From contig JAFGCO010000035.1 of NCBI GenBank assembly GCA_016932575.1, positions 1 to 53,744 on the forward strand: a stretch of DNA of 53,744 bases, written 5' to 3'. The position numbers and the translations under genes were made by a program. The notes under the pieces are model-generated. The model searched no databases and was not told where the DNA came from. It saw nothing but the letters and a program-made list of their open reading frames with translations. This DNA is from a bacterium. GTDB lineage: Bacteria > Zhuqueibacterota > QNDG01 > JAFGCO01. Of this stretch, positions 1-53,744 are shown piece after piece (positions within the stretch are counted from its first letter, which is position 1; each line of letters begins with the position of its first letter).

Positions 1-1987
1 ACAATGGTTCGATTAAAACTTAACCTGTGTTTTTCCCAATGTTTCCGCCTGTGCCATTTCAATCCCACAATGGTTCGATTAAAACCGCCGGATTGTCTCT
101 ATGCCATTGCTCAGAATAAGAATTTCAATCCCACAATGGTTCGATTAAAACAATCCTTAATCGTGTCAATCCAAATGGCACAATACCATTTCAATCCCAC
201 AATGGTTCGATTAAAACTGGAACATACTAAATGGGTACTTGCACGTTCTCAAATTTCAATCCCACAATGGTTCGATTAAAACCCCATTTCCATCCGGCCC
301 TTCAAGCGTAAATCCATATTTCAATCCCACAATGGTTCGATTAAAACTTGATGCCAGACCGATAAAAGAACAGGAAATAATCATTTCAATCCCACAATGG
401 TTCGATTAAAACTTTATCTATTAATTTGTATATTGTTTTATCAATATTATTTCAATCCCACAATGGTTCGATTAAAACTAATATGCAAGTCCAATGCTTC
501 AGGTAGATATCCGAATTTCAATCCCACAATGGTTCGATTAAAACTTATCTTGCATGGGATAAACGACAGGGGCATCCGGCATTTCAATCCCACAATGGTT
601 CGATTAAAACTTTACGCCCGCGCGTTCCGGCGGTACGGGATATATTATTTCAATCCCACAATGGTTCGATTAAAACGAGAAAAAAACCAATGCTGACATG
701 AGTTCTATAATATTTCAATCCCACAATGGTTCGATTAAAACAACGGCTTGTCTGCACATTTCAAGGATTTCATCGATATTTCAATCCCACAATGGTTCGA
801 TTAAAACAAACATAATGAACATTTATGCCCTCGTATTTCTCTATTTCAATCCCACAATGGTTCGATTAAAACTTTACTCTGTTAACAGATTCAATCGGCC
901 CGGATGTATTTCAATCCCACAATGGTTCGATTAAAACGGCAAAAAACGGACCGGCCTCATCGCGGAAGATTTATTTCAATCCCACAATGGTTCGATTAAA
1001 ACGGAGAATGGGCATTTCACACTACCGGAGTTTGTGGCATTTCAATCCCACAATGGTTCGATTAAAACGGAATCAAGCCAGGCAGGTTCCGCATGAGGAC
1101 ATATATTTCAATCCCACAATGGTTCGATTAAAACGGACAAGTTCTGATAAAAAAGTTCGGCGCTTCCTTTATTTCAATCCCACAATGGTTCGATTAAAAC
1201 GCAGGCGGTAAGCTGGAAGGAGAAGGGCTTGCTATATTTCAATCCCACAATGGTTCGATTAAAACGAGATCATTATGTATAATTGACAGTGAGCTGTCTG
1301 TATTTCAATCCCACAATGGTTCGATTAAAACTTCAAGCAACGTTCACTCGAACAAAATCGTTACTACATTTCAATCCCACAATGGTTCGATTAAAACGCG
1401 GATTTTTATGATTCAGTAACTCAAACAGATGATATTTCAATCCCACAATGGTTCGATTAAAACAAGATTGCGAATTAAGATATGATGTGATTACAGCATT
1501 TCAATCCCACAATGGTTCGATTAAAACCTGATAAGGTTGCCGGAAAAGCCGGAGAACTCAAATATTTCAATCCCACAATGGTTCGATTAAAACGAAGAAG
1601 GGCGGTTTGAATTCGGTTGCGTATCCAAGATTTCAATCCCACAATGGTTCGATTAAAACTGGAAACACCAAAAAATATTACTTTAGATGATTATATTTCA
1701 ATCCCACAATGGTTCGATTAAAACGCAATAGAATCGGTTTTAATACAAACATATAAAAATATTTCAATCCCACAATGGTTCGATTAAAACTTTTTTCTGA
1801 TCGGTAAAAACGGCGGATCTTCAAGAATTTCAATCCCACAATGGTTCGATTAAAACTCAAAGGGAGTATGATCGCCCATCCACAAATCGTTATTTCAATC
1901 CCACAATGGTTCGATTAAAACAAATTTCAAAAGAGCTATATGGACAAAGATAAAAAAATTTCAATCCCACAATGGTTCGATTAAAAC
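1..1987 (-). CRISPR. Type I-B CRISPR array, 31 repeats, truncated at window edge
   Basis: A 30-nt direct repeat recurs every 64-67 bases. On the plus strand it begins ATTTCAATCCCACAAT and ends GGTTCGATTAAAAC. There are 30 complete copies (first 56-85, last 1958-1987) plus a cut copy at 1-19, separating 30 different spacers of 34-36 nt. Every copy read is identical, including the one next to the cas genes, so no degenerate end is in view and the old end lies to the left of the window. On the minus strand the repeat starts GTTTTAATCGAACC and ends GGGATTGAAAT, the usual type I-B form with an ATTGAAA-type 5' handle. Transcription is therefore inferred to run leftward from the cas2 side, making the spacer at 1922-1957 the newest. 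ORFs that can be opened across the array are translations of the repeat and are not genes. Confidence 0.98.
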
Positions 1988-2089
1988 CCCTTAAAATAGG
2001 GTCTAAAAAACAGGGAGTTATAAGCCCCTGACAACTTGAAATCGTCGTCTATCAATGGTAGCGAATCGTCACGTAAAAGGTCGACGACA
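1988..2089 (-). promoter_or_regulatory. CRISPR leader
   Basis: About 100 non-coding bases lie between the cas2 stop and the first leader-proximal repeat. The stretch is AT-rich next to the repeat (minus strand TATTTTAAGGGG directly before GTTTTAATCG). Further out it holds an inverted pair, TCGTCG near 2043 and CGACGA near 2083. Position and strand agree with a leader driving leftward transcription and spacer acquisition. No individual promoter element is certain. Confidence 0.75.
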
Positions 2090-2353
2090 TTATAAAAACA
2101 CATCCATAGGATTTTTATCGAGTCCGATGACTTCCTTTTCGAATGTATTATCATTGGGAAACCGGTAAACGAGTACGGAATCTTCCTTCTTCTTGATCAT
2201 TTCCCTCAATTTCTTCAAAAGTTCCTTTAATTTACCTTCCTTGATTTCCCCTTCGAACACACTGTTCTGCACCCAATTTAAATAACATCGGCAAATTTTC
2301 AAAGCCTTTGCCACTCTTTTTTCACCAATATCATATACAAGAAGCACATACAT
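2090..2353 (-). CDS. cas2: CRISPR-associated endonuclease Cas2
   Basis: The 87-residue product starts MYVLLVYDIGEKRVAK and has the Cas2 beta-1 strand with its conserved Asp (YDIGE), then a CRRYL-like segment (CRCYLNWVQNSVFEGEI) typical of the ferredoxin-fold dimer. Cas2 bridges two Cas1 dimers in the spacer integration complex. The frame is open further upstream, but the family N-terminus fixes the start at the ATG at 2353. That ATG lies 2 nt after the cas1 stop and is preceded by a GGTGGTG ribosome site inside the end of cas1. It is the last gene of the cas operon, followed directly by the leader. Confidence 0.95.
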   Translation of the reverse strand: MYVLLVYDIGEKRVAKALKICRCYLNWVQNSVFEGEIKEGKLKELLKKLREMIKKKEDSVLVYRFPNDNTFEKEVIGLDKNPMDVFL

Positions 2354-2355
2354 GA

Positions 2356-3444
2356 TCACCACCACATTCTGAAGGCTGAATAATTTTTCATACCCGTCAC
2401 ATGCTTGATCAGTTTGTAGCATTCAAGACGAATCAAGCGTCTGTATGATACATTTCGACCCAAGCTTCGATGCTTGATCGTGGTTTTCATGCGTTCGTCA
2501 TATGCCTGAACGAATATTTTTCGACCTTCTTCATTCAGATAACAATAATTCAGCTTTTCATCAAAATGTTTCGGCTTCAGCATTTTCCGGTTCAGCAAAT
2601 TAAAAATCATCCGGTCAATGATAAAGGGTTTGAATACCTCGGCCACATCTAGAGAAAGAGAAAAACGCCGGAATCCAGGTTCATGTAAAAAACTGACTGC
2701 AGGGTGAAGCTGTGTATGGTAAATCTCTCCCAGACAGGTTGTATAAAGCATGGTGTTACCGAAAGAAACCAGCGCATTGACAGCATTTTTCGGAGGACGC
2801 CGAGTCCTTTTGTCAAAAGGGAATTCTTCATTATCAATAATCAAATCCCAGAATTCATAATAAATTTGCCTGGTCCTGCCTTCAGCCGCCATAAGCTCAT
2901 CGATATTTGATGCATCAAGCGCACGCATTTTTTCCTGTTCGATGACCTTGATGCATTCGGTCGTGTCTTTGCCCCGGCTGTTGTAATATTTCATATTATT
3001 CAGTATGTTTTCCATGGCCGCAAGAATAAATTCCTTAGCCAGAACGATACGTTTCTCGGAATCCAGATAAATCGCCGACTGTCGAACCACTACTTCTCCG
3101 CTGACCAAATAATCCCTCGGCACCAGCGTACTGCTGTAGAAACCGTAATAATTGAAAAAATGTGCGATTATATGCTGCTTACTTAAAAAATTGATCAGCT
3201 TTGTGTTCAGATTTATCTCTCCGAAACAGTACAGAGATTCCACGTCTTCGACCGGAATCACCCTGCGCTGCACCCTTTCCTTTTCATCCGTTGCAGGAAT
3301 AAATTCAGGCTCTACCAGGGTTTCTTCGATGTTTGGATCAAAATCCGGCTCATCCGCGTCCTGCTTTTCCGCTCTTTCAAAAAACAGGGTGTTCTGCTGC
3401 CGCCGGATTCGTCCCGCGCTGAATATGTAATATGGTCGTTTCAT
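2356..3444 (-). CDS. cas1: CRISPR-associated endonuclease Cas1 (I-B type)
   Basis: This 362-residue integrase subunit inserts spacers at the leader end of the array. The alpha-helical catalytic domain is clear: the metal-binding Glu in AAEGRTRQIYYEFW, the His in the QLHPAVSFLHEPGFRR segment, and the downstream acidic residue in SLDVAEVFKP. The start is placed at MKRPYYIFSAGRIRR, which matches Cas1b N-termini; the open frame upstream is REP-derived sequence. The protein is slightly longer than usual (about 320-340) because of a strongly acidic stretch, roughly residues 27-60 (EKQDADEPDFDPNIEE onward), inserted in the N-terminal beta-domain. Cas2 follows after 2 nt. The natural partner cas4 lies upstream but is separated by REP elements and a RAYT gene. 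Confidence 0.95.
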   Translation of the reverse strand: MKRPYYIFSAGRIRRQQNTLFFERAEKQDADEPDFDPNIEETLVEPEFIPATDEKERVQRRVIPVEDVESLYCFGEINLNTKLINFLSKQHIIAHFFNYYGFYSSTLVPRDYLVSGEVVVRQSAIYLDSEKRIVLAKEFILAAMENILNNMKYYNSRGKDTTECIKVIEQEKMRALDASNIDELMAAEGRTRQIYYEFWDLIIDNEEFPFDKRTRRPPKNAVNALVSFGNTMLYTTCLGEIYHTQLHPAVSFLHEPGFRRFSLSLDVAEVFKPFIIDRMIFNLLNRKMLKPKHFDEKLNYCYLNEEGRKIFVQAYDERMKTTIKHRSLGRNVSYRRLIRLECYKLIKHVTGMKNYSAFRMWW

Positions 3445-3453
3445 ATTTTTTTG

Positions 3454-3634
3454 CAGGTCGACCAGTCTGGTCGCCCACCGTCTGATCCATCGTTTTCCAT
3501 GTAGGTCGGCCAGCATGGCTGACTATTAAACATCGTAAACCACCACTCTTAAAAGAGAATTCAAGTAATATCGTTTTTACTATCACCCTTTTTCTTCTAC
3601 AATAACCCGGACGACCAAACTGGTTGCCCTACAT
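3454..3634. repeat. REP-composite element, copy A (three REP palindromes)
   Basis: The element has three imperfect palindromes at 3454-3477, 3500-3525 and 3606-3634 (minus-strand core GGCNACCAGTTTGGTCG...; middle one GTAGGTCGGCCAGCATGGCT). About 80 AT-rich bases separate the last two. The segment from 3500 onward aligns almost end to end with 4348-4482, including a shared TATCACCCTTTTTCTTC. The TGATCCATC between palindromes 1 and 2 is also found in the copy at 11321-11486. The element fills the gap between the RAYT stop codon and the cas1 start. Confidence 0.85.
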
Positions 3635-3637
3635 TAA

Positions 3638-4297
3638 TTACTTTTCATCATATTTACAATAGGTATACGGATAATCATCCCAACTGTCAGTCAAACCGGC
3701 TTTCACAGGATTATTAATCACATATCGAACAATTCGATTAAATTCTTCCTGATTCCGGATTACATGATCATAACTTTCATTCTGCCAGAAAGCGCCTCTT
3801 CTGTTCAGCAGCTGATTTGCTTTCAAGGCCGTATACCACTTCAAGTTTTCCATAATAGCCGAAGCCGGATACTTAGATGTACCTTTCACTGAATCATCAC
3901 AGGTAGATCTAGTATCAAATACAAGATGCACATGATTCGGCATAATTGCGTATGCATGTAAATTATATTGACTTCCATCTCGATAATGCAATGCCTCCCG
4001 GACAATATCAGCGATTTGATTGTTACACAGCCAGTCCGGACCGCTTTCACATTTATCCAGCAATTGATCAAATTTCTGAAAGTATTTTTTTCTTATGTCA
4101 ATTATCCTTTTTTTCACATTGTCATTCATGTCATGCCTGATCATTTTTTCATACATCATGCGTTCATGTTTATATTGTTTAATAATTTGTGCAGGCAATG
4201 ATCCGCTCAGCCGAAATGTAATAAAATAGCTTGCCTGTAACGGCTGATAATGTGGCAGATGGCGATTATAATAAATATTTTCCAATTCTCGTTTCAT
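3638..4297 (-). CDS. REP-associated tyrosine transposase (RAYT, Y1/IS200-like)
   Basis: This 219-residue HUH-superfamily single-strand nuclease shows the metal-binding His-hydrophobic-His motif in MPNHVHLVF and a downstream catalytic-Tyr candidate in QNESYDHVIRN. It also has the C-terminal FNRIVRYVINNPVKAGL segment that is highly typical of RAYTs. RAYTs are domesticated relatives of IS200/IS605 transposases thought to mobilise REP palindromes. The start is set at MKRELENIYYNRHLPHY; the open frame upstream runs through a REP palindrome and is not family sequence. REP elements abut both sides: copy A begins 3 nt after the stop and copy B starts 11 nt before the ATG. It splits cas4 from cas1 in an otherwise continuous minus-strand cas operon, so it is most simply a later insertion. 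Confidence 0.93.
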   Translation of the reverse strand: MKRELENIYYNRHLPHYQPLQASYFITFRLSGSLPAQIIKQYKHERMMYEKMIRHDMNDNVKKRIIDIRKKYFQKFDQLLDKCESGPDWLCNNQIADIVREALHYRDGSQYNLHAYAIMPNHVHLVFDTRSTCDDSVKGTSKYPASAIMENLKWYTALKANQLLNRRGAFWQNESYDHVIRNQEEFNRIVRYVINNPVKAGLTDSWDDYPYTYCKYDEK

Positions 4298-4308
4298 GTT
4301 CAATTCTC

Positions 4309-4482
4309 TGGACGGCCATACTGGTCGTCCTACAACGGACTCTCCTATGTAGGTCGGCCAGCCTGGCCGACCATTGAGCAACGAAAACCAACTCGTTAAA
4401 AATAGAACTCAACTAAAATCGTTTTTATTATCACCCTTTTTCTTCGTCATTTACCCGGGCGGCCAAACTGGCCGCCCTACAT
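4309..4482. repeat. REP-composite element, copy B (three REP palindromes)
   Basis: The palindromes lie at 4309-4333, 4348-4373 (GTAGGTCGGCCAGCCTGGCC) and 4454-4482 (GGCGGCCAAACTGGCCGCC, the most perfect of the family). The layout is REP, 14 nt, REP, about 80 AT-rich nt, REP, as in copy A. The right end stops one base short of the cas4 stop codon. The middle section ATTGAGCAACGAAAACC recurs at 11162-11180 as ATTGACGCAACGAAAACC. Confidence 0.87.
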
Positions 4483-4483
4483 A

Positions 4484-4996
4484 TTACTGCCAGCAGAATT
4501 CATAATAGGCACACTTCCTGCAGAACGTTTTGTTTTTCAAGCCCGGCGGTTTGTAAGACTGCAAAATATCCTGAACTGCCTCCGTCAATTTTTCAATTTC
4601 CAGTTCATCCTCTTCCGAAAGCCGCAATTTTTCAGTTCGCCGGATCAGAGGATAATCGATCTCGGCCGTGGCTTCGACACCGAGCTGTTTCAATATATAC
4701 AAATAATATTTGGTCTGCCAGATATGTGCCTTTTCCACAGCCCTGGATTTTTTAACCTCATAAATCACACCTTTGGCCGCATCAAATCCGTCAATGACAA
4801 TATTGTCACCAATGGCAATCTCTTTCCGCCTCCGGCCGTAACTCTGCTCACCCACCAGTTTTCCCTGAAACACCGTATCACTCTCCTGCTCCATACGAAT
4901 GCCCTTGCTGAACAGCCACAGCTTGCGATGGCATACAAAGTAGTAGTTGATTTGTGTGCCGGTGAATTTTGGCAAAACACCGATTTTATTTATCAT
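4484..4996 (-). CDS. cas4: CRISPR-associated exonuclease Cas4
   Basis: This 170-residue RecB-family nuclease trims prespacers and helps select the PAM during adaptation. It carries the four cysteines of the Fe-S cluster: Cys22 in FVCHRKLWLF and the C-terminal trio in FCRKCAYYEFCWQ. Nuclease motifs include the Asp in GFDAAKGVIYEVKKSRAVEKAHIWQTKYYLY, with the conserved E-K pair and QxxxY. Length and N-terminus (TGTQINYYFVC) match the compact I-B Cas4. It lies 110 nt downstream of cas3. The end of REP copy B follows one base after its TAA stop. Confidence 0.95.
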   Translation of the reverse strand: MINKIGVLPKFTGTQINYYFVCHRKLWLFSKGIRMEQESDTVFQGKLVGEQSYGRRRKEIAIGDNIVIDGFDAAKGVIYEVKKSRAVEKAHIWQTKYYLYILKQLGVEATAEIDYPLIRRTEKLRLSEEDELEIEKLTEAVQDILQSYKPPGLKNKTFCRKCAYYEFCWQ

Positions 4997-5044
4997 AAGA
5001 AAAATCTATTTACGAAATAAATCGTAATTTTAAAACACATAGTA

Positions 5045-5060
5045 AACGGTCGCGACCGTT
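5045..5060. repeat. 16-nt perfect palindrome between cas3 and cas4
   Basis: AACGGTCGCGACCGTT reads identically on both strands and sits in the 110-nt AT-rich gap between cas3 and cas4. There is no T-run on the minus strand, so a standard terminator is unlikely. The sequence is unlike the local REP family. It could be a dyad operator or a solo palindromic repeat. Confidence 0.5.
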
Positions 5061-5106
5061 CACTATAATCTGCTGTTGATATTTTGTGTAACCAAACATG
5101 ATAACT

Positions 5107-7482
5107 TTAAAATATATTATAATTATCATTAATATCTTCAAATTCATCTGTCATACCGATTTGTGGATTGTAATGGCATTTCGCGATAGTGATGTAATTT
5201 TTCAGAGACTTTACACTTTCAGTTTCAAACTCAAAACAATGAACATCAATTTGTTTTTCATTTTTTAATTTACAATACATACCTAGATGGATTGAAACAA
5301 GCAAACGCTCGGCAGATATAAAATCATATTTTTTAATAAGATCTTTATATCGTTTAAAAAAACACGCGGGCAGCACTTGAATACCATCAAATTTGTCATA
5401 AAATTCTTCCTCATTTTCTTTGTGGCAAGTATAAGGTTGTAAAGATTTCAAAGATTCTGCAAAACCAATTCGTGTATCCGAATAATTCTTAAATTGTTTT
5501 TCATCCCAATTCGGATAAACAAAATCTAAATAATCTTGCAATTTTTCTTCATGGACTATATCTATATTATTCAATAGCTCAAGTGTACGATCGATAATAT
5601 TGGTTGGATAAATATATTTATCATTTTTACTCCCATTGTTACAAACATATATCGGCACAATTCCCTTTTCTCGTTTTCTATTTACTCTCCCAAATCTTTG
5701 TAGTAATGCATCCAATGGAGCAGGTTCTGTAAACATTAAATCATAATCAATATCAAGGCTTACCTCAATTGCTTGTGTCCCTATTAACAATTGATTATTT
5801 TTTTCTAAAGCTTTCATTTCTTTATCATTTCTATCAGCAGAATTGAAACGGCTGTGTAATAACGTGACTTTTGATTCGTTTAAGCCTTCCGTATCTTTCA
5901 ATTGTTCATATATTTTTTGAGCATTCTTAACAGTATTGCATACTACTATTATTCTTTTACCCATACGAATACATTTTTTTATATCAGATATTTGATTAAA
6001 TATATCACCGTCTCTTATCTCAACTTGATGCCTAGTAAATTCCTTTAGGAGATCGTTGCTTGCTTGAACAGGCTTACTTATCCCTAATGTATTTTTCAAT
6101 TCCTCAAGCATAAATGTTGGCAAAGTAGCCGTCATTATCATAATTTTACAGTTAAAATATTTAACAAAATATTCCAAGCTTGTTAAAATTTGAGCAAAAG
6201 TAATTTCATCATAAGCATGAATCTCATCAAAAACCAATTTTGCACCAGCTAATTCTGTAAATCCCATTTCAAAACCTTTTACTCCGTATGTATATTTTAG
6301 GATTTGAAATGGTGTTATTACTTTAAGGGGGTAAATCATTTTTTTATATATGTCTCTTATTTTTTTTATTTCTTCATTCTTCTGTAAAATTGACTTTTTG
6401 TCATCACTCATTACTTCATAAAGACTTGCTACATATTGGGTTAGTTTACCATGCTGTATTCCGATTAAATTATTTCCTTTTATTTCTTTTACAGAAGAGA
6501 AATCTTTTATTAGCCGTTTATGCATTGCATTGATGGAAGCTGTATATGGTAAAATATAATAAACTCTACCTTGAGAAATAGTAATCTGCTTTTTTAACCA
6601 TCCAATAGCTGATTCTGTTTTTCCCGAACCAGTGGGTGCTATTAAAATACAATTATCTGATTCTTTAAAACATTCCTTCTGATGTTCGTATAAATCCAAT
6701 CCACCTGCTAATAAATTGTCCTTTAGTATTTTCAAATAGGAAAAATCTTTGACCTTAAAACAATTTATCTTTTTTATCCCTGCTGAACCATAATGATCGC
6801 ATAATTTCATCGATCCCAATAATAAAAGATTTTGCCAATAATCAGGATTAGCCGTATTAAAAGTTGACTTGTATGTAGGTTCAACTATTTGCTTTAAAGG
6901 ATGAATTAAATCATCAATCTTTATTTCCTTTTCCAAATTTATTGGAATTCCATGTATATGTTCTTGATAATATTTAGGAAATTTTTCCGATAAATACTTT
7001 AAATAATCATAGAGAAGATTATACTTCAAATTTGAGAAAAAATCTTCTGGATGGAATGGCTTTTTATATTTTGCATCCCTTTTATATTTCAAATTCAATT
7101 CAAAATCAAGGTCTTCATCCGATTTCCACTTTTCTAATAATTCAAAAAATGTTTTATGATGCCCGATTACGACTCGCTGTAAAATAATTTTATCATTTTC
7201 ATTTAGATTAAGTTTATCAAGGAAGGGTATTGAATAGAGTTCATGTCGTTGATTATTCCAGTAGTTTGATTTTTTACCTTCAAGTACTTTTTGAAATTCA
7301 ACATGACATTTACCCCAATCGTGAAAATAAATCACATAAAATAAAAGCTGCCAAAAATTATCAAGCTTTGTAACCTTTGGTAGCAAAGGGAGTGCTTCTT
7401 TAAGTTGAGAATAAACTGCCAGACAATCCTGAATATGTTCAATTAAAGTTGTACCGTCAGATTTTCCCAAAGCGTGTTTCAT
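5107..7482 (-). CDS. cas3: CRISPR-associated helicase-nuclease Cas3 (HD + DEAH)
   Basis: This 791-residue effector is recruited by Cascade to unwind and shred target DNA. The N-terminal HD nuclease has LIEHIQDCL, His54-Asp55 in YFHDWGK, RHELYSIPFL and VIGHH. The superfamily 2 helicase follows with Walker A APTGSGKT at about residue 282, DEIH (VFDEIHAYD), TATLP, and motifs V and VI (GTQAIEVSLDID, QRFGRVNR). Both domains keep their key residues, so the protein looks active. Its ATG overlaps the cas5 stop by 4 nt, which indicates translational coupling. Base composition is more AT-rich than the metabolic genes further right, as in the whole cas5-cas8 block. Confidence 0.97.
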   Translation of the reverse strand: MKHALGKSDGTTLIEHIQDCLAVYSQLKEALPLLPKVTKLDNFWQLLFYVIYFHDWGKCHVEFQKVLEGKKSNYWNNQRHELYSIPFLDKLNLNENDKIILQRVVIGHHKTFFELLEKWKSDEDLDFELNLKYKRDAKYKKPFHPEDFFSNLKYNLLYDYLKYLSEKFPKYYQEHIHGIPINLEKEIKIDDLIHPLKQIVEPTYKSTFNTANPDYWQNLLLLGSMKLCDHYGSAGIKKINCFKVKDFSYLKILKDNLLAGGLDLYEHQKECFKESDNCILIAPTGSGKTESAIGWLKKQITISQGRVYYILPYTASINAMHKRLIKDFSSVKEIKGNNLIGIQHGKLTQYVASLYEVMSDDKKSILQKNEEIKKIRDIYKKMIYPLKVITPFQILKYTYGVKGFEMGFTELAGAKLVFDEIHAYDEITFAQILTSLEYFVKYFNCKIMIMTATLPTFMLEELKNTLGISKPVQASNDLLKEFTRHQVEIRDGDIFNQISDIKKCIRMGKRIIVVCNTVKNAQKIYEQLKDTEGLNESKVTLLHSRFNSADRNDKEMKALEKNNQLLIGTQAIEVSLDIDYDLMFTEPAPLDALLQRFGRVNRKREKGIVPIYVCNNGSKNDKYIYPTNIIDRTLELLNNIDIVHEEKLQDYLDFVYPNWDEKQFKNYSDTRIGFAESLKSLQPYTCHKENEEEFYDKFDGIQVLPACFFKRYKDLIKKYDFISAERLLVSIHLGMYCKLKNEKQIDVHCFEFETESVKSLKNYITIAKCHYNPQIGMTDEFEDINDNYNIF

Positions 7483-8141
7483 AATTCCTGCCAGTAAATT
7501 TCGATACCTTTTTCCTTTATAAAAAAATCATTTGTAAAATCAATAAATCCCTTTGCATTTAATTCTTGATTCTGCCTGTAATTGCTTTCTAAAAGATAAT
7601 AAGGTTTTGTACCAACATTTCTTCTTGGAATAGTATTTGTAAAATAAACAGGTAAAGCATTTATAGCGGCAGCCAGCACGTATTTCCCAAAAGGTACAAT
7701 CGTACCTTTTAATTTTGTTAGTTTCTGCATAGGCTCAACTTCAATTTCAACAACCTCATTCACAGAAGCAAGGTCGCCAGATCTACCCAACAAAAGCTGA
7801 AAGTAAGGATTGCCGAATGCATCAGCGACTTTTATATCTTGAGTATAAATCCAGAGATGATTATCAAATAAAAATTCCCTCCTGATTACATTAGACTTAA
7901 TACCTTTTAGAGAATTTTGCATTTGATAGATCGTTTCCAGATCAACTGCTTTACCGCCCGTTTGAAAAACGAAACCAATTTTATTGTCTTGCGGCATATA
8001 ATATTCTCCTGAAGCAGCTGAAACAAGACCATATATTGTTGACAATGGCGGGACTGGGAGGCTTGGCTGAAATCCGCTTATTAAGTTTGGAAATCGAAAT
8101 GAAGCTGTCCAGCTTGTTATATATATTCTGATAACTTTCAT
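7479..8141 (-). CDS. cas5: Cascade subunit Cas5 (I-B)
   Basis: This 220-residue RAMP protein caps the crRNA 5' handle in the I-B Cascade. The N-terminus MKVIRIYITSWTASFRFP, the PLPPLSTIYG-type motif (VPPLSTIYGLVSAASG) and the Gly-rich FQLLLGRSGDLASV are characteristic of Cas5. The gene starts 1 nt after the cas7 stop and overlaps cas3 by 4 nt, so cas7-cas5-cas3 are tightly coupled. Confidence 0.94.
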   Translation of the reverse strand: MKVIRIYITSWTASFRFPNLISGFQPSLPVPPLSTIYGLVSAASGEYYMPQDNKIGFVFQTGGKAVDLETIYQMQNSLKGIKSNVIRREFLFDNHLWIYTQDIKVADAFGNPYFQLLLGRSGDLASVNEVVEIEVEPMQKLTKLKGTIVPFGKYVLAAAINALPVYFTNTIPRRNVGTKPYYLLESNYRQNQELNAKGFIDFTNDFFIKEKGIEIYWQEL

Positions 8142-8142
8142 T

Positions 8143-9189
8143 TTAGTTTTCCAACTTTATAGTTTCGATGTAATTATCTATTGTTTCGTTAACTGATCCA
8201 TAATAAAATGAATCATTCTCTAATTTATTCAAATCTTCATGAAATTCATCCATAAAACCAACTCGTTTACCAACAAAAATTTTACCCTCAATTTGAGATC
8301 TATAATCATTCAGAACTTGTCTAAGTGCCTCTGTTGAAAAAACGGTTTTCCCCAGTTCTTCTTTTGCAAGATGTGAAAAAGGATGATTTCCGCTTTTAAG
8401 CGTCGCCAACACAATTAATTTTGGTGTTACGTCAGCTAAATTTGTTGTTAATTTTGCTCCCCCAGAAAGTGTTTTTAAGGCGAGAATTGTGTCTTTGACT
8501 CTTTGAATTCTTATTTCATTTTCTAAACGTACCAATTTATGCGGCTTTCCTTCTAAATCTTTGATAATGGGATCTTCAATTTCCACAGCACCATTTTTTA
8601 AATAAATATCTTTCATCGTTTTATTAATGTTTAAAAAGCCAGTTCTGCCTTGCATGCTGAATGTCCCGATTTGGTTCAAGTCAATTGAAAACATACCTTT
8701 CATTATCGCGCAATATTCATCTTTGCCATAAGGGACCGCATCGCCTTCTTGTCGTGTCATCGAAGACCAATTTTGAACGATAGGATTGTAGGCAACTGCA
8801 ATTAATGCAGAATTTTTTAATGGAGAAACACGTGTTAATGTGACATTTTCAGATTTTTCTTTTCCTGTTTCCGGATCTTTAACAATTTTTTTGCCTGCCC
8901 TCATGTATCCAAAAATATCATCGTCAGGATATTTAAGCGGATCAGCTTCTGTAAAAGCGATTTTCTTTTCACGTATCACCGGTGACATTTCCCATTTGAG
9001 ATCGTTTTTCAGTGTTTCTCGCCACCAATACCGCCAAGCCTGACCGGAAACATAAGGATATTGTTTTCCATTTTTTATTATTTTTTTAGTAGTAACTGCG
9101 TTCTCTAAATTAGTTGTCGAATCAGAACCAGCATTATTTAAGGCTGCAACATCAACATCAATTAATAAAAAACCTTGTACTGTTTTCAT
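8143..9189 (-). CDS. cas7: Cascade backbone Cas7 (Cst2/DevR-like)
   Basis: This 348-residue backbone subunit polymerises along the crRNA spacer. The N-terminus GFLLIDVDVAALNNAG followed by YPYVSGQAWRYWWRETL is the DevR/Cst2 family signature, and FSMQGRTGFLNINKT with the Gly-rich TLSGGAKLTTNLADVTPKL also fit. A strong ribosome site (AGGAGAA) precedes the ATG. The gene sits directly between cas8 and cas5, the usual order for the I-B (Tneap) subtype. Confidence 0.95.
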   Translation of the reverse strand: MKTVQGFLLIDVDVAALNNAGSDSTTNLENAVTTKKIIKNGKQYPYVSGQAWRYWWRETLKNDLKWEMSPVIREKKIAFTEADPLKYPDDDIFGYMRAGKKIVKDPETGKEKSENVTLTRVSPLKNSALIAVAYNPIVQNWSSMTRQEGDAVPYGKDEYCAIMKGMFSIDLNQIGTFSMQGRTGFLNINKTMKDIYLKNGAVEIEDPIIKDLEGKPHKLVRLENEIRIQRVKDTILALKTLSGGAKLTTNLADVTPKLIVLATLKSGNHPFSHLAKEELGKTVFSTEALRQVLNDYRSQIEGKIFVGKRVGFMDEFHEDLNKLENDSFYYGSVNETIDNYIETIKLEN

Positions 9190-9201
9190 GATACTTTTCT
9201 C

Positions 9202-10632
9202 CTATAATGTATTTACATGTTTTTCTTCTACAATAGCTTCTTCAATTTCCCCTTCGGGAATTTCTGATCTGTTAACACCTTCATCATGATATTTTTCATA
9301 CAAATGGATTAACAGCAAATCTCGAATTTCTCCCCAATATTGACCATCCGGAAAAAGATAATCTACATAATCCTTGATTCTGATTACAGGTTCATCAGCA
9401 CCATTTTGAAAATTCGCTTTAATAATTTTAAGCAACGCTCCTCTTAATTCATAAGCTTTTCCAGCAGATTCAAACATAAACAAATATTTCTTGAAATTTT
9501 TTTCCTTTTTCGATAGCTCAAAAATTACATCTGAAATTCGAGCTATCAATTCGACTTGTTCTTTAGTCATATTTAAAACCTCCTTGATATAATGATATGT
9601 TATTTCGATTGGAAATTTTTCTAATTGATTTTGATAATGCATTTTATGAGCATTTTCTAATTGCCTTAATATTGATTTATTTCCTAATAATTTCTCATAT
9701 ATTTGATTCGAATTATTTTGATAATCATCTTCTTTCAGAGCGATAATTTCCCCTTTCTTTTCCTGAAACCATTTATAATTCACAGCATCCCACTTCGCGC
9801 CTTTTATATGATAAAAACGGTTTATAAACCTGTGCCAATAAAATTTATGATAACGCAATACTTTATTTAGAAAATTAAAAACTGGATTTGGCAATTGATG
9901 TATTGTACAGGACGGGTCAGCGCCAAAGTTAGTAAAGATAATTAGTTGAATATAATCAGAATATTCATCATCTTTAACCTCCATTATGATTTGTTCAGCT
10001 AAGTAAAAAAGCGCATTAACTGATTTTGTATATGGAATTCTCAATATTCCAGTGCTTGTATTTCTATCAATTTTATTAAGATTCTCATCAATAATACGAT
10101 GCTTCCAAAAGTTACTTAGACGATTAGACTGTGTATGTAAAAATCCATTTTTCCCCTCTAACAAAACGACTCCTAACGGGATAAAAAATAATTTTAATGT
10201 ACATTCTTTACACAAGAATATTCCTGTTTCATGTGAGTGATGAAAATTTACAAATTTGCCTGAACCGCTGTTGGGGAAAAAATCTCTTGAGTTGTGAAAA
10301 AGTAATCCTTGTTTTCCACAGGTTTTACAATACCCTTCATCAAGGCAGCTTTCAATCTTTTTATTTTGTATAATTGACTGGTAATAACTCTTTGTGCTTT
10401 TCTCGTATTTTCCTTTCAAACTTGGATTTAAAATTTTTGAAGTTGTAAGAAAAACAGAGTAAAGATTTCTATTCCATTTTTTAATATATACGTCAATTAA
10501 AAATTGGACAATTTCTATTTCAGATTTTTTAGGAAATCTTTCAGAAATTGATTGAAGTACTAATCCTCCTAAATCAACAAAAGGATCACCTGTTATTATG
10601 TTATTTTTTAAACATCCATTATTTAATGCCAT
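9202..10632 (-). CDS. cas8: Cascade large subunit Cas8 (Cst1/Cas8a1-like zinc protein)
   Basis: The product is 476 residues. A CxxC pair at about residues 108-111 (EGYCKTCGKQG) and a second near 148 (FLCKECTLKLFF) form the zinc-binding site typical of Cst1/Cas8a1 large subunits; the C-terminal half is helical and charged. The role, known from the family, is PAM recognition and target licensing in Cascade. It is identified by the zinc motifs, length and position immediately upstream of cas7 rather than by broad sequence recall, since large subunits diverge fast. The 168-nt gap upstream separates it from the zinc-ribbon ORF and contains a REP palindrome. Confidence 0.88.
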   Translation of the reverse strand: MALNNGCLKNNIITGDPFVDLGGLVLQSISERFPKKSEIEIVQFLIDVYIKKWNRNLYSVFLTTSKILNPSLKGKYEKSTKSYYQSIIQNKKIESCLDEGYCKTCGKQGLLFHNSRDFFPNSGSGKFVNFHHSHETGIFLCKECTLKLFFIPLGVVLLEGKNGFLHTQSNRLSNFWKHRIIDENLNKIDRNTSTGILRIPYTKSVNALFYLAEQIIMEVKDDEYSDYIQLIIFTNFGADPSCTIHQLPNPVFNFLNKVLRYHKFYWHRFINRFYHIKGAKWDAVNYKWFQEKKGEIIALKEDDYQNNSNQIYEKLLGNKSILRQLENAHKMHYQNQLEKFPIEITYHYIKEVLNMTKEQVELIARISDVIFELSKKEKNFKKYLFMFESAGKAYELRGALLKIIKANFQNGADEPVIRIKDYVDYLFPDGQYWGEIRDLLLIHLYEKYHDEGVNRSEIPEGEIEEAIVEEKHVNTL

Positions 10633-10766
10633 AATTAATCCCTTATTTTAAATTATATTATAATTAAGAATAACTACACAGCAAACTAGCAAAACTGATT
10701 TTTATCAATCCTAATGTTGTCCCCAATAATTTGTCTCCAAAAAATCCTTTTTAACCTTCGATCCTC

Positions 10767-10794
10767 TATGGGCGACCAAACTGGTCGCCCTACA
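10767..10794. repeat. REP palindrome D1, 3' of the zinc-ribbon ORF
   Basis: The core GGGCGACCAAACTGGTCGCCC is a near-perfect palindrome of the local REP family. On the minus strand it begins TGTAGGGCGACC, 6 nt after the stop of the neighbouring ORF. The flanking TTCGATCCTCTATGG recurs beside the palindrome at 11321. Confidence 0.85.
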
Positions 10795-10800
10795 AATAAA

Positions 10801-11115
10801 TCAATACCTTCTTTTGGGTATATTATCCCATTTTGTCCCCTGCCAATCCGTGATAATCCCCTGCTCTTCACAGACAGGACAGTGCCAATATATATCGCCG
10901 CCCTTTTGAAAAATGGATGTTAATATTCGCCCCTGGCATGTCTTTTTCCGGCAGGGAAGTCCCGTTTTGAAATCTTTCGCTGGAAAATGTTCTGTTGCTG
11001 TTTTTATTATTAATACCAAATAATCAGCCAGTTTTTTCACAGCTTTCGGTATTTCAGCTACTTCACCTTTTTCATCCAGATAATGTGTGATATTTATTTG
11101 ATAAAATCGACTCAA
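10801..11115 (-). CDS. Small zinc-ribbon protein of unknown function in the cas operon
   Basis: The product is about 104 residues. The N-terminal half is predicted helical (IPKAVKKLADYLVLIIKTATEHF). The C-terminal half is a zinc ribbon with cysteines in LPCRKKTCQG and HCPVCEEQG, ending IITDWQGTKWDN. Similar C-terminal modules occur in short hypothetical proteins, but no function is known to the annotator. The start is taken as the TTG at 11115, which has GGAGT 5 nt upstream; the open frame further upstream runs into a REP palindrome at 11139-11167 and would give REP-encoded residues. It lies between cas6 and cas8, bracketed by REP palindromes on both sides, so it may be a passenger rather than a cas component. 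Confidence 0.6.
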   Translation of the reverse strand: MSRFYQINITHYLDEKGEVAEIPKAVKKLADYLVLIIKTATEHFPAKDFKTGLPCRKKTCQGRILTSIFQKGGDIYWHCPVCEEQGIITDWQGTKWDNIPKRRY

Positions 11116-11136
11116 ATTTACTCCGAGGATATGTGT

Positions 11137-11215
11137 ATGTAAGTCAGCCGGGCTGGCCGACCATTGACGCAACGAAAACCGATGCCTTAAAAAAAGCTTA
11201 AATTAAACTCTCATG
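11137..11215. repeat. Partial REP-composite element D2
   Basis: The palindrome GTAAGTCAGCCGGGCTGGCC at 11139-11167 is followed by ATTGACGCAACGAAAACC and an AT-rich stretch matching the middle of copy B (4348 onward). The match fades near 11215. Together with D1 it looks like one REP element whose first two palindromes are separated by the zinc-ribbon ORF instead of the usual 14-25 nt. Confidence 0.75.
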
Positions 11216-11320
11216 ACCATCCGTTCTCATAAATACTTTCTCCAAAAATCAGATTGTGCCATTTCAAAACCCGCTTCATCCGAATCGGCCGTGACCTTAC
11301 ATTTTAACATTCGACCCTCT

Positions 11321-11486
11321 ATGGACGACCAAACTGGTCGTCCTACATTTGATCCATCACCCTTCCAGGCTGGTTGACTTTTGAAACCACAGAACCCGAC
11401 GTCTATAAAAATATTCAAGCAAAAACGTTTTTTTATCCATTTTTCTTTGACAATTACACGGGCGACCAGACTTGTCGCTCTACATA
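11321..11486. repeat. REP-composite element, copy C
   Basis: The palindromes lie at 11321-11347 (GGACGACCAAACTGGTCGTCC), an eroded one at 11361-11380 (CCAGGCTGGTTGAC) and one at 11458-11486. The TGATCCATC spacer is shared with copy A. The last palindrome overlaps the 3' end of cas6: on the minus strand the REP start ATGTAG supplies the final Met codon and the TAG stop. With D2 this accounts for most of the 364-nt gap between the zinc-ribbon ORF and cas6. The remaining piece, 11216-11320, shows no supported feature. Confidence 0.82.
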
Positions 11487-12271
11487 CCCACACAACCAAA
11501 CCCCATGCTGCATTTGTCTCCCACACCGCACTCCCAGGCGGTTTTCATCAGTTCATCGGAACCTTTCATTTTTATCGGAACCACAAATCCTTTGATACGG
11601 GTTTCATCAGGGCGGCCCTGGCATAGAATAATCAATTTTGAAACCGGTTTTCCTGACCGGCGTTGTTTTTCAAGATATTCCTTGTCGATAGTAACATTGA
11701 GCCGATTGTCATCAGGCGGTCTACCGTAAGCTGTCTGATGTTTCTTAATCAAATTTTGGCGAACCGCTTCGGGCAGCTCTTCATCCTCGGTTCGGTAATA
11801 ATAGGTTTTTACGCCTTTGGACGTGTCAATCATGGTGGCGACCACGATTGGAGAAAGCGGCCGAAAAACCATGGGGGATTGAAATTCGGGATCGGGCAGA
11901 CTTTCAACCTGCATAATATAAAACTCGGCAACCCCAATCCTGATGATCTGACTAACAAACAGCCCCTGCACAAAATTCTGGATAAAATCTTGAAGCATGG
12001 GACTGGATAAAATAAAAGAAAGACTGGAATGCGCTTTTAAATGAAACCGGTTGCGTTTCAGAATATACCGATCCTTAAAATTCAGAAATGAAAATGTGTA
12101 AAGCTTGCGCGGTTTTCCGTCCTGACCGATATATCCGTGTTCGTGGAGAAACTGCGCGAATTCAGCGGATGCCGCATTGAGTATCCGATAAATAGCAGCG
12201 GATAGCGGATACTGATAATTGACCGGAATACTGCAGGCGGACGGATTCTGCAATGTGATTTCAAGACGCAT
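11480..12271 (-). CDS. cas6: crRNA-processing endoribonuclease Cas6
   Basis: This 263-residue RAMP ribonuclease cuts the pre-crRNA within the repeat to leave the 8-nt handle. It has a ferredoxin-like N-terminus (MRLEITLQNPSACSIPVNYQYPL), catalytic His candidates in FLHEHGYIG (about residues 43-45), and the C-terminal glycine-rich loop GVGDKCSMGFGCVGM that defines Cas6. It is the first gene of the cas operon. The stop codon is provided by a REP palindrome, so the natural C-terminus may originally have been slightly different. The ribosome site is weak. Confidence 0.95.
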   Translation of the reverse strand: MRLEITLQNPSACSIPVNYQYPLSAAIYRILNAASAEFAQFLHEHGYIGQDGKPRKLYTFSFLNFKDRYILKRNRFHLKAHSSLSFILSSPMLQDFIQNFVQGLFVSQIIRIGVAEFYIMQVESLPDPEFQSPMVFRPLSPIVVATMIDTSKGVKTYYYRTEDEELPEAVRQNLIKKHQTAYGRPPDDNRLNVTIDKEYLEKQRRSGKPVSKLIILCQGRPDETRIKGFVVPIKMKGSDELMKTAWECGVGDKCSMGFGCVGM

Positions 12272-12463
12272 GATGGATCGGCAATAAAATGATATGTAAA
12301 AATACCGATTTCGAAAAATAGACGAATCAGATAATAATCACTTTTATGCAGTGCACAAGATGAAATATTAAAAAAATAACGGTTATTTTATGATAAAAAA
12401 TAAATCTCTTAAAAGCAATGAAAAATATGATCGATTTTTTCGAATTTATACTGATTTTTTTGT
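12272..12463 (-). promoter_or_regulatory. Upstream region of the cas operon with a dyad
   Basis: This 192-nt AT-rich stretch contains the expected cas6 promoter, since cas6 is the first cas gene and the next gene upstream ends at 12464. A dyad, AAAATAAC-G-GTTATTTT, lies at 12373-12389 and could be an operator. No unambiguous -35/-10 pair was identified. Confidence 0.35.
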
Positions 12464-12925
12464 TTACATCTCCTCATAATAATAAGGATATTGTTCCGGC
12501 GATTCACCTGATTTTTTAACAATTTTCGGATATTTCTCCGATGTATCGCCTCCTTGAACAGACAATAAAGTCAGTTCATGCCACCACTCTTCTCCGAAAT
12601 CGAACAAATAATAAAGCGTCTCTTTTTCTTTTAAATGCAATTTTTCGATAGTAGTTTTTTCGGCATTGTATTTTTCCTGGGCGGGAAGCATTTCAAAATC
12701 TTCCATGCCCATGGATGGTGTATATTCCGGAGCATGATAAATTTTTCTTTTATTATCCATTTTTTTCCGGGTCAGAAAAAATGAATATAGATGAGGATCG
12801 TACCTGTCGAATGCATCAAAAATGGCTTCGTGCAGATCGTCCAATGACTGATTTCCAAAAATGGCTATATTCCGGTAAATCCTTTTATCATGCATCAATG
12901 CCACTTTGAATTGATAAACCTGCAC
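12464..12925 (-). CDS. Plasmid pRiA4b ORF-3-like protein
   Basis: This 153-residue protein fits the pRiA4b ORF-3 family: an N-terminal VYQFKVALMHDKRIYRNIAI strand-helix, then SLDDLHEAIFDAFDRYDPHLYSFFL, and the family hallmark YLFDFGEEWWHELTLL near residue 105. The biochemical function of the family is not known. The start is a GTG at 12925 with AAGGAA 3 nt before it. It lies 15 nt downstream of the YecA/SEC-C gene, probably in one transcript. The two families often co-occur and both are common next to mobile or defence regions. Confidence 0.85.
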   Translation of the reverse strand: MQVYQFKVALMHDKRIYRNIAIFGNQSLDDLHEAIFDAFDRYDPHLYSFFLTRKKMDNKRKIYHAPEYTPSMGMEDFEMLPAQEKYNAEKTTIEKLHLKEKETLYYLFDFGEEWWHELTLLSVQGGDTSEKYPKIVKKSGESPEQYPYYYEEM

Positions 12926-12940
12926 CGCTTCCTTTTCTTT

Positions 12941-13627
12941 TTACCCTGGGTTTCCGCAGCAAAATTTATATTTTTTGCCGCTTCCGCACGGACAGGGATC
13001 GTTTCTTACAACACTGGGTGTATTCTGTTGTTCAAAAGAGAGAATCCTGCCTTTTCCAGCCGGTTTATGCTCCTGAAAATAATCCCGTATTTCCATAACC
13101 GCTTCAGGGATGCCTTCCAACATGATCCCTCGAAGCTCTTCCATTTTCTTCTTGCTCTTTATTTTTAAGGTTTTCTTAAAAAATTCCTGGTCTATGAAAA
13201 ATAAAATCGGCATCAGGATTGCAAATAATTCTTCATCTTCCTCGTTGATCCAGCCTTCACCATGCAAATACATGGCATCATGAAAAGCAAAACACCAGGA
13301 TTCGGGAAATATCATTTCTTTTTTCTGATGATTAGAATCTTTAGACATCGTAAAAATCGGCTCGAAACGGTCTTCATGGATCGATTGCACGGTCTCGTTA
13401 TAAAACCCGATGATCGATTCCATGAATTCTTCATCTTTTGTTTTTGTTTTCAATTCCGGCAAGCCGCCCGCTCTTTCAAAAATAAACCCCATCCAATCGT
13501 TGCTCTTGATCAATTCAGGCCCGATTGCCACTGTAGCAAATATGGCTTGTATTTCATCGATTCCCGGCGGATCCTCAAACACACGCTGGAGACAATCTTC
13601 AAGTTGATCGATTGTTATCTCACACAC
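12941..13627 (-). CDS. YecA/UPF0149-like protein with C-terminal SEC-C zinc motif
   Basis: The product is 228 residues. The N-terminal and central parts are helical and acidic with the YecA-like pattern (GFYNETVQSIHEDRFEPIF). The last 25 residues carry the SEC-C motif RNDPCPCGSGKKYKFCCG, which binds zinc and in SecA contacts SecB and ribosomes. The cellular role of stand-alone YecA/SEC-C proteins is unclear, with ribosome or nascent-chain contacts proposed for some. The start is a GTG with only a weak ribosome site, so the exact N-terminus is uncertain. It forms a two-gene unit with the pRiA4b-like gene. Confidence 0.82.
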   Translation of the reverse strand: MCEITIDQLEDCLQRVFEDPPGIDEIQAIFATVAIGPELIKSNDWMGFIFERAGGLPELKTKTKDEEFMESIIGFYNETVQSIHEDRFEPIFTMSKDSNHQKKEMIFPESWCFAFHDAMYLHGEGWINEEDEELFAILMPILFFIDQEFFKKTLKIKSKKKMEELRGIMLEGIPEAVMEIRDYFQEHKPAGKGRILSFEQQNTPSVVRNDPCPCGSGKKYKFCCGNPG

Positions 13628-13732
13628 AATATCTCACGATATACAATATCATTTTTAAAAAAATTCATGCTGTAAAAGCCCATGATTTATCTGCTACGCA
13701 GACGGCATTGCTTTGCAGTTTTTATAATTGAT

Positions 13733-15016
13733 TCAATAAACACATGTTGCCTTCCCCTTTTTCAACCGTTTCATCCGATACGCCTTCACCAGCTCCATAA
13801 AAATTTCCAGGTCGGTATCCAGATCAAACGGAACACCGTCAAAGTAGAAAATACGGATTGGAAAATCATTATGATCCCGGCTGATCACAGGATAGACGGC
13901 ATCGGTAACAATGCCGTTCATGCATGTAAAGGGGCTGATATCCACAACACCGTCGCACCCGGAATGAAAAAATCCGACAGTTTTGCCTGAATTAATGGTC
14001 ATTTCACCCAATGATTTTTGCGGGGGCAAATAGGGCGTACTGTAATCAAGCACCTGCCCTATGGGCAGTTCTTCTCTGCCTCGGAAAGCGGATTGAAATG
14101 GTGCGAGGAGCGCCTTCTCATCATGATGCTGCACCCAGTCTCTGATTTTTGCTTTCAGCATGCCGGCACTGACTGTCTTTCCCTTTTCCCTCAGTTTGCG
14201 TTTCACCTCCCAGTTGGTATACCAGACCCATTCAGCAATATCCGCTATCCAGACTTCCCCCCCCGCCGCCTCAATCCGGCGGACAATCTGTTGATTGCTG
14301 AAGCTGTTGAAGCGAAGAAATATTTCGCCCACTGCTCCGATCAGAGGCCGGCTCGCAAGAGGCTCTTTCAACGGGATTTTAAAAAACCGATCGCGGATCA
14401 TCTCGAGGCTGCCGGTTAATTGTGTTATCTGAGTGTGCATATCCAGAGATCCGTCTGTAAAAATCCGGCAAACAGTGTCAAGACCATCCTGATGAACTTG
14501 ATCGGCGGAGCCTGATATTTTTTCATAGGGCCGAATCATAAACAGAAGCTTTCTCAGGATATCGGAAACCAGAACAGTGCGCCATCCCGTACGCAAGAAT
14601 TTATTCACATTTGTGGCAATATCTGCATATTGATTGCTGCTTGTGGGAGAAAAAACAATACAATCTGTGTATTCTTTTTCCCGAAGCACCTTTCTTAAAA
14701 ATGGAGCGTATTGACCAAACCGACAGGGACCGGAAGAAGTCGGCAGAAAGAAAGCGGTTTTGGCAGGATCAAAATCCTTCGCTTTGATCACCTTCATAAA
14801 ATTTCCAAGAACAACACGCTGCGGAAGACACTCTTCTCCGGTTGTCACCCCAGCTGACAGGGAGAGCGTTTGTTCATCCGATTCAGGAGAAACCGACGCA
14901 TCAATACCCAGTGACTGAAAAGCAGCCGCCATGGTTTGCGCTGCCCCCGTACTCATCCGTGGAATATATACCTTTCGTCCGTATAAGGGATGCGCTTCTC
15001 CGATTCTATTCTGCAT
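13733..15016 (-). CDS. 2-hydroxyacyl-CoA dehydratase-like protein (C-terminal part of giant activase family)
   Basis: This 427-residue protein is similar to the HgdB/HgdC-type dehydratase subunit domain. Cysteines for Fe-S ligation occur in VTTGEECLPQRV, TSSGPCRFGQY and HSGCDGVVDISPFTCMNG. In many anaerobes this domain is the last third of one protein of about 1400 residues that also holds two ATPase domains and a DUF2229 domain. Here those parts are in the separate ORF just upstream, and the two add up to 1431 residues. The substrate is unknown; the family includes activators of radical (R)-2-hydroxyacyl-CoA dehydratases and benzoyl-CoA reductases as well as uncharacterised members. The ATG has AAAGGAAA upstream, so it is translated independently. 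Confidence 0.85.
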   Translation of the reverse strand: MQNRIGEAHPLYGRKVYIPRMSTGAAQTMAAAFQSLGIDASVSPESDEQTLSLSAGVTTGEECLPQRVVLGNFMKVIKAKDFDPAKTAFFLPTSSGPCRFGQYAPFLRKVLREKEYTDCIVFSPTSSNQYADIATNVNKFLRTGWRTVLVSDILRKLLFMIRPYEKISGSADQVHQDGLDTVCRIFTDGSLDMHTQITQLTGSLEMIRDRFFKIPLKEPLASRPLIGAVGEIFLRFNSFSNQQIVRRIEAAGGEVWIADIAEWVWYTNWEVKRKLREKGKTVSAGMLKAKIRDWVQHHDEKALLAPFQSAFRGREELPIGQVLDYSTPYLPPQKSLGEMTINSGKTVGFFHSGCDGVVDISPFTCMNGIVTDAVYPVISRDHNDFPIRIFYFDGVPFDLDTDLEIFMELVKAYRMKRLKKGKATCVY

Positions 15017-15102
15017 GGTTTCCTTTACTGTCTTGTTCTTTTATTTTTTTAGTTGGTTTATCTTTAACTTACTCCCCCAACTCTTATTTGATTCAATATT
15101 TT

Positions 15103-15284
15103 ATTACCATATTACCCAATTACCCTATTACCATCTTTGTCTTGTTTCTTGTTTCTTATTTTTTGTTTCTTGTTCTCCGTTTCTCCGTTTCTCCCCTGCT
15201 CCGTTTCCGTCACTCAACCAACGACTTTATGACACAATGACCCTATGACTCAAAGACTCTATGACCCAACGACCCGAGGACTCA
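15103..15284. repeat. Octamer-phased degenerate tandem repeats between split activase genes
   Basis: The 265-nt spacer contains successive blocks of short repeats. Four ATTACC-type octamers lie at 15103-15134 (ATTACCAT, ATTACCCA, ATTACCCT, ATTACCAT). CTTGTTT heptamers occupy about 15140-15174. CTCCGTTT octamers lie at 15175-15206 (one of four diverged). Eight octamers with GAC fixed in place lie at 15221-15284 (ATGACACA, ATGACCCT, ATGACTCA and so on). The last octamer supplies the stop codon of the upstream activase gene. No coding potential is convincing on either strand. Confidence 0.85.
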
Positions 15285-18200
15285 GATCATCCTTTTGCTT
15301 TCCAGAAACGCCTCGATTCTTGTCATAATGCCAGCATCGTTGGAATGGCTGTCCAACTGTAAAAACAGAAACGGCCGGCCCAGCGCCTCCTCAACATAAT
15401 GTCGTATATATGAATCCGGACCGCACTTAAAATTGCTGAGATAAATGACCTGTAAATCTGGATAGTCGCGTGTCCACCTGCATGCCTGTAAAATCCGGTA
15501 TCCATACTTCCAGAACATATGATCGTGAACGTCAGAAATATCAACATGATCTGTCGGTAAAAAATCCATGGGGATAACATTCATACCATAAATATCACGG
15601 AGCTTGCCGGGGATATTAAGATTCAGTCCGGAATCATACAGATTATAGGGTCGTCCCGTCAGGACAATGCCTTGTAATCCTTCGTTTTTTATTTTCCGAA
15701 CCACCTGCTGACCGTGGTTTTTTATAACCTCCTGAAAACGTTGCTGCACTGTCCGGGCTGTGTAAAATGCCCGCCGATGCTTCTGTCGGCCAACCCGATA
15801 TAAACCTCGAATCTGCTGATACAAAGATTTTTCAATAATACGATCTGTCATGCGGAACTGGACATTGGGGCAAAACAAACGATCCTGCAAAGTGTCTAAC
15901 AGCGGGCTGTGAGAGGCCACCAGAGGAGCAGTCTGCGTCCAGGGACAGATAAAGGATTCAATGGTTTTTCCCTGACTGGATTCATTCACAACATTCGGCA
16001 TAAAAATAAAATCAGCATCGGCATCCAAAAGCTGCGCCAGATGCCCGTGAGCGGTCTGAACCGGAAAACAGGGTTCGGCTACAGTTGACTCAATACCACG
16101 GTGAATTGTGTTTTGATGGGTTGAAGCCGAAAGAACAATCCGAAACCCCAGGGTTTCAAAATAGGCTTGCCAAAAGGGAAATCGATCAAACAGATGAAGA
16201 GCCCTGGGAATCCCTACAGTTCCTATGAACTTTTCCGATTCCGTCTTTGATTTTGGAAACGTCATACGTTCCCGCAATTCAAATAAATCATAAATTTTAG
16301 CTCGATGAATGGATTTGGTCCGTTTCCTGTACCGGTCCGAGCACTTGTCACCCCAGTAACTCTTCTCGCCATTGATATTAAATTCCTGAATTGTACATGC
16401 ATTGCTGCAGCCCTTACAGGTAAATTCGCGAAATTTCCAGTGCATCTGTGATAAATCCCACCCCCTGAATTTCGATTTTTTATTTTCAGAAAGCCTCGAT
16501 AGTAAAGCCGCACCAATAGCCCCCATAATTCCATTGTGAGGAGGCACGATAATTTCTTTATTGAGCACCGTGCTGAATGCAGCAGCCACTGCATGATTGT
16601 ATGCCGTTCCTCCCTGAAAAAATATCGACTGGCCAATAGGACGTTTTTTAACAACCCGATTCAGATAATTATGTACAACCGACAGGGAAAGACCGGCCAC
16701 AATATCTTTCTTTAAAATACCTCGCCTTAAATAAGGAATCATCTCTTTTTCCATAAACACAGTGCACCGCTCTCCCAGTTTCAGGGGATGCTCGGATTGC
16801 AGCGCGAGACTTGCAAATTCATCTTTAATCTGAATGCCGATCTGGTGAGCCTGCTCTTCCAGAAAAGAGCCGGTCCCGGCAGCGCAGGCATCGTTTAAGG
16901 CAAAATCAATGACCACACCGTCTTTGATAGATATAAACTTGGAATCCTGTCCGCCAATCTCAAAAATCGTATCAACAGACCGGTTGAGATACTTTTGCCC
17001 GACATGAATCGCCCCGGTCTTATGGGCCGTAATTTCATCTTTTATCACATCCGCTCCGATCAGCAGGCCTATAAGCTCCCGTCCCGAGCCCGTGGTACCA
17101 GCGCCCCGAATCCGTAAACGGTTGCCGAACTGCTGAATTATTTCTCGAAACATGCTTTGCACCACATCGATCGGCCGTCCTTCTGTCATCCGGTAAATTC
17201 CGTGAATCAACTTTCCTTCCGGTGTAATCAATGCCAGATTGGTGCTGACAGATCCAATATCAAGTCCGAGGAAGGCATCTGTAACTCCCTGCTCCGGGAA
17301 TTGAAACGAAGCGTCCTGATCATCGATCAACTTGACTTTCTTTAAAGAAAGCTTTCCTTCAGTGGGGAACTCCGGAACGGTATCCCTGGATGAAAATGAT
17401 ATAGGCATCGCAACAGCAGCAGATGTTTTACGCATACCAAGCAGCGCAGCGCCAATCGCCGACATCCAGAAATGATATTCGGGCACCACCAACATATCAT
17501 CTGTGAATCCAAAAAGAGGCCGTATAGCATTCACCACTCCCTCATTGGCTGCCATACCGCCGATAAACGCCACTTTATCACGGATATGTTTGCCTTTGGT
17601 TACAGTGCCTTTAAAATTCCGAACAACGGCCTCGCACAATCCTTTGAGGATCTCTTCCGGCTGGTATCCCCTCTGTTGGGCATGGATCATATCTGTCTTC
17701 GCAAACACGGAACACCGACCGGCTATACAAGCGGTCCGCCTGGCATTTCGGATAACCTGTCCGACTTCTTCTACCTGGTATTTCAGCCGGTCTGCCTGCT
17801 GATCAAAAAACAAACCCGTACCGGCAGCGCATTCACCGTTCATGCCATAATCATGAATCTGAATCTGGCCGTTTTCATGATGAATCCCCAGAAACTTGGC
17901 GGATTCGCCGCCCATTTCAAAAATCGTATTCACCTCCGGATACAAACGGCCCGTGCCTTCTGCCGTCGCCAGAAATTCCTGAATATAGGGCAAGCCCAAT
18001 TGTTTTGCAACGGCTTTTCCGCCCCTCCCTGTCATCCAGATTCCACATGCTTTATCTTCCGGCAAACGGGTCAGCAGTGTTTCCGTAAGTGTACGGAAAC
18101 ACCGGAAAGGCTCCCCCTGATGCCGAATATAAGGAGAAAGCCAGACGGATTGTCCGGATCTTTCCAGAAATTGAAAATGCAAGGGAGATAAATCGGTTGT

Positions 18201-18296
18201 TCCGGATGTGAAAACCGCCATTTTCAGACTCACTGATCCGATATCAACGCCTATTTGATTCATTTGATCTCGCATAGAACTTACAATAAAATTCAT
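15282..18296 (-). CDS. Acyl-CoA dehydratase activase, two BadF/BadG ATPase domains + DUF2229
   Basis: The product is 1004 residues. Two ASKHA-fold ATPase domains of the BadF/BadG/BcrA/BcrD family sit in tandem: the first begins QIGVDIGSVSLKMAVF, the second FLGLDIGSVSTNLALI near residue 340. Each carries the Cys-loop that ligates the activator Fe-S cluster (NGECAAGTGLFFDQQ and NDACAAGTGSFLEEQ). A cysteine cluster CKGCSNACTIQEF follows, then a DUF2229-type region (GIPRALHLFDRFPFWQAYFETLGF). Such proteins use ATP to drive low-potential electrons into a dehydratase or reductase. The ATG at 18296 is 1 nt after the stop of the PorV-like gene; internal ATGs at codons 8 and 12 are alternatives and the last fits family starts best. 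The dehydratase-like final domain is detached downstream. Confidence 0.88.
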   Translation of the reverse strand: MNFIVSSMRDQMNQIGVDIGSVSLKMAVFTSGTTDLSPLHFQFLERSGQSVWLSPYIRHQGEPFRCFRTLTETLLTRLPEDKACGIWMTGRGGKAVAKQLGLPYIQEFLATAEGTGRLYPEVNTIFEMGGESAKFLGIHHENGQIQIHDYGMNGECAAGTGLFFDQQADRLKYQVEEVGQVIRNARRTACIAGRCSVFAKTDMIHAQQRGYQPEEILKGLCEAVVRNFKGTVTKGKHIRDKVAFIGGMAANEGVVNAIRPLFGFTDDMLVVPEYHFWMSAIGAALLGMRKTSAAVAMPISFSSRDTVPEFPTEGKLSLKKVKLIDDQDASFQFPEQGVTDAFLGLDIGSVSTNLALITPEGKLIHGIYRMTEGRPIDVVQSMFREIIQQFGNRLRIRGAGTTGSGRELIGLLIGADVIKDEITAHKTGAIHVGQKYLNRSVDTIFEIGGQDSKFISIKDGVVIDFALNDACAAGTGSFLEEQAHQIGIQIKDEFASLALQSEHPLKLGERCTVFMEKEMIPYLRRGILKKDIVAGLSLSVVHNYLNRVVKKRPIGQSIFFQGGTAYNHAVAAAFSTVLNKEIIVPPHNGIMGAIGAALLSRLSENKKSKFRGWDLSQMHWKFREFTCKGCSNACTIQEFNINGEKSYWGDKCSDRYRKRTKSIHRAKIYDLFELRERMTFPKSKTESEKFIGTVGIPRALHLFDRFPFWQAYFETLGFRIVLSASTHQNTIHRGIESTVAEPCFPVQTAHGHLAQLLDADADFIFMPNVVNESSQGKTIESFICPWTQTAPLVASHSPLLDTLQDRLFCPNVQFRMTDRIIEKSLYQQIRGLYRVGRQKHRRAFYTARTVQQRFQEVIKNHGQQVVRKIKNEGLQGIVLTGRPYNLYDSGLNLNIPGKLRDIYGMNVIPMDFLPTDHVDISDVHDHMFWKYGYRILQACRWTRDYPDLQVIYLSNFKCGPDSYIRHYVEEALGRPFLFLQLDSHSNDAGIMTRIEAFLESKRMI

Positions 18297-18297
18297 A

Positions 18298-19374
18298 TTA
18301 AAATTTAAAAATTAATGAAATCCATTCGGGATCTGAAAACCGTTTTGCCATTTGACAGGCATAGTCTATACTGAGATGAAGGTTTTCACCCATCTTTAAA
18401 TAAATACCGCCCCCGAAACTCGGGCCATAAATCATTTCATCATCCATAATCCGGTAACAATTGTCTTCCACATCGTGAGCGACGGACCCGCCGGTCCGGA
18501 CAGCGATACGAAATGCCGGCATGGAATACTGATATTCCAGACCGGCACCATATTGATCAAAACCAAAATGATTGTCACGGAAATTCACCATTCCCGTGCA
18601 TTGATGTCCTTCGGACGGTTCAAAGGTATACGAAAGACCAATATCCATGGTAGTGGGAAATTCAACGGGCTGTGAGACAATACGCAGCGCTTCCTTTCCG
18701 GCGATCGGATCTTCTGTGTAAGTGGGCAGATAAACACGCTTTTCAAGATCAGTACCGTCGAATCTCATACGGGTTCCAAGATTTCGAAGGGCCACACCAA
18801 TCTGAAGACCGATATCCGATTGATACTGGACGCCAAAATCAAAAGCCATTCCTGTGGCTGAAGTATTCATAATTTTCTCAGAAACCAGTTTGCCAGTTAC
18901 ACCGATGTTGATACGGTCGGTCATGGCCCGGCTAAAACTCAGTCCCATTGTGACATATGCAGGTGAATAGGTTTCACCGGTTCCATCGGGGGCATATTCG
19001 GTGGTTACCGGGATATCGCCGAAATCCAGAGATTTTAAACTGAGCCCGAAAACACCCGCACTTGAGAAAGAACCCTGAACTGCAATATAATTGACATCAA
19101 TATCCGCAATATAATTCATTCGGGAGGCCATCAGTTCTGAGGTCCTGTCTGTGGCGGCCATACCCGCGGGATTCCAGAAAAGCGCTTCCACACCGCTGAT
19201 CCCGGCAGTATAGTTACCTCCCATCGCAGTACCGCAGCAGCCCACAGGCAGGATCAGTTCCATGGCGCCAGCGGTTCCCTTCCGTTTTTTGGTTCCTGCG
19301 ACAATCCCGGCATCTGATACAATGTGCAGAAAAGCAATCCCGATCATCAGATATCCGGTAATAGTACGCCTCAT
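18298..19374 (-). CDS. PorV/UPF0164-family outer-membrane beta-barrel protein
   Basis: The 358-residue product has a signal peptide (TITGYLMIGIAFLHIVSDAG), then the diagnostic PorV/UPF0164 opening: AMGGNYTAGISGVEALFWNPAGMA. Alternating strands follow and the protein ends in Phe (ISLIFKF), as outer-membrane barrels do. PorV takes part in type IX secretion as a shuttle for substrates bearing C-terminal sorting domains; UPF0164 paralogs without known role are common in FCB genomes. The ATG at 19374 is chosen over an in-frame TTG 8 codons upstream because AAGGAG lies 6 nt before it. It follows the sorting-domain protein and TonB receptor genes, which suggests one exported complex. Confidence 0.85.
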   Translation of the reverse strand: MRRTITGYLMIGIAFLHIVSDAGIVAGTKKRKGTAGAMELILPVGCCGTAMGGNYTAGISGVEALFWNPAGMAATDRTSELMASRMNYIADIDVNYIAVQGSFSSAGVFGLSLKSLDFGDIPVTTEYAPDGTGETYSPAYVTMGLSFSRAMTDRINIGVTGKLVSEKIMNTSATGMAFDFGVQYQSDIGLQIGVALRNLGTRMRFDGTDLEKRVYLPTYTEDPIAGKEALRIVSQPVEFPTTMDIGLSYTFEPSEGHQCTGMVNFRDNHFGFDQYGAGLEYQYSMPAFRIAVRTGGSVAHDVEDNCYRIMDDEMIYGPSFGGGIYLKMGENLHLSIDYACQMAKRFSDPEWISLIFKF

Positions 19375-19599
19375 CAATTTCTCCTTCTGTCTTTTCAAAA
19401 TAGAGGTTCACTCAGGAACCCATCCATGCCAAATGACCGGCACAGTCATATCTGTCAGATGTTATCTTTTATCACATCCCGCTTTCAAGAACCGTGTTGA
19501 ATAGAAGCTTGTATTCGTAAAAGCCGCAATGGGCCCGTCCGTCCAAATTTATCAAAAAAATAAAACGTGTCTTATTCAAGACCCATGCCTGTCGGACAA

Positions 19600-22500
19600 T
19601 TAATACTGACGCAGCCGCTCTTCAGGCATAATAAGGGCCAGCTTCAGAATTTTTTCTCCCAGATTGGCGCAATCGACATGTGCGATATACATCCCGCTGG
19701 CCACCGGAATACGAAACTCGTTCTGCAGATCCCACACCTCAAACTGAGAACCGTTGTCATGATTGAGTGTACGAACCAGCCCTCCTGCCAGATTGTAAAT
19801 CCGGATGATTGTATCCCTGGGCGGCAGGTGTGTAAAGCGCACAAAATGCTCGAGCGGTTTCATCTCTTCCGCATTGCTCCCGAAATAGGGATTGGGAAAT
19901 ACATTGATCCTTTTAACATCCATTCTGGCCAGAGAATCATTCTCAATCACGGTCAGCCCCTTCGTGCTGAATTCAAATCTGTCTTCAGGTGTATTCAGTT
20001 TATTTGTGATAAACAGGGCGCGATCATTTTCAGGGATGCCTGCATCCTCAAACTCGACAAAAACCATACCGGTCACTACGGCATAACGAACCGGATTGCC
20101 TTCAGCCAATTCTCCGGTTTTACCCGGTGACTCTTGTAAAAACTGTGAGGTCTGATATTCATTTTCTTTTGCCGGATCATAAGGCTCGATTGACGAAATA
20201 TATGCATAAATGGGTTCGTAAGCTGAAAAATAATTCAACATGCCGCTGCCGAAACCCGTGGTATCCCAAACTCCCAGACCGGTCTCCTCGGTTTCGGCAT
20301 ATCCTTCATGATAGGCATTATATCCGTCATCAATTGTGATATACAACCGCTCTTTTTCTCCGGTATCACAATGATGCCTGTACATGGCAAAAGGCACCTT
20401 TTCCGTTAGTACACGCTGAGTTCGATAATCCCAGGCAACCGAAGAATCTCCGAAATCAACTTCAAAATCATCGGTGCCCCACAATCCATACTGATCAAAA
20501 TCTGTTGTTTTCGGATTGTTGCTGTTCACAGTGCCTGAAATAGTACTCACAATGTAACTCGGAATTCCCGGACTGAATTCAAGAATGGAAATACCTTCAT
20601 CCACACGATTGCCATCGTCATCTGTCTGATAAGTCCGCTTCAGTCCGGGATCAGGATTAATGACATTCACAAGCATACCGTCAATCAGCGGGATACTTGC
20701 GTCATGGCCCTGGAGCTGACCTTCAAGTCTGGTGACAGCATCCCCATCCATCTGTTCAGTCAGGCGCCAAACGACTGTTCCGTCCTGATCACAAAGATCC
20801 ACCCGATAATCATGTCCGGCGATCTCATTCGGATCAACAAGGATGACAGAGACAAAGCCGTCACTGTTCCCTCCGGTATGCGTTACGGGAACCGAAGTGC
20901 TGTCTTCGGGCTGTACAGGGTGACTCCGGCCAAACGGATCCTGCGGAAAAACCTCCTGAATTAAATTCACGCGGGTGCTGCTTTCCAGAAATTTGGAAGG
21001 AATGCCAATGTCACTGTACGCGTAAGCAGTGACCAGAAAATAGTAAGGGCGGTTGTTGATGAGCCGCTCGTTTCCTCGTAATGCATCGGTCTTGGTTACC
21101 AGATAATGCCGGAGACCGCTGTTCGATCCATGCTGTAGGACATGTTCAACCTCCTGATCTATGGATTCAATGTATCCGACATCCAGAATATCACCGATTT
21201 CATTATCCAGATCAAAAGTTGCAATCAGTCTGCGTGCACCAAGTCCGGTATTGGTTTCATATTGATACACATTGTAACCTTCAAATCCTTCACTTGCTTC
21301 CGCGTTGTCCTCCCATGTCAGTACGATTTCGCCATTAAATGCGCCTGTATGAACAACGGGTGCCTGAGGGGATGAGAGGAGATCAAAATTTGCATCATAG
21401 GCTTTTTGGGCTGCCTTATCCACCCGTTTCAGTTGACTGACGCTTCGCAAATAATCGCTCCCCTGGGCAATGACAATACCGGCAACAACTTCCTGAGAGT
21501 CGCCCGGTGCCAGAACAAAGGGCCCGCATGACTGAAGAATGCGCCTGTCTCCGGATGGATTTGATTCGGCGTCACGCCATCCCGTACCCGTAACTGGATC
21601 GCCGGAATAGACTCTGGCAGGGACCACCGGCCTTCCATTTAGATCCTCAAACGGGGTTCCATCATGATGGAATCCGGACATATAATAGAAGGCTTCTGTT
21701 CCGGTTTCAGGATCCGGTGTGGAAGGATCCATGAGCACATAATCAATAAAAACATCCATCCCCAGATTTTTATACCCCGGAATCCGGCCGCCGAATGCTT
21801 TCGCTGTGTCTCCCGGACTTCCGGGGACAATTGCTCCCTGGAAAAAATCGTACCCGATGGCCGGCGTTCTCTGGCCATACATGGCATCAGCGCCGTCATT
21901 GTATACATAGCCCAGGCTCAATGTGGTATCACATCCGCAGAAATCATCCGTACCATCCCCTAAATCAATATCGGCCCAAATGCCCAGATAACAGGAATCC
22001 ACAGTGATCTCTTTTTTATTGTAAAGCTGAAATTTTGCAAATATCATATCTCCCAGAATATCGGAACGGTCAAAGCCCCAGAGAGTAACGCGGCATTCAA
22101 GCCCGATGGGTGCGGTCTTGAAAAGATTGGTATGCGCCGAGGAGGTTAAATCATTCATCACATACCAGATCATTTGATCTCCGATCATGTCCGGACGATC
22201 TCCCTTTACTGCATTATAAACACCGTCATCATCCGCATCAATCCAGGGTGCACCGTCTTGAACCGGCCATTCAGCCACATCCGGATTTTCTGGCCCGTCA
22301 TTTTTATTGACAATATATAACCGGTATTTTGAAAGATGCGGATTGTCCGGCTCACCGTCTGGCAGCACTTTACCTGGTGTCCATTCCGAAGTAAATTCCG
22401 CGCACGCAGTCCGGGGTACACCACTCACTTTTCCGGCCACCCACAAACCCGAAGCAAAATTGATCGTCAGCCCGCTCTCTTCCGAAGGCCAGTACATCCC

Positions 22501-22707
22501 CGCATCGTCGGTCTTGGCATTTGTAACAATCGTTCCGTCGTTAACCATCCATGAAAAAATACGATTGGGATTGAAATAATCGATATCCGGATAGGTCGCT
22601 GTTTTTGTCAGCTCCCGGCGGTCATGGTCAGCAGCTGACAGCAAACTCAATCCGATAATCATGATGGCAGCAGCAATGAAAACAATAAAATCCCTTTTTT
22701 GACACAT
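19600..22707 (-). CDS. Large secreted protein with fibronectin-like region and T9SS-type sorting domain
   Basis: The product is 1035 residues. A signal peptide (DFIVFIAAAIMIIGLSLLSA) is followed by a long extracellular region rich in Asp, Gly and aromatic residues. A fibronectin type III-like segment spans about 440-580 (VVHTGAFNGEIVLTWEDNAEASEGFEGYNVY). The last 95 residues resemble a FlgD/T9SS type A sorting domain (NVFPNPYF ... IIRIYNLAGGLVRTL ... VASGMYIAHV). No enzymatic motif was recognised. The start at 22707 has AGGAGG 7 nt upstream; the open frame beyond it lacks such a site. It lies between the TonB receptor and PorV-like genes, a recurring FCB arrangement, so a surface-exposed partner of that receptor is likely. 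Confidence 0.82.
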   Translation of the reverse strand: MCQKRDFIVFIAAAIMIIGLSLLSAADHDRRELTKTATYPDIDYFNPNRIFSWMVNDGTIVTNAKTDDAGMYWPSEESGLTINFASGLWVAGKVSGVPRTACAEFTSEWTPGKVLPDGEPDNPHLSKYRLYIVNKNDGPENPDVAEWPVQDGAPWIDADDDGVYNAVKGDRPDMIGDQMIWYVMNDLTSSAHTNLFKTAPIGLECRVTLWGFDRSDILGDMIFAKFQLYNKKEITVDSCYLGIWADIDLGDGTDDFCGCDTTLSLGYVYNDGADAMYGQRTPAIGYDFFQGAIVPGSPGDTAKAFGGRIPGYKNLGMDVFIDYVLMDPSTPDPETGTEAFYYMSGFHHDGTPFEDLNGRPVVPARVYSGDPVTGTGWRDAESNPSGDRRILQSCGPFVLAPGDSQEVVAGIVIAQGSDYLRSVSQLKRVDKAAQKAYDANFDLLSSPQAPVVHTGAFNGEIVLTWEDNAEASEGFEGYNVYQYETNTGLGARRLIATFDLDNEIGDILDVGYIESIDQEVEHVLQHGSNSGLRHYLVTKTDALRGNERLINNRPYYFLVTAYAYSDIGIPSKFLESSTRVNLIQEVFPQDPFGRSHPVQPEDSTSVPVTHTGGNSDGFVSVILVDPNEIAGHDYRVDLCDQDGTVVWRLTEQMDGDAVTRLEGQLQGHDASIPLIDGMLVNVINPDPGLKRTYQTDDDGNRVDEGISILEFSPGIPSYIVSTISGTVNSNNPKTTDFDQYGLWGTDDFEVDFGDSSVAWDYRTQRVLTEKVPFAMYRHHCDTGEKERLYITIDDGYNAYHEGYAETEETGLGVWDTTGFGSGMLNYFSAYEPIYAYISSIEPYDPAKENEYQTSQFLQESPGKTGELAEGNPVRYAVVTGMVFVEFEDAGIPENDRALFITNKLNTPEDRFEFSTKGLTVIENDSLARMDVKRINVFPNPYFGSNAEEMKPLEHFVRFTHLPPRDTIIRIYNLAGGLVRTLNHDNGSQFEVWDLQNEFRIPVASGMYIAHVDCANLGEKILKLALIMPEERLRQY

Positions 22708-22794
22708 CCAGGATCCTCCTAAGAGACAAATTAAAACTTCAGCAATAAAAGTGACATTGAGCAACTTACCATTCTGGCCATCCGTACCCTTGAA

Positions 22795-25692
22795 TTAATA
22801 CTCCACCCGCAATCCGAGACGAATCTGCCGGGGTTCTCCGTAATTCTCGGGATCTGCCAGACGGAAATCATACCATTGTGCCGCTTCCGGATTATCCTCG
22901 GCCCAATGCTGCCCCTCATTCGTTGAAAACCACCCGTCATTGCTCGGCAATCCAGTCGCAGGATAAACTCTGGCAAATTTCCGGGAGTTAAACAGATTGA
23001 TTATCCAGAGGAACGGATTGAACGAAAAATGACCCACCTGAATTTCTTTATCCACACGGATATTCAGAGAGGAGGCAGGGGCCCAATGTGCAGAATTAAT
23101 GGCGCCTTCCGGGATTCTGCTCGCCGTGCCTCCGAAAATCATTGAAACCGGTTGTTCAGGTGTATAGGCCAGTCCACTGCCATAAGTATACCAAAGATTG
23201 ACTCCCAGCCGCCCCAGAGGATACCCACCCCAAAGCTTCGGCCCGTCTTTTGCCAGTGTCCTGAAATCAATATTGATCGTTGCCGTGTGCCGCTGATCAT
23301 AATCCAGTGGTGCCACATACGTCGGGCGCTCTTCAGGATTGTGCCAGGCAATATGATACTGGGTGGCCGGATCCGATCCTGTGCCATTGGCCCATTGAAT
23401 TGTATAGTTGATATCCGCCATCACGCGATGGGTTCTGCGCAGTGAAAAATCAAAAGAAAATCCCTTAACATTACCGAAATCACCATTGTCATACATGGTA
23501 TAGGAGCGGGGACTGGCACCAATTCGATTGTTCAGAAAAATCTGATCCCGGACTTCCTTGTAATATGCAGTCATTCCCAAAGACGCATTTTCTCCAATCT
23601 GCTGTTCGAATCCCACTTCATAGCTTGTGGTCTTCACGGGTTTCAAATTGGGATTCGCATTGTCTGTAAAATTACCGCTGGTCAGCGCTGTTTCAAAATC
23701 TTCCCAGGAAATATAGGTAAGCTGATAAGGCGCCGGCTGGGTATACTTGCCGTATTGCAGATGAAAAACCGTCCGGTCAGTCACAGGAAATGCAATACCC
23801 AGTCTGGGATTGATCTCATTATAAACAGGAGCCCTGGTAAAATTTTCACCGGCGATCATGCCCAGCGTATCCAGTGTGATATGATAGGGATCTGCAATTC
23901 CTTTCTGATCAACCGTGATATGATCGATCCGCACTCCCAGATTCAGCACCATATCATCAAATTCCATTTTGTCTTTGATATAAAAAGAGACTGTTTTGGG
24001 CTGCCTCGGTGCGTTCTCTCCTGAATTAATCCGGTGCCGGCCAAAAATATCCCAGCCTGCCGGATTGGCATATCCTGACTTGTACGCCTCACTGATTTCC
24101 TGACGTGTTGGCTCCCGATACTCTGTGGCCGCATCCAGGTAAGCCTGACGCACAGCGCCGGAAACCTGGGCGCCGATTTCATAAAACCGGATCATATTGG
24201 TGAATATCTCCGCACCCGTCCGCAGTTCGTGTGTCTGATGTATCTGCCAGGTTCCATCCAGCTTGTAATGGGAGCGGTGCATATTTTCACGATAGAACCA
24301 GGTTTGAGGATATCCGAAAGTTTCAAAATAGACAAATTCCCGTTTCGCAGCAGGTAAAATGCCCCATGCATCCGTTTGTTGAATATTGGGGATCAGCTCG
24401 GGATTGGTCCAGTTCTCAAAATCATCCCAAATGACTGGATCTCCGTATTCCCAGTCACGTTGATAATAATTGGCATTCATTTCCAGAAAGGCGTTATCGG
24501 CAATCATAACCACCGCTTCGATATAGCCGGTGTAAATATCTTCCATGCCTTTCGGCATATGAGCGGCGTTAAACGGTGCTCTTGCATGGATATAATCCCG
24601 ATAATCACGACTGAAATAATGCCCGCCCGCCTTGAACTGAATATTTTTAAATCTGTACTTGAGATTGGCTGTCCCGGTCAAATTCCGGGTTCTGTTATTG
24701 GGTTTGACGCCATACAGAGGTGTTGGTTCCGGACAAATTCGAATCAGTGAATCGATATTTTCATGAAATGAAACCGGCTTGACACTCGGACCCCATCTGG
24801 GGCTGCGGTCTTTTTGGTCAAGATATTCTGCATTAACAAAAAATTTCAGCATGCCACCGGTTTTAGGAACCGGACCACTGAAAGAAGCATTGTAAAGATG
24901 ATATCCGTAGGAATAGGTATCCAGCCCCCATCTGGCCTGATGATCATCCAAAAATGCATCCGTTACAACTTCCCCCGAAACGGTATATCGATTGCCGCCG
25001 GTTTTGGTTGTCATACTGACGATCCCGGAATTAAATCCGCCATACTCCGCGTCCATACCACCAGGCTGAAAAGCGATTTCTTCGAGAGCCATGTCACTGA
25101 CAGCACCGGTCCGGATACGCGTATAGGGATTATTCATCAATACACCATCCAGATAAAATGCCACCTCGTCATGACGTCCGCCACGAACATGAAGATATCC
25201 CTGATCTTCCACAGCGCCACCCTGAGCCGCGATAATATTGCCAAAACCGCGTATCGGCAAATGTTCCAGGTTTTCTGTCCGAATGACTTTAATGTCATTG
25301 GTTGCATTCTGATCGATAAGAGGACGTTCAGCCACAACCACCACTTCCTGTGCCTCAAGTATCATTCGCGGCATTTCAATATCGCAATAGGTGGAAAGAT
25401 GATGCGTGACGATAATATTCTCGACGGTGACCTGCTGATAGCCCATAAATGTGGCCACAACGTCATACCGCCCCGGTGGTACATTCAGAATCACATATTC
25501 CCCGTTTTCATTGGTTGCCGTGCCCAGACGGGTCCCCCGGATAAACACATTGGCACCCATTAAAATATGACCGGCTTTCGCTTCGGTCACGATTCCGCGA
25601 ATCTTTCCCGACTGGCCAAAAACCAATCCGGATAACAATAGGATCAGCATTAACAAATCCAGGCAGAACGAAAATCGTCCGGATTTATTCAT
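22795..25692 (-). CDS. TonB-dependent receptor with carboxypeptidase-regulatory-like domain
   Basis: The 965-residue product has a signal peptide (LLMLILLLSGLVFG), a CarboxypepD_reg-like domain at about residues 29-110 (GKIRGIVTEAKAGHILMGANVFIRGT, NVPPGRYDVVATFMGY), then the plug domain (NIIAAQGGAVEDQGYLHVRGG, VAFYLDGVLMNNPYT, YGGFNSGIVSMTTKTGG). A 22-strand-type barrel ends in IRLGLRVEY, with the C-terminal aromatic expected of outer-membrane barrels. It imports a substrate or exposes a partner using TonB energy; the ligand is unknown. GGAGAG precedes the ATG. It is the first gene of the minus-strand unit continuing into the secreted protein and PorV-like genes. Its upstream region (25693-25895) must hold the promoter, but none was pinned down. 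Confidence 0.92.
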   Translation of the reverse strand: MNKSGRFSFCLDLLMLILLLSGLVFGQSGKIRGIVTEAKAGHILMGANVFIRGTRLGTATNENGEYVILNVPPGRYDVVATFMGYQQVTVENIIVTHHLSTYCDIEMPRMILEAQEVVVVAERPLIDQNATNDIKVIRTENLEHLPIRGFGNIIAAQGGAVEDQGYLHVRGGRHDEVAFYLDGVLMNNPYTRIRTGAVSDMALEEIAFQPGGMDAEYGGFNSGIVSMTTKTGGNRYTVSGEVVTDAFLDDHQARWGLDTYSYGYHLYNASFSGPVPKTGGMLKFFVNAEYLDQKDRSPRWGPSVKPVSFHENIDSLIRICPEPTPLYGVKPNNRTRNLTGTANLKYRFKNIQFKAGGHYFSRDYRDYIHARAPFNAAHMPKGMEDIYTGYIEAVVMIADNAFLEMNANYYQRDWEYGDPVIWDDFENWTNPELIPNIQQTDAWGILPAAKREFVYFETFGYPQTWFYRENMHRSHYKLDGTWQIHQTHELRTGAEIFTNMIRFYEIGAQVSGAVRQAYLDAATEYREPTRQEISEAYKSGYANPAGWDIFGRHRINSGENAPRQPKTVSFYIKDKMEFDDMVLNLGVRIDHITVDQKGIADPYHITLDTLGMIAGENFTRAPVYNEINPRLGIAFPVTDRTVFHLQYGKYTQPAPYQLTYISWEDFETALTSGNFTDNANPNLKPVKTTSYEVGFEQQIGENASLGMTAYYKEVRDQIFLNNRIGASPRSYTMYDNGDFGNVKGFSFDFSLRRTHRVMADINYTIQWANGTGSDPATQYHIAWHNPEERPTYVAPLDYDQRHTATINIDFRTLAKDGPKLWGGYPLGRLGVNLWYTYGSGLAYTPEQPVSMIFGGTASRIPEGAINSAHWAPASSLNIRVDKEIQVGHFSFNPFLWIINLFNSRKFARVYPATGLPSNDGWFSTNEGQHWAEDNPEAAQWYDFRLADPENYGEPRQIRLGLRVEY

Positions 25693-25895
25693 AAAATCTC
25701 TCCAATATTGATCTTGACGTGCCTGATTCAGATAACTGCCCCTAAAATCACTGGCTTATGCATTTTAAAATATTTCGCCTGTTGAATTCGGTTTGCCCGG
25801 CAGATACTCTTCCGTGAACATTCGATACAACAAAAAAATGTCACAGCGCTTATAATTTACGAATTTTTAATCAAGAAGCAAGTTGAAGTTGTATA

Positions 25896-25931
25896 GAAAA
25901 AAAGCCCCGGCCAAAAAACGGCCGGGGCTTT
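25896..25931 (-). terminator. Rho-independent terminator of susCD
   Basis: A 12-bp perfect stem (AAAGCCCCGGCC with GGCCGGGGCTTT) and a 7-nt loop lie 27 nt past the susD stop. On the minus strand the stem runs into a T-run, giving the classic intrinsic terminator for the susC-susD transcript. Confidence 0.93.
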
Positions 25932-25957
25932 GATAAATCTTCATCCAAAATGAATGA

Positions 25958-27538
25958 TTAATTGATACCGGGCCTCGGTTCGCCGGATGCCGTGGTGGTT
26001 CGTGTATCCCACCAGACCGGTTTGCCGTACATATCATCATGTATGCCGGCTTTGGCCGCTGCCAGATTGGTACTGTTCCGCGCTTCCTCATCTGTGGGAT
26101 AGGGGAAACGAAGCGGAACGCCCAATCCCGGATAAGTGGTCGCCGGCAGCTCATAGGTTTCGATGACAGCCGGATATCCGGTGCGGCGGAAAACGGAAAA
26201 TGCCTGCACGCCATTCGGGTACAGAGCCATCCATCGCTGCGTACAGATCTGTTCCATGGCATTGGCCGCATCATAAGCGACGCCATCTTCCTGCAGATAG
26301 GCGTCGATCTCGGCGGCTGTAATTTCAGCTGCCTCGGGTGCATAACCGGCCATCGGAGAGGCCTGAGCCAGTGCGGACCACTGCTCGCAGGATGCCCGGA
26401 TGCCTTCTTCATACCAGCTCTGAGCGGATCCGCCTGCAGTCCATCCCTTCAATGCGGCCTCTGCAAGAATGAAGCAGACATCCGCATAGGACAGAATCTG
26501 ATAAGGTCGGTCCGCATCGTAGGCGATAGGAACACCCAGAAGAGAAATGGTGGACTGTACAGGACCGGCGCCTGCATCACCATTAATCTGGCCGACAAAG
26601 ATCGTATCAGGGCCGTCAAACTGTCCCTTGCCGTAATCATCATCGATATCCTGGGCATAAATCGGCAGTCTCGGATCGTTCATGCCCACCAGCAGATCAA
26701 TCATGGTCTTGCTGCATCCCTGATCGGTTCGGGTGTCGAGTGTTTCCATGAGTCCGTTTCGGTACGGCTTGGATCCGTCGATCGCCAGGGTCGCGTTGTC
26801 ATCATTGGACTGGATGTAGATTCCGCTGCTGACCACTTCTTGGATACCTGCCTGCGCGGTCGCTTCGTCTGCACCTGAAATACGCATATACATCCGAAGC
26901 AGCAGCGAGTTGCCGAATTTCCTCCAGGCATCCACATCGCCGCCGTAGATCAGGTCGCATTTGGAAAGCTGATCGCCTTCCGCATCGGCCAGCATGGCCA
27001 CTCCTGCTTTCACCTCTGCGATCAAATCTGTATAAATGGACTGCTGAGTATCAAATTTCGGGGTCAGTATCCCTTCATCACCCATGAGGGCTTCCGTATA
27101 AGGCACGTCCCCCCAGCAGTCTGTCGTGCGCTGGAAGAAATACGCCTTCATGATTCTGCCCACGGCTTCCATATCCTTATATTCTGCTTCCTGGGCTTTT
27201 TCAATCACAATCGCCAGGTCTTTCAAATGCCTGGCATAATCTGTCCACCAGAATCCGTTAATATTGGTGCCTCTGAACAGATAGCGGTCTTCATCGATAT
27301 ACTGAATTTTGGCATACAATTGAGACCAGCAGGACAGATATGTATGGTGCATCCAGCCTGCGCCCAGCTCCTGGTCAATGCCTTCATGCATGGCATAGGT
27401 TAACAGGGTGGTTGCCGGAACGTCGGTTGGATTGTTCGGGTCGACATTGAGGGAATTAAAATCATCCGTGCAGGACGAAAATAAAACCATCAATACGGAC
27501 ACGCACAATAGTATAAATACTGTTCGATCTTTTCTCAT
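25958..27538 (-). CDS. susD: SusD/RagB-family substrate-binding lipoprotein
   Basis: The product is 526 residues. Its lipoprotein signal ends VLMVLFSSC with the lipidated Cys at residue 23. Family features are the opening DDFNSLNVDPNNPTDVPATTLL, TPR-like helices, and WGDVPYTEALMGDEGILTPKFDTQQSIYTDLI, which is highly typical of the SusD-like group that pairs with SusC. It binds oligosaccharide or peptide at the cell surface and acts as a lid on the SusC barrel. The ATG at 27538 has AAAGGA at 8 nt; an ATG three codons earlier would have none. susC lies 46 nt upstream and an intrinsic terminator follows. No hydrolase is adjacent, so the substrate is not indicated by context. Confidence 0.95.
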   Translation of the reverse strand: MRKDRTVFILLCVSVLMVLFSSCTDDFNSLNVDPNNPTDVPATTLLTYAMHEGIDQELGAGWMHHTYLSCWSQLYAKIQYIDEDRYLFRGTNINGFWWTDYARHLKDLAIVIEKAQEAEYKDMEAVGRIMKAYFFQRTTDCWGDVPYTEALMGDEGILTPKFDTQQSIYTDLIAEVKAGVAMLADAEGDQLSKCDLIYGGDVDAWRKFGNSLLLRMYMRISGADEATAQAGIQEVVSSGIYIQSNDDNATLAIDGSKPYRNGLMETLDTRTDQGCSKTMIDLLVGMNDPRLPIYAQDIDDDYGKGQFDGPDTIFVGQINGDAGAGPVQSTISLLGVPIAYDADRPYQILSYADVCFILAEAALKGWTAGGSAQSWYEEGIRASCEQWSALAQASPMAGYAPEAAEITAAEIDAYLQEDGVAYDAANAMEQICTQRWMALYPNGVQAFSVFRRTGYPAVIETYELPATTYPGLGVPLRFPYPTDEEARNSTNLAAAKAGIHDDMYGKPVWWDTRTTTASGEPRPGIN

Positions 27539-27584
27539 TTTCTGCATCCTTTCGTTTCGGATAATAGCCTTTTTGAATGCAAAA

Positions 27585-30500
27585 TTACAGATCCAGTTTC
27601 AGGCTGACTCCGTACATCCGGGTGCTCGGGAACTGATTCTGCTCAATTCCCTGCGTGATATTCGAGGAGAAGCCTGTTTCAGGATCGATATTCGGTGCTT
27701 TTTTATAAAGAATAAAGAGGTTCCGGCCTTCCAGACCAATAGAAGCACCCGAAAGTCCAAACCGGCTGACATATTTGAGCGGAATACGATAATTGAGGGT
27801 TATGCTGCGCAGCTTGATCCAGGTGGCATCGTAAACACTCAGGTTATGCCCGCCAAGCGCGGGATATCTGCATATGGAATACCAATAGCCATCAATGGCG
27901 GTTTCATTCTTCACATACCCCGTGACCTCGCCCTCTTCATCTGTGACCTCCTGATATCCGTCAATAATGACGCCGCCTTCACGGCGGATATCATTACCTG
28001 TCACGGGATCGCCGTCATCCGCACCTGTCACGGATTCTTCCAGTATGCCGGCGTACATGCCGAACATATTGGTGACGCTGAACACATCACCGCCCCAGCT
28101 CACGTCGATCAGGGTGCTCAATGAAATGTTCTTGTACCGGAACGTATTCCGGATACCGCCGGTCCAGTCGGGAAGCACATTGCCGACCACATCCAAATCA
28201 GCCCCACTCTGATAATTGCCGTCTTCATCGACCAAGGGTTTGCCGTTATGCATCAGCGTGGGCCATCCTAACATCTGGCCCCAGGGTTTGCCGGGACGGG
28301 CGACTACTTTCAGATCCCATGCGGACGGCCAGAGTTCGATCTGTTCAATATCACCGTAAAGCTTGATGACCTTGTTTTCATTTTTCGCCCAGTTCACCGT
28401 GATATCCCAGTCAAAATCATTGGTTTTCACCGGTGTGCCCAAAAGGGAGAGCTCAACGCCCTTGTTTTCAATCTCACCGGCATTGATCCACTTAAAGTTA
28501 AATCCGGTGGAGGGCGGCAGGTCAACACTCATGATCTGGTTAATGGTATTTTCTTTATAATACGTAAAAGAAAGGCCCAGACGGTTGTTCAGAACCTTCA
28601 AATCCGTTCCCAGCTCGATACTGGTCTTTTCTTCGGGTTTTAAATCCGCATTGGCCAGCGTATTTTCCAGTGACAGCGCAGGCATGCCCATGATCGGGTC
28701 CACGGATGAATACGCAGCAACCAGAGAATACGGTTCTGCCGTATTTCCGACCACCGCCCAGCTGGCCCGGATTTTACCGAACAGGTCCTTGGGATCGATG
28801 TTCGCGAAATCGGAGAAAATAAACGATCCGGTGACTGACGGGTAAAAATAGGAACGGTTGTCTTCGGGCAGTGTGGAGGACCAGTCATTCCGGCCCGTAG
28901 TCTCCAGGAAGAGATAATCCTTGAACGACAGAGACAGCCGGCCATAGACGCTGTTGTGTTCCGTATTCTCCATATCCATATCCGTTACCGGCTTCACACT
29001 GGCATTGGAAAGCGAATACAGATCCGGAATAATCAGGCCCAGCACTTCGATCTTTTCATACTTGTAATGATTCTCCCGGTAATTGGCGCCGACCAGAGCC
29101 GTCATCTCGATGTCTTCGGTCAGTTTGCGGTTGGCCCTGAAGAACAGGTCCGCATTGATTTCCTCGCTGAACCGGGTCTGATCCTCAAAATTTCCATCCG
29201 GGAAATCATTGGTATACATGGCGCGGACAATTTTTATATTTTCGCGATACCAGTCTGTTCCCACGCGTGCAGTTCCACTGATCCAGCTGTTGAATTTATA
29301 ATTGGCTGAAACATTGCCAAACACGCGGTTTCGATTTCTCGAATTGGTATTTTTCTTTAAAATCCAGTATGGATTGTTATGGTAGGCATAATTCCACCGG
29401 TACGGGGTGCCGTCTTCTTTTTGAATATTCTTTTTCAAAAAGCTCAAATCGACCTGACGGCCGAACCAGCCTGTAAACTGCTGCATCGGGTTGAATCCGC
29501 TGTAACCGTTGCCCACCAGATTGTCATTATCGGTCTTCACATAATTGGCCATTCCGGAGACGGACAACTTTCGGCTGAGCTGCAGATTTCCGCTCAGATA
29601 CACGGAATTCCGCGTCTGGTCCGTATTGGTCATAATACCGGTTTCGTCCTGATGGCTCAGTGAAATCCGGTAATTTGCGGACATGGTGCCGCCGTAAAAC
29701 GAAAGGTTGTGTTCCTGCATCATACCGGTCACGAAAAAATCCTTGACATTATTCGGGTGGGAAACCCAGGCTGTCGGAATCCGGTCCCAGGTGGCAATCG
29801 AAGGATCAATGGTTCCGTCCTTAAGCGGAGAATTGTACTGGGTAATATACAGGGGGTCTCCCTCGACGTCCGACACCACGATATACTCATGATCACCGTA
29901 CAATTCTTCATACTGATCGGAAAGGTATCCGTCCAGAGGCGGTCCCCAGCTCTCGTCCGTACCGTCATTGATGCCGCCGTAATTGCCGTCAAAATAGGCA
30001 AATTCCCCGTAGGAGGCCAGTGAATCATTGGCGATCAGGGCGCCCTGGCCGTATTTGTTCTGCAATTTAAACTGGGGATTCACCGTTCTCCACGCGATAT
30101 GATTCGTATAGCTGATGCCCAGCCCCTTCCTCACCACCAGGCCGGCTTCTTTTCCGGACTTTGTGGTAATTTCCACCACACCGTTCAGGGCCCGGCTGCC
30201 GTACAGAGCTGCGGCATTGGCGCCTTTCAGAACATTGACGCTCTTGATGTCATTGGGATTGATATCCGCGGCCGCGTTTCCAAAATCGATATAACCGCCG
30301 TATGGATCATCCGGGATCTCCTCATGCGTCGCATCGCCCAGGCTGGTGCTACGGGCAGCATTATTGATGGGAACGCCGTCCACCACGAACAGGGGTTGGT
30401 TGTCGCCCGTAAGCGAGCTGACGCCCCGGATCTGAATACGCGCTGAAGAGCCGATGGCACCGGAAGAGCCGACAACCTGCACACCGGATACCTTTCCTGA

Positions 30501-30947
30501 CAGATTGCTGACGATGTTGGGCTCGATAACTTCAGTCAACTCATCAGCATTTACCTGCTGCTGAGAATATCCGAGCGCCTTTTCTTCCTGGGTTAAACCC
30601 AGTGCGGTTACCACCACGCGTTCAGTACCAATCACATCGGGTTCCAGCTCAAACAACAGGTCTGTCGTTACGTCTCCGGGGGCAATTTCCATATCCAGCC
30701 GCTTGTAGCCCATAAAACTGGCCACCAGTTTTACGGGGCCTGTCAAAACCATCGAAAATGAAAAGTTGCCCTGTTCATCGGTTGCAGAACCGACGGTTTC
30801 CCCGATGACCATGACATTTGCGCCTACAAGTGCCTGGCCGGTTTCTGCGTCAATAACCGAACCGCTGATTATGACAGATTGGGCCAACAAACAACCCGCT
30901 GTCAGGCTCAATGTAAAAAATATAATGACTTTTGCTAATATTCTCAT
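27585..30947 (-). CDS. susC: SusC/RagA-family TonB-linked outer-membrane transporter
   Basis: The product is 1120 residues: signal peptide (IIFFTLSLTAGCLLA), CarboxypepD_reg-like domain (SGSVIDAETGQALVGANVMVIG), then the SusC-specific VVVTALGLTQEEKALGYSQQ box near residue 112. The plug follows (IQIRGVSSLTGDNQPLFVVDGVPINN, NPNDIKSVNVLKGANAAALYGSRA) and a barrel to the C-terminus. All SusC hallmarks are intact. It forms the SusCD import complex with the gene downstream. Translation starts at an ATG with AAAGGAG 6 nt before it. The 5' leader contains two further copies of that ribosome-site sequence and an operator-like repeat. Confidence 0.96.
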   Translation of the reverse strand: MRILAKVIIFFTLSLTAGCLLAQSVIISGSVIDAETGQALVGANVMVIGETVGSATDEQGNFSFSMVLTGPVKLVASFMGYKRLDMEIAPGDVTTDLLFELEPDVIGTERVVVTALGLTQEEKALGYSQQQVNADELTEVIEPNIVSNLSGKVSGVQVVGSSGAIGSSARIQIRGVSSLTGDNQPLFVVDGVPINNAARSTSLGDATHEEIPDDPYGGYIDFGNAAADINPNDIKSVNVLKGANAAALYGSRALNGVVEITTKSGKEAGLVVRKGLGISYTNHIAWRTVNPQFKLQNKYGQGALIANDSLASYGEFAYFDGNYGGINDGTDESWGPPLDGYLSDQYEELYGDHEYIVVSDVEGDPLYITQYNSPLKDGTIDPSIATWDRIPTAWVSHPNNVKDFFVTGMMQEHNLSFYGGTMSANYRISLSHQDETGIMTNTDQTRNSVYLSGNLQLSRKLSVSGMANYVKTDNDNLVGNGYSGFNPMQQFTGWFGRQVDLSFLKKNIQKEDGTPYRWNYAYHNNPYWILKKNTNSRNRNRVFGNVSANYKFNSWISGTARVGTDWYRENIKIVRAMYTNDFPDGNFEDQTRFSEEINADLFFRANRKLTEDIEMTALVGANYRENHYKYEKIEVLGLIIPDLYSLSNASVKPVTDMDMENTEHNSVYGRLSLSFKDYLFLETTGRNDWSSTLPEDNRSYFYPSVTGSFIFSDFANIDPKDLFGKIRASWAVVGNTAEPYSLVAAYSSVDPIMGMPALSLENTLANADLKPEEKTSIELGTDLKVLNNRLGLSFTYYKENTINQIMSVDLPPSTGFNFKWINAGEIENKGVELSLLGTPVKTNDFDWDITVNWAKNENKVIKLYGDIEQIELWPSAWDLKVVARPGKPWGQMLGWPTLMHNGKPLVDEDGNYQSGADLDVVGNVLPDWTGGIRNTFRYKNISLSTLIDVSWGGDVFSVTNMFGMYAGILEESVTGADDGDPVTGNDIRREGGVIIDGYQEVTDEEGEVTGYVKNETAIDGYWYSICRYPALGGHNLSVYDATWIKLRSITLNYRIPLKYVSRFGLSGASIGLEGRNLFILYKKAPNIDPETGFSSNITQGIEQNQFPSTRMYGVSLKLDL

Positions 30948-31097
30948 TTCGCACTCCTTTTGCCTTAATCCTGTATTTGGATTTGCCTCAAGGTAAAAAA
31001 ACTGCTCACTTCATTTAAACCTATTTTGCCCCACGCGCCTCCTTTCTCAGTAGGATTATAAAAATCTTCTAATCGCTAACACGCACCTCCTTTCCTC
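30948..31097 (-). promoter_or_regulatory. susC 5' leader with repeated ribosome-site sequences
   Basis: On the minus strand AAAGGAGGTGCGTG (from 31094), AAAGGAGGCGCGTG (from 31046) and the true susC site AAAGGAGTGCGAAATG occur in series. The first two each lead into a GTG that opens a mini-ORF of 8 and 7 codons. Leader-peptide control is possible but unproven. Confidence 0.4.
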
Positions 31098-31148
31098 TTC
31101 TCGATTTATGTTCAATGGAATTTTAAGTTATATTCTTAAAAATGAAGA

Positions 31149-31187
31149 AGCCATCAACTTCTTCAAAAAAAATAACAGTTGATGGCT
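31149..31187 (-). terminator. Hairpin downstream of clpX, candidate terminator
   Basis: An 11-bp perfect inverted repeat, AGCCATCAACT and AGTTGATGGCT, encloses a 17-nt A-rich loop. On the minus strand it is followed by TTCTTCATTTTTAAG. It lies 340 nt past the clpX stop and upstream of susC, so it may end the tig-clpP-clpX transcript or fold in the susC leader. Confidence 0.45.
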
Positions 31188-31317
31188 GATTAATAATCAC
31201 TTTCCCCTTATCCCCTTTCTGCAATGAATACCCTCGAACCTTCTCAATTGCCATATTTTTTACATCAGGTACTGCTTTGAGGACTGTTTTGAAAATTCAG
31301 AAGCCAAAGGATACTCT

Positions 31318-31368
31318 AATTGTTAACAAACAATGATAACCACATGCTAACAATTGAAATGATAACCA
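31318..31368. promoter_or_regulatory. Operator-like repeated motif upstream of susC
   Basis: A 23-24-nt unit occurs twice in tandem: TGTTAACAA...AATGATAACCA (31321-31342) and TGCTAACAA...AATGATAACCA (31345-31368). AATGATAACCA is exact in both, offset by 26 bp. An overlapping inverted pair AATTGTTA / TAACAATT spans 31318-31355. This looks like binding sites for a dimeric regulator acting on the susCD unit. Nothing else is seen in the rest of 31188-31526. Confidence 0.5.
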
Positions 31369-31526
31369 TTTTGAACGAATTTGTCAAGTGCTTTTTGCGG
31401 CTGATTGAATGGTCAAATGATCGAAAATTCGGTTCTTGTTTTCAATAAAAAAGAATACTTCACTCTTGAGAGTTGAGGTAAAACAGATATGCAAATGGAT
31501 GGAATATTCATCTTAAAGCATATTTT

Positions 31527-32759
31527 TCACGCCCTGCTGGCCTGAACCTTTTTTTGATAAGTGTACCTGGGTTCGGCCCCACGCGTGATCACAGACTCGG
31601 TAATATAGCAGGATTTCACATTTTCCATGGAAGGAATCCGGTACATAATATCCAGCATCACGTTTTCCATAATGGAACGCAGGGCCCTGGCACCCGTCTT
31701 CTTTTTTTGCGCTTCCCGAACAACAGCCTTTAATGCCTTCTGATCAAACTCCAGCTCAACATGATCCATTTCAAAAAGAAGTTTGTACTGTTTGACCAAA
31801 GCATTTTTCGGCTCAATTAAAATTCGCATCAGTGTTTTTTCATCCAGCTCATCCAGCGTTGAAACAATGGGAAGGCGTCCGATAAGCTCCGGTATGAGGC
31901 CGAATCTCAATAAATCATCCGGTTCCACCTGGCTTAATATCCTGGCCAGCGAATCCAATCGGTTTTCTGTAATCTTTGCTCCAAATCCCATAACCTTTTT
32001 ACCCACGCGATGCGCTACAATTTTTTCAAGCCCTTCAAACGAACCGCCGCAAATAAAGAGAATATCTTTGGTGTTGACATTAATCAGGCTCTGCTCCGGG
32101 TGCTTTCGGCCGCCTTTCGGCGGGACTGAAACAATGGATCCCTCCAATAATTTTAACAGGCCTTGCTGGACACCTTCACCGGACACATCGCGCGTAATGG
32201 AGCTGCTTTCTTCTTTCCTTGCAATTTTATCAATTTCATCCACATAGACGATTCCTTTTTCTGCCCGCTCCAGCCGATAATCCGCGGATTGCAGCAAACG
32301 GACCAGCACATTTTCAACATCCTCTCCCACGTATCCCGCTTCTGTCAATGTTGTGGCATCTGCAATCGCAAAAGGAACCTGTAGAAATCGGGCCAGAGAT
32401 TGTGCCATCAGCGTTTTGCCCGTTCCCGTGGGACCGATCAGTAAAATATTACTTTTAGACAATTCCAGATCATTTTTCACTTCCTGGCCAATCCGTTTAT
32501 AATGATTGTATACTGCCACAGATATCGATTTTTTTGCCATTTCCTGACCAATGACATATTTATCCAGTTCACCGTTGATTTCCTGTGGTGTTGGAACCGG
32601 CTGTGCCAATTTCAAAGAATGACGGGACATATCCGAACGAATGATTTCTTCGGCATATTTGACACACTCATTGCAAATATTCACACCTGGTCCGGTAACA
32701 ATGGCCTCGACCTCTTCGGAGGAACGGCCGCAGAACGAGCAGATATACTGACGATCCAA
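31527..32759 (-). CDS. clpX: ATP-dependent Clp protease ATP-binding subunit ClpX
   Basis: This 410-residue AAA+ unfoldase feeds substrates to ClpP. The N-terminal zinc finger has CSFC and CNEC. Walker A is GPTGTGKT (about residue 108), the pore loop GYVG, Walker [12 protein letters not shown], the RKH loop GGRKHPEQ, and the ClpP-docking loop is VMGFGA (usually IGF). The family start is reached by a TTG codon one base after the clpP stop, with AAAGGGG upstream, which implies coupling. It is the third gene of tig-clpP-clpX. Confidence 0.98.
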
Positions 32760-32760
32760 A

Positions 32761-33369
32761 TCAGGCCCCTTTCTTCTCTTTGCCTTTATCTTTGCGTTCT
32801 AAAACATCGTCGATAATGCCGTAGTTCTTGGCTTCTTCCGAAGACATATAAAAATTACGTTCTGTATCAACAGTAATTTTTTCAAGCGATTGTCCCGTAT
32901 GTTTGGATAGAATCTCATTCAGTTTTTCCCGAAGCGTGAGAATCTCACGGGTTTGAATTTCAATATCCGTGGCCTGTCCCTGGGCACCTCCAAGCGGCTG
33001 ATGAATCATCACCCGTGCGTGCGGCAGCGCGGTCCGCTTGCCTTTGGCGCCGGCGGCCAGCAGCAAAGCGCCCATGCTCGAAGCCTGTCCCATACAAATC
33101 GTGGCCACATCCGGCCGGACATATTGCATGGTGTCATAAATCGCAAGACCGGATGAAACATATCCTCCCGGTGTATTTAAATATAAAAAAATGTCTTTTT
33201 CCGGATCTTCCGCTTCCAAAAACAAAAGCTGTGCGATGACAAGACTGGCAATCGCATCTTCTATCGCTGAACCAATAAAAATGATTCGTTCTTTTAAAAG
33301 CCGTGAAAAAATATCATAGGCCCGTTCACCCCGTCCGGTTTGTTCCACCACAATGGGTACGAGACTCAT
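32761..33369 (-). CDS. clpP: ATP-dependent Clp protease proteolytic subunit ClpP
   Basis: This 202-residue serine peptidase forms the degradation chamber. The catalytic triad is visible: Ser98 in [10 protein letters not shown], His in [11 protein letters not shown], and Asp in [10 protein letters not shown]. The oligomerisation and hydrophobic-pocket region ([21 protein letters not shown]) is normal. The N-terminus is short, so there is little or no propeptide. GGAG precedes the ATG. The C-terminal tail is Lys-rich ([12 protein letters not shown]). Confidence 0.98.
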
Positions 33370-33384
33370 GTCTTCTCCTTTTAT

Positions 33385-34680
33385 TTAAGTAATAATTGAA
33401 GATTTTTTCTTTTTACCGGGTTTGCGCGTCACTTCTTTTATTTTCGACTCGGATATCAGAAATGCTAAAACCTGATCTTCCAGTAATTGTTCGCGGATTC
33501 TGTTTTTCGCTTTATCACTTTTAAATTGCGCGCGGATCCTTTTTTCCTGTTCCGGACTGGATTTAACCATCCGGTCAATTTCCGCCTCAATTGCTTCGTC
33601 CGTTATTTCAATAGATTCATTTTCTGCAATTTTATGCCATATCCGGTCCCATTTGATGGAAAAAACAACCATCGGCCGATGGTGTTGCAAAAATTGATCC
33701 TTATTTACATCCGACTGGTTTCGTTTTTGCTCTTCTTCAAACATCATATTTAATGTGTTCTCAATCTGGGCAGGCGGTAATGAATAATCATTACGCTTGA
33801 CAATTTCCTGAGACAATCGGTGCCGCACTGTGTTTTCCAATTCTTTATCTCTCTGTAATTGCAGATTTTCTTTTAATTGATTTTTAAGCTGATCCATATG
33901 CTCGTATTCCCCAAGCGACTTTGCAAAATCATCATCCAAAGCCGGCATCACCTTTTCCATGATCCGGTGAACCTTGATGAGATAACGCTGAGTTAATGGC
34001 CGGTTATCCTTCTTATCCGGTCCCGGTACGGATATTTGTACCCGGCGCTCTTCACCGGTCTGAATTCCGACAAGCTGTTCTTCCACATCCGGTCCGAATG
34101 GAGGCTTGCCCATTTCAATCAGGTGCTTTTCATATTTTTGACCGACAATGGGAAAACCGGTATCATCCAATGCCTGGATATCCGCTTCCAATAAGAATCC
34201 CTTTTCAGCGCCCCCCTGAACCTCATTTTTCTCGGCTCGTTGTTCCCGAAGATATTCAAGCATGGCCTGAACATCCTCTTCGATAACAGGAACAATCTCT
34301 TTTTCAATCTTAATTCCCGTATAATTTTGTACTGTAATTTCCGGTTCAACCTCGACTTCTGCTGTAAATTTCAGGGACTGCCCCTCTTGATACTTCACAT
34401 CAAGTATTATTCCTGGCGCTACAGGAGAAATATTCTCCGCCTCAATGGTTTTCGTATAAAATTCTTGAACCAGGTCATCGGCCACATCCGCCTGGATGGC
34501 CTTACCAAATCGTTTTTTGATTAATGACAAAGGCACTTTTCCCTGCCGGAATCCATCCACCCGGACTTTCTTCTGATATTTGCGATAGGCTTTTTCAAGA
34601 TAGGGCTGTACTTCTTCTGTTGGAACTTCTACAGCCAAACGTTTTTTATAGGATTCGATATCCTTAATTTCTGTTTTCAA
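33385..34680 (-). CDS. tig: Trigger factor
   Basis: This 431-residue ribosome-bound chaperone meets nascent chains at the exit tunnel. The ribosome-docking signature GFRQGKVP lies near residue 43. A PPIase-like middle domain (about 150-240, GFLLEADIQALDDTGFPIVGQ) and a helical C-terminal chaperone domain rich in Glu and Lys follow. The start is a TTG with AAGGAG 7 nt upstream; no nearby ATG fits the family N-terminus (MKTEIKDIESYKKRLAVEVP). It heads the tig-clpP-clpX unit, a conserved bacterial order, 15 nt before clpP. Confidence 0.97.
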   Translation of the reverse strand: MKTEIKDIESYKKRLAVEVPTEEVQPYLEKAYRKYQKKVRVDGFRQGKVPLSLIKKRFGKAIQADVADDLVQEFYTKTIEAENISPVAPGIILDVKYQEGQSLKFTAEVEVEPEITVQNYTGIKIEKEIVPVIEEDVQAMLEYLREQRAEKNEVQGGAEKGFLLEADIQALDDTGFPIVGQKYEKHLIEMGKPPFGPDVEEQLVGIQTGEERRVQISVPGPDKKDNRPLTQRYLIKVHRIMEKVMPALDDDFAKSLGEYEHMDQLKNQLKENLQLQRDKELENTVRHRLSQEIVKRNDYSLPPAQIENTLNMMFEEEQKRNQSDVNKDQFLQHHRPMVVFSIKWDRIWHKIAENESIEITDEAIEAEIDRMVKSSPEQEKRIRAQFKSDKAKNRIREQLLEDQVLAFLISESKIKEVTRKPGKKKKSSIIT

Positions 34681-34788
34681 GTTTTGACTCCTTCAACTAT
34701 CCCGCATTCGACCGGTATTCAAAATGATATAATGAAAAGCTTCATTATTGACAGGATATGGTTTCCTGAAAATACTGAAGCTTGCCAG

Positions 34789-34871
34789 TGCGAGAGAAGG
34801 GACTCGAACCCCCACGTCCAAAGGACACTAGATCCTAAGTCTAGCGCGTCTGCCAGTTTCGCCACTCTCGC
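34789..34871 (-). tRNA. tRNA-Leu (anticodon UAG)
   Basis: The full cloverleaf reads on the minus strand. The 7-bp acceptor stem GCGAGAG pairs with CTCTCGC and the discriminator is A. The anticodon loop CTTAGGA gives UAG, and the TTCGAGTCC T-loop is present. A long variable arm (TGTCCTTTGGACG) is as in class II leucine tRNAs. CCA is not encoded. Confidence 0.97.
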
Positions 34872-34882
34872 TCGAACGCGTA

Positions 34883-34911
34883 AAGATACAATAATTTATT
34901 TTAAAAATCAA
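34883..34911 (-). promoter_or_regulatory. Candidate promoter of tRNA-Leu
   Basis: On the minus strand, TTGATT (34906-34911), a 17-nt AT-rich spacer and TATCTT (34883-34888) lie 11 nt before the mature tRNA 5' end. Spacing suits a vegetative sigma factor. Confidence 0.45.
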
Positions 34912-35296
34912 AGGATTTTTGGAACAAATATCTTGCTTGAACGTTCAATGTTTAATCTCTATTTACAACATGAAATATCCATAAATTACAGGAGTCTCGA
35001 ATTCTGGCTTGTTAACGGTTATTTGGGAATAATTTAAATATTCAGAACGATCGTATTGTTTGGGAAGCTGGAATTTGAGATTCAGCACACTGCCGATATG
35101 TTTTATGCTGGATTACCATCTGCATAATCATATCGGGATTTGTGGACAGGATTTTTTCATTCCAATTCTTACCATCTGACAGGAGAATGCCTATAGAATG
35201 TGGATAATGGAGACTTGCACAATCATCTGAATGAGATGTGTTGTGTGAAATACGACAAACTCTTCTATCATTAATCCACAAAAGGAGGAAAACCCT
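34912..35296. other. Gene-free region upstream of the PorV/PorQ-like gene
   Basis: No convincing gene or RNA is seen. The region holds a 12-bp perfect palindrome, TTGAACGTTCAA at 34937-34948, and must contain the plus-strand promoter of the next gene. A 97-codon minus-strand frame here overlaps the real gene start and lacks any family character. Confidence 0.5.
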
Positions 35297-36289
35297 ATGA
35301 AAGAATCCTGTCACAAGCAGCATGTCAGGTATCACATGATCTTGGTGAAAACAGGCGTAATTATCATGCTTATGTTACTGTTAATAACGCCTTCAACAGG
35401 TCAGACAGTCAAAAAAACACAGGGGATCATCAATGCCGCAACCATCCCCTATAATGCTTCAGGCCTGGCAGCCGGAGAGGCACAGGCAGCTGTATCCGAA
35501 GGCCTGTCCTCTGTTTACTGGAATCCGGCCACTCTTAATGCAACAAAAAAGGAAATTTTGATATCTTACAGGCCTTTCAAAGAGAATATGTCAATATCGT
35601 TTTTCGGTATGGGAGTATCCCTGCGAAAATATGGTGGTATCTTTATCGCCACCAGCAAGTATGCAAACAGCGAAGATGCCTACTCCTCTGACAATCCGGC
35701 AATGCTTCAATATCAATTCGGATATGTCAATCAGCCCCTGCGATGGTTTGTACTGGGGGCCGTCCTTAAATATGTGGAGGCGGATCTTGTCGACACCAAA
35801 CGAAGCAGGTTGGTCTGCGATTTGGGTATATTGGTAAAAACACCATTGTTTTCCCGTAGGGACAATCCCTCTGAAGGATTGAACCTGGGATTTTCTATCT
35901 CAAATCTGGGTGATAATAATATGAAAAGTGCTGTCACTGATTTGCGGTATGAGATTCCCCAAACGATTCGTTTGGGTTTATCGGCGGCTCCTTTAAAAAT
36001 TCACGGGAATACAATACGCTTCTCAGCCGATGCGGTCCATCCTCAGCAAGAGCCGGAGCACATGAACCTGGGCATAAAAATAATGACCAACCGACAAAAA
36101 CGGAATTCGCTTTATGTTTCTATAGGAGCGAAAATGCCTTTCAAAGAAGACAATTATGGCGGCTTTTCCTGTGGTATCGGATCAAGAATTAAACTCATCA
36201 ACAATTTAAAGCTGAGCGTACAATACGCATTTACCGATTGGAAATCTGTTGATGGAAATCATTGCTTTGGTCTGGGACTTATACTTTAA
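35297..36289 (+). CDS. PorV/PorQ-family outer-membrane protein
   Basis: The product is 330 residues. A signal anchor (VIIMLMLLLITPSTG) is followed by the family's opening pattern ASGLAAGEAQAAVSEGLSSVYWNPATLNA. Repeated beta-strands and a C-terminal strand QYAFTDWKSVDGNHCFGLGLIL follow. It resembles the PorV/PorQ group linked to type IX secretion in FCB bacteria, and is shorter and more divergent than the copy at 18298-19374. AAAGGAGG lies 8 nt before the ATG, an unusually strong site. It is the only plus-strand gene in the central part of the window and stands alone, ended by a hairpin terminator. Confidence 0.75.
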   Translation: MKESCHKQHVRYHMILVKTGVIIMLMLLLITPSTGQTVKKTQGIINAATIPYNASGLAAGEAQAAVSEGLSSVYWNPATLNATKKEILISYRPFKENMSISFFGMGVSLRKYGGIFIATSKYANSEDAYSSDNPAMLQYQFGYVNQPLRWFVLGAVLKYVEADLVDTKRSRLVCDLGILVKTPLFSRRDNPSEGLNLGFSISNLGDNNMKSAVTDLRYEIPQTIRLGLSAAPLKIHGNTIRFSADAVHPQQEPEHMNLGIKIMTNRQKRNSLYVSIGAKMPFKEDNYGGFSCGIGSRIKLINNLKLSVQYAFTDWKSVDGNHCFGLGLIL

Positions 36290-36306
36290 TCACCCTTAAA
36301 ACGATT

Positions 36307-36352
36307 ATCCCACTGGGACCGATTTTAAGCTTCCAGTGGGATTTTAAAAAAT
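36307..36352 (+). terminator. Rho-independent terminator between convergent genes
   Basis: A 10-bp stem, ATCCCACTGG with CCAGTGGGAT, and a 16-nt loop are followed by TTTT and an A/T tail on the plus strand. It lies 18 nt after the PorV/PorQ-like stop and also separates the convergent response-regulator gene. Confidence 0.8.
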
Positions 36353-36369
36353 AATTAAAAATCCAAGAT

Positions 36370-37137
36370 TTAAATATCTCCTCTGACAATCTGAATAAAA
36401 AGCACAGAACCTATCACACTGTCGTCTCTGTTCAGTATGGGATTTCCCCGAACCTTGACGGGGATTTTCGATCTTCTTCGCGTGATCATTGAAATATTCT
36501 CGTTGAATGAAACATGAATAACGGACTGCAAAATCTGAGAACTCGGATGAGTTATGTTCTCCTTTGTATCAGAACATACAAAATGAAGCACTTCGTCAAT
36601 CATGACATCTTTCACTTCTTTTGCTTCATAACCAATGAGCAGTTCAGCATGCGTATTCATCCACTTTATACGGCCGACTTGATCGGTCGTGATAATCGCT
36701 TCATTCATACTGTTGAGCAGGCTTGACAGCCAATATTCCTTTTCCCGAATGTCTTTCTCCATGTAATAATGATTCAACGCAATCATGATTGAGGCACGCA
36801 AATCATAATCATTAAATGGCTTGGTAATAAAATTATAGGGATGGGTTTTCTTTGCCCGGCTCAGTGTGTTCATATCAGAATACGCGGTCAGATAAACAAC
36901 TGGAATATCATAAATTTTATGGATATCTTCGGCAGTCCTGATACCATCATAGTCCCCCTTGAGCTTAATGTCCATGAGAACCAAATCCGGACGGGAGCTC
37001 ACCACATAATCGATGGCCTCATGGTACGAAGCAGCAAGTCCGATCACTTCATAACCCACTTCCTTAAGAGAATTTTCAATCTCCAAAGCCGTGATCTCCT
37101 CATCTTCTACAACCAAAATTTTCGCGTCATCGTACAC
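36370..37137 (-). CDS. Response regulator with receiver + PAS domains
   Basis: The product is 255 residues. The receiver domain covers about 5-125 with acidic pocket VVEDEE, phospho-acceptor Asp56 in LVLMDIKL, YLTAYSD and the Lys in FITKPF. A PAS domain follows (ILSSLLNSMNEAIITTDQVGRIKWMNTHAELLIGYEAKEV), ending in FIQIVRGDI. There is no DNA-binding or enzymatic output domain, so it probably signals by protein contact. The start is a GTG with AAGGAGG about 8 nt before it. It sits 12 nt downstream of a HisKA_2-type kinase gene, its likely partner, as last gene of the receptor-YfiR-kinase-regulator operon. Confidence 0.92.
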   Translation of the reverse strand: MYDDAKILVVEDEEITALEIENSLKEVGYEVIGLAASYHEAIDYVVSSRPDLVLMDIKLKGDYDGIRTAEDIHKIYDIPVVYLTAYSDMNTLSRAKKTHPYNFITKPFNDYDLRASIMIALNHYYMEKDIREKEYWLSSLLNSMNEAIITTDQVGRIKWMNTHAELLIGYEAKEVKDVMIDEVLHFVCSDTKENITHPSSQILQSVIHVSFNENISMITRRRSKIPVKVRGNPILNRDDSVIGSVLFIQIVRGDI

Positions 37138-37149
37138 CGGTCCACCTCC

Positions 37150-38682
37150 TTATTCGATAATAAATTCAATGGTAAATATCGTGCCCCCGTTTATTTCAAC
37201 TGAGATTTCACCTCGCAGCTGCCGGACCAAAGCATTCACCAGCTTGAGCCCCAGTGACTCTGTTGAAAGAGACTCGATATCTGAAGGAAGTCCCACACCG
37301 TCATCCTGAATGGTGAATATGTATTTCTTCTTATTCAAATCTTCAGTGGGTGCGCCGTTCACCCGGGCCAAACTGATTTTAATTTTACCCTGATCCCGAT
37401 CAATAAATGCATATTTCAGTGAGTTCGATACAAGCTCAGTAATCAGCAATCCACAGGGGATCGCTGTATTTAAATCAAGATGCGCTTTCTCCATCTCGAT
37501 TTCCAATTTGATTTTTTTGGTCGGATTATTATAAATATAAAACAGGTGTTTTGTTAAAGAAAGAACATATTCCTGAAAATCAATATTCGAGAAATCTTCT
37601 GACCGATATAACTGTTCATGAATGAGGGCCATCGTATGAACACGATTATGACAATCCTGAAAAAGGGTCATTGTATCAGGATCATCAATATGGCGCAGCT
37701 GAAGCTTCAGAAGGCTTGAAATAATCTGAAGATTATTTTTAACACGATGATGAATTTCCTGAAGAAGAATGTTCTTTTCATCGAGACTGCGTTTAATCTC
37801 TTTTTCAACTTTTCGTCGTTTCTTAAGTTCATTCTTTAATTTCTCGGTCTGCTTTTCCAATTGTACCGAAGTTTCCTGTATGGTATTATCCCTGTACTCG
37901 ATTTGTGAGAGCATATCATTAAAACTTTCAATCAATAGCCCGATTTCATCTTTTGAAAATTTATCTGCACGAATTGAATAATCCCTTTCGGTTGAAACAC
38001 GTTTGGCCAGCAGGGATAAATACGAAATGGGTTTGGTAATAAAATATTGCAGCTTTGCCGTGAGCAAATAAATGACCAGAAATGATATTAACATAACAGC
38101 GGCCATTGCAGTAATTGAATTCTGAAACCGCTCTTCAATCGCCGTAAGATCTGTCTCGAGATAAACCATGCCGATCAATTCATTATCAAGAACAACAGGA
38201 TGGAACAGTGCAAGACGATTTTCCAGAAACAAGTGATATTTCCTGGATAAAAGGGTGTGTGGCAGTCGATTTGATTCAATATAAGTTATATTAAGATAAT
38301 GTTCCACGGTTTTCTGAATCATCTGTTTTGACTGAAGAGAATCGACATCTGAACGCCGATAGGACGTCAGCTGAGATCCGTCGGCTGTATAGATCTTGCC
38401 TGAACGAATACTTGGATGCGCTTTAAGGGCCGAAACAATTTCTTCAGCATCGCTGGGAATATTAAAAAGGAGAGAGGCCGTACAATTACTGCCGATCATT
38501 TCGGCCAGAATTTCAAGATCACGTACCAGTTGCCTCCTGTAGTGAATCCTGTCATAGGTAAGAAAAGCAACAAATGCCATCAATAATGACAGGCCACTGA
38601 CCATTAAAACCAGTGATATCAATTTCCTCTTAAACGATATGTTTGACAAACCCGGCATTTTATTGAATATACCCATTTTCAT
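37150..38682 (-). CDS. Sensor histidine kinase, CHASE8-like + HAMP + HisKA_2 + HATPase
   Basis: The product is 510 residues. TM1 is at about 20-43 (LISLVLMVSGLSLLMAFVAFLTY). The periplasmic domain (RQLVRDLEILAEMIGSNCTASLLFN, HPSIRSGKIYTADGSQLTSY) reads like the CHASE8 sensor of YfiN-type diguanylate cyclases. TM2 is near 191-210 (AAVMLISFLVIYLL), then HAMP and a Lys/Glu-rich coiled coil. The kinase core EIHHRVKNNLQIISSLLKLQ has its phospho-acceptor His at about 312. The HATPase shows ELVSNSLKYAF and QDDGVGLP. It overlaps the yfiR-like gene by 4 nt (ATGA), so the periplasmic regulator and its sensor are co-translated. Confidence 0.9.
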   Translation of the reverse strand: MKMGIFNKMPGLSNISFKRKLISLVLMVSGLSLLMAFVAFLTYDRIHYRRQLVRDLEILAEMIGSNCTASLLFNIPSDAEEIVSALKAHPSIRSGKIYTADGSQLTSYRRSDVDSLQSKQMIQKTVEHYLNITYIESNRLPHTLLSRKYHLFLENRLALFHPVVLDNELIGMVYLETDLTAIEERFQNSITAMAAVMLISFLVIYLLTAKLQYFITKPISYLSLLAKRVSTERDYSIRADKFSKDEIGLLIESFNDMLSQIEYRDNTIQETSVQLEKQTEKLKNELKKRRKVEKEIKRSLDEKNILLQEIHHRVKNNLQIISSLLKLQLRHIDDPDTMTLFQDCHNRVHTMALIHEQLYRSEDFSNIDFQEYVLSLTKHLFYIYNNPTKKIKLEIEMEKAHLDLNTAIPCGLLITELVSNSLKYAFIDRDQGKIKISLARVNGAPTEDLNKKKYIFTIQDDGVGLPSDIESLSTESLGLKLVNALVRQLRGEISVEINGGTIFTIEFIIE

Positions 38683-39242
38683 TCATCGACAATCTGTGCG
38701 ACCCTCAGCAGCCTCGCACTGATTTCCAATTGGGCATTATCGACAGCCTTACGATTAATCACAAGTCTCAAACGATTGTCTTCTATATAAAAATAAATCA
38801 TCCCCCCAATCCGGCAAAAATAACCGGCATCGCTGATCGTTAAAATCGGATTTTTCTGAACAATTCCAATTGTAGCAATCTGATGTCGCCTCTCAATATC
38901 TCCGAAATATACAACATGGCAATCCTGAGCATCTTCAGGCTGCTCAAGAATTTTAATCGTGATCGATCTTGAATCAATGGTTCGGTTGCGAATAATATTT
39001 CGGAGATCCTGTTCAACCGGACTGAAATGAAAGATGCCGATTGTAATCGGCTGATGATCGTTTTCAAAAGCATGTCCGGGCCATTTGACGAATTTCAGAA
39101 AATTATAAAGGTAGGCAGCCCGCACCTGATACTCTGTAAGAGTTTCTGCTTGAGGTGCCAGAGAAAACACAAAGAAAGAGAGGCACAATAATATGCAAAG
39201 GGCATGCTTCATCATACACTCATCATTGGCGCCAGATGACAT
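38679..39242 (-). CDS. YfiR-family (DUF4154) periplasmic regulator
   Basis: This 187-residue protein has a signal peptide (ALCILLCLSFFVFSLAPQAE) and the DUF4154/YfiR pattern: EYQVRAAYLYNFLKFVKWPGHAF, ITIGIFHFSPVEQDLRNI, CHVVYFGD, GIVQKNPILTISDAGYFCRIGGMIYFYIEDNRLRLVINRKAV. Known YfiR binds and represses the periplasmic domain of the diguanylate cyclase YfiN and is redox- and envelope-stress sensitive. Here the next gene is a histidine kinase with a YfiN-like sensor part, so repression of that kinase is the natural inference. The ATG overlaps the TonB-receptor stop (TAATG); ATGs at codons 10-11 would give a cleaner signal peptide. Confidence 0.9.
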   Translation of the reverse strand: MSSGANDECMMKHALCILLCLSFFVFSLAPQAETLTEYQVRAAYLYNFLKFVKWPGHAFENDHQPITIGIFHFSPVEQDLRNIIRNRTIDSRSITIKILEQPEDAQDCHVVYFGDIERRHQIATIGIVQKNPILTISDAGYFCRIGGMIYFYIEDNRLRLVINRKAVDNAQLEISARLLRVAQIVDE

Positions 39243-41245
39243 TAAAACCTGAATTCTACCGTTGTGTACAATCCCCTCTGGGGATATGTATATTGTGTAT
39301 AATCCAATTCGGGTTTGAATTCTAATACCTTGTCGTGTAATAAATTCTGTCCGACAACAGCGATCTGTAAAAATTTTAAAGGTTTCCAGCCGAATCGTAT
39401 ATCCATATTCCAGTATTCCGGAATTGACAGTTCCCAGACAGAGTCCATATAATGAAGGTTGAAGAAAAAATCCAATGATGAAGATAAATTCAATTTAGAT
39501 TGTATCCCGGCCATATGCGTTGGACATTGCCCCTCATAATTTACCGGTGTGCCTGTATCTGTACTCCCCGGGAGAAGATACATGTCCAGTTTTATGAATG
39601 AATAAATCAGATTCAGGTGCCATAACTGAGACACTTTGATCTCCGAAAACATTTCAAAGCCAAATCCATGTCCCGCCACTTTATTGTCGGTTAACAGGGG
39701 CATGACCCAATGCTCAGGATCCGAATCGGTTTCAAAATATGGATCTTTTAAAAATCCTGAAAATAAATGATTATATTGATTATAGAAGGTGGCAATATCC
39801 AAATAAATACGATTCGAAGGAGACCATCGCCATCCCGTTTCATAGGCAATCAGGGTTTCCGGACGAAAATCCGGATTTCCCTGCATTCTCACGACAATCG
39901 GCGTACCCTGAAGCTGATCACTTGTTACCACGTCGGCAATATAATACCCTCCCCTCTCAGCCCTGGCCGGGGTTCTCACTGCACGGGAAACCGCTGTCCA
40001 GAACGTCATTTTTTGATTAGGAATGACAAGCAATCTAATATTGGGCTGAATTTCAAAACCGGAATAGACATTGTGTTCAAATTTTGAACCAAGGGTTACT
40101 CTTAAAAATTCAGGAACAATATGAATGTCATCCTGGATAAACGCGCTCCACAGGGGCAGATTCTTCTTGCTTGGTATCATCGTCATTCTGAACCGATTGT
40201 AATATTGATCCTGATATAATCGATAACCGACTCCTGAAACAAGCTGATGCCGTTTCCCCAGATCAAACAAATAACTGGCATCGATCTCCGTCATTCTGAA
40301 TTGTGCCTTAATAACGCCTTCCTCTCGTTCAGAGAAATCATGGACAACCATGACTTTTAATACGGAAGCATTTGAAAAATACGTTTGCCATGAAGCCAGG
40401 GCATCATACCCTTTGATGTGCCCTTTGTAGTCAATCCAACTTTGATATGGTGGCTCCAGCGAAAGTGTATTCATACGATGTCCAATATGGCCTGAATAAA
40501 CACTCCCGATAAAGGAAAGCTGGTTTTTCGCTGTTGGCTCCCAGTCCCACCTAAGACCGCTACGTAAAACATCCCAGCCATCACACATGGGATCCCCGGT
40601 GCTATCGACAAATCCGTCGCGGTTGAAATACTTCACATACCCGCGATAGTAATAATGATCTCCCAGCTTCCCGCCGTATCTTATATTTCCCGTCTGCTTC
40701 TCTTCGGTGCCTACCCCTGCTTTCAGGATTGTTCCCTGCGTTCCTCTGGTATTTTTTGTGACGATATTGACAATGCCGTTCACTGCATTCGCTCCCCACA
40801 GAGTGGCACCTGGTCCTCGTATGACTTCGATACGATCAATATCTTCCATCATCACATCGTGCATGTCCCAAAAAACACCGGAAAATAAATGATTGTATAC
40901 AACCCGACCGTCAATAAGAACCAGAAGTTTATTCGAGAACCGTCCGATAAATCCGCGTGAAGTAATCGCCCATTTATTGGCATCAATCGCAGCGACTTGA
41001 AAACCAGGCACCAAACGAAGCGCTTCAGGAATACTGGTAACCCCCGAATAATGAATATCCTCCTGAGTAATCACATGCACCGCAGCCGCTGCCTGAAACA
41101 AGCTCTCTTTCTTTCGTGATACCAGTGTCACTTCGATATTGGTTAAATCCTGCAAATCAAATTCAGCCAGATCTTTATTCTGTGCGGAAAGGCTGAAGCA
41201 GACAAAAATACTGATGATGGTAAAAAGGGCCGATCTGTGCATCAT
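39242..41245 (-). CDS. TonB-dependent receptor of the YfiR operon
   Basis: This receptor of about 667 residues has a signal peptide (ALFTIISIFVCFSLSAQ), a short N-terminal segment LAEFDLQDLTNIEVTLVSRKKESLFQAAAAVHVITQEDI and a plug domain with SIPEALRLVPGFQV, FSNKLLVLIDGRVVYN, DIDRIEVIRGPGATLWGANAVNGIVNIVTKNT. The barrel ends GLYTTVEFRF with a terminal Phe. The LVSRKKESLFQAAAAV opening is typical of receptors found beside YfiR-type genes. The ATG at 41245 overlaps the stop of a 46-codon ORF by 4 nt; an in-frame GTG three codons earlier is the alternative. It is the first large gene of the signalling operon. Confidence 0.92.
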   Translation of the reverse strand: MMHRSALFTIISIFVCFSLSAQNKDLAEFDLQDLTNIEVTLVSRKKESLFQAAAAVHVITQEDIHYSGVTSIPEALRLVPGFQVAAIDANKWAITSRGFIGRFSNKLLVLIDGRVVYNHLFSGVFWDMHDVMMEDIDRIEVIRGPGATLWGANAVNGIVNIVTKNTRGTQGTILKAGVGTEEKQTGNIRYGGKLGDHYYYRGYVKYFNRDGFVDSTGDPMCDGWDVLRSGLRWDWEPTAKNQLSFIGSVYSGHIGHRMNTLSLEPPYQSWIDYKGHIKGYDALASWQTYFSNASVLKVMVVHDFSEREEGVIKAQFRMTEIDASYLFDLGKRHQLVSGVGYRLYQDQYYNRFRMTMIPSKKNLPLWSAFIQDDIHIVPEFLRVTLGSKFEHNVYSGFEIQPNIRLLVIPNQKMTFWTAVSRAVRTPARAERGGYYIADVVTSDQLQGTPIVVRMQGNPDFRPETLIAYETGWRWSPSNRIYLDIATFYNQYNHLFSGFLKDPYFETDSDPEHWVMPLLTDNKVAGHGFGFEMFSEIKVSQLWHLNLIYSFIKLDMYLLPGSTDTGTPVNYEGQCPTHMAGIQSKLNLSSSLDFFFNLHYMDSVWELSIPEYWNMDIRFGWKPLKFLQIAVVGQNLLHDKVLEFKPELDYTQYTYPQRGLYTTVEFRF

Positions 41246-41382
41246 ATTCCCCACCGCTTTACATATAATTGATATACTGATTTTATGGATAATGAAAACA
41301 GGAAGTTTAAAGCACGATTGGAAAAAAAATAAAAAGAAACAAGAATGGAATAAAATACAACCCCTTGCAATTGAATTTCCAT
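41242..41382 (-). CDS. Candidate 46-residue hydrophobic small protein
   Basis: This short ORF begins at an ATG (41382) with GGAGGT 9 nt upstream and encodes MEIQLQGVVFYSILVSFYFF..., ending QLYVKRWGI. It has one or two hydrophobic stretches. Its TGA overlaps the ATG of the TonB-receptor gene as ATGA, the same 4-nt overlap seen between yfiR and the kinase gene. No family is recognised. It could be a real membrane peptide or a leader ORF coupling translation to the receptor. The AT-rich composition makes a chance ORF possible. Confidence 0.4.
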   Translation of the reverse strand: MEIQLQGVVFYSILVSFYFFSNRALNFLFSLSIKSVYQLYVKRWGI

Positions 41383-41417
41383 GAAAAACGCACCTCCCTA
41401 TATACCAGGATTGCGTT

Positions 41418-41444
41418 ATTTCAATCTCATTTGGTTATTAAAAC
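41418..41444. repeat. Solitary CRISPR-repeat-like sequence
   Basis: These 27 nt start ATTTCAATCTCA and end GGTTATTAAAAC. Against the 30-nt array repeat, the first 9 and last 8 bases are identical, GGTT is shared in the middle, and about 24 positions match allowing a 3-nt gap. It lies upstream of the small ORF and TonB receptor, 39 kb from the array. At 41483, one repeat-spacer period away, ATTTCAA recurs but the rest does not match well. Confidence 0.45.
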
Positions 41445-41843
41445 GACGGCATTAAGAAACGAAATGAACGATCAGGCAGAGACATTTCAAAATGAGATAA
41501 AATGACAACCCATGGCTCTAAATAACCCGAAAAATTCTATGTATCCCCCTGAATTACAAAGCCTTAGGTATATTTCCTCCATTTGAAATATAACCAATTA
41601 AGAACAGGGCTGCAATTAATATTCCATAAATACATACAGAGGAATATTCATTTACAGATAAAATAAAGGCGTGATATTTATTAAGATGCGGTATATAAAT
41701 AGCGATATTTTTCCTCTTCCAAATATCATTTTATCAAAATAGTCAAAATCACACAAAACAAAACCGAATATCAGGTCTCAGGTCAATCCGGAACATCGTT
41801 TTTATATCGAAACGTGTCTGATTGATTTGCGTTTTGAATATTT
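41445..41843. other. Gene-free region between the GH2 gene and the signalling operon
   Basis: AT-rich sequence lies between the 3' end of the GH2 gene and the upstream side of the receptor operon, both on the minus strand. A weak inverted repeat GATATTT/AAATATC at 41704-41727 is present. No ORF, tRNA or clear terminator was identified; the receptor-operon promoter should lie here. Confidence 0.5.
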
Positions 41844-45614
<3,771 letters not shown>

Positions 45615-45632
45615 TTATTTTTGAAAAAGACT

Positions 45633-48179
45633 TTATTTCACCAGCATCGCCTTCTGTCTTGCACTATAGCCACCCGCTCTGAGCTCGATAATATAAATTC
45701 CCGACGGCAAACCTTCAGCATCAAAACGAACCCGATGATCCCCTGATGTTTGTTGTTCATCGATCAGTGTGGCGATTTGACTGCCCCGTATATTCAGCAC
45801 ATTCACACGGATCCGATTTTCCATAGACAGGTGATAGCGGATCACACATGCATGATTAAAAGGATTTGGAAAACTTGGATCGAGTTGAAAAATATGAGGT
45901 TGATGATCCGGATGATGCTCAATGTCTGTTCCAGAATCATTTAATATAAATTCGAAATGGTCAAGATTGGGAGCACTCCCCGATTCGAGCCCGGTAATTC
46001 GGAGCACATGCTCGCCGGCGGTAAGATCAAGGACCATGATACCGGAATAAGTCCAGTCTGTCCATTCATCTGTCGGAGAAAAATCAAACGAATCGAAGAA
46101 AACCGATCCGTCCACCTGGATTTCACAGGGACGGTTACTCTCACTGCCATTGGCATAATGGACTCTGACGTTCCATGATCCGGAGGCTGGCAGGTTCAGA
46201 CTCAGTTCCAGGTAAGTACCCGAATAATTTTCAAGGTTGACAAATCCGGCACCGGTGAATCCTGCATGTTCGGTATCCACGGAACCGTCGGATACAAATC
46301 CGTCCTCCGCTTCGAAGGTTATATTGAAATCATTCGGACCGGTTCCGGCATCATGATAACTCCATTCGAGATGATCCAGATTGGGCGCACTGGCAGATTT
46401 CAGGCCGGTGATACGAAGCACATGTTCACCGTCTGAAATCCTCAGGTTCAGAGAATCGGAATACATCCAGGTCGGCCAGTCCCCGGTGGGAAGAAAATCA
46501 AAGGATTCTTTGATGATACGGTCATCCAGCCGGATCTCGCAGGGACGGTTATTTTCTGTGCCGTTGGCATAAAAAAATCTCACGCTCCATGAACCGGATT
46601 CCGGCAGGTTCAGGGTCAATTCAAGATAGGTGCCTGCTTGATTTTCAAGATTGACAAATCCGGTACCGGTAAATCCCGGATGATTGCTGTCTATGGTGCC
46701 GTTCGAAACATATCCCGTTTCCGCCTCGATATAGAACACATCATCTGTGACATTCAGAATGATCGGCGCTGAAGTCGCTGTTTCAGCACTGTCGTCCGTG
46801 GCCGCGGCTGTGATAAGATATTCGCCTTCCGGCGCATCCTGCCAGACGATTTCCCAGGGAGCCTGCTCGTCAACTCCAAGAGATGTATTATTCGCAAAAA
46901 ATTCAACCCGCACGACTTTTCCATCCATATCAATAGCCGTCACCGAAATGGGAATATCCGTACCCGGCCAGGCAGAAGTCGAATCCTGCGGAGACTTGAA
47001 AGTCACGATCGGCGGCCGATTCGTATTCGAATCCATGCCGGACTGCGCCATTTGCCAGCACATCATTAAAAAGGCGCCCAGCCCGTGCTGATCATTGGTA
47101 TTCCGGCTGCGGTTGTAATAATAGGAATAGTCGCTGCTGACTCCGGTTCCCTGGCAGATATCCTTGAGATAGGTCAGACCCTGCGTATCCACAGAAAATT
47201 TGTCGCGCAAAACGCCTTCATAGGCTTTTTCAGCCATCTCTTCATATTCACTGCCCACATAGCCCCTGGCGATGGCCCTGGCTGTAAAATAAGAATACAT
47301 GCACGAACAGGAACTTTCCAGCCAGTTGTCTGTCCGGCCCCCCTGATCCACCACCTGATAAAACAGTCCCGTATCCTCATCCTGCACTTCAGACAGGCCG
47401 TGAATCAGATTGGAGAGGATGGTGATCAGTTCTGCCCGGTCGGCATGATCCTCCGGAATAATTTCCAGCACTTCGATCAGAGCCATGCCGAACCATCCGA
47501 TGGCACGCCCCCAGAACCAGGGAGAATGATGCGTCACCGGATCGGCCCAATCCGAAGAGCCATCCTCATCATAGGCATGAAAAAGCAGCCCGGATTCATA
47601 CTGAAGATGGCTGGCATATGTGATCAGCTGATGGGCGCATTCTGTAAATAACTCGGGCTCATTGAATACCTGGCCATAACGGACCAGAAACGGCAGGACC
47701 ATGTACACGCCGTCGGACCACAATTGGCCCTCTGCCCATTTGTTGTGCCAGAATGCTCCGTCGGAAGTCCTGGGATAGGTATGATAAACCTGCCGGATAT
47801 ACTGAGCCGCCAGTTTGTATTTCTCTTCACCGGTTTCCACATAACACAGCAGAGTGACCAGGCCGGGCTGGGTATTGTCAAGACTGGATATATCCGCATC
47901 AATATTCCCCTGACTGTCCACATGCTGATCCACCCAATCGCGCAGAAACTGAAAATAGGCACCTTCTCCGGTCATTTTCCAGAACCGATATTGTCCGAAT
48001 AAATAGAATCCGCGAGGATAGGCCCAGTTTCCGAAGCTGGAAGGAGGAGACCGCCTCATGGTGGATTCGATGACCTGCTGTGCCCATTCGATTTGACTGA
48101 ACACGTGGCTTGAAAATAATATCAGGACGATTGATAAAACAAGAAGACAGCACCGCATGATTTTTATTCTGTTCATCAT
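45633..48179 (-). CDS. Secreted GH105 unsaturated glucuronyl/galacturonyl hydrolase with two CBM35-like domains and T9SS sorting domain
   Basis: The product is 848 residues: signal peptide, then a GH105 (YteR/RhiN-like) alpha/alpha-barrel to about residue 385 with the catalytic Asp156 in QLWSDGVYMVLPF and HHSPWFWGRAIGWFGMAL. A Big_9-type Ig domain (PPIVTFKSPQDSTSAWPGTDIPISV) follows. Then come two tandem CBM35/CBM6-like domains of clear internal duplication (FYIEAETGYVSNGTID..., FEAEDGFVSDGSVDTEHAG...). The last 75 residues are a T9SS type A-like sorting domain (LDPSFPNPFNHACVIRYHL, LPSGIYIIELRAGG). It removes unsaturated uronic acids left by polysaccharide lyases. AGGAGGTGAC precedes a double ATG. 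Confidence 0.93.
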   Translation of the reverse strand: MMNRIKIMRCCLLVLSIVLILFSSHVFSQIEWAQQVIESTMRRSPPSSFGNWAYPRGFYLFGQYRFWKMTGEGAYFQFLRDWVDQHVDSQGNIDADISSLDNTQPGLVTLLCYVETGEEKYKLAAQYIRQVYHTYPRTSDGAFWHNKWAEGQLWSDGVYMVLPFLVRYGQVFNEPELFTECAHQLITYASHLQYESGLLFHAYDEDGSSDWADPVTHHSPWFWGRAIGWFGMALIEVLEIIPEDHADRAELITILSNLIHGLSEVQDEDTGLFYQVVDQGGRTDNWLESSCSCMYSYFTARAIARGYVGSEYEEMAEKAYEGVLRDKFSVDTQGLTYLKDICQGTGVSSDYSYYYNRSRNTNDQHGLGAFLMMCWQMAQSGMDSNTNRPPIVTFKSPQDSTSAWPGTDIPISVTAIDMDGKVVRVEFFANNTSLGVDEQAPWEIVWQDAPEGEYLITAAATDDSAETATSAPIILNVTDDVFYIEAETGYVSNGTIDSNHPGFTGTGFVNLENQAGTYLELTLNLPESGSWSVRFFYANGTENNRPCEIRLDDRIIKESFDFLPTGDWPTWMYSDSLNLRISDGEHVLRITGLKSASAPNLDHLEWSYHDAGTGPNDFNITFEAEDGFVSDGSVDTEHAGFTGAGFVNLENYSGTYLELSLNLPASGSWNVRVHYANGSESNRPCEIQVDGSVFFDSFDFSPTDEWTDWTYSGIMVLDLTAGEHVLRITGLESGSAPNLDHFEFILNDSGTDIEHHPDHQPHIFQLDPSFPNPFNHACVIRYHLSMENRIRVNVLNIRGSQIATLIDEQQTSGDHRVRFDAEGLPSGIYIIELRAGGYSARQKAMLVK

Positions 48180-48487
48180 GTCACCTCCTGGGATTTCAAG
48201 GATGACTGAAAATTTGGGGAATAAAAAATTTTAATCCACTGTCACGTTTCAAAATTCCGGAATCCACCTTTGGGAACATTTATCCCGAGCTGTTAACTTT
48301 AATCGTTAGGCGGTTTTGAAAATGTATGTTTTTCGTCTTTGCGATCAACAGACTGTCGAATGAGTCGCGGTCCGTTGAGTATTCTTCGATGAGTTATCAA
48401 AAAAATGAAATCCTTAAAACCGATCGTTCAGCCTGCAATATCTTTTTAATATTCATGACCGCTTTATAAATTGCTTTAAAGTAACCT
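48180..48487. other. Gene-free region upstream of GH105
   Basis: These 308 nt lie between the TIM-barrel-like gene's stop and the GH105 start, both minus strand. Apart from the GH105 ribosome site (AGGAGG) no ORF, hairpin with T-run or repeat stood out. It presumably holds the promoter of the GH105-GH2 pair. Confidence 0.5.
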
Positions 48488-50377
48488 TTACTCACAGCGA
48501 AACACGCGAAACGAATGGGGTTTTATTTGGGTTGAAATCCGCACTTTGTCTTCTCCGATCTTGTAACCCCACACGCGTCTGGAGGTTAGAATTTCCCCGG
48601 TCAGTGTTTCTTCCGATAACAGATCCCGAATTCTGGAAAATTCAGGATCGATTACAATGTCGATATCCGATATCTCCGGTAAAAATGATTCCACAATAAA
48701 TGTGTGATTGTCATAAACAAACAGGGCGATCTGTGTGGGACCGTCCACACGTACATATAGATCCGCCATGAGTGTCTGTTTGATCCGCTTCCATACCTCG
48801 GGCGGCATCTGGTAAAGATCACTGAAATTTTCAGGGATGGTAAACACCATTAATTTGCCATTGGCATAATCTGCTGAATGCAGAATCGGCCACCCGATCG
48901 GCCCGTCAAGGCTTGTGATTTCTTCCCAGGAATCATTGGTTAAATATTGAATCTGGGGAATCATTATTTTCTTTTCGGATTGCACGATCATTCGGCGTCC
49001 GATCATAAACTCGTTCACAAGTGCTTTCCGATTCGTAAATCTGAGCTCAACAATATCGTCAAGCCCCTTATCCTGCAGCACCCTCAACAGACCCGACGTG
49101 ATTACAACCGTTTTGCCATTCATCAGATGCTGTTTTATCTTTTGAATTAGGTCTGGATCATGATTTGCGGTTTCCGCCAACAAAACAATATCTGCGCTCC
49201 GAGGAAATCCGGGAACCAGACTAATGGGTATACCCGACATCCCCAGGTAATTATGAATAAAATCTTCGCCTGTTGAGTGAAACGGTTTATAACTCTGAAC
49301 ACCAATGGGATGACCAAGATAACCGAGCATGCTGTCTGCAACATCCAAAGCATAGCCGGCTGCCAGAGACATCTGAGTCGATTCCGGCCAGGTGCCGTCT
49401 TCATTCTGTACAGAAGCGATCATGGCGTCAAAATCAAAGCTGGTGCCCGATCCGTGCCAGTCTGCCCGTAATTCCGGACGGATGGGATACATCATCTGGC
49501 GGTAATCAAACAAGGTCATCTCCGGCGCCTTTGCAAACAGGGTCAGCCAGATCTGCTCAGCGTACCGGTCAATATACCGCATGCCGCCCGTATCGACCCA
49601 GCCTCCGGCATTTCCGCCCGGCTTAATATTTTCAAAATAACGGAATATCAGGTAGCTTTGATAATTCTGAAGATGCTGGTGGCTGTATTCGGGATCACGT
49701 GTTTCCGTGCCTGTATACAGTTTATCAAACATTTCAGGTTCGGTTTCAAGATTGAATCCCAAGCCCTGAAAATGTTCATACCAGTTCGGGTATTTGATGA
49801 TCATGGTCACGTCAGGATTTAAAGCCCGGGCGGGCTGTAAAATCAAGCCGCGGGCCGCCTCGGTCAGCAGCTGAAGCCGGAATTCAGTCCAGGTGCGTTT
49901 TCCTTTGGCCTGAATACATGAGGGGCATTTGCAGCTTGTAAAAAAGAAGTCGTCCAGTATAATTTCATCAAAATGCCTGGCAGTAAATTCGACCACCTCT
50001 TTTAATTTTCTTCGGTGTTCCGGGTTCGTATAACAGTAGGTCTGAAAGCGATTGCTTTCATTTACTGTAATCGTAATCCCGCCGGAAGTTTGAATGCCTT
50101 TGTCCTCAAAAAACTGTTTGATGCGAACCAGATCCTCTTCTTCAATCATCACCATGTCCCGGTGCGTTTCCAGATAAATCTTGTCGACTTTGATGGACTG
50201 ACTGATCCTGTTGAAGCTTTTTTCCAGCCATTCCGGATCCGCCATCTTCTTTACTTCATACACGCGGGTGTAAATGGCCGTGTGAAAGTTCTGATAGCCA
50301 TCGGCCCGGATAACAAAGCCGGATAATATCAAAACCACAAGAAGCATTCCCTGACCTTTTTGAATGATAGAAAACAT
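48488..50377 (-). CDS. Secreted TIM-barrel-like protein, putative glycoside hydrolase of unassigned family
   Basis: The product is 629 residues with a signal peptide (GMLLVVLILSGFVIRADG). The first 330 residues look like a TIM barrel with acidic strand ends (KIYLETHRD, HFDEIILDDFFFTSCKCPSC, DVTMIIKYPNWYEHFQG). A CxCxxC cluster sits right after the DDFFF strand. A Rossmann-like segment near 380-470 (ADIVLLAETANHDPDLIQKIKQHLMNGKTVVITSG) resembles the GATase-like domain of GH42-type proteins. The C-terminal part is beta-rich. The IILDDFFF strand followed by the cysteine cluster is a plausible active-site edge, but no named family is assigned. CAGGAG precedes the ATG. It lies 308 nt upstream of GH105, likely in the same polysaccharide programme. 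Confidence 0.6.
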   Translation of the reverse strand: MFSIIQKGQGMLLVVLILSGFVIRADGYQNFHTAIYTRVYEVKKMADPEWLEKSFNRISQSIKVDKIYLETHRDMVMIEEEDLVRIKQFFEDKGIQTSGGITITVNESNRFQTYCYTNPEHRRKLKEVVEFTARHFDEIILDDFFFTSCKCPSCIQAKGKRTWTEFRLQLLTEAARGLILQPARALNPDVTMIIKYPNWYEHFQGLGFNLETEPEMFDKLYTGTETRDPEYSHQHLQNYQSYLIFRYFENIKPGGNAGGWVDTGGMRYIDRYAEQIWLTLFAKAPEMTLFDYRQMMYPIRPELRADWHGSGTSFDFDAMIASVQNEDGTWPESTQMSLAAGYALDVADSMLGYLGHPIGVQSYKPFHSTGEDFIHNYLGMSGIPISLVPGFPRSADIVLLAETANHDPDLIQKIKQHLMNGKTVVITSGLLRVLQDKGLDDIVELRFTNRKALVNEFMIGRRMIVQSEKKIMIPQIQYLTNDSWEEITSLDGPIGWPILHSADYANGKLMVFTIPENFSDLYQMPPEVWKRIKQTLMADLYVRVDGPTQIALFVYDNHTFIVESFLPEISDIDIVIDPEFSRIRDLLSEETLTGEILTSRRVWGYKIGEDKVRISTQIKPHSFRVFRCE

Positions 50378-50609
50378 CTCTAACTCCTGTTCATATCAAT
50401 GATCGATTAGACGGGCGTTTGCAGCGCAGTTAAAACAAAGTTAGGCAGCCTGTTGTAAACAATATCAAATCCCCTGACTTTAAAAGGTCAAGTCTATGTC
50501 AAAGATTGTAAAAAAATGTTGAATTGGCAAGTAATATTCACAGGGATAATCATTTTTAATAAAACTGTATTACCATAAAGTATTTGTTGAAACACTGTAT
50601 TGGAGAGAA

Positions 50610-50689
50610 AAAGACACCTCCGGGAGGTTTTAACATTTCAATATTTTCAGTGCAATCATTTATCCAAACGACCTCACGGCGGTGTCTTT
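50610..50689. repeat. 80-nt element with 19-bp imperfect terminal inverted repeats
   Basis: The left arm 50610-50628 starts AAAGACACC and ends GAGGT; the right arm 50671-50689 is its reverse complement at 17 of 19 positions (CCG conserved in the middle). A 42-nt AT-rich interior separates them. On the minus strand the structure ends in CTTTTTCTC, 87 nt after the radical SAM stop, so it may act as a long-stem terminator; a small MITE-like element or structured RNA are alternatives. The rest of 50378-50775 is non-coding and should hold the promoter of the gene at 48488. Confidence 0.6.
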
Positions 50690-50775
50690 CGGTGCTTTAT
50701 CAACAGACATAAAAATTGGAATCCCCATTAAAAGAACATTGTTCCGCACTGAGAATGGCCGGACAATTTTTCTCG

Positions 50776-51879
50776 CTATTTTTTTACATTCGGCGGCGGA
50801 AATTCCCGGTCCATCCAGTCATGGGCATGCGTGTTATATGGATATTTCTTCGGATCAAGACCATTTGACCGCTTGTATACATTGCAGGTCTCACATAACA
50901 TCGGTTTGGAAATTTCCCGGAATGTGCCCTTACGCTGAAAACAGGTTCGTCCCCGCCGCACAATCCCTTCATTCCAAAGCGCCAATAGTTCTTCGGGAGT
51001 ATTCAGGTCAGCCAGGCTGCCGATATCATCCGCATCATCATAGGCAAAACAGCAAAAAGCCAGCGCACCAGTGGGTTTTATCGTCATTTTCAGCCACAGA
51101 TGAGGACAGACCACATTCATGTGAAAACTCGCCGACACTTTTTTTAAATCTTCAGGATCATGCCATTCAGGTGCGAGATGGGGAGGCACCACCAGCGGGC
51201 GCACAAAAAACTGGAAATTCAGTCTTCGAGCCATTTCCCTGGCCGTGAAAATATCCTGTTTGTTGCCTTTATGAAAAAGAAACACCCATTCCACTGCAGG
51301 GCCCTTGCCGGTTTTGCGGATACGGTCGCTCAGATATTCCATATTTTCCCGGATCCGGTTAAAATCGCCGCCTGCCCTGTAGATTGAATAGGTCTCGGGG
51401 GTAGCCCCGTCGACGGACAAATGAAGCCGCGCGGGCGGATTCTCCAGCATTTGATCAATGATTGATCTGTCATAAAAAAGGTTGGTATGGGTGGAGGTCC
51501 GAATGTCTTTTTCCCGGCACAGTTTGAACATCTTGAAAATATCGGGATTCAGGAACGGTTCCCCAAGGTTGTATAGATCCGCCATACGTACATTGGGATT
51601 CAGCGATAAAATATGTTCGAACAATTCATAGGACATTTTGGCCCGTCTGGCGCCGTAGGTCCCCACACCTGTCGGGCAGAGCGGACACTTGAGATTACAG
51701 ATATTTATGGGATCAATCATCATTCTGGAGGGCAGCGTGGGCGCCTTTATATGTCGCCGGTAATATGCCCATGTGGCTTTGGGTGACGCAAAGGCCGACC
51801 GGAACACTTCTGAGGGATTGTAGCGAAGGGCAATTTTTTTCAAAGTGGAAAGCATGTGACTTTTTTCAGATTTCATCAT
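50776..51879 (-). CDS. Radical SAM/SPASM-domain protein
   Basis: The product is 367 residues. The radical SAM cluster motif is CxxxCxxC in NICNLKCPLCPTG (about residue 62). Further strand motifs follow (YNLGEPFLNPDIFKM, STHTNLF, LHLSVDGATPETYSIYRAGGDF). The C-terminal SPASM-type cysteines occur in VVCPHLWLK, AFCCFAYDD, CFQRKG and MLCETCNVYK, giving one or more auxiliary Fe-S clusters. Such proteins modify peptides, glycans or cofactors; the substrate cannot be read from the sequence, and no short precursor peptide is visible nearby. The ATG at 51879 follows AGGGA by 3 nt; the open frame extends 14 codons further to an ATG with poor spacing. It is divergent from the HTH gene. Confidence 0.88.
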   Translation of the reverse strand: MMKSEKSHMLSTLKKIALRYNPSEVFRSAFASPKATWAYYRRHIKAPTLPSRMMIDPINICNLKCPLCPTGVGTYGARRAKMSYELFEHILSLNPNVRMADLYNLGEPFLNPDIFKMFKLCREKDIRTSTHTNLFYDRSIIDQMLENPPARLHLSVDGATPETYSIYRAGGDFNRIRENMEYLSDRIRKTGKGPAVEWVFLFHKGNKQDIFTAREMARRLNFQFFVRPLVVPPHLAPEWHDPEDLKKVSASFHMNVVCPHLWLKMTIKPTGALAFCCFAYDDADDIGSLADLNTPEELLALWNEGIVRRGRTCFQRKGTFREISKPMLCETCNVYKRSNGLDPKKYPYNTHAHDWMDREFPPPNVKK

Positions 51880-52091
51880 TGTTCCCTGCGAGCTTACAGT
51901 TTTGACATTTAAGATAACCATTCCTGCTCATGAATATCAAGAAGAATTTCATGAGACACCCTGTTTGATATGCTGCCTGAATCCTCAGCCCCTAAAACAA
52001 CTTGCGAAACCCGGACAAATTTTAATAAAAGAAAAAATTGCCGTATCGATCCGCCAGCAGACCATAGGCATCAATTTAAGCAATATTTAGA

Positions 52092-52167
52092 TGTCATTCC
52101 TGCGAAAGCAGGAATCCAGGGAAAAGAGAAAAGGTGGATTTCCACTCAAAACAATGCGGGAATGACC
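52092..52167. repeat. REP-type 'GTCATTCC' repeat
   Basis: ATTCCTGC-GAAA-GCAGGAAT (52096-52115) is an 8-bp hairpin with a GAAA loop within GTCATTCCTGCGAAAGCAGG. A partner GCGGGAATGACC lies at 52156-52167. This GTCATTCC...GGAATGAC form is a widespread intergenic repeat type and is unrelated to the REP family of the cas locus. Confidence 0.75.
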
Positions 52168-52173
52168 GGGTTT

Positions 52174-52209
52174 CATCTGGTTCCAAAACTCCTGTTTTGG
52201 AACCAGATG
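52174..52209. repeat. Perfect 16-bp inverted repeat
   Basis: CATCTGGTTCCAAAAC and GTTTTGGAACCAGATG are exact complements around TCCT, followed on the plus strand by AAAAAATT. It lies between divergent genes, so it does not end either transcript. It is best seen as a repeat element next to the GTCATTCC repeat. The remainder of 51880-52338 shows no supported gene. Confidence 0.8.
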
Positions 52210-52338
52210 AAAAAATTATCAGAAATGAAGCATTGCGCTCAAATGTCGTGTCAATGTCGCGTAATTGACTCTTGCGAAATTGTCAATGATTCCGTAGAAT
52301 GCATGTGTTGCAAGCATTCAACCAAATGGGAAAACATT

Positions 52339-52635
52339 ATGGATCAGATCACATTAGGTCAGACCATCGCCAATGCCAGAAAGAAAAAAACCTGGACTCA
52401 GGAAGAGCTGGCTGAGAAATGCCGTATCAGCACGCGCACACTGCAGCGTATCGAAACCGGTAAAGTCAATCCGAGGCAGTATACGCTCAATTGCCTGATC
52501 GATATTTTAGAGATTCCGAAAGAGGAAATCGGTCTGCTCTATGCCAATCTGAAGGGCAAACGCTCTTTTGCCGGACAGTGCCGCCGCATGTTCGGCAGCA
52601 TATTCGCCGAAAAAAACGTTTACACAACTGCCTGA
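52339..52635 (+). CDS. XRE-family helix-turn-helix regulator
   Basis: The 98-residue product has one HTH_3/XRE domain spanning about 6-62: TLGQTIANARKKKTWTQEELAEKCRISTRTLQRIETGKVNP, with the Q-E-L and S-x-x-T-L-x-x-I-E pattern of the DNA-binding helices. A basic tail follows (KGKRSFAGQCRRMFGSIF). The frame stays open far upstream, but the domain fixes the start at the ATG at 52339. It is 9 nt upstream of a small membrane-protein gene and probably co-transcribed with it; such pairs are often autoregulated. Confidence 0.85.
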   Translation: MDQITLGQTIANARKKKTWTQEELAEKCRISTRTLQRIETGKVNPRQYTLNCLIDILEIPKEEIGLLYANLKGKRSFAGQCRRMFGSIFAEKNVYTTA

Positions 52636-52644
52636 ATCGCAGCC

Positions 52645-53154
52645 ATGATCTGCTTTGTCCTGACCCTTCCCGATATACTTTTCGATATCGCCATTAAGGA
52701 AAGTTTTTATAATTCTGCGCATATCTTTTTTTACAGGGTATTCAATCTGTTGATCATCCTGCCTGTCATCCTGAAAATGCGGGGCTTTATTTCGCTGGCC
52801 AGACATTATAAAAACGACTTTCTGCTGGTCAGTGCTTATCTGCTGATGCTGTTCGATATTGCAGATCGTATTGTCTCAGCCACGTTCCTGTATCACACAT
52901 GCGAAAACCTGGAAAAACTGATCGGCTTTGTAACCCTGCTGACTGTGGGATGCGCCTGCCTGTTTTTTGGCGCTGGATTGGTCAGATTAAAGAAAGTCAG
53001 CATTCCTTATGCCGGGGCAGCCGGCTGGCTGAATATTGCAGTGGGGATCTGTTTTGTCCTGATTATCCCCTTTTTCATCGGACTTCTCCTGTTGATCCCA
53101 CTCGAAATTCTGGAGATTCTGCTGTTCTACAATGTATCGAAAATGTTTGAGTAA
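52645..53154 (+). CDS. Small integral membrane protein paired with the HTH gene
   Basis: The 169-residue product has about five hydrophobic segments (FNLLIILPVILKM, FLLVSAYLLMLFDIADRI, LIGFVTLLTVGCACLFFGAGL, WLNIAVGICFVLIIPFFIGLLLLI, LEILEILLFYNV). No family or function is recognised. The 9-nt gap after the HTH gene suggests a bicistronic unit in which the membrane protein may be regulated by, or signal to, the XRE protein. Confidence 0.65.
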   Translation: MICFVLTLPDILFDIAIKESFYNSAHIFFYRVFNLLIILPVILKMRGFISLARHYKNDFLLVSAYLLMLFDIADRIVSATFLYHTCENLEKLIGFVTLLTVGCACLFFGAGLVRLKKVSIPYAGAAGWLNIAVGICFVLIIPFFIGLLLLIPLEILEILLFYNVSKMFE

Positions 53155-53268
53155 CCGAACTTTGGTAAAAACAGTGACAGTTACAGTATGTGAATGATTT
53201 TCGTCTTCGCAAGGTCATCAGCAATCGGAATCTTCAGAGCTTGAAAATACAAAGCCGATAAAAACATA

Positions 53269-53673
53269 TTAGACATCAATATATATTAATATTGGACAAT
53301 ATTTGGCATATTGTTTAAAATCTTTGTCCTTTGTAAAAATCGGCATTTCATAATTATGTGACAAAGCACATATTAAAAAATCAGTATTTGAGCCCTGGAT
53401 GCCATTCTTTCGATTTATATTGAAATATTCCGCGGCCAGTTCATAATCCTGAGTTTCAATCGGCAAGTCCGGGAAGGCGGATAAGTAAGATTTTAGCGTG
53501 TTGAATTGTTTTTTTGATCTTATTCCCGAAAGTAATTCTTGTCTGATGGGCCCAACCATTTGGACTTTATACTCAAAAATTAAATTCTTCAATATTTGAA
53601 CCGATTCAATCGTATTGTCACTGGTGCGCCTTAACGCCAATGACCATATACATGTATCGACCAATATCTTCAA
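53269..53673 (-). CDS. vapC: PIN-domain toxin VapC
   Basis: This 134-residue PIN ribonuclease has the acidic active-site residues in MKILVDTCIWSLAL (Asp6), IRQELLSG (Glu near 46) and GIQGSNTDFLICALSHNY (Asp near 98), plus FTKDKDFKQYAKY at the C-terminus. Family members cleave tRNA or rRNA and are neutralised by the antitoxin encoded just upstream. The start is a TTG (53673) whose second and third bases are the first two bases of the antitoxin TGA stop, a coupled arrangement usual for vapBC. Confidence 0.92.
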   Translation of the reverse strand: MKILVDTCIWSLALRRTSDNTIESVQILKNLIFEYKVQMVGPIRQELLSGIRSKKQFNTLKSYLSAFPDLPIETQDYELAAEYFNINRKNGIQGSNTDFLICALSHNYEMPIFTKDKDFKQYAKYCPILIYIDV

Positions 53674-53744
53674 TTTATATTTCTTTGCTTTTTATAATCA
53701 TATTTATTATCATACTCAATTTTTCCGAAAAGATTGATAATTTC
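53670..53744 (-). CDS. vapB: VapB-type antitoxin, C-terminal fragment cut by window edge
   Basis: The frame upstream of vapC is open to the window end and encodes 24 residues, EIINLFGKIEYDNKYDYKKQ and four more, before TGA. The acidic-aromatic then basic tail (FGKIEYDNKYDYKKQ) is the typical toxin-binding C-terminus of VapB antitoxins. The stop overlaps the vapC TTG start by 3 bases' span. The DNA-binding N-terminal part lies outside the window. Confidence 0.8.
   Translation of the reverse strand, partial: EIINLFGKIEYDNKYDYKKQRNIN

Follow-up and report, generated by a model that had tools for sequence, protein, structure and literature searches.

A YfiR-CHASE8 kinase operon beside a TonB-dependent receptor gene: conservation and a proposed trans-envelope signaling role

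Results

A four-gene operon encodes a TonB receptor, YfiR, a sensor kinase, and a receiver-PAS protein

The window, by which we mean the whole 53,744-nucleotide stretch of DNA that was analyzed, carries a minus-strand operon of four genes. Open reading frames and Pfam profiles identified a TonB receptor, YfiR, a CHASE8-HAMP-HisKA_2-HATPase kinase, and a receiver-PAS protein, with the following features.

39242 to 41245, minus strand: TonB-dependent receptor with plug and barrel, 667 amino acids from the ATG at 41245 (Pfam, NCBIfam)
38679 to 39242, minus strand: YfiR-like periplasmic protein, 187 amino acids, with a signal peptide (DUF4154, NF053591, AlphaFold model)
37150 to 38682, minus strand: sensor histidine kinase, TM-CHASE8-TM-HAMP-HisKA_2-HATPase, 510 amino acids (Pfam, NF053592)
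38158 to 38538, minus strand: CHASE8 periplasmic domain of the kinase (Pfam, model of the CHASE8-HAMP part)
38464 to 38478, minus strand: ASLLF, kinase residues 69 to 73, the equivalent of the YfiR-docking motif AAVVF of YfiN (alignment)
36370 to 37137, minus strand: response regulator, receiver plus PAS (Pfam)

The receptor and YfiR genes share 1 nt, the YfiR and kinase genes overlap by 4 nt, and the kinase and receiver-PAS genes lie 12 nt apart; the coordinates thus agree with the overlaps and close spacing described in an initial annotation of this DNA. The receiver-PAS gene is the end of the operon, and the next gene (35297 to 36289) is convergent. Together they have the appearance of a full relay, from an outer membrane transporter through YfiR to a sensor kinase.

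The longest reading of the receptor frame is 39242 to 41254 (minus strand), with the ATG at 41245 being the likelier start. Pfam gave a plug (Plug, 69.8 bits) and a barrel (TonB_dep_Rec, the TonB_dep_Rec_b-barrel profile, 75.0 bits) only, and the plug begins near residue 50 (54 of the longest reading), ~30 residues past the signal peptide. Since it has no STN signaling domain, the receptor is not of the FecA signaling type. Against NF053590 (TonB_dep_TOL0244, "TOL_0244 family TonB-dependent receptor"), it scored 579.3 bits, with 590 of 604 positions covered, and missed the cut-off of 645; by this score, it is a relative rather than an equivalog. No riboswitch that might offer a clue to the ligand was matched upstream of the receptor at Rfam gathering scores, and scans for promoters and terminators gave promoter matches close to shuffled expectation. 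The genes upstream (41844 to 48179, minus strand) code for a GH2 beta-galactosidase that is secreted and has an F5/8C domain, and for a CBM35-containing GH88 enzyme bearing a Por secretion tail; they may hint at a glycan-related ligand for the receptor. Elsewhere in the window, positions 56 to 1987 hold a CRISPR array of 30 repeats matching RF01315 at ~65-nt spacing.

The YfiR-like protein matched DUF4154 (PF13689, YfiR/HmsC-like) with 139.1 bits against a gathering score of 24.9 and passed the cut-off of 125 for NF053591 (YfiR_like_TOL0243, TOL_0243 family) with 145.9 bits. Its AlphaFold model (pLDDT of 91) matched crystal structures of Pseudomonas aeruginosa YfiR with a TM score of about 0.7. 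A plasmid search with the protein returned a single distant match.

In the kinase, a profile search confirmed the CHASE8 domain proposed in the initial annotation (52.7 bits, residues 49 to 175, cut-off of 27), and HAMP, HisKA_2, and HATPase_c scored 33.4, 101.7, and 43.4 bits, respectively. Two transmembrane helices (residues about 19 to 44 and 186 to 216) flank the periplasmic region, and the H-box (EIHHRVKNNLQ), N-box, and G-boxes are all present. The match to NF053592 (HK_near_YfiR_like, "sensor histidine kinase, YfiR-like protein-associated") came in two pieces, and its 195.5 bits are barely above the cut-off of 194. The model of the CHASE8-HAMP part (pLDDT of 92) has an extracytoplasmic PAS/Cache fold, with CitA matched at a Z score of about 12.5; CitA is also the protein on which YfiN was modeled in 2012. 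Likeness to WalK and CitA was rejected as a functional match, the PAS/Cache fold being common to these domains. The receiver-PAS protein (Response_reg, 76.7 bits; PAS, 35.5 bits) retains Asp56, Thr84, and Lys106 of the receiver and has no DNA-binding or catalytic output domain.

All YfiR genes of this genome follow a TonB receptor gene

With a size of 4.41 Mb and a completeness of 94.5%, the assembly contains four YfiR genes, three CHASE8 domains, and 40 plug domains. A TonB receptor gene lies directly before each of the four YfiR genes; taking ~3,700 genes, we estimate the chance of all four falling directly behind one of 40 receptors at near 1e-8. The three CHASE8 proteins are without exception HisKA_2 kinases inside YfiR clusters. 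One further locus (C35) has the order receptor-YfiR-receptor-kinase-hybrid kinase, the last being a REC-PAS-PAS-HisKA-HATPase-REC protein, and another (C14) is a receptor-YfiR-kinase set adjoining an NRPS gene. The fourth YfiR belongs to a receptor-YfiR pair without a kinase (C46; L010:4056-6665). This pair is convergent with genes resembling ExbB/ExbD/TonB-type energy proteins (L010:6707-9545).

Profile searches of the whole assembly, at 94.5% completeness, returned zero matches for GGDEF and PilZ, and the earlier claim that no c-di-GMP enzyme is encoded here holds for the cluster. Neither in this genome nor in the sampled order does any YfiR lie beside a GGDEF protein. Absence of GGDEF as a lineage-wide trait was rejected: in 10 of 11 relatives from the same taxonomic order (G001 to G011, with none in G010), exactly one GGDEF match was found, and it lay on a different contig from YfiR. 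The absence in the window genome may reflect a recent loss of c-di-GMP synthesis or an assembly gap.

YfiR is most often partnered by a kinase

We scanned 84,980 species genomes, which yielded 524 YfiR-encoding stretches from many phyla, and examined the best 80 of these 524 loci. Whole-genome searches found YfiR in 21 of 59 genomes of the window's own phylum, 50 of 200 Pseudomonadota, and 26 of 198 genomes of the Bacteroidota phylum. The resulting census comprises 183 YfiR reading frames (~180 loci, with three loci counted twice and some genomes contributing several), whose neighbors within two same-strand genes were assigned with profiles built in this analysis. Taking the best 80 favored sequences similar to the window's YfiR; the remaining sets were chosen otherwise, and they agree.

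A CHASE8 kinase was found near 133 of the 183 YfiR frames (123 HisKA and 10 HisKA_2, the latter output being concentrated in the window's phylum), and five frames were YfiR-kinase fusions. A CHASE8-GGDEF protein was near 10; the remainder had a CHASE8 partner without an assigned output (11) or no CHASE8 partner (24). Pseudomonadota alone gave 40 kinases and 1 fusion versus 7 GGDEF partners. Kinase partners prevail, and the kinase version is the form in which the YfiR module commonly occurs among bacteria. The initial annotation had spoken of a kinase "instead of a diguanylate cyclase", implying an oddity; with 133 kinases plus 5 fusions and just 10 GGDEF proteins, that framing is inverted, and the swapping of outputs had already been published in 2012 (PMC3375315).

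The YfiR-to-CHASE8-gene gap has a median of -4 nt and is ≤20 nt in 140 of 145 cases. Surveyed in relatives, the gene order of the window is widely kept. The receptor-YfiR-kinase trio also occurs in the cultured non-pathogens Larkinella soli (L104), Desulfonema magnum (L076), and Methylomonas fluvii (L192 to L194). A TonB receptor gene lies within two genes at 103 of the 133 CHASE8-kinase loci; since the other 30 have none there, the receptor is not obligatory. Two unusual arrangements were also seen. One locus encodes a tandem YfiR-YfiR protein of 437 amino acids before a CHASE8 kinase-receiver gene (L131:6393-7706, minus strand). In three Bacteroidota loci (L215 to L217), the YfiR gene sits between uncharacterized genes for ~356 and 260 to 270 amino acids, without kinase or receptor, which is maybe a different use of YfiR.

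YfiR is predicted to act on the CHASE8 domain of the kinase

Natural fusions, retention of a docking motif, co-divergence, and structure models suggest that the CHASE8 domain of the kinase is the target of YfiR. Fusions of YfiR to a kinase occur in five genomes (L202, L203, L204, and L205 of the Bacteroidota phylum and L152 of Pseudomonadota), with a layout of DUF4154, a long coiled coil, one transmembrane helix, HisKA, and HATPase, plus PAS and REC in some, all domains scoring above Pfam cut-offs. The fused proteins have no CHASE8 domain, which makes YfiR itself their sensor part. In four of the five cases, the fusion gene follows a TonB receptor gene at a distance of 8 to 60 nt. Among the loci examined, no natural fusion of YfiR with CHASE8 turned up.

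In P. aeruginosa, mutations in the A-A-x-x-F patch of YfiN (AAVVF) abolish YfiR binding (PMC3375315). When the window CHASE8 domain was aligned with 138 others from YfiR partners, the docking Phe was present in 99% of the 128 partners of kinase type and in 100% of the 11 of GGDEF type. Against docking in the window itself, its YfiR has Leu at the position of P. aeruginosa Phe162, the central residue of the proposed YfiN-binding surface; Phe is found there in 82% of kinase-type relatives.

Across 86 operons, YfiR distances correlated with those of CHASE8 with an r of 0.825, compared with 0.39 for the kinase core of the same gene and 0.455 for the receptor. The YfiR-CHASE8 partial r was 0.61, a value reached in 0 of 500 permutations. 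This co-divergence fits a unit that exchanges outputs. The CHASE8 tree, with its many long branches, weakly indicates 12 or more output changes; well-supported branches require only 3 of them.

Gene order suggests a link between YfiR and the receptor

TonB_C is a domain that contacts TonB receptors, which makes a CarboxypepD_reg-TonB_C-DUF4154 fusion encoded directly before a TonB receptor gene (L206:6826-8130, minus strand) suggestive. This single case, with a weak DUF4154 score of 29.7 bits, represents a possible physical link of YfiR to TonB-dependent transport. The YfiR-receptor partial r was 0.10, with 16 of 500 permutations as high, and the CHASE8-receptor partial r was 0.22. YfiR-receptor co-divergence is therefore weak after control, and the test does not support direct receptor-YfiR contact. 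The case for a receptor link is one of gene order: 103 of 133 kinase loci, 4 of 5 fusions, and 4 of 4 YfiR genes in this genome. The initial annotation had proposed an envelope-sensing pathway in which receptor state is relayed via YfiR to a phosphorelay. What stands of it is a conserved unit of receptor, YfiR, and CHASE8-HAMP kinase, with several independent lines indicating that YfiR acts on CHASE8; that receptor state is the signal relayed is a putative extension, well motivated by gene order.

Discussion

Proposed mechanism and alternatives

Taken as a whole mechanism, we consider it probable that these genes form a modular YfiR-CHASE8 trans-envelope sensory operon. YfiR would dock on the kinase CHASE8 domain, using the conserved patch A-[AS]-L-x-F, and fix the kinase in one signaling state, a direct interaction that is predicted by analogy with the Pseudomonas YfiBNR work. 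An event at the outer membrane, for which ligand occupancy or transport at the co-encoded TonB receptor is the likeliest candidate, would alter the amount of free YfiR or the conformation of YfiR, and this would switch the kinase through HAMP. The HisKA_2 kinase would then phosphorylate the adjacent receiver-PAS protein, which would pass the signal on by protein contact. We infer the receptor as input, the sign of regulation (repression, as for YfiN), phosphotransfer to the receiver, and output through PAS; our literature search found no published experiments on any kinase-type YfiR.

Alternatively, YfiR could be a periplasmic ligand-binding protein that presents to the kinase a compound imported by the receptor, with no receptor-YfiR contact. 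LuxP for LuxQ and TorT for TorS are precedents for such presentation. The weak YfiR-receptor co-divergence and the lack of an STN domain in the receptor would suit this reading, as would a second resemblance of the YfiR model, to a small substrate-binding protein of Rhodothermus marinus (TM score of about 0.63). P. aeruginosa YfiR bound vitamin B6 and L-Trp in crystals, but the measured affinities are in the tens of millimolar (PMC4887326), and the TonB_C-DUF4154 fusion hints instead at contact with the receptor or TonB; overall, we judge ligand presentation unlikely. We give still less credence to the idea that YfiR senses envelope or redox state in general on behalf of the kinase, with the TonB receptor gene being a target or passenger and not the input. 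Such a role would explain the 30 of 133 kinase-type loci with no receptor within two genes, and disulfides let P. aeruginosa YfiR respond to the periplasmic redox state (PMC4887326). However, mature window YfiR has only two cysteines left, the cysteine set is incomplete in most kinase-type YfiRs, and a receptor is present at 103 of 133 loci and with 4 of 5 fusions, in all phyla sampled. A chance or degenerate cluster of separate, merely adjacent genes is refuted by conservation across phyla, and the four YfiR genes behind TonB receptors in this genome and the intact catalytic motifs also leave it a negligible probability.

Relation to known systems

In YfiBNR, YfiR represses YfiN, a CHASE8-HAMP-GGDEF protein, and in Pseudomonas, YfiB touches YfiR. 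The YfiBNR system of P. aeruginosa (where the partner is also called TpbB), YfiR-DgcN-YfiB of Escherichia coli, and HmsCDE of Yersinia likewise have a YfiR-family gene overlapping a TM-CHASE8(PAS)-TM-HAMP gene, and the docking Phe and YfiR fold are alike in YfiBNR and the window. The output differs, being GGDEF in YfiBNR and HisKA_2/HATPase plus a receiver-PAS protein in the window. YfiBNR also has YfiB, whereas no gene for a YfiB OmpA/Pal-type lipoprotein occurs among the four genes or their direct neighbors, and the TonB receptor takes the place of the outer membrane partner. Under a strict definition of YfiBNR, with a CHASE8-HAMP-GGDEF partner adjoining YfiR, the window operon falls outside the system; it belongs with the modular YfiR-CHASE8 units of Malone et al. 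2012, having CHASE8 at 52.7 bits, the docking Phe in ASLLF, and the 4-nt overlap.

Malone et al. 2012 (PMC3375315) described divergent Yfi systems in which histidine kinases, Hpt, or GGDEF-EAL replace the GGDEF output and YfiB is missing; these share with the window the YfiR and CHASE8/PAS-HAMP core, the kinase output, and the missing YfiB. That paper mentions neither TonB receptors nor fusions nor the frequency of the kinase form. The NCBIfam families NF053590, NF053591, and NF053592, two of whose cut-offs are passed by the window YfiR and kinase, name the same three-gene neighborhood and give no mechanism. FecA-FecR-FecI likewise couples an outer membrane transporter to a trans-envelope signal, but FecA-type receptors have an STN domain, whereas the window receptor has none and is paired with a kinase instead of a sigma factor and anti-sigma factor. 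We found no paper on the receptor-YfiR-kinase trio in the open-access literature searched.

The idea thus dates back to 2012, and NCBIfam already lists the arrangement; the window operon is real, well conserved, and correctly read, and its proposed mechanism is plausible. What seems new here is the proportion that makes the kinase the rule, the YfiR-kinase and TonB_C-YfiR fusions, and co-divergence at the level of domains. The same holds for a genome that combines three YfiR-kinase modules with a lack of detectable GGDEF. We advance more tentatively, seeing nearly as much for it as against it, the broader proposal that TonB receptors signal through YfiR in a widespread phosphorelay trans-envelope pathway distinct from FecA/STN, with YfiBNR being a minority branch in which YfiB stands in for the receptor and GGDEF for the kinase.

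To our knowledge, work on YfiR has dealt almost exclusively with its braking of a single c-di-GMP enzyme in gamma-proteobacteria. The census suggests that control of sensor kinases beside TonB receptors is what YfiR usually does, even in a genome with no detected c-di-GMP enzyme. Should the receptor prove to be the input, a signaling role would be predicted for hundreds of uncharacterized transporters.
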